NCBI GenBank assembly: GCA_021292105.1
Contig: CM037871.1
Coordinates: 58,240,866-58,304,865 of the forward strand
Reading direction: 5' to 3'
DNA length: 64,000 bases
Origin: Anadara kagoshimensis
Taxonomy: Eukaryota; Mollusca; Bivalvia; Arcoida; Arcidae
Shown: positions 1 to 64,000 of the stretch, one piece after another
Numbering within the stretch: position 1 is the stretch's first letter
How the letters are laid out: every line of letters begins with the position of its first letter
The notes under the pieces: model-generated
Databases searched by the model: none
What the model was told of the DNA's origin: nothing
What the model saw: only the letters and a program-made list of their open reading frames with translations
Made by a program: the position numbers and the translations under genes

Positions 1-2085
1 TATTGACTTTATTTGGCATGGTTTGCTTGAGCTATTTCTCCAATTGGCATAGCACTGTTTCGAATTATTAACTTTATTTGGCATGGTTTGCTTGAGTTAT
101 TTCTCCAATTGGCATTGCACTGTTCCGAGTTATTAACTTTATTTGGCATGGTTTGCTTGAGTTATTTCTCCAATTGGCATAACACTGTTCCGAGTTACTG
201 ACTTTATTTGGCAGGGTTTGCTTGAGTTATTTCTCCAATTGGCATAGCACTGTTTCGAGTTATTGACTTTATTTGGAATGGTTTGCTTGAGCTATTTCTC
301 CAATTGGCATAGCACTGTTCCGAGTTATTAACTTTATTTGGCAGGGTTTCCTTGAGCTATTTCTCCAATTGGCATAGCACTGTTTCGAGTTATTGACTTT
401 ATTTGGCATGGTTTGCTTGAGCTATTTCTCCAATTGGCATAACACTGTTCCGAGTTACTGACTTTATTTGGCAGGGTTTGCTTGAGTTATTTCTCCAATT
501 GGCATAGCACTGTTTCGAATTATTACCTTTATTTGGCATGGTTTGCTTGAGTTATTTCTCCAATTGGCACAGCACTGTTTCGAATTATTAAATTATTAAC
601 TTTATTTGGCATGATTTGCTTGAGCTATTTCTCCAATTGGCATAGCACTGTTTCGAGTTATTGACTATATTTGGCATGGTTTGCTTGAGCTATTTCTCCA
701 ATTGGCATAGCACTGTTTCGAGTTATTGACTTTATTTGGCATGATTTGCTTGAGTTATTTCTCCAATTGGCATAGCACTGTTTCGAATTATTAACTTTAT
801 TTGGCATGGATTGCTTGAGCTATTTCTCCAATTGGCATAACACTGTTCCGAGTTACTGACTTTATTTGGCAGGGTTTGCTTGAGTTATTTCTCCAATTGG
901 CATAGCACTGTTTCGAATTATTAACTTTATTTGGCATGGTTTGCTTGAGCTATTTCTCCAATTGGCATAGCACTGTTTCGAATTATTAACTTTATTTGGC
1001 ATGATTTGCTTGAGCTATTTCTCCAATTGGCATAGCACTGTTTCGAATTATTAACTTTATTTGGCATGGTTTGCTTGAGCTATTTCTCCAATTGGCATAG
1101 CACTGTTTCGAATTATTAACTTTATTTGGCATGGTTTGCTTGAGCTATTTCTCCAATTGGCATAGCACTGTTTCGAGTTATTGACTATATTTGGCATGGT
1201 TTGCTTGAGCTATTTCTCCAATTGGCATAGCACTGTTTCGAATTATTGACTTTATTTGGCATGGTTTGCTTGAGCTATTTCTCCAATTGGCATAGCACTG
1301 TTTCGAGTTATTGACTTTATTTGGCATGGTTTGCTTGAGCTATTTCTCCAATTGGCATAACACTGTTCCGAGTTACTGACTTTATTTGGCAGGGTTTGCT
1401 TGAGTTATTTCTCCAATTGGCATAGCACTGTTTCGAATTATTAACTTTATTTGGCATGGTTTGCTTGAGCTATTTCTCCAATTGGCATAGCACTGTTTCG
1501 AATTATTAACTTTATTTGGCATGGTTTGCTTGAGCTATTTCTCCAATTGGCATAGCACTGTTCCGAGTTACTGACTTTATTTGGCATGGTTTGCTTGAGT
1601 TATTTCTCCAATTGGCATAGCACTGTTTCGAATTATTGACTATATTTGGCATGGTTTGCTTGAGTTATTTCTCCAATTGGCATAGCACTGTTTCGAATTA
1701 TTGACTTTATTTGGCATGGTTTGCTTGAGTTATTTCTCCAATTGGCATAGCACTGTTTCGAATTATTAACTTTATTTGGCATGGTTTGCTTGAGCTATTT
1801 CTCCAATTGGCATAGCACTGTTCCGAGTTACTGACTTTATTTGGCATGGTTTGCTTGAGTTATTTCTCCAATTGGCATAGCACTGTTTCGAATTATTAAC
1901 TTTATTTGGCATGGTTTGCTTGAGTTATTTCTCCAATTGGCATAGCACTGTTTCGAATTATTAACTTTATTTGGCATGATTTGCTTGAGCTATTTCTCCA
2001 ATTGGCATAGCACTGTTTCGAATTATTGACTTTATTTGGCATGGTTTGCTTGAGCTATTTCTTCAATTGCCTTAAAACTGTTTCG
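1..2085. repeat. 65-bp satellite array, about 32 copies, open at the left window edge
   Basis: Head-to-tail units of 65 bp run from base 1, built around TTTATTTGGCATGGTTTGCT and TTTCTCCAATTGGCATA. Variant positions recur in several copies (GAGCTATT/GAGTTATT, TTTCGAATT/TTCCGAGTT, GGCATGG/GGCAGGG), and blocks of units with the same variant order repeat, which points to higher-order amplification. One copy near 590 carries a 9-bp slip duplication. The last units decay after 2060 and end at a poly-T run. The left boundary is outside the window. No open frame is maintained. Confidence 0.97.
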
Positions 2086-2395
2086 ATTTTTTTTTTTTAC
2101 TTTATTCGCATGGTTGCTTTGTTTGGACTACAATAATACCATGGCTAGTATCAAAAGGAAATAAACCCATATTTGCAGCATTGAACAATATAAAAACAAC
2201 ATCTAAGAACACGACAGCAAACAACGACTTAATCATTATAAACAAACATACCAAACCATGTCTAAATAACAAAAAGGATAAATAATTGGAAATGGTCGGT
2301 CAAGACTGAGTCTGAGCTATGTCCCAGAATAAGCGTTTTAAATAAACGTTGTGTTAATCTAGAACTTGAAATTATCAATTTCAGAGCGTTTTAAG

Positions 2396-2553
2396 CAGGG
2401 GTAATGAATAGCAGGTGTCCAGTAGCCCATGGCTACTAAAACAATCAGTCTGGGTCCCTTAATATTTACACACTTTAGCTATTTATTACTATTACAACTT
2501 CTTTTTATGAAGTGAGCTGGGCCCCTAACTCAAAATAGTTAAGGTTCATCCTG
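2396..2553. mobile_element. Short CAGGG-ended TIR element, copy 1
   Basis: About 158 bp, beginning CAGGGGTAATGAA and ending TTCATCCTG, so the ends are imperfect inverted repeats. TTAAG lies on both sides and may be a target duplication. A second copy with the same body (AGTAGCCCATG, CAGTCTGGGTCCCTTAA, GTGAGCTGGGCCCCT) lies at 15006-15160. It is non-coding and non-autonomous. The CAGGG end is of the kind seen in hAT elements, but the superfamily is not certain. Confidence 0.7.
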
Positions 2554-4475
2554 TTAAGAATGATTTGGCTGCTATTTTTATTGTTTGCATTTCGCTATGC
2601 CATCACTTACATTCAGTGACACAGTTTTTTGTATAAATATACAGTGCCATTACATCTTTCGTTAAAAATACCCACCATATTGATTGTTTGCCATCCACAT
2701 GATTGTAGAATGTTAATGAAATCGTTCTGACAGATAACCATGGATATTTTAGTTACTTTAGATCGAAAATAGAGAACAGTAATATTTTATTAAATGATAT
2801 AGTTTAATCCAGTGGCTGATAGTTAACTACGATATTAGCTCTAAATATGGTACAAAACATCTTTAAATAGAATGTGATTTTAATTGATGTTCTGATGGAA
2901 ATCGTATAGTTTGTGTTATTTAAATTGATTGGATTTCTGGTAATGGGATTTTACTTCAAAGTCAAGAATAAATCATCGATGGAGGCAAGAGTTGGAAGTG
3001 GGTATATTAATCTGCAATCTTGGCCTAGAAAAATAGGTTAGGGTTAGATGCCGAAACCTTATGAACATACAATGTAGTAGATTTTGGATTTGTAGCAATA
3101 CAGGACAGACGAAATGAGTCTTGCTATCTCATGTGGCAAAGTAATAGTAGTATTTGATGAAAAATTCGCATCAAATCCCGACGAGTGTAGCTAAACTTGG
3201 CGAGATAATTTGAAACGGGAACGCTCTACAGTACAGGGGTAAAGAAGAGTTACACTCGTATTGCGAAACGTGGTGAGTTGCCAGGTAAAGCCACGTTTAG
3301 CAGTAGAAAGTGCCACTTTCTTAAGGTCTCGTAATATGAGACTAATATCCTGTATATTTAAACTACATGGGGTATCTTACTGCTGGTGAAATTCATCTTA
3401 TTGCCATTTACCAAATTGATTCAGTGTATCTGTATTATCTGATCTATTCAATAAATTTTGAATTCGCATGCAATGTGCTATAGTAAACCATCACAACTAA
3501 CAACATAATGACTGTTTCTTTTGGGAGAGGGATGTTGTTTGTTGCACATTGTAAACCGTCGCAATTGCTATGGACCAGGTAATGTAACACAAGATGGTAT
3601 TGTATTGGGAATTGATACCAATATTTCTGATCTGCTTTTATACAAAATAGTGAAATTATGACTACCAAAATATTGCTAGTGCATAAATGAACTATCCATC
3701 CAATAACACAAGACGGCGGTACTGAATCAACCAACATGGCTCACCCACGTGATTTTACTGGCTAATCATTCTTCAAAACACACACACACACACACGCGCG
3801 CGCGTTAAATCCTAGAAATAGGTAACGAGAGAAGAATACTTAGTAAGCAATATCAAACAACCCCCAAAGCATGTTGTCTTTATGACAAATATAATTATAC
3901 AAGCGGCGGCTAACGTTTATATCTTTTGATAAGAGAATCCGGTTTCTTAACGGAATTATACATAATTGATACACTTCAACGTTTTCATATAGGCTTATGT
4001 AGATTTTTTATTTCATACAAAATCCATTTCAATGTCAAATAATGTCACCTGCCTGTTTCTTAAGATTAGCGCTGGTCGCCAATATATCATCACTCAGACG
4101 TCAAGTGGAATTTTTTATAAATATCATGTAACGGAATAGTGGCAAACTCAATTTCATTGTTTATTAGATACAATCAGTATTAATGGAACGAAATAGTGAC
4201 AAACTTTCGATTTCAATGTTAAATGTTATCTGTACAAGGTCAGATCAGGGATTTCATTATGGATTTACGTGTATATGTAAGAGTCAATCTATAATACTCG
4301 GCATTCTATAGAATGACTAAATATTTTTAAGTTTTATTCTATACCCATCGTTATGAAAGCTGTGATTTCACATTTGCCGTTGGTTTGAACGATGTAACGT
4401 AATTTTGAACAATCGTCTTTGGACTACTAGTATCTGGAACTAAATATGACACTAGTATTGAGACTAATAAGTGGA
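2554..4475. other. Non-coding stretch, no gene seen
   Basis: AT-rich sequence without a supported exon. The only structured feature is a CA/CG dinucleotide run at 3779-3804. A 97-codon minus-strand open frame at 3444-3737 has no recognisable domain. Confidence 0.6.
3779..3804. repeat. (CA)n(CG)n microsatellite
   Basis: A CA run passes directly into a CG run, a compound dinucleotide repeat of about 26 bp with alternating purine-pyrimidine (Z-DNA-prone) sequence. Confidence 0.95.
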
Positions 4476-4543
4476 AGCTTTAAGTACAATGTATATCTAT
4501 ATCAAATCAAGCTTTAAGTACAATGTATATCTATATCAAATCA
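4476..4543. repeat. 34-bp tandem duplication
   Basis: Two adjacent identical 34-bp units beginning AGCTTTAAGTACAATGTATA. It lies at the 3' edge of the minus-strand retroelement copy that starts near 4550, so it may have arisen at that insertion boundary. Confidence 0.9.
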
Positions 4544-4549
4544 ACAGAA

Positions 4550-5340
4550 AAATATTGTTCGTGACAAAAGGGCATCACGAGTCAGAGCAACAAGGAACTT
4601 ATCATAAAGAACCTATACATCGAAAACCAAACATGCCACCATGGCCAAACCACAATCCCAAAGCAAAGTAAAACCTATATATAGCATATAAGATTAAACA
4701 CGTGAACTTCCACCAGGGCAACGAGACAGGTGCCCCAGAGGGTAAGCACCTACTAGCTACATCGTCACGTGTTTAATCAAAACTGGAATGAAAGGAACAT
4801 AGAACTATGGGACGCCAAATATATCCAGGGTAATTATGGATACAGATATCATACTTATCAAAAAATTGTGATTAGTCCATAAAACATTTTGAGGGTCATG
4901 ATAAGCCTAGGTTTGCAATATCCTTGCGTCCACAATTTATAAGCAGCTTGCTTCGGTGTATAAAGTTCCCAAATTGTGAAAGATATACCATACCCTACGA
5001 ATTGAGACACAAATATATAAGCAGGAGAAGAAGGTATATTGTTATAGAAGAGGAAAGTTTACAATCGAATAATTAAAGTCATCGCGTTTATCATACAACT
5101 TCAAATGTAGCCTTTCGTTGGCATCATAATTGAGATATGTCTAAATATGAAGAAGTTTGAGAATCTTCTATTTCAAGCTCACTGAGATAGATGGCATCCA
5201 CACAATCAGCAAAGTCGGATTATTAATAGATAAAACGTCATTTATATATCAGTATGTGGAGTTGAACGATTTAATCTTGTCTCCAGATTTACCAAGGTTC
5301 TGCATAATGCAGTAAGATAACAACCATTGCCACAAGAACA
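4550..5340 (-). mobile_element. Penelope-like retroelement, 3' part (copy 1)
   Basis: Read on the minus strand this copy holds the end of a reverse transcriptase domain (roughly 5340 to 4900), a 3' untranslated block with the family signature CTAGCTA...GGTGCTTACC, GTGGAAGTTCACGTG and CTTTGCTTTGGGATTGTG, and one unit of the family's 3' tail. The coding part is broken. The same 3' block recurs at 7285, 22585, 23600, 26820, 60735 and 62985. Assignment to Penelope-like elements is an inference from the GIPMGTN reverse transcriptase motif of the copies at 23030 and 46134. It is 5'-truncated. Confidence 0.75.
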
Positions 5341-5830
5341 AGCAACAACAAATGGACATTATCATGGTTAAGAAACATTGGTAACTAACAATAGCATTTA
5401 TCAGTATCTATGTTCTCCATTAAAACTGTTTGAACATGATTTTATGCCACGTACATCAGATTTAGTGACAAGCTCTACAAGCTTGCATATTTTTGGTTGC
5501 TTAGACTTGGGTATCATGTCCCAGTGGCTTTTAAATTTAAAATGCTAGTAAATTAATGATGGCACCAGTATAATGGAGAAATAAGTAGCATGGGATGTTG
5601 AATTGTTTAAGTTTGACAATGTGGTCCAGTGTACTGGTTTTGTAAAGGTTAAAATAAGTCTACAGAAGTGCAATCAGATCAGAAACACTTGTACAAACTT
5701 GTACAGCGCATGAACTTGTGTTTCGATTAACCTTGATTGATAAAAAATTGTCTTGTCCCGTATAGCTGAAAATTTCCTATTGAAATGTAAAACAATAACC
5801 AACCAGCCAATCTTAAAAAGATACAATATG

Positions 5831-6009
5831 CAGTCATACCTGTCAATAAAGGTCACCAAAGAGAACCAGTAAATGTGGTCTTTATGGGCAGGTGGCCTTT
5901 ATATACAGGTTCAATTAATATGAATAAAGAAGAATTTGGATACAATTACACTGGCCTTTATAAGCAGGTGGCCCTTATATAGAGATAACTTTTAAGACAG
6001 GTTAGACTG
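5831..6009. mobile_element. About 170-bp MITE (CAGTCAAACCTG family), copy 1
   Basis: Near-palindromic non-coding element with ends CAGTCATACCTGTC and GACAGGTTAGACTG. The body repeats AAAGGTCACC and GGTGGCCTTTATA in both orientations. Related copies lie at 9728, 10837, 35223, 38110 and 45825. The best preserved copy (38110-38290) is flanked by TA on both sides, as expected of a Tc1/mariner-type MITE. Confidence 0.8.
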
Positions 6010-6404
6010 TACATGTATAATATAAACAATCAGTAAAATAAAACATTTTATTTTTTTCTGGAACAACAAATAAGAGTACATAACACACTAATATAAGTTA
6101 ACAAAGTAATGAAATATGATGAAGACAATATGCTACTGCTTTTAAAAGTCATACTTAAACTATAATTCCAATTAAATAAAACAAAACTACATCATTAGAT
6201 TCACATGGTGAAGTTTATAGAAATCTTTCCTAGCTCAGATTGAATGTATGGAGTCTGTATGTTGACTTGTAAAAAAGAAGTTATTTTAATTTCTGAACGG
6301 AATTTCTTATTTCCTAATTATTATTTAAATATTTAATCCATTTATTCCTCAAAAGTAATTTTGTATTTTCAAAATAGTATTCACTTATCTTACTCAGTGT
6401 GTTT

Positions 6405-6690
6405 AAACCACTTCAAGTTGTAAGTGCCCTCTGTAGCGGCCACAGGTGGCCTACTCTTTTCGAAATCTACAGAGGTGTGTTTAGCATGCACAGAGACATG
6501 GGACCTCGGTTTTAAGTCTCATCCAAAAGATGTAAGACTCTTCTAGTACTTTCAGCTTTTTACAGCTCTAGTATGGAAAGGAGATGAAAATCATCTCAGA
6601 AAATTCCCAAGTACCAAGTGAGGTTCAAACCCAAAACCTTAGACTTAGAAAGTTGGTGACAGTACCATTCTGCCATGTCCGCCCATTAAA
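6405..6690 (-). mobile_element. tRNA-derived SINE, family C (single copy here)
   Basis: On the minus strand the element opens with a tRNA-like head (box A-like GGCAGAATGGTA, box B-like GGTTTGAACC at 6622-6632), followed by about 220 bp of body containing the GGGACCTCGGTTTTAAGTCTC type segment in inverse sense. Box spacing fits an internal RNA polymerase III promoter. It shares the tRNA head plan but not the tail of the other SINE families in the window. Confidence 0.65.
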
Positions 6691-7284
6691 TGTGTATTCA
6701 ATGCGTGTCGTACAAAAAAATTCTTCCTACTAGGTGTACAAAAATCGATTTTGTTTCAGAAAAAACATGATAGATAAAATTAATAACTTTTACTTGCATT
6801 TTTTTCAATAATCTCATTCATTCAAAATTCAAATCAATATCCTCAAACATTTTAAAAAACAAAGAAACTGCTCTCTCTCGCTCGCTCCATAGAAAACAAA
6901 CTGCTCTCTCTCCATAGAAAACAAAGAATCCAATTTCTCTCTAAATATAGGAAAAAAGATTCAATGTCAATTTCTATCACCATGGTGAATTTAATGATGG
7001 CATCAAACAATAATAATAAAAAAAAATCAATATAAACTAATATGCTATAAAACTCTTGTGGATGTATATAATTATGAAAAGTAAAATGCACAACCAAAAA
7101 CAGATATAATGTTAATGTATCTGGTGGTCACTTGTGTTGTTATTTGGTGGTCACTTGTATAGTTATCTGGTGGTAGTTCTACTGTATATTCAATGATGTG
7201 CTTTTTAAATATAATTCATTATTTTGTTATAGGATTTATGCATGATGTCCAACATTATTACTATCATAAACTGTAAATTAAGAG

Positions 7285-7445
7285 TGTTTGAGAACATGTG
7301 GGGCAGATTAGCTAGCTAAACAAGACGTGCTTACCCTTCCAGAGCACACAGCCTCACTTCTTTAATGAAAGTTCACATGTTTAACTTAATTTGCCAGTTT
7401 GAAAGTTTTACTTTTCTTTCTGATTGTGATTTTGATTTCTTTTTG
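7285..7445 (+). mobile_element. Penelope-like 3' end fragment (copy 2)
   Basis: Contains the family's 3' block: TTAGCTAGCTAAACAAG, GTGCTTACCCTTCC, AAAGTTCACATG and CTTTCTGATTGTGATT. Only the 3' untranslated region and one tail unit are present. Diverged from the copies at 22.6-27.2 kb, so probably older. Confidence 0.7.
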
Positions 7446-7751
7446 ATTATTAATATCATTATTTTACAGTTTAATAGCTAATGGTTTATAATTCAAAAAA
7501 AAATTTTGGACAGAAGGAAAGAAACTCATATTTTAATATTCCTCTGTTTTCGAAAAGCAGGGGATAAAAAAGTTAAAGACCATCTCTTCACTGAATTCAC
7601 ATGGTTGATTTTCCCAGAACTGTTAAGGCAACCTATATGTGGAAGCGACTGTTCATAAACATTCCTTTCACTATACAAGTTTACTTTACATCATCATTAT
7701 ACACAGAGTTGACTACATAATCAAATAAACAATAATTTCTGTAAAATCCAT

Positions 7752-7918
7752 ATATAGCTTGGCCTCAGAACCTTCTTGTAGAATATATAACTTGGTCTCA
7801 GAACCTTCTTGTATAATACATGTATCTATATAACTTGGCCTCAGAACCTTCTTGTACAATATCTATATAACTTGGCCTCAGTACCATTTGTATAATAAAT
7901 ATATATATATATCTTGGC
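7752..7918. repeat. Short tandem array built on CTTGGCCTCAGAACCTTC
   Basis: Four degenerate units of about 40-55 bp, each containing ACTTGGCCTCAGAACCTTCTTGTA followed by a variable AT spacer. No coding content. Confidence 0.8.
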
Positions 7919-9727
7919 CATTTGGAGCAGATTTTACAAAAATGACTTCATGTCACATGAATTATAAAGCACCATATATGTTTTGGCAAGCAATTCAAAG
8001 TTAACAGAAATACACCAAACATGGACAACAACATGTGCATCTTATGTTTACAGACAAATTGTAGCGCATTGTTTATTTCCAGGAAAAAATTGTTTTCAGA
8101 AACAAGAATGCATATATATGAAAACTTAAAATTCATGTATTTTGATGAGAAATAAATTAATATCTAAACAATGTCAATTTGATGGAAATGCCAAATATAT
8201 ACTACATTATTATTAATAAAAAAACTATTGTAATATATGCATATAACTCTAAGACTAATGTCAATTTGATTAGAAAACCATATACAGTTGAATTTAATTA
8301 CCTCGAAATGTTTGACTAGATAAACTGATGGCAATTAAAATCAAAACCAAACAAGGCGGGTGTAACTCATAAAATTTGTCAAACTTTTAGCAGACCTGTC
8401 TGACCATTTTTAGATATCAAAGTTGGGGGGTAACCAAACTTAATCTTAGTTAAATAAGAGTAACTCCTTCTGAGCTTTTAACTTTGTCTAAAATTCAAGA
8501 TATCTAAATTCATGATAATGAAATTCCAACTATATAAGTAAGTCTAATGTTAATGCCTTTTGCTTGATAAACCATAATGCCATTCACATAATGTGACCTA
8601 AAAGAATATCAATTTAATGTAAAAATCAGAATGACATATGCAGGTAATAGAAACATCGATGAAACTATAATGCCCTACCCAGAACTCCACACCTTATGCC
8701 AATTGTAAGGGAAACAAGAACATTCAAATTAATGTTATTTTGATTGGAAAATCAGAATGCCATAAATGTAACTCTATAACCAAAGTCACAACACACACAG
8801 TTCTAAAACTGTCATTTTAATGGGAAAACAAAATATCATAAAAATCAAAAATTTTGAAAATAATAAGTAGTATTTTCATCTATTAATCAAATTTCTTAAA
8901 AAAGGTATTTTATAGTCACATGTATTATATCTTAAATTGGAATTGTAAGACTAGGGTCTATAGTGTAACAATGGTGTAGAAATTTACTTTGAAAAGGTAT
9001 ACATGTATAAATAAAGGGTGTGACATCTCTGCTAATGCTAGGGGTTGTTTGGCATAGAAACAAGAGATCAACTTGCCAAACATTACCACTTATCTGAGAT
9101 CCAGATTTACATGTATTATGAGGGAATATACATGTAAAAATACCTTGGAAACATCTCGTTTAAAAATTTATAACCTATCGGTATATCTTAATAAATAATA
9201 ATAAGACTTTGTACATACATCTGTATATAAAATTCATAAATCCAAGCACACAGTTAAACTAAAATTATATAAGCTTTGTAACAAAAGTAAAACTGCAAAC
9301 AGACACACACACACACACAAAAAAAAAAAAATAAATAAATAAAAAAATATTAAATTAAAAGAATGGATATGTATTATTGATGTTATTACTAATTTGACAT
9401 TTTTTCACCCAGTACACAAGAGCCATTTTTGAAGAATAGGATCACAATCATGAATTCTGGAAAATTATTATTACATATTTCTGTCAATGTGTGAAACAAC
9501 TTAGGTGATATGGACTTAAGACAGAATGTGACATCTTAGTTGATTTACCTCAAATCTTTCCAAGTAAAACATTTTTGACAGCATGTCACCCATGTTTTTC
9601 TAAATAAATTCATGGTTAGACATTTTTGGCCCTCTACAGAGGAGTATTAATCATGAGCAATGGTAATAAAGAAGTAGTCCATCATAAAACAAAACATTTC
9701 TCATACATGTTACATATAGTCAATATA
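7919..9727. other. Non-coding AT-rich stretch, no gene seen
   Basis: No exon, RNA gene or long repeat is supported here. A short CA run passing into poly-A lies near 9303-9345. Small open frames such as 7948-8136 (minus) have no recognisable features. Confidence 0.55.
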
Positions 9728-9890
9728 CAGACAAATATGTCTAAAAAGGTCACCCAAGAGAACCAGTAAAAGAGGTTTTTATGGGCAGGTGGCCTTTATA
9801 TAAAGGTTAAAAGGTATGGATAAAGAGCAATTTGAATAAAATTTTACTGGCCTTTAAAGAAGGTAACCCTTATATAAGTCAGGTTTGACT
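9728..9890. mobile_element. CAGTCAAACCTG MITE, copy 2
   Basis: Same organisation as the element at 5831: CAGACAAATATGTCT at the left, AGTCAGGTTTGACT at the right, with AGAACCAGTAAAAG and GGCAGGTGGCCTTTATA inside. Ends are more decayed than in the copy at 38110. Confidence 0.75.
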
Positions 9891-10836
9891 AAAAATAATT
9901 TCTTATGAATTAAACTGACAATTTTAACCAGCTTTAAGTAAAATTCTGATATATGTATTTTTGATGATGGAGTTGAGGAATGATGTTTTAGGCCCAATAC
10001 TGCAATGGAAATCAGTTCTATCCGTAAACACTATACACATTTTATTTTTGATGTTATAATATATTTGAAGGAACATAAATACTGGTATTCTGTGCTCTTT
10101 AAGAACACAAATTGTGAACATGAGGTTAACCTGCTGCTAAAGTTGGGACTTCACAAGATATGACAACAATGATAACCTTATGAACAAGCCCTTAAAAATT
10201 ATGTCTTTGCAATTTGAATGCAGTTGGTCAGAAGTATTTTATGTACCTTGCAATGTATTCTACAGTTGGAACACAGGGGTATTTGAGTATTTTGCTTTAA
10301 TAAATGATATATTTGTAATAAATGACCCACACAGGTCATATTTCTGAACTACACAAGCCATATTCTACACTTGCCATATTCAAGATTTTTTTAGTTTTTA
10401 TTTTTCTTATATATTTTGGTGTCATATTCACAATTTGAAACCGGGACGCACTGGTTTGACAAAATTTTTAACTAGCAGTACCAAAACTACCATAATATGG
10501 CAAGAACTTCAAAGAGCCTGTCACAATGAACAAGACTTGTCTACAAGTGGTGATTCATAAGTTTATGTATTTGAAATGTCTTTGCCAAAGATTCCACGGC
10601 ACCGATGTCGATGTGAGTGAAATGAAGACTCAAGTACCCTTTGTTGTTATAGATAAAAAAAATCTTAACTTTTTGGCAATACCTTTTAATTTTTTATTTT
10701 ACGGCAAAATACTGCTCTTTCTTAATAAATAAAAAAAAACAAGTACACAGCTCCCTACCCCTGATCACAGACTATCCATTCTTCAATATAAATCTGGTCT
10801 TATAAAAGGGATGTTTACACTATAGTATTTCACTGT

Positions 10837-11016
10837 AGAGTCAACCCTGTCTAAAAAGGCCACACAGAGGGAACCAGTAAAAGTGGCTTAATGGATATGT
10901 GGCCTTTATACACTGGTTCAAATAATATGAATAAAGAACAATTTAGATACAATTCTACTGGCCTTTATAAGCAGGTGACCCTTATACAGAGGTGGCCTTT
11001 ATGGCAGGTTGGACTG
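10837..11016. mobile_element. CAGTCAAACCTG MITE, copy 3
   Basis: Left end AGAGTCAACCCTGTCT, right end GGCAGGTTGGACTG. The internal GGAACCAGTAAAAGTGG and GGCCTTTATAAGCAGGTG are shared with the other copies. Non-coding. Confidence 0.75.
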
Positions 11017-11269
11017 TATAAGGTACATGACATTGCACCTTTAATGAACAAGGATGTCTGACTGCTGCTTGGTTTTAAAACAGATGGCATAGCTAGCACA
11101 TATCAAAATATCACATATATATTTTAAGCAAAGTGGCGAAGTAAAATATATCAAAATATAATTTATCATGAGAACTTTCTTTGTTATATCAGATGAAAAA
11201 AATACAGAAAGGCAAGTGTTTGAAAAACGCTTACAGAAATAAATAAAATTTTCATAAAATATACCCAAA

Positions 11270-11479
11270 TTACTCTGCTTTGACTTGGCTGCTCTCACTT
11301 TTCTCTTTTGACATGGGCTGCTCTTGTAAATTTGTACCTTTTGCTAACTGCCATAACCCACCTAAAAGCCACTGAGCTAGGTAACCCAACATGTTTATAA
11401 AAATAAGTAAAAATACTGACCCAATAAACAAAATTATAATAGTTGATACAATACTTAACTCATAACTCTGAGTGGCCAT
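11270..11479 (-). CDS. Candidate small single-pass membrane protein (69 aa)
   Basis: The frame starts MATQSYELSIV, runs through a strongly hydrophobic segment (about residues 9-32, rich in I, L, F and V), then a Trp-containing amphipathic stretch (LAQWLLGGLWQLAKG), and ends in a polar, charged tail (KEKSESSQVKAE). This N-out or N-in single-pass plan with a short charged tail is typical of small integral membrane proteins, and the abrupt hydrophobic-to-charged change is unlike the shapeless short frames around it. I do not recognise the family. It lies on the same strand as the C15orf61-like exon, about 1 kb further downstream, but its sequence does not match the expected C-terminus of that protein. 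It may instead be a chance frame or an exon of a larger gene. Confidence 0.35.
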   Translation of the reverse strand: MATQSYELSIVSTIIILFIGSVFLLIFINMLGYLAQWLLGGLWQLAKGTNLQEQPMSKEKSESSQVKAE

Positions 11480-11982
11480 TCTTATAAATAATGGATTAAA
11501 TTTGCTTGTTATTATTTAAATAAGAACTTTGTTTTTTGATAAATTTACTTAGAAGATGAATCACATCTGTTCAAAAAACTTGATTAATTGTTATTGGCAA
11601 TAACTACTATGGTGGCTGGATCAAACAAATATATAACTTTACAAAAAAAATGAAAATATCAAGTCCTTTCAAAATCTTGAATGTGGGTTTTCTTTGTACA
11701 AAAAATAGACTTTGACTTTCCCTTTGGGTGTTATAATTCCTCACTGTGCTTTACAAACAACCAGGATCCGAGACCATAGGATAAAGTAGGTAAACCTGTC
11801 AAATAAATAATAAATAAATAAATTGAACACAATTAGTTTTTTAAATCAAATTCAAACATTATTATTAAAAACAGTAAATGGAAGATTTAAATTCAAATAA
11901 AAGAGCAGTTCATGCATTTGTGTTTTTATAAATATCTCTTCTCTTAACATAAATTACAAGCTTGAAATTTGTTTTCCTTCAC

Positions 11983-12075
11983 CTTCTGAATCAAAGAGAC
12001 TGGTAAAGTGTCAACACTATTGTTGTCCTGTTGGGGATTAATGATGGTAGTGTTGTTTGCCTGAAGTATGGTTCC
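11983..12075 (-). other. Possible 31-codon coding exon
   Basis: A TTTTCTAATTAG acceptor precedes the segment and a GTGAAG donor follows it. The 93 bp between them are open in phase 0 and encode a Gln/Asn-rich peptide (GTILQANNTT at its start, PVSLIQK at its end). It lies in sense with, and about 400 bp downstream of, the C15orf61-like exon, but joining the two does not keep the reading frame. The protein is not recognised and chance is a live explanation. Confidence 0.18.
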
Positions 12076-12480
12076 CTAATTAGAAAATTAAAAGTGATTT
12101 AAAACCAAGCAGTGCTTTTACATATAGAATATCTTAGAAACAGTAGCTATAAATAAAATCAGCATTTGTTTTGATTGATTTATTACCATGATTACATCAA
12201 ATGAAAATAATAATAGTTTACATATTTGTTTAGTTAAGGGAAGATAATCCAAGTTAAAAATGTCAAAACCTCTCTAAACCTGACACCTCCCTATACCTAT
12301 GGTCCAGAGCTAGTCCAGTTTAGAAAGGTTTCACATTATAGTTCTGTCATTTATTAATTTAACCCATATATATTGTAAAGTATTGTGTTTGAAATTAAAC
12401 ACACACCCAGAGGGTCAGCTTAATAACATAATTTACCATTATGTATAGCGAGTTAAATAATGAACAACCAATATGAATTA

Positions 12481-12702
<222 letters not shown>

Positions 12703-13397
12703 TCAGGGCTCGAAATTAAGAATGCAATTGTGCTAAATTCGACCTAAATTTTGAAAATTGTGACCTAGAACTAGTTATTCTTTAGTGTGAAAATACTAAC
12801 TTCAATTTAATATTGTTGGTATTAGTCCACATAATCTCCACATGTTCTGTGTAACAGTATCATCTGAGATAGGAACTTAAATAACAAACTTGAAATATAT
12901 CATGTATTTAAATAACAAACAAGAAATATCATGTACTAGTACTATTAGTATTTTGTTTATCAATTTTAACATAATCACCTGCAACAAATGCAAAAAATTC
13001 CATTGTTATAAAAGTTATTACAAAAATTGCAGTTTCCAATTGATTTAGCATACAAGATTTAAAGGCTTGTGCAGTATTTAGCACCCACCCCTGTGTATGT
13101 ATATCAACAAAGAACAACTTCCACCATGCAAAGTGACACTGTTTTGTCAATGTGTTTGATGTCTGTCCAAAGTCAACTTTTAATAATCACTGAAAAAATA
13201 TTTATGCCAAATCAAGTACGGTATACTAGGAAACAACAAGATTGGGTAATACAGAAGAAGTTATATCCCTCATGTTACGTTCAATATCTAAGGAATACAA
13301 ATCCAATACAGTCATTCCGAAACACTTTTGGACCTCGGACATGTCTGGTAAAAAAGCATGGCTGTCCTATAAAAAATTTCGTATTTCCGGTCTGCAT

Positions 13398-13467
13398 GTC
13401 CAATAAGATTTTAATATCTCCTTGCTAGTTTTGTCCAATAAGATTTTAATATCTCCTTGCTAGTTTT
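13398..13467. repeat. 35-bp tandem duplication
   Basis: Two adjacent 35-bp units beginning GTCCAATAAGATTTTAATAT, identical by eye, implying a recent slip or repair event. Confidence 0.9.
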
Positions 13468-15005
<1,538 letters not shown>

Positions 15006-15160
15006 CAGGGATGAAGATTAGCAGGGGCCCAGTAGCCCATGCTACTTAAAATCAGTCTGGGTCCCTTAATGTTTACACATTTTAGCTATTTATTACTATT
15101 ACAACTTCTTTTCTGAAGTGAGCTGGGCCCCTGACTCAAATTAGTTAAGCTACATCCCTG
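15006..15160. mobile_element. Short CAGGG-ended TIR element, copy 2
   Basis: Begins CAGGGATGAAGATTAG and ends CTACATCCCTG, an inverted-repeat pair. The body matches the element at 2396-2553 over nearly its whole length with scattered substitutions, in the same orientation. Confidence 0.75.
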
Positions 15161-15354
15161 TTGTGGTCTACTGTCTAAGTGTATTGTTTCAGTCTTCTTG
15201 ATGGGGTAATCAAAACTAACACAACAGGCACTTTACTCACAGTGTCACACCAGAGTGGCATTGAAGTGAAAGGTGTTGTGATTGTTACCTGGCACTTTCA
15301 ACCACTCTGACCTTGTTTTGAAGAGAAAACATATTTTATTGTAACATCATTGAT

Positions 15355-15985
15355 TGATTGAATGGGGATTTACGTCCATGTCGAGAATATTTCACTTATA
15401 TCGAGGCATCTTCAGCTATAGATGAAGTGGCAAAAAATTTACCTTTGCATTGTGTTCAGGGCAATGTGCAGGGGGGATTTTCCACTGCTGTGACACAGGG
15501 CATTCATTTCACTGTCTCTTCCAAAGGACCCTGTGACTTTCATGTTTAAATGCAAAGTTCTTGGCAGACGAACAGTCACTACCTATTTGGTCGGGGTTCC
15601 ATTTCGTACCCAACCATGAATATTTTGCACCATGCTTTATGACCATTCCGTACCATAACCATTTAGTACCATGACCATTTCGTACCCAAATTTTTCTATT
15701 TCTTTTAATTAATGATACTAGCATTTCAAACCATATATAAATACATAACATTAATAAGATTTTGCACAAATCATTTGGAAATTTTGTGACTGATGTCTGA
15801 TGGTACGAATTGGTAATACTTCACTACTGTACGAAATGGTAGCTTTACAGTACGTTAAAAATGACTTGAGTGTATGGTACAAAATGATAAAAGATAATGG
15901 TATGAAATGACTATAATTCCCCATGATCTCCTACATATGGAGCAAGCACTTTACCAATTGAGCTATGGTAGTGGTGTGCTATATA
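15355..15985 (-). mobile_element. SINE interrupted by another element
   Basis: 15355-15600 is a SINE body on the minus strand (shared AATATTTCACTTATATCGAG segment). 15921-15985 is its tRNA-like head (minus-strand ACCATAGCTCAATTGGTAAA and GTGCTTGCTCC). Between them lies an unrelated insertion. The break falls inside the box B region, in what should be a GGTTCGAACCCC-like run. TTCC flanks the insertion on both sides. Confidence 0.7.
15601..15916. mobile_element. ACCATTTCGTACC-repeat foldback element inside the SINE
   Basis: About 316 bp. The left third repeats TTTCGTACC/CATTCCGTACC motifs and the right third repeats the complement (GGTACGAA, GTACGAAATGGTA), so the ends form an inverted pair made of short tandem motifs. 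A related sequence (GGTATGAAATGGT repeats) is at 42045-42312. TTCC at 15597-15600 and 15917-15920 may be the target duplication. Confidence 0.65.
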
Positions 15986-17198
15986 ATCAAACAAATCATA
16001 TAAAATGAAGACACAAGAATACTTTTCAATGTATTCATTAAGACATTATTTATGTAAAAACTTGTTTATTTGAGAAACCACCACTTCCTGTTGCAGATAA
16101 GCCTCTGAGATCATTGATCATATCAGTTACTGACATCAGTGACATGGCCTCTATAAATAAGGGATATAATTGACCCCAGGGCAGGATCTTGTAATGATTA
16201 AAGTGTGTAAATATAATCTATGTCCTGATCTTCTGGTGAAGCAGGGAAATCTTTTTCCTGATTACTACTGTGATGCCATTATTGATATATGTAGAAAAAA
16301 TTGTTATGTTTGATATACTTGGGGAGGGTATCCTGAAACTCTGAAGGAGGTGGGGGGGATCCTGAATCCATGAAATAAGACAGTATATAGTTTTAATAAG
16401 CCCAAATTAAAAAAAAACATTGCTTTCGTTGCATGCTAAACTTTAGTGATGGCAAAATAAATTGGGATACCATCACTATGGAGCTCTACTTGCCAGCATC
16501 CACACTCACACTTTTTCTTTTTGTAAATAACCCCCCCCCCCCTTGGGTTTAATAAAAATCAATTAATTCACAGCCAAGCAAGCGAATTATGTGTTAATGG
16601 TATCATGCATAAACAAGGTAAATCACACTACAAATATACACTTTTACCGTCATGTCAGATACCAGGGAAGAAAGTTGTAAGAAGCTGATCTGTCAGGCTA
16701 TCACAGAACTTTGGAAGTTGTCTGCTCAACCTTTAACCAAGGGAGATAACAACTGTTAATGATTATAATTTCTAATCGGGAAAACGGAATAAAACATTGA
16801 TTCCGGATTTCTTACCTTAAGGGTCATCTAAGTAGGAAAATTCAAGTGAAAACCATTTGGTTGACAAATTATTTATATCTATTTATCACAACAAATAATA
16901 AAAGAACCCAAATTTCCGTTTTTTATTTAAAATATTGTTCACATTAATTTTTATTAATATTTAATATCATTTTAATTATCTTTACATATCTCTGATTAAT
17001 TAATTAAGTTATTTATTTATTTATTTTTATCTATTTATCCTAAGGAATAATAAAAAGAACCCAATTTTTTGTTTTTTATTTTTAAAAAAATCTTTTCTCT
17101 CTAGTACAGCCATATTATGACCTCAAATTGATTTTAATTTATATTTGTTTTAGAAAGTGTCCCATTTTTAATTTCTTTCAAGTTAGATTAAAATCAAT
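15986..17198. other. Non-coding stretch, no gene seen
   Basis: AT-rich sequence with a poly-C run near 16531-16542. No exon or RNA gene is supported. Confidence 0.5.
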
Positions 17199-17199
17199 G

Positions 17200-17237
<38 letters not shown>

Positions 17238-17243
17238 TATTAT
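17199..17243. repeat. (TTA)n microsatellite
   Basis: About 45 bp of uninterrupted ATT/TTA triplets with one slip near the end. Shorter (AAT)n runs occur at 17446-17470, 19650-19672 and 19737-19754. Confidence 0.95.
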
Positions 17244-17445
17244 TTACCCATGTAATTAATCAAAAGAACACGTTTTCGGATAGAATCTAGATCCAAGACC
17301 TGCAGTTTTTTGTACAACGAAAATTCAAAATACAGGTTTAAAAAATAACTTCTTATTGTCTCTCAATTAAAATATTTCATCCCAGGATTACTTAAATATG
17401 AAAGTAATTTCAATTCAATAGCTTCTTATTCCTTATTTGCAGTAA

Positions 17446-17535
17446 GTTTAATAATAATAATAATAATAACTAGAGATTGTAACTGGGATACCAGTTACGT
17501 ATGATTCCCCACCATCCATAAATTATCTGGTGAAA
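17446..17535. repeat. Dispersed repeat end, AAT-run plus GATTCCCCACC
   Basis: An AAT run is followed by ACTAGAGATTGTAACTGGGA and ATGATTCCCCACCATCC. The same AAT-run plus GATTCCCCACC combination closes the repeat at 19480-19760, so these may be the two ends or two copies of one element. Confidence 0.4.
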
Positions 17536-18784
17536 AGACCCTAGCAGGGTTAGCGCTGGGTTGTAAAAGTCTGTCGTCAAGGAAATCGCCAGTTGTAAAA
17601 TTTTGTTGCCAATTTCATTACTGTGTCGCCAAAAAGGGTAAATCTTGTGATTTTCACGTCACATGCGTTTTTAATGTTGTGTATATATTGCCTTGATGAA
17701 CAATTACATTTTAAAGGCAGTTGTGTATAAAGAACATTTGTACCGCGCCGACCTGGTAAACTAAAAAAATCATACCTTGATTGTTTTTTAAAATTTCTTT
17801 GAAAGTTAAAGTAGATTTGAATTAAAGTTTTCGGTTGAGAAAAATCGTACATTGGAAGGCCTTCTCGGCATAGGAAGTGACGTTTTCAATGAATTTTATT
17901 GAATAAGAAATCTCAGGCCTCTGATTTGGCGTCGCCGCGTGTTACAATGAATGAACACGTATGGGAGGGATTTGCGCTGGGCATCGCTTACTGCGATTTT
18001 TTCTTTAACTAGCGACAAAACAGCGCTTTGCGATTTTTCTGGCCACAAGTTTTCAAAGTTCACCGGTATCTTGGTCACCAGTAATTAACAGGTGGAACAC
18101 ATTGAAGCCAGTGACGGATTGGCGAGTGTCACTGAATAAACACAGTAATTAACGACTGAGTTAAGATCATTGTCTTAGGTCCGAATGTAAGACCTTCTAA
18201 TGATGGGCAGGTAGATCCAAGTAATATTGGAGCGTGTCGACACTGCCTGAGGATATACCCAGGTGCCTCCCGATGTCGTCAGACAGTATAAACACCCATG
18301 GACTCGGAATTATTGTAAAATCCAAAATAAAATATAATAAAAGTTACCCTTTGTGATGTTTATTTAATATTTTTTCTAAAAAGTTTATTGATTAATAATC
18401 GTGATTCAATGCGCAATACACATCATAGGAGGCCATCTGTTTGTATTTTAATTACGCGACTTATATCGGTTATTCCTATATGTTTGAGGTTCATGATCAT
18501 AACGATACATCTACTCAGTCAAAATAGTAAAAGACGGACATTTTTATATGAAGCATGTATGTTAACTCTGTGTATAGTGTGTTGAAATAGATCGACGCTG
18601 TATATATAGTCCGATTTAAAAGACCCCCTCTATTGAAAAAACGTACTTTTCAACACGTTGAGGTACATATTAGTTTAGGTGTATTATACGGAATAAATCT
18701 CATATTGTTATTTCCAGCATCTAAAAGACTCAGATCTTCATTGCTCTATAGATTATTTAGGTGTTTTTGATGCAAAAGAAATAA

Positions 18785-19022
18785 AGTCGACTCTCGTTAA
18801 TTCGAAATCGGTTGAATCGAAATTTCGCTTAAATCGAAATGATACAAATGGTCCCGTCAGATCGCTATGTATTTCTATGTAAATTTGTTAGTTAATTCGA
18901 TATGCCGAATTTGAAGCAAATTTTCAGTCCAAATTACGAAATATTACGAAAATTCCCATGTTTAAATCGAAGTGAACTTTCAGTCCAAATTACGAAAATT
19001 CCAATGTTTAAATCGAATAAAA
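18785..19022. repeat. TCGAAAT-rich dispersed element with internal duplication
   Basis: Starts near GACTCTCGTTAATTCGAAAT and is built of repeated AATTCGAAAT/AAATCGAA motifs. A block of about 50 bp beginning TTCAGTCCAAATTACGAAA occurs twice (18926 and 18977). The overall look is that of a decayed Tc1-type non-autonomous element. No second copy is in the window. Confidence 0.5.
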
Positions 19023-19479
19023 AAGACACAAAAATATTTTATCTTAAACTTGAACAATACCTGAAATAATTGTCCATCTCTTATTTGAAAAGTGTTAATA
19101 GTAACAGAGTGGCGGCTTACTCGGAAGATTCATTTCCGACTATAACTACAAATTTTTGTACTCGACATACCGGTCATTAGGAAAGTGTCAGTCAGTAAAA
19201 GGAGACATTTCAATGGTGTAAACTTAAAAAAGTGGGCAGTCTTCTACTTCCACAGTCAGTGATTAACAGAAAACCCCCAAGCCATTTGATCTATCAAGGC
19301 AAATTGTATACACCATTCATCTCATTGTGTAAGGTTTTATGTACAGGCGTGTGACGTGACAAGCTGTGGTTTTAAAAATCGCCAAGTTTTTAACGGTCAC
19401 TAATCGGATTAACTCATAGGTGAAAGCATTGGCTTTGTATAATTAAGGTGTCGTAACCAGCTTATGTCCATTCAGAATT

Positions 19480-19760
19480 GGTTTCCCCGGGTATTTAACT
19501 ACGTATTATTTACACCCACCCACCCACCTTCAAGATAACGAAAATGAACGCGTCTTGATTATCTACACAGACAACAGATTATTGGTAGCAAATTTCATCT
19601 AAATCCATCAAGCCGTTCCCGAGATATGCTGCAGCATATGGTCTTGAGAAGAAGAATAATAAGAATAATAATAATAATAAGAAGAAGAAACAGAACGAAA
19701 ACAATATGATTCCCCACCTTCGGTGGTGGGGAATCATAATAATAATAATAATGGAAATTG
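19480..19760. repeat. Repeat ending in a GATTCCCCACC hairpin and AAT runs
   Basis: Contains CCATCAAGCCGTTCCCGAGA, then AAT/AAG runs, then a perfect short hairpin GATTCCCCACC-TTCG-GTGGTGGGGAATC and a terminal AAT run. Similar to the short segment at 17446-17535. Class unknown. Confidence 0.5.
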
Positions 19761-20942
19761 AAGTTTACGTCAGTGGGTAATTTAAAAAAAAATTTGTTGA
19801 TATTTTCCGATGGAGTACTGATCAGAATTCTAATTCTCATTTATTTTCACTGTTTTCATGATGAAATAAAAAAAATAATAAAAAATTTCATATAATAACT
19901 TTATTACGCTTTAATTTTAATGGGATGAAAAGAACTTTGTCAAAATGTGATACCAGTGAGATTATGCTCAACTAACTAAGGACTCAAAACTCGAGTGTAA
20001 CTTTCTTTCATTTATTCACAATAAATTAATATCATTCAAAGCGTGATTTACACCCCCCAGATACCAGTAATTAAGAGATTATCAATATGCTACAGTCCTT
20101 TGGGAAACATCCTGTTTAGACAGTAGTTAGAAGTAGACATCTACCACCTGTAATCAACAATTTACCTTACAATATGCAACATTAATTGACACGTGTGATT
20201 ATCTTTATGATATACCAAGTAAATGCTATTTGTCATTTTTGATGGATTCTGAAAATCGAATAAATTAAAGTTAAATGAGATTGGTTAATTTGAACAGGGC
20301 ATACAAGACTTTGTTTGAACGTGTGAACTGAATGAATTACGGAATTAAATTAATTTTGAAAATTAAAATTGTTTAAAATCTATTTATTTGACTGAATTGA
20401 TTCATAATAAATTGAATTGTCTTAAATGATTATACCACTCACATTTCCCTGACTTATCTCGTAATATTTAATCTGAATACATTCAAAACAATTAGAAAGC
20501 TGCATGAAGGACTTGTGTAAATCTGGCTTTAATTTGTTCTGAAATTTGTGGAAAAAACATGTTTATCGGTCATTGTGATTTTATTATCTCCAAACGTCAC
20601 AAAATATAGCATTTTGACTTGAAATCAAACTTTAAAACCCGTCAAAACGCCACACAAACCCACATGTAATATATGGATACATATATAGGTAATGTGTCTT
20701 TCCTCAGCAGCTTAACACCATGTACGTCATCAATTAGGTCGCCGGAAAGTTACGAGCGGTGTCGGAAACTACCGAGTATTAGCAGTTCGTTCAGGTAAGG
20801 TTTTAGTGTATTACAGGTAAATCTAAGACGTGGGAAACCGTCAGACACATCAATATTGACTATTCTACCCATTGGAATGCAAAATACAAAATTGATAAAT
20901 TTGGTGACCGGTGACCTTTAAGTACTGAACCAATAGTTTACC

Positions 20943-21591
20943 AGACCCAAGTTTCACAATCAATTTTAACTTAGGCTTTCCTCGCTTTCATAACAGAATC
21001 TGACAAATTTTAAAATCTGAATATTTTTATCACAGGGGCCAGTTTCATAATAAAATTTAAAAAATACCCCTAAGTATATAAAAAAAGTAAAGGGGAACAA
21101 CGAATCAGATCTTTGATTTTTCGTAATGCGAATTTTAAGCTACTTTTACATGGACGGGCTTAGCTACATCGGGCAAAATTACATTTTTTCCGTGTTTTCC
21201 GTGTGAACATTTTATTAAAATTTTAAGTTATGTCCAAAAATTTAATGTCAATTTAAAGAATATTTATAACAAAATGACACCAAGATCACGATGATCGGAC
21301 ACAAATTAAAAAAGTAATGTAGAATTTTGTCGGAGCACCTACAAGTCAACAATCTGATTCGTTGTTCCCCTTTACTCTTTTTTATATACTTAGGGGTATT
21401 TTTTAAATTTTATTATGAAACTGGCCCCTGTGATTTTTATAGTTAGTTTTTACGGTTTTAAAGATATTGTCATTTTATATTTTATTTGTAATTTACATAT
21501 TCTAATTTTGTTAAAATCTGTTATTTGTATAACCATAAACTATTATCAAAATTTGTCAGATTTAAGTTAAGGAAAATCCTAGTTAAGAAAT
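20943..21591. mobile_element. TTCACAATCATTTCTTA MITE, split copy (left part)
   Basis: Begins CAAGTTTCACAATCA and should end in TTAAGAAATGATTGTGAAA, the inverted complement. Whole copies lie at 27407-27680 and 37364-37620. This copy is split twice: by a 402-bp element at 21031-21432, and at AAT 21589-21591 by the 5.2-kb palindromic element. Its last bases (GGTTGTGAACTTTA) resume at 26807. Confidence 0.8.
21031..21432. mobile_element. 402-bp hAT-like non-autonomous element
   Basis: Long inverted ends (about 75 bp, starting CACAGGGGCCAGTTTCATAA) are closed by CAGTTTC complements at the right. ATTTTTAT stands on both sides (21023-21030 and 21433-21440), a perfect 8-bp target duplication as in hAT elements. 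Interior non-coding. A half copy lies at 50403-50563. Confidence 0.88.
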
Positions 21592-22584
21592 TAGTCCCAG
21601 AGCTCATACAGGTTTATTTGACTTTTATTTGCCAAAAGGTCTGAAACTTGTCTCTGAAAGGCAATTATCAGTATAATATGAAAATGCATTTCTTACAAAA
21701 TTCGGTCTGGACATTTTTTGTAAATCCCGGATTTTTTAAGAGCACCTGAACGTATTTGTCAAAAACACTTTTTTGGGGTAGTGGAAGGGAATCGTGATTA
21801 TATAACGCCTAAATACGATAGATACCCATTAAATTTGGTATCGTTCTAAAGGTTATTGATAATTCTTTATTATATGATAAAATAGTTTTCAATATGATGT
21901 CACTAGGTACAGATATGATGTCATAAACTATTTTTTAAAATTAAAAATAATGAAAAAGGCTATTTCGATCGGATACAAATTTCTCAGGTTTACATTTGGT
22001 GTGTGTTGTCATTAATTTTTGTTTTATAATAATAATAAACCCTCAGCCATTGATATTCTATAACTTTAATGTGTAATTATCTGAGCATTATAATATCTTC
22101 TATCAGAGAAAATATGTACCCACTTCTACTGAAGAGTTCATTTTTGGGGGTAGGGGAACACTATCATGATTTAATATCATAACTATATATATTATCCCAT
22201 CATGTTTGGTATCAAATTGAAGGTATTTTAATAAAGTGTAATATTATGCATCAACATGAAACAAATTACCTTTCATTACGTCATCGTGATGTCATAATTT
22301 TAATTATTTGGTAAAATGCATTAAAATGTGATGAGATATATTTTTCTTATTGATGTCGTTCAACTGACAGAATATAAATATCATCTTTAATAACTACAAA
22401 AACAGTAATGAAAAACAGTTGAAAAACTACAATATTTAAAATATATTACAGACATATACTGCAAAACTCCAAGTTTAACAACAATGACAAGAAAAAGAAA
22501 CAAGAACATGTTTTAAATGTTGATCCAAATCTTAAATGTCAAATAATACAACTATTGCTACATCACGTTTTGGCTGTAAACAAA

Positions 22585-22935
22585 ATAAATAAATTGTTGA
22601 CTCAGGGATATTGCAAGCCTATGCTTATCAAGGCTCTATAAAAGTTTTATGGCCGTCATCACAGTATTGTTGATAAGTTTGATGTCTCTGTGTCCAGGAT
22701 TGCCCTGGCTATATTTGAAGTCTCATAGTTCCATGTTCCTTTCACACAATTTTGATTGCACGCGTGACGGGTGTAGCTAGCTAAACAGGAGGTGCTTACC
22801 ATTCCGGAGCACCCGGCCTCACTTCCCTGGTGGAAGTTCACGTGTTTAACCGGACTTGTCAGTTCCAAAAATTTTACTTTGCTTCTTGATTATGATTCGG
22901 ACATGGATTAGTATGTCTGGTTTTTTTTTTTTTAT
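22585..22935 (+). mobile_element. Penelope-like 3' end (copy 3), inserted in the palindrome's left arm
   Basis: Begins inside the last codons of the reverse transcriptase (the AAATTGTTGACTCAGGGATA segment and ATTGCAAGCC), then the 3' block (GTGTAGCTAGCTAAACAGGA, GGTGGAAGTTCACGTG), one tail unit and a T run. It stands head-to-tail, immediately upstream of the longer copy at 23000-23945. Partial tandem arrangement of this kind is known for Penelope-like elements. Confidence 0.75.
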
Positions 22936-22999
22936 TTACTATAAACCTTTTGTTATAGTATTACTTATTCAATTCTACGTATTTTCACTATTTTTCACT

Positions 23000-23945
23000 C
23001 CAAGTACATGTATCAGGGAAGAGGGAGTCTGGATATTGTGCCAAGCATTATACGGATTCCAAACAAAAATATACTGAAGATACCATCAACAAAATGTTGG
23101 AGTTTTTGATAGATAACAAATCTTTTGTGTTTGATTACATAATTTTCCAGCAAACAATCGGTATACCAATGGGTACAAACCAAACTGTAGACCATTGCTT
23201 GTTGATTTGCTTCTTTATTCGTATGAAACAGAATTTATGCAGAAATTTGTTAAATCTGGAGAGAAGACTGTCGCCAAATCATTCAACTCCACATACATAT
23301 TTATAGATGACGTCCTAACAATTCTAAATTTGGAGACTATGTGAATGTCATCTATCTTAGTGAGCTTGAAATAAAAAATACGACTGATTCCTCAAGTTCT
23401 GCTTCATATTTAGACTTTAACCTGAATATGACGCCCACGAAAGGCTACATTTTAAACTTTATGACAAACATGATGACTTCAATTTTTCTATTGTCAACTT
23501 TCCATGTCTATGCAGCAATATACCTGCTTGTATTATTTTTGCTAATTAATACGCTATGGTAGAGCCTGCTCCCACTACAAGAATTTTGTACAACAAATCA
23601 GGCTGCTTGCAAATAAATTGTTGACTCAGGGATATTGCAAACCTAGGCTTATCAAGGCCCTCAAAAAGTTTTATGGTCGTCATCAATGTATTGTTGATAA
23701 GTTGATGTCTTTGTGACCAGGATTGTTCTGGGTATATTTGACGTCCCATAGTTCCACGTTTCTTTCACACAATTTTGATTACACACGTGGCAGGTGTAGC
23801 TAGCTAAACAGAAGATGCTTTTCCTTATGGAGCACCCAGCCTCACTTCCCTGGTGGAAGTTAACGTGTCTAACTTTACTTGTTAGTTCCAAAGTTTTCAT
23901 TTTGCTTCTGGATTGTGATTCGGACACGGATTTGTTTTTGCTCAA
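23000..23945 (+). mobile_element. Penelope-like retroelement with reverse transcriptase remnant (copy 4)
   Basis: The coding remnant shows KMLEFLIDN-type sequence followed by FQQTIGIPMGTN, a YIDD-like FIDDVL site and, near the end, YGRHH-like residues, after which the protein stops and the 3' block follows (GTGTAGCTAGCTAAACAGAA, GGTGGAAGTTAACGTG, one tail unit). No endonuclease follows the reverse transcriptase, which would fit Penelope-like elements whose GIY-YIG domain is N-terminal (Naiad type), but the 5' part is missing here. The copy is broken in several places. Confidence 0.75.
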
Positions 23946-24059
23946 TAATTATTTTATACCCAATAAAATTGGAAAGCATTGTTTCAATGCCATCGTTTTT
24001 ATTAATCATCATCATTTTCATCATCTGACTCATCAGATCCGAATTAATCCCCGCCACTT

Positions 24060-24810
24060 CCTCAACTTTACCCTCTACTGACTGTGGAACACTGCTTTCC
24101 AATACACATATGATGTTTTGTGGCACCTGCGGTCCATCAAACAAATTAATTAATCAGGTTGAATTGTATACGGGTTTGGAATGAAAGTATTTTTCCAAAG
24201 AAATGTGATGTAGTTGACCGGCAATATTTTGTGTTGTAGAACTCTCTTGCATGATGGCATGATACTGGGATTGGCACCTTTTATTTTATTTAATGGTTCC
24301 TCTTTACTTTTTGATTCCTAATATTGTTGAAAGAGAAGAAACTCACACTGTTAACATTGGATATATAGGGTTTTTCATACGGAGTACAGACAAATTTCTC
24401 CAACCGATTCATTAAGTCCTCGGTAATGTTTCTACTGTTACAATAATGCATTTTTAAGTGATCACTATCGTTTGAGAGGTCTGGCTATCCCTTCATTAAT
24501 AAATGCTGAACTGAAGTAAAGTCCGAGCCAGTAAAAACGTAATCCAGGCAGTGCATCAATTTAAAAAGTTCTGGTTTGTGTGACAAACTTGATGTATATG
24601 ACGCTGTGTATTGCTGCTGCTAAGACCAACATCCATCCAACCTCCATGAAAACTTGGTGACCTCCAATAATCTTTGCATATGATGCATTTATACTCCAGA
24701 TGCGGTGCAGAAGACTCGACTATTGCTATCATTAGATCTGACAATAAACTGCGAAGAGATTGATAGCAAACTCTACGGTCTTCTTCTTTTAAAATAAAAT
24801 TTTTCAAATT
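24060..24810 (-). pseudogene. Left-arm gene remnant of the palindromic element
   Basis: The minus strand here matches the plus strand of 24831-25720: shared peptides include DVGLSSSNT (right arm DVSLSSSNT), the GSDFT motif and an acidic C-terminal MSQMMK-type tail. It lacks the segment encoding HEEVDTR that is present in the right arm, so about 200 bp are missing. The innermost part (24698-24830) is not duplicated and forms the loop of the palindrome. The frame is broken. It is plausibly the former transposition-related gene of the element. Confidence 0.6.
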
Positions 24811-24830
24811 GTTTGCTAGAGAATAAAGTA

Positions 24831-25720
24831 ATGCATCATATGCAAAGATTATTAGAGGTGATCAAGTTTGCATGGGGTTGAAGAAACTGTCACTAATTTT
24901 ATGCAGTTGATGACGGTGTAGTACGTGAAGAGGTGTAAACATGAGGAAGTAGATACACGGATGGTGTTGCACTTGACGGAAATTGTTAAAAGTATATTTA
25001 ATGTAAGAATAGTCATCAGAGGTAATAATACAGATGCTTTGGTTACACTTGCACATCATGTTCAACGACTTATGGAAAAGCAACCTCATGTTTGGATCGA
25101 TGTTAGTCTTAGCAGTAGCAATACACGATGTCATATCAACATAAACATGTTTTTCACACAAACCAGACCTTTTTTATTGATGCATTTACTGGCTCAGACT
25201 TTACTCCAGCATTTGCCAATAAAAAGATAGCTAGACCTCTCAAAATGTGTGACTTCAAGAATTCTGTACTTTGGGTAACAGTAGAAACATTACTGAGGAC
25301 TTAATGAATCAGTTGGAGAAATTTGTCTGTGTTCTGTATAGAAAACCCTATATGTCCAATGGCAACAGTGTGAGGAACCATTAGATAAAATAAAAGGTGC
25401 CAACCCCAGTAGCATGCCACCATGCAAGAGAGTTCTACAACACAAAATATTGCAGGCCAACTACGTCACATTTCTTTGGAAAATACTTTTCTTCCAAACT
25501 CGTATACAATTCAACCTGATGGAAATGGATGGACTATCTTCGAAGGTAAATACCTAATCATTTAGTTTGATGGACCACAGGTACCAGGAAATATCATATG
25601 TGTATTGAAAAAGCCGTGATCTACAGTCAGTGGAGGGTAAAAATGAGGAAGTTGCATATGAAAAGGTTTTATTCGGACCTGATGAGTCAGATGATGAAAA
25701 TGATAGTTAATGACTAAGAC
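24831..25720 (+). pseudogene. Right-arm gene remnant with HEEVDTR and DAFTGSDFT motifs
   Basis: An open stretch encodes KHEEVDTRMVLHLTEIV and VIRGNNTDALVTLAHHV, and another frame just downstream encodes DAFTGSDFTPAFANKK. These motifs in this order (EEADTR, DTD, HALTGCD) are typical of a family of transposon-associated proteins very common in molluscan and other invertebrate genomes, whose biochemical role I do not know. The end of the remnant is acidic (PDESDDENDS). The gene is broken. Its position inside an inverted-repeat element suggests that the family is carried by this transposon group. Confidence 0.6.
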
Positions 25721-26806
25721 AAAAACATGACACTGAAACAATGATTTTCAATTTTATTATGTATAAATAATAAATAGTGAAACTACGTAGAATTGAGGAA
25801 GCAATATGGTAACAAAAGTCTTATAGTTTATAACCAAAACGTGATGTAGCAATAATTGTGATATTATGTATTTTAAACTTGGATTAATATATAATACTTG
25901 TTCTTGTTTCTTTTTCTGCTCATTGTTAAATTTAGAGTTTAGCAGCCTGTTTCCGTAATATAGTACAATCTTTAACTGTTTTTCATTATCGTTTGTTTGT
26001 ACATATTACAGATATTAATTATAATCTGTCAGTTGAATGACATAAATAAAAAAATATATCTCTTCATATTTTTATGTATTTTACCAAATAATTACGATTA
26101 TGACGTCACTATGACGCAATGAAAGGTAATTTGTTTTATGTTGATGCATAATATTACAGTTTATTAAAATACCTTTAATTTGATACCAAACATGATGGGA
26201 TAGTATATATAGTTATGATGTTAAATCATGATAGTGTTCCCCTACCCCCAAAAATGAACTCTTCAGTAGAAGTGGGTACATATTTTCTCTGATAGAAGAT
26301 ATTATAATGCTCAGATAATTACACATTAAAGTTATAGAATATCAATGGCTGAGGGTTTATTATTATTATAAAACAAAAATTAATGACAACACACACCAAA
26401 TGTAAACCTGAGAAATTTGTATCCGATCGAAATAGCCTTTTTCACTATTTTTAATTTTAAAAAATAGTTTATGACATCATATATGTACCTAGTGACATCA
26501 TATTGAAAACTATTTTATCATATAATAAAGAATTATCAATAACCTTTAGAACGATACCAAATTTAATGGGTATCTATCGTATTTAGGCGTTATATAATCA
26601 CGATTCCCTTCCCCTACCCCAAAAAAGTGTTTTTGACAAATACGTTCAGGTGCTCTTAAAAAATCCTGGATTTACAAAAAATGTCCAGACCGAATTTTGT
26701 AAGAAATGCATTTTCATATTATACTGATAATTGCCTTTCAGAAACAAGTTTCAGACCTTTTGGCAAATAAAAGTCAAATAAACCTGTATGAGCTCTGGGA
26801 CTAAAT

Positions 26807-27250
26807 GGTTGTGAACTTTACTTTACTTTGTACAACGAAGTAGGCTGCTTGCAAATAAATTGTTGACTCGGGAATATTGCAAGCCTAGGCTAATCAAGGC
26901 CCTCAAAAGTTTTATGGCCGTCATCACAGTATTGTTGATAAGTTTGATGTCTCTGTGTCCAGGATTGCCCTGGATATATTTGACGTCTCATAGTTTCATG
27001 TTCCTTTCACACAATTCTGATTACACACGTGGCGGGTGTAGCTAGCTAAACAGGAGGTGCTTCGTGACTTTTCTGGAGCACCCGGTCTCACTTCCCTGGT
27101 GGAAGTTCACGTGTCTAACCTAATTTGTCAGTTCCAAAGTTTTTACTTTGCTTCTGGATTGTGATTCGGACATGGATTAGTATGTTTGTTTTTACTTTGC
27201 TTCTGGATTGTGATTCGGACATGGATTAGTATGTTTGTTTTTGATTACTA
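26807..27250 (+). mobile_element. End of split MITE followed by Penelope-like 3' end (copy 5)
   Basis: 26807-26818 is the last piece of the TTCACAATC-type MITE. From about 26822 a Penelope-like 3' end follows: GGCTGCTTGCAAATAAATTG, GTGTAGCTAGCTAAACAGGA, GGTGGAAGTTCACGTG. The tail shows two head-to-tail copies of a unit containing CTTTGCTTCTGGATTGTGAT and CGGACATGGATTAGTATG, direct evidence that the family's 3' end is itself tandemly repeated. Confidence 0.78.
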
Positions 27251-27406
27251 GGACCAGATACTAAAACTTGAAAATACTAAACAATACATTACAATACATA
27301 CAATACATTAATGCCGCGATGTCCGAGTGTCATTTTAACAGAAGAATGTATTTAATCTACATAGATGTACAAGGTTTTGAGGGCCTTTTCGGCCGCAGTG
27401 GAACTG

Positions 27407-27680
27407 GGCCTGGTTCAAGTTCATAACCATTTCTTAACTAAGATTTCTCTAAACTAAATTTTAGCACATTTTGGCAAACTTTTTCAGACGCTAACTATGA
27501 ATAAATATTTTCGTCAAAACTATATATATGCAGATGTCATAAGCTTGATAACATCTTTAACATTGCACTTTAAATACCTAATACCTTAACAATTAACAAA
27601 ATTAAAAAGGTTTTTTTTTATTTGCCAGATTTCAATAAAGAAAAATCTTAAGTTACGAAATGATTGTGAAAACGGGGCCT
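27407..27680. mobile_element. TTCACAATCATTTCTTA MITE, whole copy
   Basis: About 274 bp with inverted ends: CATAACCATTTCTTAACTAA at the left, and GTTACGAAATGATTGTGAAA plus GGGGCC at the right. Interior AT-rich, non-coding. It shows the uninterrupted form of the element split at 20943-26818. Confidence 0.75.
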
Positions 27681-27971
27681 TTGTCGATCCTTTGTGTCGG
27701 TAATTGGTTCCTGGTATTACGTCGGGTGTATGTATACAAGAAAAATGACTCAAAGGTCAGGGATAGCAATGACAGATATACTATTCTGCTGGCATACCGC
27801 TCTTGCGGGTGCATTTCATTTTAAAGCGCATTTTGTAAGTATGGAAGATTTCTGCCAGATGGACCCCGCATATATTGACAAATAACCAAAAACGGGTACG
27901 AGTACAAACCACTAAGCACTGCTCCAAATGGTTCCCATATTCAATCATAGACAATTTCCAAACATTGTTAC

Positions 27972-28092
27972 TGTCATATACCATTTTTTTAATTTAATCA
28001 GAAAATACATTCAAAAAATGGTATATGACAATATTGTCATATACCATTTTTTGAATGTATTTTATGATTAAATAAAAAAATGGTATATGACA
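27972..28092. mobile_element. Inverted dimer of a 60-bp TGTCATATACCA element
   Basis: Two units of about 60 bp, each with TGTCATATACCA ends, stand head-to-head around ATAT, giving a near-perfect 121-bp palindrome that must extrude or fold as one hairpin. A single unit lies at 28625-28685. Confidence 0.85.
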
Positions 28093-28229
28093 TTACTAAC
28101 CAGTAAGAAAAATTGGAAACAGAATATGGCTAACTTAACACGATAGAATGACAGCTGTTGCCAAAAGAAGCATAAGCGCAAAAATGTTCTTTATTGCATA
28201 TTCTTCTAATGTGACGGTAAAGCCGCACA

Positions 28230-28571
28230 GTGAGTGAGTAATGGTGTTTAACGTCCCAGTCAAGAATATTTCACTTATATCGAGACGTCGCAATCTTTAG
28301 GCGAAAATGCAGAAATTTTGCCTGTGCGTTGCGCTGATTGCATTATACAGCAGGGTTCTTTAGCGTGCCAAACCCACCGTGACACGGGACCTCGTTTACT
28401 TTTAAGTTCCCATCCGAAAAACCGCGACTTTCATTTCGTAATGCCGAGTGCTTGGCGAAAGAAGTCACTACCAACTTTAAAGTCTAGGGTCAGACCCGGC
28501 CGGGGTTCGAACCCACGACCTCCCACTTACGGAGCGAGCACTCTACCAACTGAACCACCGCAGTGGTCTTT
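28230..28571 (-). mobile_element. tRNA-derived SINE, family A, full length with 14-bp target duplication
   Basis: On the minus strand: tRNA-like head (CAGTTGGTAGAGTGCTCGCT box A region, GGTTCGAACCC box B), body (GAGTCAC-type and CACTCGGCATTACG-like segments in sense), and a 3' part CGTCTCGATATAAGTGAAAT then GACTGGGACGTTAAACACC. GGTAAAGCCGCACA occurs perfectly at 28216-28229 and 28572-28585, the mark of LINE-driven insertion and of a fairly young copy. Confidence 0.92.
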
Positions 28572-28624
28572 GGTAAAGCCGCACAAATTCCGGTGCCAAA
28601 GGGCAAAAATGTTACATGTCGGTA

Positions 28625-28685
28625 TGTCATATATACTACTTTGTGAATGTATTTTATGATTAAATTCAAAAAGTGGTATATGACA
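28625..28685. mobile_element. Single TGTCATATACCA-type unit
   Basis: 61 bp with TGTCATATATAC at the left and GTGGTATATGACA at the right. The middle (GAATGTATTTTATGATTAAA) is shared with the dimer at 27972-28092. Confidence 0.75.
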
Positions 28686-28787
28686 GGTAATAGCAAGATC
28701 ATTGATATGTTATACTAAAAATCTTAAGAAATATCCATAACGCTTTGTGCCAGGATTTAGGTATGTTCGCCTACCTCACGATAATGA

Positions 28788-28904
28788 TCTGAGCTTGTGA
28801 AGCAATTTTGGAAGTCGGAGGTTACCGTATTGCCATACCCACCATACTCTCCAGATCTAGCCAAAAACATAAAAAGTTCACTCTCCAGATCTAGCCAAAA
28901 ACAT
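28788..28904 (+). mobile_element. mariner transposase remnant, left piece
   Basis: The frame reads ELVKQFWKSEVTVLPYPPYS followed by PDLA, the mariner transposase block usually written LPHPPYSPDLAPCD. The next part is cut by the element that starts at 28905 and resumes at 34273. A 34-bp tandem duplication (units at 28846 and 28880, ACTCTCCAGATCTAGCC) lies exactly at the cut. Confidence 0.8.
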
Positions 28905-29384
28905 AACAAGAGGCCCAGGGGCCACATCGCTCACCTGAGCAACTTGCTAGGTAGAAGCCGAAATGAGTTCAGTATTGAAGTGAGTGCAGGGGAGGGAGGT
29001 TTTGTACAAACTGAAATCTATACTTCCTACCGATGCTTTTCACTAAACAATTTGTAAGTATTTCTATGTACCGTAAAAGGTTGATGTTTCGACAAGCCTC
29101 GGCTTATTCCGTTACCTTTTTCTTACAGCATTTCAACCAATGAAATAATTTAAAAAAAAATTTTCATCATGCAATCTACCAATCTCAAAAGAGAGAAAAT
29201 GCATAGGCCGAATACTGTAATCGGGAAATGGCAAATAGAAATTATAGAATACAGCAGGATTTACATTAAAAATTAGCTTTTAAATACAAGTACAATTAAT
29301 ATATTTCTCATGAACAATATTTAACTTTATATCAAAATACTTATATAAAAGAATACAGCATGGAAAATACACTATTATTTAACC

Positions 29385-30317
29385 ATGATTTGAACAAACT
29401 TGAATCTACACTACCTGAGGATGCTTCCATTTTAATTTGAGCTTTCCTGGCCTAATAGTTTTTGAGGAGAAGATTTTTAAAGATTCTCTCTATATATTCC
29501 TGTGTAAAACTTGACCCCCTCTTGTGGCCCCACCCTACCCCCAGGGACTATGATTTGAACAAACTTGAATCTACACTACCTGAGGATGCTTCCATTTTAA
29601 TTTGAGCTTTTCTGGCCTAATAGTTTTTGAGAAAAAGATTTTAAAAAATTTTCTTTATATATTCCTATGTAAAACTTTATCCCCCTCTTGTGACCCCTCC
29701 CTACCCCCGGGGACCATGATTTGAACAAACTTGAATCTACACTACCTGAGGATGCTTCCATTTTAATTTGAGCTTTTCAGGCCTAATAGTTTTTGAGAAG
29801 AAGATTTTTAAAGATTTTCTCTATATACTCCTATGTAAAACTTGACCCCCCTCTTGTGGCCCCTCCCTACCCCCGGGGACCATGATTGAACAAACTTGAA
29901 TCTACACTACCTGAGGATGCTTCCATTTTAATTTGAGCTTTCCTGGCCTAATAGTTTTTGAGGAGAAGATTTTTAAAGATTCTCTCTATATATTCCTGTG
30001 TAAAACTTGACCCCCTCTTGTGGCCCCACCCTACCCCCAGGGACTATGATTTGAACAAACTTGAATCTACACTACCTGAGGATGCTTCCATTTTAATTTG
30101 AGCTTTTCTGGCCTAATAGTTTTTGAGAAAAAGATTTTTAAAAATTTTCTTTATATATTCCTATGTAAAACTTGATCCCCCTCTTGTGACCCCTCCCTAC
30201 CCCGGGGACCATGATTTGAACAAACTTGAATCTACACTACCTCAGGATGCTTCCATTTTAATTTGAGCTTTTCAGGCCTAATAGTTTTTGAGAAGAAGAT
30301 TTTTAAAGATTTTCTCT
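29385..30317. repeat. About 166-bp tandem repeats, core of the outer element
   Basis: Nearly six units, each starting CATGATTTGAACAAACTTGA, then CTACACTACCTGAGGATGCT, a TAGTTTTTGAGAAGAAGATT segment and a CCCTCTTGTGGCCCC/CCCTACCCCC block. Units 1 and 4, 2 and 5, and 3 and 6 match best, so the array grew as three-unit blocks. The array continues at 33860 beyond the insertion. Confidence 0.93.
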
Positions 30318-30580
30318 CAGGGGCGTAGCTTACTATGAGGCAACCGAGGCAACTGCCTCGGTAAAAATCAGATCAGTTCAGATTTTTTAATTTTTTTTAA
30401 AAGAAACACGAATAAAATAGAAAAGGATAAAAAATGATTTATAGTGAACAAATATAAAGTTATGTTTTGTCCTTAGTAGTACAGACTGGTCTTCTACTGT
30501 GATACGGATATTGATTATATCATCCGTTTTCGTTTTAACAATTATTCATTATTTTCTTCTTCCTGATTTGCAACCTTCTT

Positions 30581-33329
30581 TTTTAGCTCACCTGACCGAA
30601 GGTCATGTGAGCTTATGGCATAGCGCAGCGTGTGTATGTGCGTGTGTGCGTGTGTGCGTGTGTGCGTCGTTAACACCTATTTTCGACTTCTCCTCTGAAA
30701 CTACTGGACAGTTTTTAATGAAACTTTGTCAGAAGTATATATGGGCCGGTGCAATTCAGATTTGTTCATGGCGTTGCCATGGCTACCATAACTAGGTCAA
30801 GGTGACCTAGGGGTGCAAAATCTTAAAAAATCTTCTTCTCCGAAAGTACTGATTGAGAAAAAATCTGATGTGATATTTGGCTTCTCTAGGGTCTTAAGCC
30901 TATAGTTTGTTCATTTTGTGAAATTCGGATAAAAAAATAGGTTACGCGTTTTTGCGTTTAATTTTGAAAAAATCGTAAAATAGCTTCAAATTGTTATAAC
31001 TTGACTATTTGACCAGATAATGACATGGGGTTTTCAGTTTTGACATCTTTTGTTAGTATCTTCAAATTGAGGTCAAGGTCAATTGTGAAGGTCGTGACCT
31101 AATTTTTTTTACCTCTGATTATAATTATTATCTCGAAAACTATAAACTTTTTGTATAGGCATGTATATTAGAATGTTGTAGGTATTGATACAACGATCAT
31201 TTTGATGTATGAAAAAGGTCATGGGTTCAAAGGTCAAGGTCACAGATGTGAAACAATACCGAAATGGTTAATTATCTTGAAAACTATAAACTTTTTGTAT
31301 AGGCATGTATATTAGAATGTTGTAGGTATTGATACAACGATCATTTTGATGTATAGAAAAAGGTCATGGGTTTAAAGGTCAAGGTCACAGATGCGAAACA
31401 ATACCCAAATGGTTAATTATCTCGAAAACTATAAACATTTTGTATAGGCATGTATATTAGAATGTTGTAGGTATTGATACAACGATCATTTTGATGTATA
31501 GAAAAAGGTCATGGGTTCAAAGGTCAAGGTCACAGATGCGAAACAATACCAAAATGGTTAATTATCTCGAAAACTATAAACTTTTTGTATAGGCATGTAT
31601 ATTAGAATGTTGTAGTATTGATACAACGATCATTTTGATGTATAGAAAAAGGTCATGGGTTTAAAGGTCAAGGTCACAGATGCGAAACAATACCCAAATG
31701 GTTAATTATCTCGAAAACTATAAACATTTTGTATAGGCATGTATTAGAATGTTGTAGGTATTGATACAACGATCATTTTGATGTATAGAAAAAGGCCATG
31801 GGTTCAAAGGTCAAGGTCACAGATGCGAAACAATACCAAAATGGTTAATTATCTCGAAAACTATAAACTTTTTGTATAGGCATGTATATTAGAATGTTGT
31901 AGGTATTGATACAACGATCATTTTGATGTATAGAAAAAGGTCATGGGTTCAAAGGTCAAGGTCACAGATGCGAAACAATACCAAAATGGTTAATTATCTC
32001 GAAAACTATAAACTTTTTGTATAGGCATGTATATTAGAATGTTGTAGGTATTGATACAACGATCATTTTGATGTATAGAAAAAGGTCATGGGTTCAAAGG
32101 TCAAGGTCACAGATGCGAAACAATACAGAAATGGTTAATTACTCGAAAACTATTAACATTTTGTATAGGCATGTATATTAGAATGTTGTAGGTATTGATA
32201 CAATGATCATTTTGATGTATAGAAAAAGGTCATGGGTTCAAAGGTCAAGGTCACAGATGTGAAACAATACCAAAATGGTTAATTATCTCGAAAACTATAA
32301 ATTTTTTGTATAGGCATGTATATTAGAATGTTGTAGGTATTGATACAACAATGATTTTGATGTATAGAAAAAGGTCATAGGTTCAAAGGTCAAGGTCACA
32401 TATGCGAAACAATACCGAAATGGTTAATTATCTCGAAAACTATAAACTTTTTGTATAGGCATGTATATTAGAATGTTGTAGGTATTGATACACAATCATT
32501 TTGATGTATAGAAAAAGGTCATGGGTACAAAGGTCAAGGTCACAGATGTAAAACAATACCGAAATGGTTAATTATCTCGAAAACTATAAATTTTTTGTAT
32601 AGGCATGTATACTAGAATGTTGTAGGTATTGATACAACAATCATTTTGATGTATAGAAAAAGGTCATAGGTTCAAAGGTCAAGGTCACAGATGCGAAACA
32701 ATACCGAAATGGTTAATTATCTCGAAAACTATAAACTTTTTGTATAGGCATGTATATTAGAATGTTGTAAGTATTGATACAACGATCATTTTGATGTATA
32801 GAAAAAGGTCATGGGTTCAAAGGTCAAGGTCACAGATGCAAAACAATACCCAAATGGTTAATTATCTCAAAACTATAAACTTTTTGTATAGGCATGTATA
32901 TTAGAATGTTGTAGATATTGATACAACAATCATTTTGATGTATAGAAAAAGGTTATGGGTTTAAAGGTCAAGGTCACATATGCGAAACAATACCGAAATG
33001 GTTAATTATCTCGAAAACTATAAACTTTTTGTATAGGCATGTATATTAGAATGTTGTAGGTATTGATACAACGATCATATTGATGTATAGAAAAAGGTCA
33101 TGAGTTCAAAGGTCAAGGTCACATGTGAAACAATACTGAAATGGTTAACTATCTTGAAAACTATTAACTTTTTGTATAGGCATTTATATTAGAATGTTGT
33201 AGGTATTGATACAACAGTTATCATGATTTAAAGAAAAAAGTCATTGGGGTTTAGTATTTATGTTTTTAAATCTATCAGCTAGCCATTAGTTGTCAGGTGA
33301 GCGTATCAGGCCCATGGGCCTCTTGTTTT
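30581..33329. mobile_element. Inner GCTCACCTG/GGCCTCTTG-type element, opposite orientation
   Basis: Left end TTTTAGCTCACCTGACCGAA, right end TCAGGTGAGCG then GGCCCATGGGCCTCTTGTTT. The ends are those of the element at 28905-34272, reversed. Near the left end are TGTGCG repeats (30635-30667). The core is a different minisatellite (145-bp units). Confidence 0.85.
31119..33235. repeat. 145-bp minisatellite, about 14.5 copies
   Basis: Units contain GGTTAATTATCTCGAAAACT, TTTTTGTATAGGCATGTATA, GTATTGATACAACGATCATT and CATGGGTTCAAAGGTCAAGG. Spacing between successive GGTTAATTATC motifs is 143-145 bp. Copies differ by a few bases. No frame stays open through the array. Confidence 0.95.
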
Positions 33330-34071
33330 ATTATTAGCTTAGAATTCTGCTGAAGGTACCAAAGAGTTGCTCACTTGTTGTAAAAGGAGTTTTGGTGTCA
33401 CAATGAAGAATTAGTTGTGACTGACTAGATGAACATTTTCCAGGCCATTTCCTATTTTCCATTTTATTAGCTCAGAACTGTGTTAAAGGGTGTACCGTGT
33501 ACCTGTGTACGTTAGTCACTATTAATACATTGCTGTCTTTTCGACGACTGACTAAATGAAAATCTCCAGTAAAACTTGAGTTACTAAGTTGATTTATTTG
33601 TTCAATATATGCAAAGTTCGGTTTCAGCAAAGTTTTGCTTTGCTTCTTTGACAATGTTTGGTATGTTTGTATTTAAATTCATAAGTTTTCTTTTATATTT
33701 ACTAGTATCAATTAACAGCAAATATCAGGTTCAGGTGTCGCCAGAATGCACCATTTAACGCCATTTTTTTTTCAAAATTTTGACCCCCCTTAGATTTTAA
33801 GCGCCTTTGGCGCATCTATTTTTCGCCTCGGTAATAATTGGTTCCTGTCTACGCCCCTGTCTCTATATACTCCTATGTAAAACTTGATCCCCCTCTTGTG
33901 GCCCCTCCCTACCCCCGGGGACCATGATTTGAACAAACTTGAATCTACACTTCCTAAGGATGCCTCCACAAAAGTTTAAGCTTTACAGGCCGAATAGTTT
34001 TTGAGAAGAAGATTTTTGAAAAATACCAACAAAGTTTCAATAATTCTCAATTATCTCCCCTTTAAAGAGGG

Positions 34072-34110
<39 letters not shown>

Positions 34111-34158
34111 TAGTGGTGCTTTGTGCCAAATTTGGTTGAAATCTGCCCAGTGGTTCGT

Positions 34159-34185
<27 letters not shown>

Positions 34186-34197
<12 letters not shown>

Positions 34198-34213
34198 GAC
34201 GACGACGACGACA
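34186..34213. repeat. (GAC)n microsatellite
   Basis: About nine GAC triplets in the right end of the outer GCTCACCTG-type element, a fixed structural part of that element rather than an independent locus. Confidence 0.92.
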
Positions 34214-34272
34214 GACAACGGACAAATTGTGATCTGAAAAGCTCACTTGAGCCTTTGGCTCAGGTGAGCTAA

Positions 34273-34440
34273 AAAGTTCTTATCTGGTCGACTTGTTTTA
34301 CAAGTTCCAACAAGCCCTTGTCTCAGCCATCAGTCCGTGCCTCGGAGGTCTACCTCACGTCAAGCGTATCAGAAATGGATTCAGGGATTGAAATCAGCAG
34401 AGAATAAATACTTTCAAGGGATGTTATATATTTAAGCTGA
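34273..34440 (+). mobile_element. mariner transposase remnant, right piece
   Basis: Frame reading KKFLSGRLV and, further on, YQKWIQGLKSAENKYFQGM, which fits the C-terminal region of mariner transposase (KKxLxGRxF, later WxxxWxxCIxxxGxYFEG). It is the continuation of the piece at 28788-28904, separated by the 5.4-kb insertion. Decayed. Confidence 0.7.
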
Positions 34441-34500
34441 ATGCTTTTGAGATATCGTACCGTGAATTCATTACATATCGAACAGCCCTCGTATCTAAGA

Positions 34501-34809
34501 GTTGAGTTGAGTAATGGCGTTTAACGGTCCAGTCAAGAATATTTCACTTATATCGAGACGTCTCTATGAATAGGCGAACGTGCAGAAATTTTGCCTGTGC
34601 GTTGCGCTGTTGGCATTATACACTAGGGTTTTTTATCGTCCCACGCCTACTGTGACACGGGACCTCGTTTATTTTAAGTTCCCGTTCGAAAGAACTGTTA
34701 CTTTCATTTCCTAATGTTGGGTGCTTGGCGAAAGAACGGTCACTACCCACTTTCAATCTTTGTCAGACCCCGGTTGGGGTTCAACTCATGACCCCCAACT
34801 AACGGTACC
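34501..34809 (-). mobile_element. SINE family A, head-truncated
   Basis: Body and tail of family A (AATATTTCACTTATATCGAG, GTGACACGGGACCTCG). The head is damaged: only a decayed box B (GGGGTTCAACTCATG in plus sense) is left. TCGTATCTAAGA before and TCGTATATAAGA after may be the target duplication with one change. Confidence 0.8.
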
Positions 34810-35000
34810 TTCGTATATAAGACTGAAATCTGACTGACAGTTCAAATAAAAAATTATTCGAATTTAAAATAATACCTTGTTTTCAGTAGCTTTCTCTATT
34901 AAAATCTGTGTTTAATTGTATTTTTACATCCTTCATAACGGAAGCTATTTATCCGGATTACAGATGCAAGAGACAAATTAATTATCTCGCATGGATGTAT

Positions 35001-35150
35001 GGCACGGTATCAGGGTCAAAATTACATATGTATGCATATGCTCAAAATTATTTATGGGTATCCTAAAATCATTTATGCATATAAATTAATATATTCGGGT
35101 TCCCTAAAATCAATTTTATATGATGTAATTTTGACGCCGATACCACGTCA
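35001..35150. mobile_element. 150-bp TIR element (CACGGTATC ends)
   Basis: Left CACGGTATCAGGGTCAAAAT, right ATTTTGACGCCGATACCACG, inverted over about 28 bp with few mismatches. The interior has repeated ATTTATG/TCCCTAAAATCA motifs. Only copy here. Confidence 0.75.
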
Positions 35151-35222
35151 TATAGATGTATTATTTTAGTAGACTGTGATATTACAACTATTTGTAATCT
35201 ATCATTTTAATATTTCCCAAAA

Positions 35223-35381
35223 GCCTGTCTATAAAGGCTACTCAATGGAACCAGTAAAACGACATTAAAGGGAAGAGTTGCCCTTATGATACTAGTTCAA
35301 ATGGCATGAATAAAGAACTTTATGGCATTGAAAAACAGATGATCCTTATATAGAGATGACCTTTAAAACAGGGTTTGATTG
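35223..35381. mobile_element. CAGTCAAACCTG MITE, copy 4
   Basis: Left GCCTGTCTATAAAGGC, right AAACAGGGTTTGATTG, with GGAACCAGTAAAA and CATGAATAAAGAAC inside as in the other copies. Strongly decayed. Confidence 0.65.
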
Positions 35382-36100
35382 TAATACTAAGTGTATCAGT
35401 TTACCACTTTTTTAATTGCATTGGTTAACAAACTGTTGTAGTTTGACGACATTCCTTAGGTTAAACTGGAATATAACCCCAACTTTTAAAGGAATTGATG
35501 TTACACTAAGTATTCTCAGAAAATTAATACATCAGATAATACAAGAGTGCACGTGATTCCTAATATACGGTACGAACGAAGCGCAACTTGAAGTTCGTTT
35601 TGACTTAAATCTTAGATGATGTTTGGACATGGACCAGTAGTTTTGGTTTTTTTTAACCTCTAGCTGTTCGCTTTAAAAGAAAGTCACCAATTACCTCTCC
35701 TACAAATCATTTTAAACAAGATATTAGCTTGACTTAGATTGCAAATGTCCTTGATATAAGGTCTGGCTTCAATGTTTTTTCTGGATTATAATTGTTTAAT
35801 TTTGCGGATTTTGAAGAAACTTGGTCTGCTAGTTTACTGTGAAAACAGTTATAACAAGTTAAACATTTGAAAACATGTATGAAATTCGCTTTCATACTGC
35901 AATCCGATTGGTCGATTGTTTCAGGGTAGTTATCCTCTCCAATATAGTATGTCTGTTTATACCACAGACAATCGGAAATTCTCACATTGATCTACCATCG
36001 ACCACTTGCTTTCCTGCTTTCCAAGGTGATATCGTACAAAATAACAAGAAATCGGATAAATTTTATATGTACACAATTTATGTATTTATGTCTTCAAGTG

Positions 36101-36102
<2 letters not shown>

Positions 36103-36151
<49 letters not shown>
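36103..36151. repeat. (TA)n microsatellite, 49 bp
   Basis: Uninterrupted AT alternation. Open frames across it (tyrosine-isoleucine repeats) are artefacts of the dinucleotide run. Confidence 0.97.
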
Positions 36152-36154
<3 letters not shown>

Positions 36155-37363
36155 CAATTATATATCACTTTCACAACAAATACAAATACAAGATAAACAG
36201 TTTAAATAATACTTTTACATGAAGTAAATACTATAAGTGACCTACAAGACTCACAAACAAAAGAAACAAGAGAAACAAAAAGTCCACCAGTTTCTTGAGG
36301 GCAGAACCCAACAAAGTCAAATGGAAATGGTTTGAAAAATTTTGACTGAACTTGGCAAACAACAGATGATTTAAATAAATCACCAAGGTAGAACAAAAAT
36401 AAATGCACTACTTAGTAGTAAAAACACCAAATCTTAACCCTGTTGCTGCCAAATGGACTTATAACATAACAATTCACATTGCGAACTTGAATTTAGCACT
36501 GTCAATGCTGTTTTGAAAATTAATTTGGCAGCAAGATGGTTAAACATACATGTTGATTTGTTATCTCTTGTGACTTTTATGGTGGTTACTCTTTATCAAG
36601 TCACTCAGGTGGATTTATCCACTTAACTAATTAATATGTGTAACTAAGAAACTGAAACTTTAACAAGAGACCATATCATACATATCTCTTGGTTTAAAAA
36701 ACAAATATAAAAGTTGTATGTAAGAATGACAACATTTGTGCCATGATTGTGCAGCCTAAAATGTGCATGCTGACTATTATAACTTAAACACATGCCTTAA
36801 TTTGTTCACCTGAGGAAATCAGAATTGTAATAAATTTATTTCAACAATTTGAAAGCCAAGATGCACCATTTTCTCAAATGGTTTACTGGTGTTTAAGTAA
36901 AAAGTTTATAGACAACATGCAAATGAGCATTTGAACAACTCACTTTGTGCAGTTGAATAGATGAACTTAAAACAGATGTTCATCGATGACATTTTTGTAA
37001 TTGATATTTTAATGCTAATTAACAATTTACTTCATGATTACCGGTATGTCAATGACTTCAAAGTAAACATTAATCAAGTAGAACATGATCATAATGTATA
37101 AAATTAATCTAACATAACAAACTCTCAATAAAACAACATGAAAATAAACACATCTTTCACACACACACACACACACGCACACATACATGCTTTTCAATTT
37201 TTACCGTAATTGAAAAAAAATAGTACAATTATAGAAAATCTGTATAAAATATATTAATATCTTACAGTATCACTACATGTAACATTTTTAACGATTGCTA
37301 AAACAAATGTTCAGTGATTTTATAACATCTCGTTCTGGTAAACTTAACTGAATTCAGTCCTGG
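36152..37363. other. Non-coding stretch downstream of the BTB gene
   Basis: No exon is supported. A (CA)n run lies at 37158-37185. TTTATT (AATAAA on the minus strand) near 36832 could serve as a distant poly(A) signal for the BTB gene, but nothing else supports it. Confidence 0.45.
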
Positions 37364-37620
37364 CCCTGGTTTCACAATCATTTCTTAGCTAAGAGTTTCC
37401 TTTACTTAAATCTTTCAAAATTACAAATCTTTATAATTTTGTTAATTTTTAAGATATTGAGGAATTTAAGGTGTCATTTTGAAGATTACTTCTAGATTAA
37501 AACATCTGCATTTAGTTTTGACAAAAATATTCAGCAGTAGTTCCAAAAATAGATAACCAAAATTTGATATATTTAAGGTAAGGAAAATCTTAGTTAAGGA
37601 ATGATTGTGAAACCAGGGTT
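37364..37620. mobile_element. TTCACAATCATTTCTTA MITE, whole copy
   Basis: Ends CCTGGTTTCACAATCATTTC and GGAATGATTGTGAAACCAGG are nearly perfect inverted complements, the best preserved termini of this family in the window. Interior AT-rich and non-coding. Confidence 0.8.
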
Positions 37621-38109
37621 TGGATCTTTAGTATAATTTTAGACCAGTGTCAATAAAGTGTGTAATCATCTCAAGTCCAGCAGGTGTCCTTAGAACCTTT
37701 GACTTAGACAGAGTGATCTAAAATCTACATGATTAAAACAAAACGTGTCTGATAGTTCAACAAATGTGTTGTGTAGTTCAATATTCTGTTAAAACATGTA
37801 TGCAATCAATCCTGCATCTGAAATAACATGGGCAAGTTTTAAGAACTTATACTACACATACATAATTCTCAATTAATGATGTACAGAAGAACTTCAAAAA
37901 CTTTAATGTCATTTTTTTCCAAATATAATAAATACACGGTCATTAATAATTTGGTCCCCAAACTGTGTTTTTTCTTCAAAGCAAGTTGATGTTTAGTACA
38001 GTATATCTACTAAGAAAATTCAACACTACATTAATATCAAAACCCATACACACACTACTCTGGTGCTATGAGCTTTTAAAGTTTTGTGCACTCTCTCTTT
38101 CTCTCAATA

Positions 38110-38290
38110 CAGTCAAACCTGCCTTAAGGCCACCTCTATATAAGGGTCATCTACTTATAAAGGGTAGTAGAATTGTATCCTAATTGTTCTTTATACATAT
38201 TATTAGTTGAACTTGTTTATAAAGGCCACCTGCCCATAAAGGTCACTTTTAATGGTTCCAATGGTTGACCTTTATAGACAGGTTTGACTG
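38110..38290. mobile_element. CAGTCAAACCTG MITE, copy 5 (best preserved)
   Basis: CAGTCAAACCTG at the left and CAGGTTTGACTG at the right are perfect complements, with TA on each side (TA target duplication, Tc1/mariner habit). The body is nearly palindromic around AAAGGCCACC motifs. It lies 44 bp past the BTB stop codon, so it is probably transcribed in that gene's 3' untranslated region. Confidence 0.88.
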
Positions 38291-38333
38291 TAAATACATG
38301 TAACAATTATTTCTCTATAAAAACCACATATCT

Positions 38334-40785
38334 TTATAGATAGTTAGCTTTTCCAAATATCTTCTTCATTAAATTGTAGGAATCTATTTTATTATGAACT
38401 TCAAAACTTGAGAACTTTGCCACTTTCTGAACATCTCCGATAAATCCTTCCAAAATTTTTGTTCTGCGATGAAAAATCATAGATTTCCCTTCTGCTGAAA
38501 GTTCATTGAAGCCTGGCACTCTTTCTAAGTGGCTTGTATTAATGTTGGCAGCCATTTCTGATGTGATCTCCAGCAGCCTATTCATATTATAGTAATCAGC
38601 CCACAGCATATATCTGACCAGGCGGTGTGGTTTCAGTCGACTTTTAACTTCCTGTACATATCTGACTAGAAATTCCTCACATCTGTTGATATGGTTGTCA
38701 CACTGGTATTCATCAAGAAGCGGTAACACAGCATCAACATTATCAACTAAAAGTAAACAAATCAATATTATAAGACATCTGGTTGGTTGAATGTTGCTTA
38801 ACATCACATCAACAATTTTTCAGCTATTCGAGACGAGAACTACTTTATTATTTCTATGCTCCTATTAATAACTTTCATACTAAACTTGTCTTTTGTTTCA
38901 TTCTTTTTGTGCTTGTCTTTCTTTCTAATCTCTATAGACTAATCTATGAACAAGTTTGTGTATGCATGTGAAGTGTGAGTGTGTTTTATGGTCTGCATTT
39001 TACCGGAATGCCCTCATGGCGACTTAAAGGTGCTAGCCTACCAAGTCAGCATGCCTCAGACAACGTACCACTTCCCCAGTCACATTATACCGACACCAGG
39101 TGAACCAGTAAAGGCCAACAGCAAGGAAAATTCAATTTTCCACATGCGGTCTGAGTGGGACACAAACTCACAGCAGTGAGAGAACCTGGATTTATAGACA
39201 GATGTCTTATCCATTAGGCCAACACAGCCTCTCTATAAGCAATCTGGATTTCATATTTATATCTAATTGCCATTGACTACCTATTTCTGGGAAATTCTTT
39301 CAAAAAAGGAAACCATTTTGGTTTAAATGTGTGAAAAAAATACTTTAAAAAGAATAATATTTTCACAAATTTGCGAAATTTGGCTACTAATAATTTCAAA
39401 TTTGTGGAAACTTGGACAATCAGTGATCTCATATATTCAAACTGTACATACAGAAATCAAACTTAAAAGCTCTAACTTTTATTCATTTTTTTTTCATTTA
39501 AATGCTTATTATTAGCCCCTTCCAATTGTGTCAATTGTGTTCTGTACACTGTGGAAGTGGGAGGTCCTAGGTTTGTTTTTACATTTGGTTTTATCAAAGA
39601 GTATAAAGCATTAGAAGAAGTACATGTATATATCAAGTCAAACATGTCAACAAATAAAATTAATACAAGTCATATCTCTGTTGCCATTTAAAAAGTCAAA
39701 ATCAAATGCTCATGTTGTATGTTTTGTGCAAATGTACCAGTATCTGATCAGCTTTGAACTAATGCAGTAAATATAACAGTGAAACACTGACCCAATATGT
39801 CAAAGTCTGCTAAATCCATTGATAAGACATTATTGAATGTCAATACATGACACTGATATGCACAGAGCTAAAATCAGGTAAAACATTGAGACTGCACCAC
39901 TCCCTCTGGAGTGAAAATATGGTAAAGCACTAAGACCCTCAAGAAGAGTGTTTATTATACCTGATTAGAAAAATATGATTCTATTTGTAATTTGATTAGA
40001 TCGTTGGATTATGTGATCAGGGTGGAGAAAACATTGTGTATCTCTCTGAAAACATCATATCCCACCTCTTCGGAACACACCATGACGTCACAATGATATG
40101 ACGTCATCGATGGAGAATCGGTCACAACGTTCTAGCATTTGCCTCCGATGAGTTCTTATAGAAGAAAAAGCAATGAATCGGAGAAGGAATGATGTTTTAA
40201 GGCTGTCTTTTTAAAATATTTTTCTTTCTTTCCATCTTTCTTATTACAATGGTTATCTTTCGGTATAATAAACAATTTGTTGCCTTTGTTTGAGGGAGAT
40301 ATGAATATTTGTTCACCCTTAACAAGTCACATTTCCCTGTGACTTCGCCCTTGGGAAATATGACTTGTTGCGGGTGAGCAAATGTTCATATCTCCCTCAA
40401 ACAAAGGCAATAAATGTATAATGCTATATGAGGTAAGATTTATAAATTATAACTTACATGTAATGGGATCAACTGTATCAGGATATATACATCTTAAAAA
40501 TAACACCATTTCTTTATACTTCTTGTCTTTCAGTTCAATAACTGATAATGTGGATTCTTTAAAACCATGTGAAAACATAGCTTTAAATACTGGTGATGCA
40601 ATCATCAATACAGACTTATTAACATGCAAATGTTTATTTTCCACTAATAATACTAGGTCTGACAAATCACTTGATTCAGCATAAGGATTATCTTCAATGG
40701 CATCGTCATCATCTTGTTGTTGTTGATCCTGCTCTGTTCTACTTGACTTGGCTCTTGGTTCATTAGACTCAGTCTCTGTACTCAT
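38334..40785 (-). CDS. BTB/POZ domain protein, two exons (246 aa)
   Basis: Exon 1 is 40785-40458 and exon 2 is 38746-38334, with intron 40457-38747 (donor GTAAGT, acceptor TTTACTTTTAG). Joining in phase 1 gives DPIT-F-DNVDAV and a 246-residue protein. Residues 1-37 are acidic and Gln-rich (DQQQQDDDD). Residues about 38-145 form a BTB/POZ fold: SDLVLLVENKHLHVNKSVL, then SPVFKAMFS, ELKDKKYKEMVLFLRCIYP and LLDEYQCDNHINRCEEFL. The last 100 residues are helical-looking and have no recognised domain; there is no Kelch, zinc finger or MATH domain in these exons. BTB domains dimerise and often bind Cullin-3; here that is inference. A CTTTTTCAG acceptor just upstream of the ATG (AG at 40810-40811) suggests a spliced 5' untranslated exon further up. 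The intron carries a SINE and a hairpin element. Confidence 0.88.
38781..39233 (-). mobile_element. tRNA-derived SINE, family B, in the BTB intron
   Basis: On the minus strand the head is at the right (TTGGCCTAATGGATAAGACA, box A-like; a decayed GTGAGTTTGTGTCCCA box B), with the body leftward and the tail GTTAAGCAACATTCAACCAA at 38781. A full sister copy is at 50677-51040. Sense with the BTB gene. Its tail ends only about 32 bp before the acceptor of exon 2. Confidence 0.85.
40280..40410. repeat. About 130-bp hairpin in the BTB intron
   Basis: TTGCCTTTGTTTGAGGGAGA at the left, its complement at the right, and a short loop near CCTTGGG. Pairing extends over about 60 bp with few mismatches. 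Resembles in layout the hairpins at 54550, 55136 and 57336. Confidence 0.85.
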
Positions 40786-40815
40786 TTTTGGTTTGAATTT
40801 CTATATCTGCTGAAA

Positions 40816-42044
40816 AAGTAAAATTTAATATTTCATAATGTAAAATATGTTTTATTTTTGAAGCATGAACAAAGCCAAATGAATTCTGAAAACAAAGTTT
40901 CAAACTAGTAACTAGTATGTCAATGATGCAATGCCCTTGTAACATGGACTGAAAATCAAAATTTCATGTCATATACTGGTATAAAGGTTGTGGTTCACAT
41001 GCATGAAAAAAGAATTACTGTAGTTATATTCTTAAGGTGTTTATGTTATATGGGTCTAATTTGGTCCAAACATGCAATGAGAATGGGAAATTTGGAAATT
41101 TTCGCATTTTTACTCGCTAATTGCTAGGTTTCCATAAATTTTAAATAATTAGTAGCCAAATTTCCAAAATTTGTGAAAATATAGTCCTTTTTAAAGTATT
41201 TTTTCACAAATTTGTTAAAATAGGTTACTTTTCGAAAGAATTCCTTAGAAATTAGTAGCCAATGGCGATTTTGGCTACCAGGAATGGAAACATAGAATTG
41301 GTAAATTAAAACATTATAAATTATTGATAAATTTGTCTATAAGCATGTATATAGATAAAATGGGGGCCACAGATTTATTTTTAACTTTAAAATTTTTAAG
41401 TCATATGCTCATTTTCACCTGGTTAAGTTCTTACTATCACATTTTCGAAAACAAAATCATTATATGCATCCATGATTTGGAATGCAATCACATATATAGA
41501 CCAGAAGGGAAACTAAGTCAATTGTTTACTATTAGCAGGGGGTATAAACTTTTGTCATCAAGGCAATTTTCATTGTAATTTTGCCTGGTTCAGTTTTAGA
41601 TGCAAGTTTTTATTTCCACCCTGCTTTATAAGGTAAACTGTTGTAGATATTTATAAATTGGTTTATGAGCATACATGTGAAAAATATGGGATGCTAGTGT
41701 CTATTTTTACCTAAAAGGGAGTCCAGTAATATTTTTCTTTGTTTCTTTGTCTGGTCCATGTGTAAGTGAGGATTCAATATGACCTTGGGATGTGGAAAAC
41801 TAACAGGCTAGTCTATTTTACTAAATAATTTTAATTTTGGTTACATGTACTTTTGCCTTAGTATGGGACTATGGGTTACAGCCTCAATAAAGATTTTGAA
41901 ACAAAATCTGTATATTCTTTTCAGGGTGTGGTGCTATTAATTAATAACACTAATTATTTAAAACTCAACAAATGTCTAAGCAGTCAAATTACCTATAAAT
42001 AATCTGTGTTTTGAGAGAGAGAGAGAGAGAATAAATGTAAGCAG
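40816..42044. other. Upstream flank of the BTB gene, no further exon seen
   Basis: Expected to hold the promoter or a 5' untranslated exon of the BTB gene on the minus strand, but no core element stands out. A (GA)n run lies at 42013-42030. Confidence 0.4.
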
Positions 42045-42312
42045 TACATCATGTGGTATGAAACATTACCTTTAAGGTATGAAATAGTTTGAAAACACAG
42101 CATATGGAAATAATTACCAAAACTTTGTAAAAGTATATGTTACAAAATGGTGGCATTACACTTTGGTAAGAAATGTCCCACTTGTATGGTATGAAATGGT
42201 CAAATAAGATGGTACAAATTGGACACGGTTCAATATGTTGATGGTGAGAAATTGTTTTGATATGGTACAGAATGGATGACAAGAAAAAAGTAATGGTGAA
42301 ATGATTACAATT
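42045..42312. mobile_element. GGTATGAAATGGT-repeat element, related to the insertion at 15601
   Basis: Carries about eight scattered GGTATGAAA/GGTACAAATTGG/GGTACAGAATGG motifs, all in one direction, like the right side of the element at 15601-15916. Ends are unclear. Confidence 0.5.
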
Positions 42313-42475
42313 CACATTATCACGCTACTTTTTGTCATTGGTCCAGTGGGTTTTTTTCCACAGGAGTTTAAGCATTTTATAAAAATAGCATATCACACAA
42401 ACAAAGAGTATATATGTAATACATTATCCTCAAGTGCTCTAACTTCGTGGTAGGGTCAAGTTCGTGGGGTAGCAG

Positions 42476-43264
42476 GTCAATTCGCCCCACGGTAAATTCG
42501 CCCCCACTTTCATCAAATTCGCCCCCACTTTCATCAAATTCGCCCCCGTTCAAAATCGCCCCCACTTTTTGCAAATTCGCCCCACTATCAAATTCGCCCC
42601 CAATTTTTTAAAATTCATCTTCTTTTATTGAGATTGTAAAAGTGACATTAAATTATTTTTACGACCTCTGATAGGCCTAATATTAACTGTACACAAATTA
42701 TTCGGCGTAAAATTGCAATGTTTTTTTGTGGCACATTCATATAAAAAGTCCTTTGTAAGATTATGATATAATCATAACAGTAAAAAGAAAATACTTAACG
42801 TATATTAAAGAATAACATTAGAGTATTGATAGATTACATTGTTGAGAGAAATCATTAAAAAACATCTTTTTCAACATACCACACGCTCCATACGAACTTG
42901 AACGGTTTTTCTGTTCCTGGTAACATCATATGCATTGTTCACTTAAACGCTTCTACTATGTCGGTATTTATAAATAAAATCTATTTTGTCAAAGCAACAT
43001 TGACTGCGTTTAATAGTACAATAAAACATAAAAGTTAAATCAATTATTAAATGGATGCACTGATGATATGGTAGCATTTTTTTTAAATTTAATTTATTTT
43101 ATAAAAAATAAAAAACAATTTATTATATGGTTATTGGAAAAATGTGGGCGATTTTGACAGCAGGGGCGAATTTACAAGAAGTGGGGGCGATTTTGACATA
43201 GGGCGAATTTGATGAAAGCGGGGGCGAATTTGACGGGGGTGAATTTACCGTGGGGCGAATTGAC
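42476..43264. mobile_element. 789-bp foldback element with TTCGCCCCC tandem arms
   Basis: Left end GTCAATTCGCCCCACGGTAA and right end its complement (about 29 of 30 bp). Each arm is a run of short units AAATTCGCCCCCACTTTCATC (left) or the complement (right), so the inverted repeats are made of tandem repeats. The interior (42610-43130) is AT-rich and non-coding. The C-rich arms stand out sharply against the AT-rich surroundings. Confidence 0.88.
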
Positions 43265-44950
43265 TTGAATCCGTTCGTGGCATTTTGTTTACACCGGATA
43301 TTAATCATAGGAAGCACATCACTGCACAAGTTCTAAGTCAAAAAGGCGCCATAAGTGTTAAACTTTCTATTTTCGTTAAAAAAAATTTAAAATATGTTTT
43401 AAAATTACCAAAATATGTAAAAATGTCGGAAATTTTAATTTTTTGACAAATTTTACTATTCCCAAATTATTCTTAAACTATCTCATTATTTTTTCATCAC
43501 ATGTAAAATAAATAAAGATGTAAACTATGTCGTCTGCAAATAGAGTCTCTGACTTATTTATTCGATCCTGGTTTGAAACATTTAGTACCAGGTAAATATA
43601 GTTTGTAATGAAATCAAAAACGTGTGACACTTACGCCATTTTCAGTAAAATATTATGCATTTTTCACTATATAATATGATGTAAAAACGGGTGTAAAACC
43701 GGGGTCAATTGCTCATGTCATACCGGAAGTGCATGATCATTTTTTCTTGTTATAAATTTTATTTTTCAACAAATTCTATTGTAAATCTAAACTAGACTAC
43801 TTAAAATATTTCTTTTAGAAAAAATCTGTTTTTTAGAAATTGATCACGTAAAATCACATGATCTGGGAGACCTCCCACGAACTTTCCACACATTCTTCAA
43901 AAAAGCATATAACCCGAGGGTATTGTTAACAAACGATGTTTACCGGTATGTAACGAAAATAACTGAGGTTATTTCCGATTTTGAAACTGATTTGACAAAA
44001 AATTTAAAGTAAGTCTCAAATGGTTATTGTTTTCTGACGATTGCCCATTAATTTTTTGACACAAACTGTTGGTATCACGAACTTAGGACACACAAGGATA
44101 TATATATTAAAATGCTTAAAATCCATTCCCTGAGCACCTGTTTTTTCTGCTACTTGTCCAAGAGAACAGCAGAGTACAAAGACGTATCATATTCTTGAAA
44201 TGCTTTAATTTACGGGTGTGTAAATTCAACAGATAGGCAGGGCGTCGCAGACTCAATAAAATTTATAATATCAAGAAACGCGCCAGATTTTGGGACTATT
44301 ATGTTAGACCAATTTTCTGGAAATTTACAGAAAAATGCTAGTCCCTGGCCAGCTCTACAAACAAAATGTGATTTTGAATCAAATATTGAAATAGTGCTTA
44401 TCTATAGAACTGTAATCTAGGACCTAGTATCCCAATCTAATACTCTAACTTTTAACCCATTTTGTTTACCTGCTTGCAGTCTGTGTGACGGAAGTAAGCC
44501 ATATACACTAATAATAAAAACGAAAAACGGATCTATTGAAACAGTCCGTGTCATTTGTATTAAATTTTATTCTTTGCTTAGTTTTTGGATGAATCTGACT
44601 GGTTACACGTTAGTTATTTTCGCTAGGACCACATGTTAAATTATGGGAATTTGTCTGTTTTCGGATGATTTTTTCAAGACAGTCCATTCTTAAAATGACT
44701 GAATAGGCTTAGTTTTCAGCGAGAAAAGTTGCGTCCTCCTTGCCCGCTGAATGTTGGAGTAACAACTGAGTAAACACGTAAACACCATATCCATCACTTA
44801 GTTAGTAAGACTTCTTTCACAGTAATTCAATTTCTTTATTCCGCAAGTTAATTACAACTTATTGGATTTACAATATATATAATTACACCATGAATACAAA
44901 CAATGTTCAGTGAGCAGTATATATGTATACATAAATAAACAGCAGTACCA
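43265..44950. other. Non-coding stretch, no gene seen
   Basis: AT-rich sequence without supported exon, RNA gene or dispersed repeat. Confidence 0.5.
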
Positions 44951-44959
44951 GAAGAGATA

Positions 44960-45211
44960 ATAAATATGAAGTATAAATATAATGATATAAAGTTAAACGT
45001 TATTTCTAATATTTAAAACATTGTATAAAAATTTTGTTAGATTACATAATTGTTTGACATTGTTGAAGTTGAGCAACTGTTTAAGTTTGTACATGCTTGG
45101 TTTGACCCAGTAAATTGTTTTCTAATATTAGTTGAAATGTTTTACACCCCAAAATAAAATGATATTCATCTTCAATAACACCGGTACAAAATATACAACA
45201 TCATTCATTTC

Positions 45212-45255
<44 letters not shown>

Positions 45256-45712
45256 TTATTATAACGACCAGTTTCAATAGATAAACAATGAGAAGATAAC
45301 CCGAATCTGCGAATTTAGACAAGATATACAATTTTTGAATTTAGAAGATTAAACCAATATTCAAACATACAAATTTTCCTAGTAACCTATAGTGGCAATC
45401 TGCCTTATTCAATATAAATCATAGCATTAGTCGTCGAACTTTTCACACCTAAAACATTTTTACAAAAATCCAAATGAACCTGTTCTAAAGATTTCCCTTC
45501 AAGCATTGCATAAACCTCACAAGAATATAGTAATACACTGGACATATAAGTGTAAAATAATGATAACATGGTTTCAGTATTTAAAATTAAATCTTTAGTT
45601 TTACTCTTAAGAGAATGCATTGCTTTTCTACCTTGTGATGCAAATTGTCGTTGTGTTACATGAAATTTACCATTGTAATTTAAAAGAAAAACCAAAATAT
45701 ATTTCATTATTA
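44960..45712 (-). mobile_element. LINE 3' end (non-LTR reverse transcriptase C-terminus)
   Basis: The minus strand encodes LNYNGKFHVTQRQFASQGRK, SLFYTYMSSVLLYSCEVYAM and HLDFCKNVLGVKSSTTNAM, the post-reverse-transcriptase region of LINEs of the CR1/RTE-like kind (LGVKxSTxNAxVY motif). Further down, diverged remains of the C-terminal region follow (DVVYFVPVLL, LKQLLNF). A pure 41-base A tract (T on plus, 45214-45254) interrupts the coding remains. Several stops. 5'-truncated. Confidence 0.8.
45214..45254. repeat. 41-bp poly-T/poly-A tract inside a LINE remnant
   Basis: Uninterrupted T run on the plus strand, lying inside what was coding sequence of the minus-strand LINE, not at its 3' end. 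Confidence 0.97.
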
Positions 45713-45824
45713 CAATAAAACCATTTTTCAGTATTGTAGTTAATTACTGGTATTACATAACCCTGAAAGAGTTATATGTAGTAGTAGTATAATTTATTAA
45801 GCGGCTTTTCTTTATTCATATTAA

Positions 45825-45913
45825 TTTAACCTGTATATAAAGGTCACCTGCCTATAAAGGTAATTTTTACTCACCGGGTTCCTTTGGGTGGCCTTTATAA
45901 ACAGGTTTCACTG
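45825..45913. mobile_element. CAGTCAAACCTG MITE, half copy
   Basis: TAAACAGGTTTCACTG end with TAAAGGTCACCTGCCTATAA inside. Only about half of the element is present. Confidence 0.65.
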
Positions 45914-45974
45914 TATATTGCTGCGAAGCAAAAGAAAGGACAACATAAAAAAATAAGTAATCACAATTGTCTTA

Positions 45975-46450
45975 CAGTTTCCTTTTGTGGGCGTCATAAT
46001 TGAGGTATAAGTCTAAATATCACGCGGAAGCAGAACTTGAAGAATAAGTCGCATCTTTTATGTTAAGCGCACTAGCATATATGCTATTAACAGGATCTTC
46101 AAATTTAGTTGTTATCAAGGGATGGGACCACAATTATCTGTAGGTGGAGTTGAATAACATGAAGATAGCCTCATCTCCAGATTTATCAAGGCCGTTCTGC
46201 ATATATTCTGGTTCATACGGATAAAGAAACATATCAACAAGCAATGGTGCACAGTTTGTACCCATTGGCATACCTGTTGTTTGTTGGAAAATTATTTTAC
46301 CAAACAAGGCAAATATGTTGTCTATCAAAAACTCTGACATGTTGTTATTGGCATCTTCAGGTGGTATTTCAGTTTGTTTGGAAACCGTAAGATGCTCGGC
46401 AAAGTAACCAGACTCCTTGTTCATTACTAGATATGTTTGGAGTAATCTGG
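45975..46450 (-). mobile_element. Penelope-like reverse transcriptase fragment (copy 6)
   Basis: The minus strand is open over 46424-46134 and encodes FLIDNIFALFGKIIFQQTTG, MPMGTNCAPLLVDMFLYPYE and, at its end, FNSTYR before the YIDD site. It shows the family's catalytic region better than the copy at 23000. Downstream sequence to 45975 matches the copy at 5100-5340. Both the 5' end and the 3' tail are missing. Confidence 0.8.
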
Positions 46451-46949
46451 CAACGATTTGTCCTGGTTTTGTGCACCGATGGATTTATGTGCAAAATCCA
46501 ATATACCAAATGTGGATACCATAAATAAACAGACTGTCAGTAAGACAAAACCGAGCGAGATTTACATTGACAAAATATTAGAAAAAATTAGGAAGATAAG
46601 ATTGTTATCTGTAGTAACATCTTTATGTGTTATATATGCATTATCAACTGACTGGTTAATAAACAAAGTCTGTATGAAAAGATTTACCATTAACTAAATT
46701 CAGTGTCATGGTGGATTTTTCGTTGATTTTTATACGATTTGTAATTTTACAAAACCTTATATTTAAATGAAATTTTCTATTTCTATATCAGTTGAAATAA
46801 AAATTATTTTTATTTAATTTAATACAGTTAAGTTACACTTTTTGAATTTTATAAGGATGATAAAATAACTTAAGTTTACAATTTAATCTAATTTTTCATT
46901 AATTTTGAAATTAATTAATATCATCCTAAGACAGGTAAATTGTTTATTG

Positions 46950-47348
46950 CCTAGGGCTCGTTGACACCTGACTGTGTACCTTGAGTTCTTTATTCGGCTT
47001 TGAGTTCTATGGGTTCAAAAGGTGTCGCCGACTGTTTTGATTTTTGTTCAGGAATATAATGGCAATTAGACATATGATTAAAACAACAAAATTTGTTCTC
47101 ACGCCTCATGTCTTACAACCAATTTACTACGTTATCCAGACACGGAAATGAGTACGCCTTTGTCTTGGATATTGATTAATTTTGGAAGTTGATTGGCTAT
47201 TACCTGTAACTCCTGAGTTTTAATACTTAATATTTCCGAAAGCGTCACTTTTAAGCTACGCTTTAAGGCATAAAGACCAGTGAATTTGAAAACAACAAAG
47301 CCGAATAAAGAACTCCAGGTAGACTGCCAGGTGTCAACAAGCCCTAGG
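46950..47348. mobile_element. 399-bp TIR element (CCTAGGGCT ends)
   Basis: Left CCTAGGGCTCGTTGACACCT, right AGGTGTCAACAAGCCCTAGG, inverted pairing continuing through TTCTTTATTCGGCTTTG/CAAAGCCGAATAAAGAA for over 50 bp. Interior non-coding. Target duplication unclear. Only copy here. Confidence 0.85.
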
Positions 47349-47949
47349 TAATTAACAATTTACTATTATAACTATAATAGGTATAATAACTTATTGTATT
47401 TCCACAAATTCATTGCACATGGAAAATGCAAGAATAAATTCGTATTTACCAACAAACTCACAAAAATTGTTGAAAACTTAATACAAAATATACTGATCTA
47501 ATAGGAAAAATATTTTTCATTCATGAAAAAGTGAACTTAATTCTGTACATATAGCAATTTTTGAACTTTTTAACAAAACAGCAAATATGACTATGTCAAA
47601 ATTATCCCATCTGTACATTCTTACTTTGAACAACTATAAACGTTGTGTCATAATTGAGATATTCATTATGATCACGCCTGGAAAAACAATAACCTACCTG
47701 ACCCTAAATGCCCTGATGTAACTTTGAATGAGGCCCAATTGGTGTATTTCCAAAATTTTCGCAAAATTCATCTATGCGCAGGGGAACTTAACAATAATGT
47801 TTTTAATTAAAAATATAATTTCGTTAGGTCAGTGCATTTTAAATGCATTTTATTGATAGTTTAATGGAAACATTTTCAATTAAAAGAAATAAAAAAAAAA
47901 AACCATGTGCAATCAATTAATGGAAATTTAGTAATCTGATATTTATAAC

Positions 47950-48330
47950 CGTTTCAACTTGTATACCCGATACTCAATGGTTTTCCAAATGCATATGGTA
48001 TACCCGATGCTATTTTAGAGTATCCCTTTTTAAAATAACCAATGGAGGCAACTCCTGAAGTGCAAATATGTCGCTATTTCTTTATTATGCAATATGTTAA
48101 GATTGCATAATAAAGAAATAGCCACATACATTTTCTAAAAATGTAGGGTTACGCCATTTTAAATTTAATTTCCTTCGATTAAATGCAACACAAGACTTTT
48201 GGTGAGTAATGATTCAATATAAGTAATATTAGCAGTCAATTTTTTTCTGTAATGGTGTTTTATTTTTCTGCAGAGAAAACCGCTGGGTAAAACGTCCTAG
48301 CTTCTAATTTTGCAGTGCTATGAATGTACG
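47950..48330 (+). promoter_or_regulatory. Presumed promoter and non-coding first exon of B-box/NHL copy 1
   Basis: This block is duplicated at 56790-57120 upstream of copy 2. Shared parts include TTGCACTTCAGGAGTTGCC-type sequence (in inverted local order), GTTACGCCATTTTAAAT and CACAAGACTTTTGGTGAGTA. The last holds a GTGAGT donor conserved in both copies (exon end 48201). With the TTTATTTACAG acceptor at 51115 this gives a 5' untranslated exon and a 2.9-kb intron. The transcription start is not visible. Confidence 0.55.
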
Positions 48331-50381
48331 AAAGTGTGTTTAGGACCTCTTAAAATATATTTTTTAAAATAATTCGTGCCCACGAATTATAATCCGTGAG
48401 AACAAATTATAATTTGAGGGGAATAATTACTAATCCGTGGGAACGAATTATAATTCTAGGGAACGGATTACTATTCGATAGAGCGTCGTAGCTGGAATAT
48501 TGGGGTTTAAACTGACTTGAAGCCATTAACAACACACTACAACAAAAACGGCATAAAGATAAGTCTATCATTGAAAAAATAACACTAGGAATGGCAAATT
48601 TTATATTTTAGTTGTAATTGGGACCATTGATTATAAAACGAATTTGGACGGCCACTCAATATAAAGTTTCTTTGTATTCTATATCTTAGACTTATGCTTG
48701 TATTTGCACTATGGTTCTAGTGACATCCAGATCACAATTAACTTTGTTTACACCAATTCAGTACGAGATTGTTGCCCCACTGGTTCAAGATGGGTCGCAG
48801 CAGTGTGAAATGAAGGGGATATAAATGGGGTTCAGCAAGAAGAGAAAGTTCATGTTGTTTTCATATACATGTACATATGAAACTGTTTGGAAATAATATG
48901 CCGCTACATATGGTTGCTATTGCTATTTAGTTATAGAAAATCACATATCTGAAATAAGTTTTTGAGAAATATTTGAAATTTATATGTATAATGATTTTTA
49001 ATTGACATTTAAGGACCTCCGCGGCAAAATAGTTTTTGTTGTGAGGGCTAAACAAAATTTAATATAAAGTTCACGAACGACTTTTTAATGGTATTAAAAT
49101 ACATTATTTGATTTTTTTTCAAAAATGATATGTTTTTACACATCTAGCTAGTGACACTTAAATTCAAAAACAGATTCATATATAAAAACATTATATTACG
49201 GGATTGTTTTCTGCTGATACTACAGCCACTGCGGTAGCTCAATTGGTAGAGTGCTCGCTCCGCTTCGTAAGTGTGAGGTCGTGGGTTCGAACCCCGACCG
49301 GGTCTGACCTAAGACTTGAAAGTGGGTAGTGACTGTTCTTTCGCCAAACACTCGGCATTACGGTTTTTTAGGATGGAAACTTAAAATAAACGAGGCCCCG
49401 TGTCTCGGTAGGCTTGGCACAATAAAGAACCCTGCTGTATAATGCCATCAGCGCAGCGCACAGGCAAAATTTCTGCAACTTCGCTTGTAGCTAGCAACGT
49501 CTCGGTATAAGTGAAATAATCTTGACTGGGACGTTTAACACCATTACTCAGCTCTTTGTATGTGGTGCTGGTCTTTTCCTTCTCAAGTTATCCTGGGGAT
49601 ACACAGGCAATGAGCGAAATGACGGAATGTTACTTCATTGCTCACGTATCACATTCTGGGGAATTCAATAATTTCTCTCTAGCACTCCGGCTTAACATAT
49701 CTAAATCTTAAAAAGACAAACCTAGATGCATATCTTCCATATCACATTAAATTAAATCATACTAAAGTCTTTATTTACAAATATTAACTAATCAAACACT
49801 CTTTCATAAAATATAGCATATAAAACGTGAATTCTAAATAAATCCGAACGCGAATAACAGTATAACAGCACCATCATACCATCGTAACTATGTGTGTCAC
49901 ACCAGTAAACTTGTAATCATACAAAACATTGATTACACCTTATCAACCCACAGGGTACCACAATGGGGATCTTCTCGTGTTCCCTACGCACCATACTCAT
50001 ATCTGGGACTGCATCTAACCAAATTATTTATAGATTACACCATAATTCGTTATGCGTTCATACGGATTATATATCGTTCCCTCGAACTATATTTCGTTCC
50101 CACGGATTAGTAATTCGTTGCCTCGAGTTATAGTTCGTTCCACGCATTAGTAATTCGTTGCCTCGAGTTATAATTCGTTCCCACGGTTTATAATTCGGTC
50201 CCAAGGATTATAATTTGTTCCCTCGAATTATAACTCGTTCCCACGGATTAATAGTAATTCGTTCTCGCGAATTATATTCGTTCCCTCGAATAATAATTCG
50301 TTCCATCGGATTATAATTCGTTCCCATGGATTAGAAATTCGTTTAAAAAGTATTTTAAGAGGTCTTAAATACGCTTCCGTA
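48327..50381. mobile_element. 2.05-kb TIR element with subterminal TTCGTTCCC arrays, in the copy 1 intron
   Basis: Left end TACGAAAGTGTGTTTAGGAC, right end the complement TACGGAAGCGTATTTAAGAC, followed inward on both sides by CTCTTAAAATA. Inside each end is a tandem array of about 20-25-bp units (AATTCGTTCCCACGGATTAT and variants): four to five on the left, about twelve on the right, in inverse sense. ATG may be a 3-bp target duplication. The paralogous block of copy 2 (near 57585) lacks it. The interior contains a SINE and no recognised gene. Confidence 0.8.
49224..49553 (+). mobile_element. SINE family A, full length
   Basis: Head with box A region TAGCTCAATTGGTAGAGTGC and box B GGTTCGAACCCC, then the body with GTGGGTAGTGACTGTTC and ACACTCGGCATTACGG, and the tail GACTGGGACGTTTAACACCA. 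Inserted in the interior of the 2.05-kb element, thus younger than it. Confidence 0.9.
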
Positions 50382-50402
50382 ATGACTGCATTTGTTTCGA
50401 CT

Positions 50403-50563
50403 ACAGGGGCCAGTTTCATAATAAAATTTAAAAAATACCGATAAGTATATAAAAAGAGTACAGGGGAACAACGAATCAGATCTTTCACTTGTAGGTGCTC
50501 CGACAAAACTCTACATTACTTTTTTAATGTGTCCGATCATCGTGATCTTGGTGTCCTTTTGTT
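50403..50563. mobile_element. Half copy of the hAT-like element
   Basis: CAGGGGCCAGTTTCATAATA followed by AGGGGAACAACGAATCAGAT, then TGTAGGTGCTCCGACAAAAC and CCGATCATCGTGATCTTGG, matching one end and adjoining interior of the 402-bp element at 21031. The other end is absent. Confidence 0.8.
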
Positions 50564-50579
50564 CCAAGATAATTATTTT

Positions 50580-50671
50580 CTGCAAAATTTCTGCACCTTG
50601 CCTATAGCTGGCCACATCTCGATATAAGTGAAATATTCTTGACTGGGACTTTAAACACCATTACCCAACTT
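50580..50671 (+). mobile_element. SINE family A, 3' fragment
   Basis: CTGCAAAATTTCTGCACCTT, CATCTCGATATAAGTGAAAT and GACTGGGACTTTAAACACCA are the family A tail. The head and most of the body are absent. Confidence 0.75.
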
Positions 50672-50676
50672 CATGT

Positions 50677-51040
50677 GAGGCCGCGGTGGCCTAATGGATA
50701 AGACATCAGTCTTCAAATCAGGGTCTCTCACCGCTGTGAGTTCGAGTCCCGCTCAGACCACATGTGAGAAAGTGAATTTTCCTTGCCGTTGGCCTTTACC
50801 GATTCACCTGGTATCAGTATAATGGACTGGGGGTTTAGTACGCTTGTCTGCGGCGTACTGACACTGTGAGCTAGCACGTTAAAGTCGCCCTAATACAAAG
50901 CAGACTATAAAACACACTCGCACCTCACACGCATACATAAAATTGTCCATACATTAATGCATAGAGATTAATAAAATAGTTCTCGTCGAGAATAGCTGAA
51001 AATTGCTAATGCGACGTTAAGCAACATTTAACCAACCAAC
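50677..51040 (+). mobile_element. SINE family B, full length
   Basis: tRNA-like head (GTGGCCTAATGGATAAGACA box A region; GAGTTCGAGTCCCGC box B), body with GAATTTTCCTTGCCGTTGGC, CACCTGGTATCAGTATAATG and GGCGTACTGACACTG, tail GTTAAGCAACATTTAACCAA with CCAAC repeats. Lies 75 bp before the acceptor of the copy 1 coding exon and is absent from the equivalent place of copy 2. Confidence 0.9.
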
Positions 51041-51128
51041 CCCCATGTAGCCAGTCCGACTCTAATTTATTACTTAAGTAACTGTTTAGACCATGGTTCT
51101 TGTTTTTATTTACAGAATATCAATCAAT

Positions 51129-52850
51129 ATGGTAGACGCAGAGCAAAATTTTATTATTCAAGCTCCAGTTATTCCTGTAAATAAATGCGATCTTTGTCAT
51201 AAAAAGCATGTTGAATGGAAGTGTCTGATTTGCGACGAGGTAATGTGTGAAAACTGTAAGATTGTTCACCTGAGAAGTAAAGTGTCCAAAGATCACAAAG
51301 TTGTTGCAACCGTGCGACCAAGCGACGGTATTCGTAAATGCACTGAACATCCAGCCGAGGATTTACAGATGTTCTGTATATCATGCGACATACTAGTTTG
51401 CAGGAAATGTATCACGAGCCCATCACACAGTTCCCATCCGTTTGAATTGATTGAGGACATGATAGACAAAAAGAAAACCGAACTCTTAGAAATAACGGTT
51501 AAATCAAAAGAAAAATTGGACAGATACAAACAAATAGTAAAACTTGTAGATAAGAAGCAACGTAAGTTTTCTGATAAAATTTCAAAAACAGTAGCAAAAG
51601 TACTTAAAAGGAATAAAGATCTGAAGGACAAGCTTGATAATGTAACCAATGATTTGATTAATCAATTACAAGAATTGGCGACACAAAAACAAAGCGAGTC
51701 GGAAACGTTAGAAAGTCAATTACAATCTGACATAAAAGAGCTGAGAGAACTTATAGAACAATGTGAAAAAGAACAGAAAGTTAGACGTATGGACATCGAC
51801 ACGTTTGTGGCAGAAAAGAAACGCAGATTAAGTAGGTTAACAACGACTGGCCCGCCGAATAGGGAAAATCCGCCAGAATTCGTGAGCAGGAATGTAGATA
51901 GAGAAATTGAAGCATTGTTTGGAGAGCTGGTAAAATCAGAAGATAGTCAGTCATCATGGCGTGAAAAAGAGAAAAACGCGGTGGTTGTTGACAGATTTTC
52001 TGCCGGGGAAAATACCCATGTGGCCTCCGCAGGTGATGGTCAGGCGTTGATCTGGAAGCGGTCAGGAAAATGTATATCACTAGTATCACCGAACAGTGAT
52101 TCAGAACAGAATATGAAAACTGACTTTCAAGTTTACGATGCAGCTGTCACTAAAGATGGACTACTTTTAGTTACAGAATGGAAATTATTCGGAGGTAAAC
52201 TTCATATGTATACAGCAAACAGAGGATTTAACAATGTATATGCTACAAAGTTTTATAGAACCACTGGTATGACCGTCACTGATAACGGGAATCTGTACTC
52301 GGGTGTCGGCAGTAAACTAGTAGAGATAACAAGACGCGGGAATGAAATCAGATCCATACAATACGACAAAGACAAAACAAAATTGTTTTCTGATCCATGT
52401 TCCATTAGTCAAAACATCAATGGTGACATTGCCGTTGTAGATAGCGACAAGAAGGCGGTAGTAGTTGTTGACAGAAATGAACGCAAGAAATTTACATATG
52501 ATGGAAAGATAGGAAGTTTGAAACAACCGTTTGATCCACAATCGGTAGTTACCGACAAACGTGGTCACATTTTGATCAGTGATGTAGCAAACTCGGTGGT
52601 TCACGTGTTAGATAAAGATGGGTGCTTTCTTAAATTTCTGATATCGGAGAAAGATGGATGTGATCGGCCAGTTGGTTTATGTATTGATACAAAGGGTAGA
52701 CTTTGGGTAGTGAATACGGGGAACAATTCAGTTATGATTATAAAGTATGCTGAGGACATTCATCAGGACACGTTTGTTCAATATCGTGCATTAAAGACGA
52801 AGAAAGTAGGTATCAACAGGAAGAGAATTCTGCCATATTTTCACATATAA
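51129..52850 (+). CDS. RING-less two-B-box, coiled-coil, NHL-type protein, copy 1 (573 aa)
   Basis: The start is placed at MVDAEQN because a TTTATTTACAG acceptor (AG 51114-51115) separates it from the in-frame ATG at 51093, which would be intronic. Residues 20-55 form the first B-box (C20, C23, H27, C32, C35, C40, C43, H47 and H55 visible). Residues 70-102 form the second (C70, H73, C82, C85, C90, C93, H99, H102). About 110-245 is a long coiled coil rich in K, E and L. About 290-545 is a beta-propeller with NHL-like repeats, clearest in QPFDPQSVVTDKRGHILISD and RPVGLCIDTKGRLWVVNTG. No RING finger precedes the B-boxes, so ubiquitin-ligase activity is not implied by the sequence. Such proteins are TRIM2/3/71 relatives, greatly multiplied in bivalves, and often proposed to act in immune sensing; function here is inferred only. 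The coding region is a single exon. Confidence 0.92.
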   Translation: MVDAEQNFIIQAPVIPVNKCDLCHKKHVEWKCLICDEVMCENCKIVHLRSKVSKDHKVVATVRPSDGIRKCTEHPAEDLQMFCISCDILVCRKCITSPSHSSHPFELIEDMIDKKKTELLEITVKSKEKLDRYKQIVKLVDKKQRKFSDKISKTVAKVLKRNKDLKDKLDNVTNDLINQLQELATQKQSESETLESQLQSDIKELRELIEQCEKEQKVRRMDIDTFVAEKKRRLSRLTTTGPPNRENPPEFVSRNVDREIEALFGELVKSEDSQSSWREKEKNAVVVDRFSAGENTHVASAGDGQALIWKRSGKCISLVSPNSDSEQNMKTDFQVYDAAVTKDGLLLVTEWKLFGGKLHMYTANRGFNNVYATKFYRTTGMTVTDNGNLYSGVGSKLVEITRRGNEIRSIQYDKDKTKLFSDPCSISQNINGDIAVVDSDKKAVVVVDRNERKKFTYDGKIGSLKQPFDPQSVVTDKRGHILISDVANSVVHVLDKDGCFLKFLISEKDGCDRPVGLCIDTKGRLWVVNTGNNSVMIIKYAEDIHQDTFVQYRALKTKKVGINRKRILPYFHI

Positions 52851-53042
52851 ACCAGCTTTTCAATTTTAAAGTCATAAGATATATCAATTAATGATAAGAA
52901 AGGATGATCTTATGATCATTTTTGAAAAAAAAAATTTAAACCATGAATTTGAGTCGACATTTTAGATCTTTCCGCGCAAAATGATATATAGAATATAGAA
53001 TTTATGACAAAACTAGAAATAAAGTTAACAAATCGATGGGTG

Positions 53043-53620
53043 AAAGATTATTCTATTACATAGGGGCTACGAAATTTTGAACAAATATGACGTTTAAAGA
53101 AAATTATATTATTTATGGTCAAGGGCATCCTTGATTTGTATTACGTAAACCAGGCGTGGTTCTTCAGGTTCTCAGGTTACCGTAGTGCCATTTTATAAAT
53201 TTTTGAATTTTCCGAAAGAAATATTAAAAAATTTATATGACAACTTATAAATTTTTGAATATTTCATTCGGAAAATTAAAAAATTTATAATTTGACAGTA
53301 GATCCAAACCAAAACTAGTAATTGAAATAACATGGTTATGCAATACTGTTTTATAGTTATCAAAGCGAATACAGTTAATTATGAACAATAATGAAAAAGA
53401 TACAACTAAGTTTGGTAAAGAAAATAGTGAAGATATATAAAAACCGAGTAGTCATCTTTTCTTGGATCGCCAGAGACCTTTGAATGTGAAGTGCCACTAC
53501 TGGTCAACGCATTTTTGAAGAAAATAAATGGTAGAATCGTCAAGTATACCATTTTCGATTTTTTTATGAAACTTTATTTGTTCAAAAGTCCGTAGCCCCT
53601 ATGTACTAGAATGATCTTCT
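53043..53620. mobile_element. About 575-bp TIR element (CATAGGGGCTACG)
   Basis: GATTATTCTATTACATAGGG then GCTACG at the left against CGTAGCCCCTATGTACTAGA at the right, about 28 bp inverted, with AAATTTTGAACAAAT and ATTTGTTCAAAAG continuing inward. Inside is a second inverted pair (TATAAATTTTTGAATTTTCC). It separates copy 1 from its duplicated 3' flank. Confidence 0.78.
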
Positions 53621-53859
53621 GCACATCGATGGGTGAACATTATTTTTTTGTTTTGTTTGGTCTTCACGGCAAAACCATCTTGCTGCGGAGGACCAAAAAA
53701 TGTCAATTAAAAGCCATTATTTAAAAAAAAAATGATCACAAAGTTTTGTTATCCTTTCATTAAGTAACATCTATTTACATTAAAATTCAAAAACAAGTTT
53801 ATATATGAAGATATTCTGTAATTTCTCAATCTGCTAAATCCTATTTTTATACCCCTTAA

Positions 53860-54530
53860 ACGGCTTACAATGGACATGTATTGAGGTCAACAAATTTATC
53901 CGATGATCCAGTCGTTATTCAGATAATGGTAATTTACATATATTATGCGATGTTTTCTATCAATAATAAAACATTCATTAGAGATCTACTAAATATAGTC
54001 ACATGACCTGCGGAAGTTGCAATTTCAGGGTACAAAAACAATCTGTGTATCAGCAACATCGTTAACAATGGTTAACAGTTTACTTTGTCGTCAATCACGG
54101 GGAACGTATTCATTTGAGATTTGCAGGTCATTTCCATAGCAGCAGAAGTATTATCTTTTCGTTATTTCCAATTATAGATTTTCTTTTATAAAATAGTCAT
54201 GCAAAAGTATTACTTTTCATTATTGTGAAATTTTGATTATATGTAGATGCAGTTTACTGATTTTGTTACTTCATTGAATTGTATTCCGAAACGACCGTCT
54301 AGTGCTGTAAAATTAAAACTTGTTAATATAATATGTATCTCAAACTTTATTTCTTTGTTTCGTGTTGAAATTGACTCATTTCATGTCATTTGCCCTAATA
54401 CAACCAGTGTTAGCGTATTACTATTCTTTGGGAATATCCGTTATGTCTGCATTTTATTTTGCGAAGGTGTTCAGTGGATTTTTAACAATATTACACTCAG
54501 TGTACCATGCAATCTGTGAAACTGTCTGTG
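53860..54530 (+). other. 3' flank of copy 1, duplicated downstream of copy 2
   Basis: Diverged but collinear with 59875-60590: GAGGTCAACAAATTTATCCG/GAGGTCAAACCAATTCATCC, CATTCATTAGAG, ACATGACCTGCG/ACATGACCCACAG, TTATGTCTGCATTTTATTTT and GAAGGTGTTCAGTG. It shows the right limit of the duplicated unit. No conserved open frame. Confidence 0.75.
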
Positions 54531-54549
54531 CAAACTGGTAGTGATTAAT

Positions 54550-54703
54550 AGAATCTATCATGAGTATCCATGTAGGATAGGGAAATCTCACCCTCAGGGT
54601 TGAATATTTCAGTCGGAGACGAGGCTTGCCGAGTCTCTGACAGAAATATTCAACCCTGAGGGTGAGATTTCCCTATCCTACATGGATACTCATGATAGAT
54701 TCT
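54550..54703. repeat. 154-bp hairpin, AGAATCT family, copy 1
   Basis: AGAATCTATCATGAGTATCC at the left is complementary to the right end, with perfect pairing over about 65 bp per arm and a loop CGAGGCTTGCCGAGTC that is itself self-complementary. Flanked by TTAAT at the left and TTTTTCTTCC at the right. Confidence 0.92.
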
Positions 54704-56080
54704 TTTTCTTCCATTTTAATGACAATGTTTTGTTTGAAGTATCAGTCACATCGACATCGACGCCATTTTTGTAAATCTAACTTTGTTATTTAACGTTTTA
54801 CAGAAAAATACATATGACCATCGGACAGAATGTACCTGATCTGGTTTATACAAAATGTATAAACTAGAAAATAAGGCCATTTATTCTAATCTCCCAAAAT
54901 AAACATTTGAAACGCAGTGAAAATTCCTAAATTTTGGAGACTCGGGTGTCATTTTTCCGCAAGACGTCGTCATGTCTCCACGATATGACGTCATTTAATT
55001 TTCCTTTGATTGCGATGTCACTGAAATCCGCACGTGGAGGTGAAGATAAGCACGTGGAGGTGAAGATAGAAATTTCTACCATCGTGTATTCAAGCGGAAA
55101 TCTCTATCTCAAACATAGGAAGATGGAAGAATAATAGAATCTTACACCGGTAACAGGGTAAGACAGAGATATCTCTGTCTTACACTGTTACTGGTGTAGG
55201 ATTCTTTTTCTCACGCACTTGCAACATAAAACATGATTAATAAACATAAAATTACATAAAATGTTAAGTTTTTATTTCACCATCCGTGCCTGCTGAAGAT
55301 GACGTAATCAATTTTTGTTGACGTTCTCACGTAAAATGATTGTGACGTCATCAATTAAGCGTGTGTAAGTGATTGTGACGTTGAGAAATTGTTGGTTGAC
55401 TTCGGAACTTTTCTCAGCTTATTAAGTCCTTTCAACGATGAATCCAGCGCAGGTATAACTACGCGGGAAATTCGGCGTGTAGCTTCTCTCAACCCTAGGG
55501 CGAGAAAAGGAAATCCCACATGGGTAAAAACGCGGGATTTCCATGTCACAGGTGTGAGAATAATAGAATCTTACACCGGTAACAGGGTAAGACAGAGATA
55601 TCTCAAACGAGGATGAATATTTTCTTGTCCAGAACGTCCGTATTTCAGACATAATACTTTCAATAATATCTGAATATAGACTAGTGATTACGGCCATAAA
55701 ATGTTTTTAGGAATTGGATAAGCCCAGCGACTTGCAATATATATATCTCTGCATCAAGATATTTGTATGTAACAATATCAGTCACCGTCATAAGCCTGGT
55801 AGACCATTATTCATGAAGCACAGTCACGTGACATACATTTTTGACGTCGTAGCAGAAGTACTTACCCGCGAATGCCCTGATTTATCATTATCTGTATTGA
55901 AAATTATCCCCAATGTGCCTCTTTTTAAAGGACATTAATTACGATGTAACTTCATTCATTCTTTGTTTCCTCTTAAAAAGAGATTATGGACATGTAGTTA
56001 CACCAAATACAAGAAATGGAACAATAACTAATTAAACATAATATAAATTAAACGTATATATCTACACATGGTAAGTCCGT
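54704..56080. other. Intergenic region between the duplicated blocks
   Basis: Apart from the hairpins there is a small tandem duplication (AGCACGTGGAGGTGAAGATA type, 55029-55070). No exon is supported before 56151. Confidence 0.5.
55136..55204. repeat. 69-bp hairpin, AGAATCT family, copy 2, with a half copy at 55563-55612
   Basis: AGAATCTTACACCGGTAACA pairs with TGTTACTGGTGTAGGATTCT around GATATCTC. The left arm alone recurs at 55563-55612, also after AATAATAG, so a whole and a half copy stand 430 bp apart. Confidence 0.88.
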
Positions 56081-56150
56081 TCTACACAATCCAAAACAAC
56101 ACTGTACATGGGAATTGTAGAGTAAGTAACTGTATATCTAATTTGCTGAC

Positions 56151-56342
56151 CGATTCAACAGACTGTTGTACGCAGCACATATTCCCTGCACAAACCGATA
56201 ACACGTAGCTTTCTTCTTCCTGTAGGGATATTTGAGCTGTTCGACCAAGGAGTACTTCAAAAAGTTCGTCGTCATTAAGTCTTGTTAGTTGTGCGTTGAT
56301 GATAACTCCAAAGATATTTGTAAGAAAGTCCCAGAATGATCC
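56151..56342 (-). other. Candidate 64-codon coding exon of unknown protein
   Basis: Bounded by an acceptor (CCATCAG, AG at 56343-56344) and a GTCAGC donor (56145-56150), exactly 192 bp, phase 0 at both ends. The peptide begins GSFWDFLTNIFGVIINAQLT, continues RLNDDELFEVLLGRTAQISL and ends CAGNMCCVQQSVES. Its mixture of charged and hydrophobic residues looks protein-like rather than translated AT-rich noise, but I do not recognise the family and no partner exon is visible. It could be a relic exon or chance. Confidence 0.3.
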
Positions 56343-56789
56343 CTGATGGCTGATAGAGCAGGACAAACTTATATATAAAGGGTGATGCTGAATTTAGTTA
56401 CTGGCAAATCTTTGATCTTTTCAAACAGCCTTTGTCTATTAACCAGTTAGTTGATAATTTTTACAACAAGTAAAAATGTTACTATAGATAAATATTCTTA
56501 TATTCTTATATCTCGACTTTAGTATATAGGCAAACAGCATTGACCTTTCCGTTTGACCTTGTATCAGGTATAGGAGGGTCCACCCAATACATAGGTAGCG
56601 TTAGGATTCGCAGTTAACACATATACACATTGCCCAAGATAAGTGTTCACATCAGGTAGACGAAATATACACGCGTGAACCTTATAACTTAAATTTGTTC
56701 ATCCATAATGAATTTTAAATAAAATGATAAGCGAACGGGTCAATGTTTTCTACCTATAACGTATATATAGAATGTATTTATATGACATT

Positions 56790-57120
56790 GTGTTCACATT
56801 GTATATACTCGGTAATCGATAGTTTTTTATATGGATATGGAGTGTTTTTATATTTATACCCAAATGTTATTTTAGATTGTCCTTTTTTTAATATCCAATG
56901 GACACAGACATGTTATATTTGATTAATCCATATATTATTAAGAAATAGCGACGTATTTGCACTTCAGGAGTTGCCTCTCTTAGAGCCAGGTCAATGAACA
57001 CGGCATTTTCTAAAAATCATGTGATAACTCAATGTAGGTTACGCCATTTTAAATAACTCTCACTTTCACTTCGGTTATATGTAATACAAGACTTTTGGTG
57101 AGTAATAATTCGATATAACA
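56790..57120 (+). promoter_or_regulatory. Presumed promoter and non-coding first exon of B-box/NHL copy 2
   Basis: Counterpart of 47950-48330. GGTTACGCCATTTTAAAT and ACAAGACTTTTGGTGAGTAA are preserved, giving the same donor (exon end 57097). The matching acceptor is at 58131-58132. The intron is about 1 kb here against 2.9 kb in copy 1, because the insertions differ. Confidence 0.55.
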
Positions 57121-57335
57121 TTTTATTATATAATCTACTCAATAATCCATGTAATACGGTCATACAATAAAAATCGTATTGAATGAGTGTGACGTCATAA
57201 AAGCATAAAAGTCATTCCAGAGTGACGTCGCATGTACACAGTTACGTGAATTTGTTGTGTTTCGCAGTGAATCAGCTGTTTTCTTATAGTTTTAAATCTA
57301 CGAAAACCCAGATTTTATGGGATTATATAATAAAT

Positions 57336-57480
57336 AGAATCTTGCATTCGTGTTTATGGAATATTGAATTTATTAAACTCGTTGAATAATGTTTTATGCA
57401 ACTCGCCAAGGCTCGTTGCATAAAAATTATTCAACTCGTTTAATAAATTCAATATTACATAAACACTCATGCAAGATCCT
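57336..57480. repeat. 145-bp hairpin, AGAATCT family, copy 3
   Basis: AGAATCTTGCATTCGTGTTT against AAACACTCATGCAAGATCCT, with arms of about 65 bp including AATATTGAATTTATTAAACT. The loop CTCGCCAAGGCTCG resembles that of the hairpin at 54550. It lies in the copy 2 intron and is absent from copy 1. Confidence 0.9.
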
Positions 57481-57879
57481 CTATATATTAGCATGAAAAG
57501 ATTTTTTTAATGATACCTCATTTTTCTGGAGAGAAAACTTCCGCGTATATAACGTTCTATTTACAAATTTTTCAGTGTTATAACCTCAAACAGGTTTTGA
57601 CAAGTTTCTATTTTCCGATAAATTCTTGTTCTAATTATTGAATAATTTACACGATCCACGGATTCCTATTTGCCACAATCCCAAATAACCATACTGAAAA
57701 AAATATACTAAGGTGTTACCAAATAATGGACTTACAATATGAAAATAATAGATTATAGTTATGACTAATTTACGTTTTAATTACATTACAACAGAAAAAA
57801 ATAATTTTATCTGATACTTAAATAGCCAGAACCATGGTATGAAAGGTATACGCCTGCTTCCATGTAGTCAGTCCATTCT

Positions 57880-58050
57880 TTCGCAAAGCACTCGGTATTA
57901 GGAAATGAAAGCTTAAAAAAGGTCCTGTGTTACTGTAGGCAAACCCTGTTGTACATGTATGTCATCAGCGAAAATATCTGCACCTTCGCGCATAGTTGGC
58001 AACGTCTCGATATGAGTGAAATATTTTTGATTGAGACGTTAAACACCATT
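57880..58050 (+). mobile_element. SINE family A, head-less and decayed
   Basis: Body CTTTCGCAAAGCACTCGGTA, then GCCCTG-type and CATCAGCG segments, tail GAGACGTTAAACACCATTAC. The tRNA-like head is missing. Inside the copy 2 intron. Confidence 0.75.
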
Positions 58051-58145
58051 ACTCAACACCCATGAAGTCAGTCCGACTCTAATTTATTACTTAAGTAACT
58101 GTTTAGAGTATGGTTCTTGTTTTTATTTACAGAATATTAATCAAT

Positions 58146-59840
58146 ATGGTAGACGCAGAGCAAAATTTTATTATTCAAGCTCCGGTGATTCCTGTCAATA
58201 AATGCGATCTTTGTCATAAAAAGCATGTTGAATGGAAGTGTCTTATTTGCGACGAGGTAATGTGTGAAAACTGTAAGATTGTTCACCTAAGAAGTAAAGT
58301 GTCCAAAGATCATAAAGTTGTTGATTTAAAAGGTGCGAATGTACGACCAAGCGACGATATTCCTAAATGCACTGAACATCCAGCCGAGGATTTACAGATG
58401 TTCTGTATATCATGCGACATACTAGTTTGCAGGAAATGTATCACGAGCCCATCACACAGTTCCGATCCGTTTGAATTGATTGAGGACATGATAGACAAAA
58501 AGAAGACAGAACTCTTAGAAATAATGGTCAAATCAAAAGAATAACTGGACACATACGAACAAACAGTAAAATATGTAGTTAAGAAACAACGTGAGTTTTC
58601 TGAGAAGATTTCAAAAGCGGTAGCAGAAGTACTAAGCAGGGATATAGAACTGAAGGACAAGCTTGATAAGATAACAAACGGGTTGATTCATCAATTACAA
58701 GAATTAGTGACACAAGATCAAAGAGAGTCGGAAACGTTAGAAAGTCAATTACAAGCTGACATAGGAGAGCTGAGAGAAGTTATAGAACAATGTGAAAAAG
58801 AACAAAAAGTTAGACGTATGGACATCGACAAGTTTGTTGCAGAGCAGAAACGCAGATTGAGTAGATTAACAACCACAGGACCGCCAAATAGGGAAAATCC
58901 ACCAGAATTCGTTAGCAGGAACGTAGAAAGAGAAATTGAAGTCTTGTTTGGAGAGCTAGTAAAATCAGAAGATAGTCAGTCATCACTACAAGATCAACAA
59001 AACAAGACGCGAACGAGATCATTGCCGGATAAAGAGGTAAGCGCTGTGGTTGAAAATAGATTTTCTGCCAGGGGAAATACCCATGTGGCCTCCGCAGGTA
59101 ATGATCAGGCGTGGATTTGGAAGCGACCAGGAAAATGTTTATCACTAGTATCACCGAACAGTGAATCAGAACAGAATATGAAAACTGACTTTCAAGTTTT
59201 CGATGCAGCTGTCACTAAAGATGGAATACTTTTAGTTACAGAATGGAAATTATTTGGAGGTAAACTTCATGTGTATACAAGAGACAGAGTATTTAACAAT
59301 GTATATGCTACAAAGTTTTATAGAACCACTGGTATGACCGTCACTGATAACGGGAATGTCATTATTGATCTGTACTCGGGTGTCGGCAGTAAACTAGTAG
59401 AGATAACAAGATGTGGGCGTGAAATCAGATCCATACAATACGACAAAGGAAACAAAACAAAATTGTTTGCCGATCCATGTTCCATTAGCCATAACATCAA
59501 CGGTGACATTGTCGTTGTAGATAACGACAAGAAGGCGGTGGTAGTTGTTGACAGAAATGAACACAAGAAATTTACATATGATGGAAAGATAGGAAGTTTG
59601 AAGCAACCGTTTGATCCACATTCGGTAGTTACCGACAAACGTGGTCACATTTTGATCAGTGATGTAGCAAATTCGGTGGTTCATCTGTTAGATAAAGATG
59701 GATGCTTTCTTAAATTTCTGATATCGGAGAAAGATGGGTGTGATCGGCCAGTTGGTTTATGTATGGATACAAAGGGTAGACTTTGGGTAGTGAATACGGG
59801 GAACAATTCGGTTATGATTATAAATTATGCATATGCATAA
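58146..59840 (+). pseudogene. B-box/NHL protein, copy 2, with one in-frame stop
   Basis: The same frame runs from MVDAEQN to 59840 (565 codons) except for a single TAA at 58542-58544, where copy 1 has AAA (Lys) in SKEKLD. Both parts stay otherwise open and highly similar to copy 1. The second B-box reads SPSHSSDPFE where copy 1 has SPSHSSHPFE, so the last zinc-binding His is replaced by Asp. Between the B-boxes DLKGAN replaces AT, a small insertion. The propeller retains RPVGLCMDTKGRLWVVNTG. The C-terminus differs: it stops after NYAYA, while copy 1 runs about 30 residues further. It could be a recent pseudogene, a polymorphic null allele, a truncated two-B-box peptide of 132 residues, or an assembly error. 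A downstream start would give a B-box-less coiled-coil/NHL protein. Confidence 0.85.
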
Positions 59841-59874
59841 CGCGAGGGTACATTAGTTTAATATCGCTTGTTAA

Positions 59875-60590
59875 ACGACTTATCTTAAACTGAGGTCAAA
59901 CCAATTCATCCGATGAATAAGTCGTTTTTCAGACACTGATAATATTCAAGAGCCATATATTGTTCAATCAATGTAATTAGATAAAATGTTAATCATGCAT
60001 TCATTAGAGGTAAAGGGTCTATCTTTACTAACATGTTGCCACATGACCCACAGGAGCGTCATTTCAGGGCGCAAAACAATCTGCGTTATCAGCGACATCA
60101 TCAACAATCTGTCGTCTGACTTGACCAACTGCTGTTTTTCTTTGACGTCAATTGGAGGTGAACGTAACCATTTTTTTTAACAATTTAACAAACATATATA
60201 AAAAGATGAGGCTTATATGTCATATAACAGCATACATGTATCTATTATCTTTTTGTTATTCGCAATTTAATTTTTTAATAAAAAAGTAACACTTTTAGTT
60301 ATTATAAATTTTGGATTATATTTAGATGTACTTTACTGATTTAGTGATTTAATACTATTTTTAAATTTCGTTTCGTGTTGATGCTTTTACCTGTTGCCAG
60401 AACACTAACTCATTTCATTTAACATGTACTATACAACCAATTTCAACTATTACTTACTAAGAGTAAGAGTACCTGTTATGTCTGCATCTTATTTTGCGGA
60501 GGTGTTCAGTGTTTTATAACAAGTTTACACTCAATGCGGCATGAAATACGCGACCCTGTTTGTGCAAACTTGCTTGTTCTGTAGGAATAA
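59875..60590 (+). other. 3' flank of copy 2, paralogous to 53860-54530
   Basis: Shares CATTCATTAGAG, TTTCAGGGCGCAAAACAATC, TTATGTCTGCATCTTATTTT and GGAGGTGTTCAGTG with the flank of copy 1, at clearly lower identity than the coding exon. No exon seen. Confidence 0.7.
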
Positions 60591-60734
60591 ACATCTTTAG
60601 TTTTTTTTAAAATCTGACACGGATGCTAAAAGCCATATCCGATCGAACTTAACATGTTAACGTTGCTGCGGTGCTGAAGAATGGAAACGGATTAAATCAC
60701 TGAATGGGAAAACTTTACTGATTTATTATGACGC

Positions 60735-61580
60735 CTCTGTATTCAGACTTATTCTGGATATATTTGACGCCCCATAGTTTAATGTTCCTTTTGATTTCAC
60801 AATTGGCGGCGTACCTAGCTAAACAGAATTTGTTTACCGTTCTGTGGCACCCTGTTCAAAGTTTACATGTTGAACTTAATTTGCCAGTTTTCAAAGTTTT
60901 TACTTTGCTTTGTAATAGTCATTTGGACAAGGAATGGTATGCTTGTTTTTACTTTGCTTTGGGATTGTGACTTGGCCTTGGACTGTTATGTTTATGTTCG
61001 ACTTTTGGGATTGTCGATCTTTGTGATTTGGACTTGGACTGATATGTTTGCGTTCGACTTTTGGGATTGTGATTTGGACTTGAACTAGTATTTTTTGTTT
61101 GGTCCTGTGATTGTGTTTTTGACATGAATTAGCATGTTTATTTTTACTTGGCTTTGAGATTTTGATTTGAAAATTGGTTGGTATGTTTGTTTTTACTTTA
61201 CTTTGTTGTGGGATTATGATTTGGACATGGATTGGTAATTTTTTTTTACTTTGCTTTGAGATTTTGATTTGGATATGGATTGGTATGTTTGATTTTACGT
61301 TGCTTTGGGATTGTGATTTGGACATGGATTGGTATGTTTGTTTTTACTTTGCTTTGAGATTGCGATTTTGACGTGGACTGGTATGTTTATGTTCAACTTT
61401 TGTGTTTGTGATTGTGATTTGGACTTGGATTGGTATGTTTGTGTTCGACTTTTGGAATTGTGGTTTCGATTTGGACTTGGATTGGTATGTTTGTGTTAGA
61501 CTTTTGGAATTGTGATTTGGACACGGACTTGTATGTTTATGTTTGACTTTTGGGAGTTTGATTTGAACTTGGACTAATAT
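60735..61580 (+). mobile_element. Penelope-like 3' end (copy 7) passing into its expanded tail
   Basis: 60735-60900 is the family's 3' block (GGATATATTTGACGCCCCAT, GTACCTAGCTAAACAGAA, CAAAGTTTACATG). From 60895 the tail unit (TTTACTTTGCTTTGGGATTG followed by GGACATGGATTGGTATGTTT) repeats in degenerate form about fifteen times, gradually changing into the 45-bp unit of the array at 61580. Confidence 0.8.
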
Positions 61581-62212
61581 GTTTGCGTTTGATTTTTGGG
61601 TTGTGATTTATACATGTACTGGTATGTTTGTGTTTGATTTTGGGTTGTGATTTATACATGTACTGGTATGTTTGCGTTTGATTTTTGGGTTGTGATTTAT
61701 ACATGTACTGGTATGTTTGCGTTTGATTTTTGGGTTGTGATTCATACATGTACTGGTATGTTTGTGTTTGATTTTTGGGTTGTGATTTATACATGTACTG
61801 GTATGTTTGCGTTTGATTTTTGGGTTGTGATTTATACATGTACTGGTATGTTTGTGTTTGATTTTTGGGTTGTGATTTATACATGTACTGGTATGTTTGT
61901 GTTTGATTTTTGGGTTGTGATTCATACATGTACTGGTATGTTTGTGTTTGATTTTTGGGTTGTGATTCATACATGTACTGGTATGTTTGTGTTTGATTTT
62001 TGGGTTGTGATTCATACATGTACTGGTATGTTTGTGTTTGATTTTTGGGTTGTGATTCATACATGTACTGGTATGTTTGTGTTTGATTTTTGGGTTGTGA
62101 TTTATACATGTACTGGTATGTTTGTGTTTGACTTTTGGGTTGTGATTCATACATGTACTGGTATGTTTGCGTTTGATTTTTGGGTTGTGATTTATACATG
62201 TACTTGTATGTT
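61580..62212. repeat. 45-bp minisatellite, about 14 copies
   Basis: Units contain GGTATGTTTGTGTTTGATTT, TTGGGTTGTGATTTATACAT and GTACT. They are nearly identical and differ mostly at GTGTTT/GCGTTT and TTTATA/TTCATA. As 45 is a multiple of three and the unit lacks stops in several frames, long open frames exist on both strands (15-residue repeats such as CTGMFVFDFWVVIYT); these are not genes. The unit derives from the Penelope-like tail immediately upstream. Confidence 0.95.
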
Positions 62213-62526
62213 TGCGTTTGATTTTTGGGAGTTTGATTTGAACTTGGACTAGTATGTTTGTGTTTGATTTTGGGAGTGGGATTTGGACATGGTACGGTAT
62301 GTTTGTGTTTGATCAGTGATTATTACTTTTGGTGTAATTCGTTATCAAGACATTTAACTGTAATCGAAATTATAATGATAGTTTTTCATACTAGTAGTTT
62401 TCAAGTATTTAGAATGTTCCATTATACAGCCAGTCTTTGATAATCAATGAATATATAATTTCAATAAAAATTTATCATTATACTTCGATCAAGGTTTGCA
62501 CTGTTGTACTAGTTTTACATCTCCTT

Positions 62527-62850
62527 TAAGAATTAAGTTGAGTGATAGTGTTTAACGTCCCAGTCAAGAATATTTTTTTAAATTTATTTTGAGACGTCGC
62601 CAGCTATAGCCGTAGGTACAGACATTTTGCCTGTGCGTTGCACTGATGGCATTATACAACAGGCTTCTTTATCGTGCCACTCCTATACAGTGACACGTGA
62701 CCTCGTTATTTTTAATTTCCCATCCGAAATAACCACGACTTTCGTAATGCCGAGTGCTTAGCGAAAGACAGTCACTACCCACTTTCAAGTCTTGGGTCAG
62801 ACCCGGTACTCCCACACAGGGAGCACTTTACCAACTGATTTACCCTTTTT
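62527..62850 (-). mobile_element. SINE family A, decayed
   Basis: Tail at the left (GTGTTTAACGTCCCAGTCAA), body with GTGACACGTGACCTCG and TAATGCCGAGTGCTTAGCG, and a damaged head at the right (CTTTACCAACTGATTTACCC). Box B is largely lost. Confidence 0.8.
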
Positions 62851-62984
62851 TATGAATATGCCGATTAGAAAAGCTAAGAAAAGCAATATTGGCCGAGGCC
62901 GTAGGGCGACATCAATATTACTTTTCTTTGCTAATTAAACATCATATCGCTCTTACTGAAATGCTATAATTGTTTTATTACATG

Positions 62985-63200
62985 TAATCAAAAACAAACA
63001 TACTAATCCATGTCTGAATCACAATCCAGAAGCAAAGTAAAAACTTTGGAACTGACAAGTTAGGTAAGACACATGAACTTCCACCAGGGAAGTGAGGCCG
63101 GGTGCTCCGGAAGGGTAAGCACCTCCTGTTTAGCTAGCTACACCCGCCACGTGTGTAATCAAAATTGTGTGAAAGGAACATGGAATTAAATGGCACAATT
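62985..63200 (-). mobile_element. Penelope-like 3' end (copy 8)
   Basis: Minus-strand 3' block: the plus sequence shows GAATCACAATCCAGAAGCAA, CATGAACTTCCACCAGGGAA, GGTAAGCACCTCCTGTTTAG and CTAGCTACACCCGCCACG. One tail unit is at 62990-63035. Close to the copies at 22.6 and 26.8 kb, so relatively young. Confidence 0.78.
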
Positions 63201-64000
63201 AAGACACGCGTTGATCACACGTCCAATGTTTATAACGACGTCCAAAAAACTAGCGTCCATCAGCCGCGATCCGTGTTTTATACTGTGACGTTACACACCC
63301 CACATACATACTATGTTAAATTTTATTTAATAAACTTACTAGGTTTTTTCTAAATTTGTTAACATTGTAAGATAAAAATATCATTTACATCTTATGTACG
63401 TACGGAATTTGTATCGTACCAAAGCAACGTCACTGCATTTAATGACGTACAAGTGTCAATGACGTCATTGAATGTCACAATTCAGGCGGAGTTTTCATTC
63501 GTTTTGTTTCCAACGATTATTTTGATCGGCTTAGTGCAATATGGTGTTTTATTATGCTCCACAGTGCAATATGTTGAAAACCGGTGTTGCGCGTGCAAGT
63601 AGTTTAACCAATAAAAACAAAGATCTCATAAAATGATATTATGATATAATAATATTCATTATTGTCAATGTTTTTTATTCAATGACTGTGCATTTAGTAA
63701 CTACCAGGCTTATCACGATGATTGATATTGTAGTTATCACCGCTGTACTTTTTGTTTGTGCGGAATGACTGTTTTCATTTGGCATTGAATAATAGCAATT
63801 CACGTTTCTACGTAAAATGTCCTGCCCAGTTGTCAAGGGCTGTTGATGACGTTGTATAGAGGCAAACCCCATTCGACATCAATATGCACGTTACTTTTGA
63901 ACGGCCATAATTGAAATTCACAAAACCGTTTGCTTCTTCTTTTCGTGTAAACAACACATGTAAATTTTGGCAAGTGATATTTATGCTTGTGGGTTTAACG
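63201..64000. other. Non-coding right end of the window, no gene seen
   Basis: AT-rich sequence with isolated TGACGTCAT-like palindromes (63440-63475). No exon, RNA gene or repeat is supported. Confidence 0.45.

Follow-up and report, generated by a model that had tools for sequence, protein, structure and literature searches.

The window, as we call the whole 64,000-nucleotide stretch of Anadara kagoshimensis DNA that was analysed, contains a near-palindrome at positions 21592–26803. These coordinates, first proposed in a sequence-only reading, were right on re-examination, and the AAT target duplication named there lies directly outside both ends. The inverted ends had been given as exact over 20 bp; they are exact, but over about 60 bases when read directly. 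The outer 700 bp of the arms, described as nearly identical, are 97% complementary over 755 nt (21591–22345 versus 26050–26804). Farther in, the arms are inverted and more diverged, as also claimed: shorter ungapped blocks of 79–93% identity extend inward to about 24690/24830, and the inner gene part has 72.7% identity in a gapped alignment. The terminal repeat measures about 990 bp in the window copy, with 92% identity between the two sides, and about 1,005–1,050 bp (88–93%) in other copies with two full repeats. The features of the locus are as follows.

21589–21591, no strand: left 3-bp target-site duplication, AAT
21592–22581, plus strand: left terminal inverted repeat; 97% identity with its right counterpart over roughly the outer 755 nt
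21775–21786, plus strand: subterminal motif GGGGTAGTGGAA, differing from GGGGTAGGGGAA at 1 base; potential binding site of the transposase
22147–22158, plus strand: a further subterminal motif, GGGGTAGGGGAA, 372 bp inward of the first; putative role
22587–22926, plus strand: secondary insert, a dispersed repeat of about 340 bp; among 20 oriented copies in the window and L036 only
22926–22993, plus strand: inner continuation of the left repeat; inverted match to 25772–25839
about 22994–23952, plus strand: retroelement-like fragment within the left arm
23953–24690, minus strand: what remains of the gene's 3' end in the left arm, protein-detectable over about aa 1425–1522 of a 1,549-aa relative
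24691–24829, no strand: centre of the near-palindrome, from inverted-block pairing
24870–25720, plus strand: what remains of the gene's 3' end in the right arm, roughly aa 1250–1515, with EEVDTR and NNTD motifs; split frames
25826–26803, minus strand: right terminal inverted repeat
26237–26248, minus strand: right-arm inner subterminal motif; putative role
26609–26620, minus strand: right-arm outer subterminal motif; putative role
26804–26806, no strand: right 3-bp target-site duplication, AAT

Proteins with EEADTR and TGCD motifs are common in invertebrate genomes and usually unnamed. Remnants of a gene of this type, directed outward, were found in both arms as the sequence-only reading had stated. 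The gene is indeed broken, with matching protein segments falling in different frames, but neither arm has the whole gene: only its 3' end is present, followed outward by the terminal repeat. Across copies, the arms span about aa 1165–1545 (one arm) and 1292–1535 (the other), corresponding to the final quarter of the 1,549-aa protein, and the protein-detectable part of the left remnant is longer in other copies than in the window. For gene segments further upstream, the arms of 20 copies gave chance-level matches only, in L038 (E 3.4 and 3.8). The retroelement-like fragment of the left arm, which we take to resemble a reverse transcriptase, had no match in a Pfam search. It was present in all 20 oriented copies (19 fetched copies and the window), with internal gaps in two of them (L041 and L049), and hence was probably gained before the family amplified.

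The 21-base terminus had at least 185 genome matches with up to 2 mismatches, versus 0 for the reversed control, so the near-palindrome is not a product of chance. Querying the window's genome with the arm gave 41 matches (40 of 200 candidates scored), and 20 copies beyond the window were fetched. Both terminal repeats were full or nearly full in 18 of these, among them L044, which was without the outermost 31 bases on its left side; L047 kept its second arm only in part. The inverted gene structure was present, in different flanks, in 19 of the 20 fetched copies, the exception being a short derivative of 912 bp (L043). The sequence-only reading had proposed inspecting the duplications of independent insertions: exact 3-bp duplications were found in 19 of the 20 copies with both ends readable (the window included, L044 excluded), compared with 24 of 380 (6%) when flanks were paired across copies as a control. 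The one copy without an exact duplication was L034 (ATT/TTT), and a 4-bp match of the flanks occurred in 0 of the 20. The window element thus belongs to a repeat family characterised by long inverted repeats and by 3-bp duplications.

A longer relative of 6,859 bp lies at C18:22455029–22461887, flanked by CTA/CTA. Its terminal repeats are about 82% identical to those of the window and 95% alike to each other over 734 bp. Between them is a gene corresponding to aa 596–1535 (read from aa 596 onward), with breaks, and the proposed search for elements with such a gene between the same arms was in this respect successful. The right part of the relative aligns with the window's right arm at 80% identity over 2,208 aligned bases, and the window's left arm also matches this right part, inverted. 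Both arms therefore match the same end of the relative, consisting of the gene's 3' end and the terminal repeat. The earlier description of the window copy as a head-to-head derivative is supported. Among the matches listed, none was an intact element carrying terminal repeats of the window's type; these matches did include window-type ends paired 9.3 kb apart at C8:44030293–44039593 and two further divergent gene matches, at C8:43335337 and C6:35205582.

In a second family the gene is whole and intact; it encodes the 1,549-aa protein and lies between inverted repeats whose ends are similar to those of the window element. Its terminus had 417 genome matches versus 0 for the control, and the 1,549-aa open frame was found in 34 of 147 among the matches listed. 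The two copies read (7,054 and 7,056 bp) have terminal repeats of 912–913 bp with 98% identity and duplications of TAA and TCT. They are 99.94% identical over 6,753 bp, and the family is apparently young. In one 10-kb locus of this family (L051), one ORF of 150 aa or more was present. Together with the C18 relative, the second family bears out the proposed placing of the EEADTR gene in a group of transposons that have long terminal inverted repeats and make 3-bp duplications, and it offers a system for testing transposase and nuclease functions.

The termini of the window's family and the second family agree in 11 of the first 13 bases (TAGTCCCAGAGCT, TAGCCCAAGAGCT). Beyond the terminus and the GGGGTAGGGGAA sites, the terminal repeats of the two families are not alignable. 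In both, each terminal repeat contains two GGGGTAGGGGAA sites, at spacings of 372 and 356 bp, and the sites of the two families face opposite ways. One of the window's four sites has 1 mismatch, and one of the two sites of the C18 relative has 2; allowing up to 1 mismatch, a letter-shuffled L051 element contained a mean of 0.005 sites. Two other transposon groups were set aside. PIF/Harbinger elements have 3-bp TWA duplications, and those of the window's family include TCT, CAA, CTG, TGT, AAG and ACG. CACTA/EnSpm elements have CACTA/CACTG ends and 2–3-bp duplications, and the ends here are TAGTCCCAGAGCT and TAGCCCAAGAGCT.

In the middle of the 1,549-aa protein, the sole Pfam match was a weak likeness to DUF6589 (PF20231) proteins, with an E-value of 2e-5 for a piece, below the Pfam cut-off. 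A DUF6589-positive frame of 1,438 aa in the same genome has VIDG, FDN, SPDND and TGCD motifs downstream. Pfam states no function for DUF6589. The 1,549-aa protein contains five acidic motifs (VVDA, VCDT, HEEAD, NDTD and TGCD), in what we take to be the order of FEN nucleases, and it is because of this order that we read part of the protein as nuclease-like. Profile comparison with phage FEN/PolA nucleases gave a weak match out of register (E 0.051); with a third protein added the match was in register and weak (E 0.014, probability 3%), and the middle region, run as a control, gave E 0.18. Searches of Pfam and PDB sequences returned no nuclease match for the protein, and Pfam no P-type transposase or helicase. 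For the gene pieces, Pfam, PHROGs and PDB sequences gave no named function beyond the sub-threshold DUF6589. Scans of viral contigs and of prokaryote genomes, each with a few short peptide patterns, turned up no relatives. Weak matches to SLATT_5 (E 0.008) and protocadherin (E 0.12) were taken as chance.

We consider it likely that the window element is a non-autonomous Academ-type (AcademX-like) DNA transposon that arose and moved in the manner proposed below. AcademX is reportedly a lineage of Academ DNA transposons set out by Kojima in 2020, and its nuclease is of the XPG type, in agreement with this assignment. In the sections available to us, AcademX is described as encoding a nuclease and making 3–4-bp duplications, with AcademH as the helicase lineage (PMC10045372), and Academ duplications are given as 3 bp (PMC5199201). 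Duplications of this size were found in the window's family, the C18 relative and the second family, and terminal inverted repeats in both families; the large protein with its putative nuclease-like part would be a further likeness. The window copy differs from AcademX: it is non-autonomous and nearly palindromic, and its arms contain no more of the gene than the 3' end. Academ is most likely the right label on these published traits, the Academ proteins being compared by description only. Bivalves are described, in the part of the source at hand, as having abundant and expanded Academ elements, with 100 curated full-length sequences and a mean element length of 5,565 bp (PMC10294476). The sequence-only reading thus stood as to the transposon group and the head-to-head derivative, but the undescribed element type it proposed is not supported, since 3-bp duplications and a putative nuclease fit published AcademX. 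The window element is a real mobile element, most likely of an already known kind.

It is unlikely that the EEADTR elements make up a DNA transposon superfamily of their own that has yet to be described, with anatomy and mechanism otherwise as for the Academ type. Such a reading could draw on the protein being unnamed in the libraries, where Pfam gives only the sub-threshold DUF6589, and on the literature searched, which had no mention of DUF6589 and never had 'Academ' and 'XPG' together as whole words. RecQ helicase is named as the extra protein of Academ in the portion seen of PMC3627910, and the 1,549-aa protein is without a helicase match; no Academ protein sequence was present in the accessible parts of PMC10799480, PMC9004415, PMC9587614, PMC3627910 and PMC8290104. 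The 3-bp duplications and the putative nuclease-like C-terminus nevertheless match AcademX as printed, unlike AcademH, and the abundance and mean length of Academ in bivalves also speak against a separate group. Were it real, the superfamily would consist of single-protein transposons uniting a DDE-type core with a FEN-like 5'-nuclease; its members would share the end TAGYCCMAGAGCT and have pairs of GGGGTAGGGGAA sites internally, with one intact family amplified here and a gene 3' end that can be recruited into both arms in a Galileo-like way.

In a tree of 40 arms from 20 copies, the left arms formed one clade with support 1.0, and mean arm identities were 96.9% (left–left), 97.5% (right–right) and 81.8% (left–right). 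Left–right differences were flat across codon positions, at 20 of 115, 19 of 116 and 22 of 115 columns (17.4, 16.4 and 19.1%; chi-square p 0.86), in a small sample of 346 columns phased from the right arms only. This per-column count was used in place of an earlier single-copy count (39.8, 39.4 and 42.9%; 2,257 codons, 20 copies), which was noisy because codons were misaligned. Hence the 20 copies trace back to one palindrome, whose arms diverged as non-coding DNA before it was multiplied. The difference of about 18% between the arms in the gene part might instead suggest that two distinct autonomous elements, diverged beforehand, recombined head to head, rather than an inverted duplication of one end. 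We regard this as quite improbable, because differences between two coding lineages should be concentrated at third positions and, with the phase and sample just given, no such excess was seen.

That the gene fragment is passive cargo of an unrelated transposon owning the terminal repeats is very improbable. The 20 compared copies of the window's family carry only the gene's end, broken, as cargo might be; the C18 relative, however, with the window's ends, has the gene between them, and so does the second family, in which the terminus is similar although the terminal repeats are largely different, and where the gene is the sole long ORF at L051. As both carry the gene between their repeats, the link between gene and arms is real. 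Palindromes can arise in assemblies, but an assembly artefact or chance local inversion has virtually no likelihood here and is refuted by the further copies with different flanks and their own exact duplications (18 of 19 fetched copies with both ends readable).

For the Academ-type reading we propose the following mechanism. The single large protein of the gene would be the transposase, with a putative DDE-type core in mid-protein and a FEN/XPG-like nuclease at the C-terminus. Once bound to the terminal and subterminal motifs, it would excise the element and reinsert it at staggered 3-bp target sites. If repair of an excision gap were interrupted, an inverted copy of the gene's 3' end could be made next to the opposite terminal repeat, giving the palindrome, and such defective copies may then have been mobilised in trans by a longer relative. 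The EEADTR/TGCD protein type is now tied to defined transposon ends and 3-bp duplications.

The closest parallel in form is Galileo, a P-superfamily transposon of Drosophila. According to the part of the source available (PMC4168063), its long inverted terminal repeats are extended by the last piece of the transposase gene and contain secondary transposon insertions, and interrupted excision-gap repair is one route discussed for its defective copies. Galileo differs in its 7–8-bp duplications and in being assigned to the P superfamily by its transposase, whereas the window's family has 3-bp duplications. The element thus shares the Galileo-like foldback form, not the family, both arms carrying the inverted gene 3' end. 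The recruitment of a gene end into terminal repeats was called so far unique to Galileo in 2014 (same source, in part); our results suggest that it also occurs outside Galileo, in a different transposon group.

The near-palindrome that the sequence-only reading had described at 21592-26803 was real. Its arms (21591-22345 and 26050-26804) were complementary at 97% over 755 nt, shorter inverted blocks inward of them (79–93%, ungapped) reached the centre near 24690/24830, and AAT flanked the element at both its left and right ends. Outward-directed fragments of a broken EEADTR-type gene were likewise confirmed in both arms. Compared with an intact 1,549-aa relative, the arms of the window copy aligned with aa 1250-1515 and 1425-1522, and across copies with approximately aa 1165-1545 in one arm and 1292-1535 in the other. 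Apart from this 3' end, the arms gave only two matches further upstream in the gene, both at chance level and in one copy, L038 (E 3.4 and 3.8). Since the arms align only with the end of the gene, each arm consists of the gene's 3' end followed by the terminal repeat. Nested inverted repeats at 21011-21452 (75 nt at 91% and 40 nt at 90%; ~440 bp), a short way to the left of the element, are possibly a small separate inverted-repeat element.

Elements and proteins located in the same genome
C4:5661978-5662889, short derivative (L043, 912 bp), same ends as the window element, exact ACG duplication
C18:22455029-22461887, longer relative, one broken gene between the same arms
C1:4790396-4797449, copy of the second EEADTR family (L051-L054)
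C2:63056414-63063469, copy of the second EEADTR family (L051-L054)
C5:4786215-4787252 (locus L140, C5:4787800-4788899), third protein, 1,438-aa open reading frame, above the DUF6589 cut-off

The 754-base arm had at least 41 matches in the 1.115-Gb genome (36 contigs; 40 of 200 candidates scored), and the 21-base terminus had 185 matches at ≤2 mismatches, compared with 0 for the reversed control. Both terminal repeats were full or nearly full in 18 of 20 fetched copies, including L044, in which the terminal 31 bases of the left end were missing. Copies were 4.5–5.2 kb long, except for one of 6.3 kb, L047 (4.2 kb, second arm kept in part only) and L043; short copies also occur in this family. 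The proposed 3-bp target duplication was seen at other insertions, being exact in 19 of 20 copies (window counted, L044 left out); the exception, L034, was flanked by ATT and TTT. None of these 20 copies matched at 4 bp, and when left and right flanks were paired across different copies, 3-bp matches occurred in 24 of 380 pairings.

In a tree of 40 arms, taken from the window copy and 19 of the fetched ones (the 20 oriented copies, with L043 excluded), the left arms formed one clade with a support of 1.0. Mean arm identities, computed without counting gaps, were 96.9% for left-left, 97.5% for right-right and 81.8% for left-right comparisons. Left-right differences were spread evenly over codon positions (20/115, 19/116 and 22/115 columns, or 17.4, 16.4 and 19.1%; chi-square p 0.86). 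Together, the left-arm clade, the identities and the flat codon-position differences indicate that, among these 20 copies, the palindrome formed once and its arms drifted as non-coding DNA before the family was amplified. Between the arms, similarity was higher in the outer terminal repeats than further inward, suggesting that the ends have undergone gene conversion or been under selection. Every one of the 20 oriented copies had a retroelement-like fragment in its left arm, with internal gaps in L041 and L049, and one further left-arm insert was common to the window and L036. A dispersed repeat of ~330 bp (75–91% alike) was also observed at 4623-4940, 22587-22912, 23611-23935, 26853-27193 and 62990-63188 of the window; two of these copies lie inside the left arm and one directly adjoins the element on its right.

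The inferred link between gene and arms proved correct, as one element with a single gene between the same arms was found on C18. It was 6,859 bp long, with CTA on both sides and terminal repeats 95% alike over 734 bp, and the gene in the part read (L055) was broken and spanned aa 596-1535. On its right side the element shared 80% identity with the right arm of the window copy across 2,208 aligned bases. Its terminal repeat had 82.5% identity to the left repeat of the window copy, whose left gene remnant aligned with the same end, inverted, at 77.7%. With a piece of its gene as query, 147 of 403 candidate matches were scored, and the other 146 had 52–54% identity; those read among them, L051 and L052, belonged to the second family. 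Further gene matches lay at C8:43335337 (58%) and C6:35205582 (64%). Separately, window-type ends were paired 9.3 kb apart at C8:44030293-44039593, longer than the copies read; this pair may represent either a longer relative or an insertion nested in another.

The two fully read copies of the second family measured 7,054 and 7,056 bp and shared 99.94% identity across 6,753 bp. Their inverted repeats were 912–913 bp long at 98%, and their target duplications were TAA and TCT. The 1,549-aa gene was the sole open reading frame of at least 150 aa in the 10-kb locus L051, and a frame of this length was open in 34 of the 147 scored gene-piece matches. The family's terminus had 417 matches in the genome (control 0). 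This apparently young, intact family is the most interesting by-product of the analysis, and the mechanism is testable there. Of the first 13 bases at its ends, 11 agreed with those of the window family; beyond them the terminal repeats of the two families did not align, GGGGTAGGGGAA sites aside. GGGGTAGGGGAA occurred twice per terminal repeat in both families (one of the window's four sites with a mismatch), spaced 372 bp apart in the window and 356 bp in L051, and with respect to the end they face opposite ways in the two families. The mean in shuffled L051 elements was 0.005 occurrences. The right repeat of the C18 relative had the two sites at a spacing of 371 bp, and one of them carried 2 mismatches. 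These are candidate binding sites.

The middle of the 1,549-aa protein weakly matched DUF6589, below the cut-off (E 3e-4 whole, 2e-5 as a piece). Its C-terminus carries, in order, the acidic motifs VVDA, VCDT, HEEAD, NDTD and TGCD, presumably the order of FEN/XPG nucleases. The third protein had four clear motifs downstream (VIDG, IFDN, SPDND and TGCD), the EEAD motif appearing as EGD only; these FEN-like motifs suggest that DUF6589 and EEADTR proteins form one broad transposon group. It matched the 1,549-aa protein at E 0.004 in a two-sequence BLASTP comparison. In profile comparisons with T5/PolA-type nucleases, EEAD and NDTD were in register, weakly, when the third protein was added (E 0.014, probability 3%), and out of register without it (E 0.051; middle-region control E 0.18). 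Given these weak matches, in register only with the third protein, a C-terminal nuclease is plausible but unproved.

The window element is a real, well-delimited transposon family. The proposal that it is an undescribed element type was unsupported, since its traits fit those of Academ; membership is judged here by shared traits and not by sequence comparison. Published Academ duplications are 3 bp (PMC5199201), and AcademX, with 3–4 bp, encodes a nuclease, whereas AcademH, with 9–10 bp, encodes a helicase (PMC10045372). A RecQ helicase is mentioned in Academ in another source (PMC3627910); as the 1,549-aa protein matched no helicase, there is no indication of the helicase lineage. Bivalve-specific amplification of Academ is reported in a further study, with 100 curated full-length sequences averaging 5,565 bp (PMC10294476). 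In Galileo of Drosophila, the last piece of the gene was recruited into the terminal repeats, with secondary insertions, and the paper describing it calls such recruitment so far unique to Galileo (PMC4168063).
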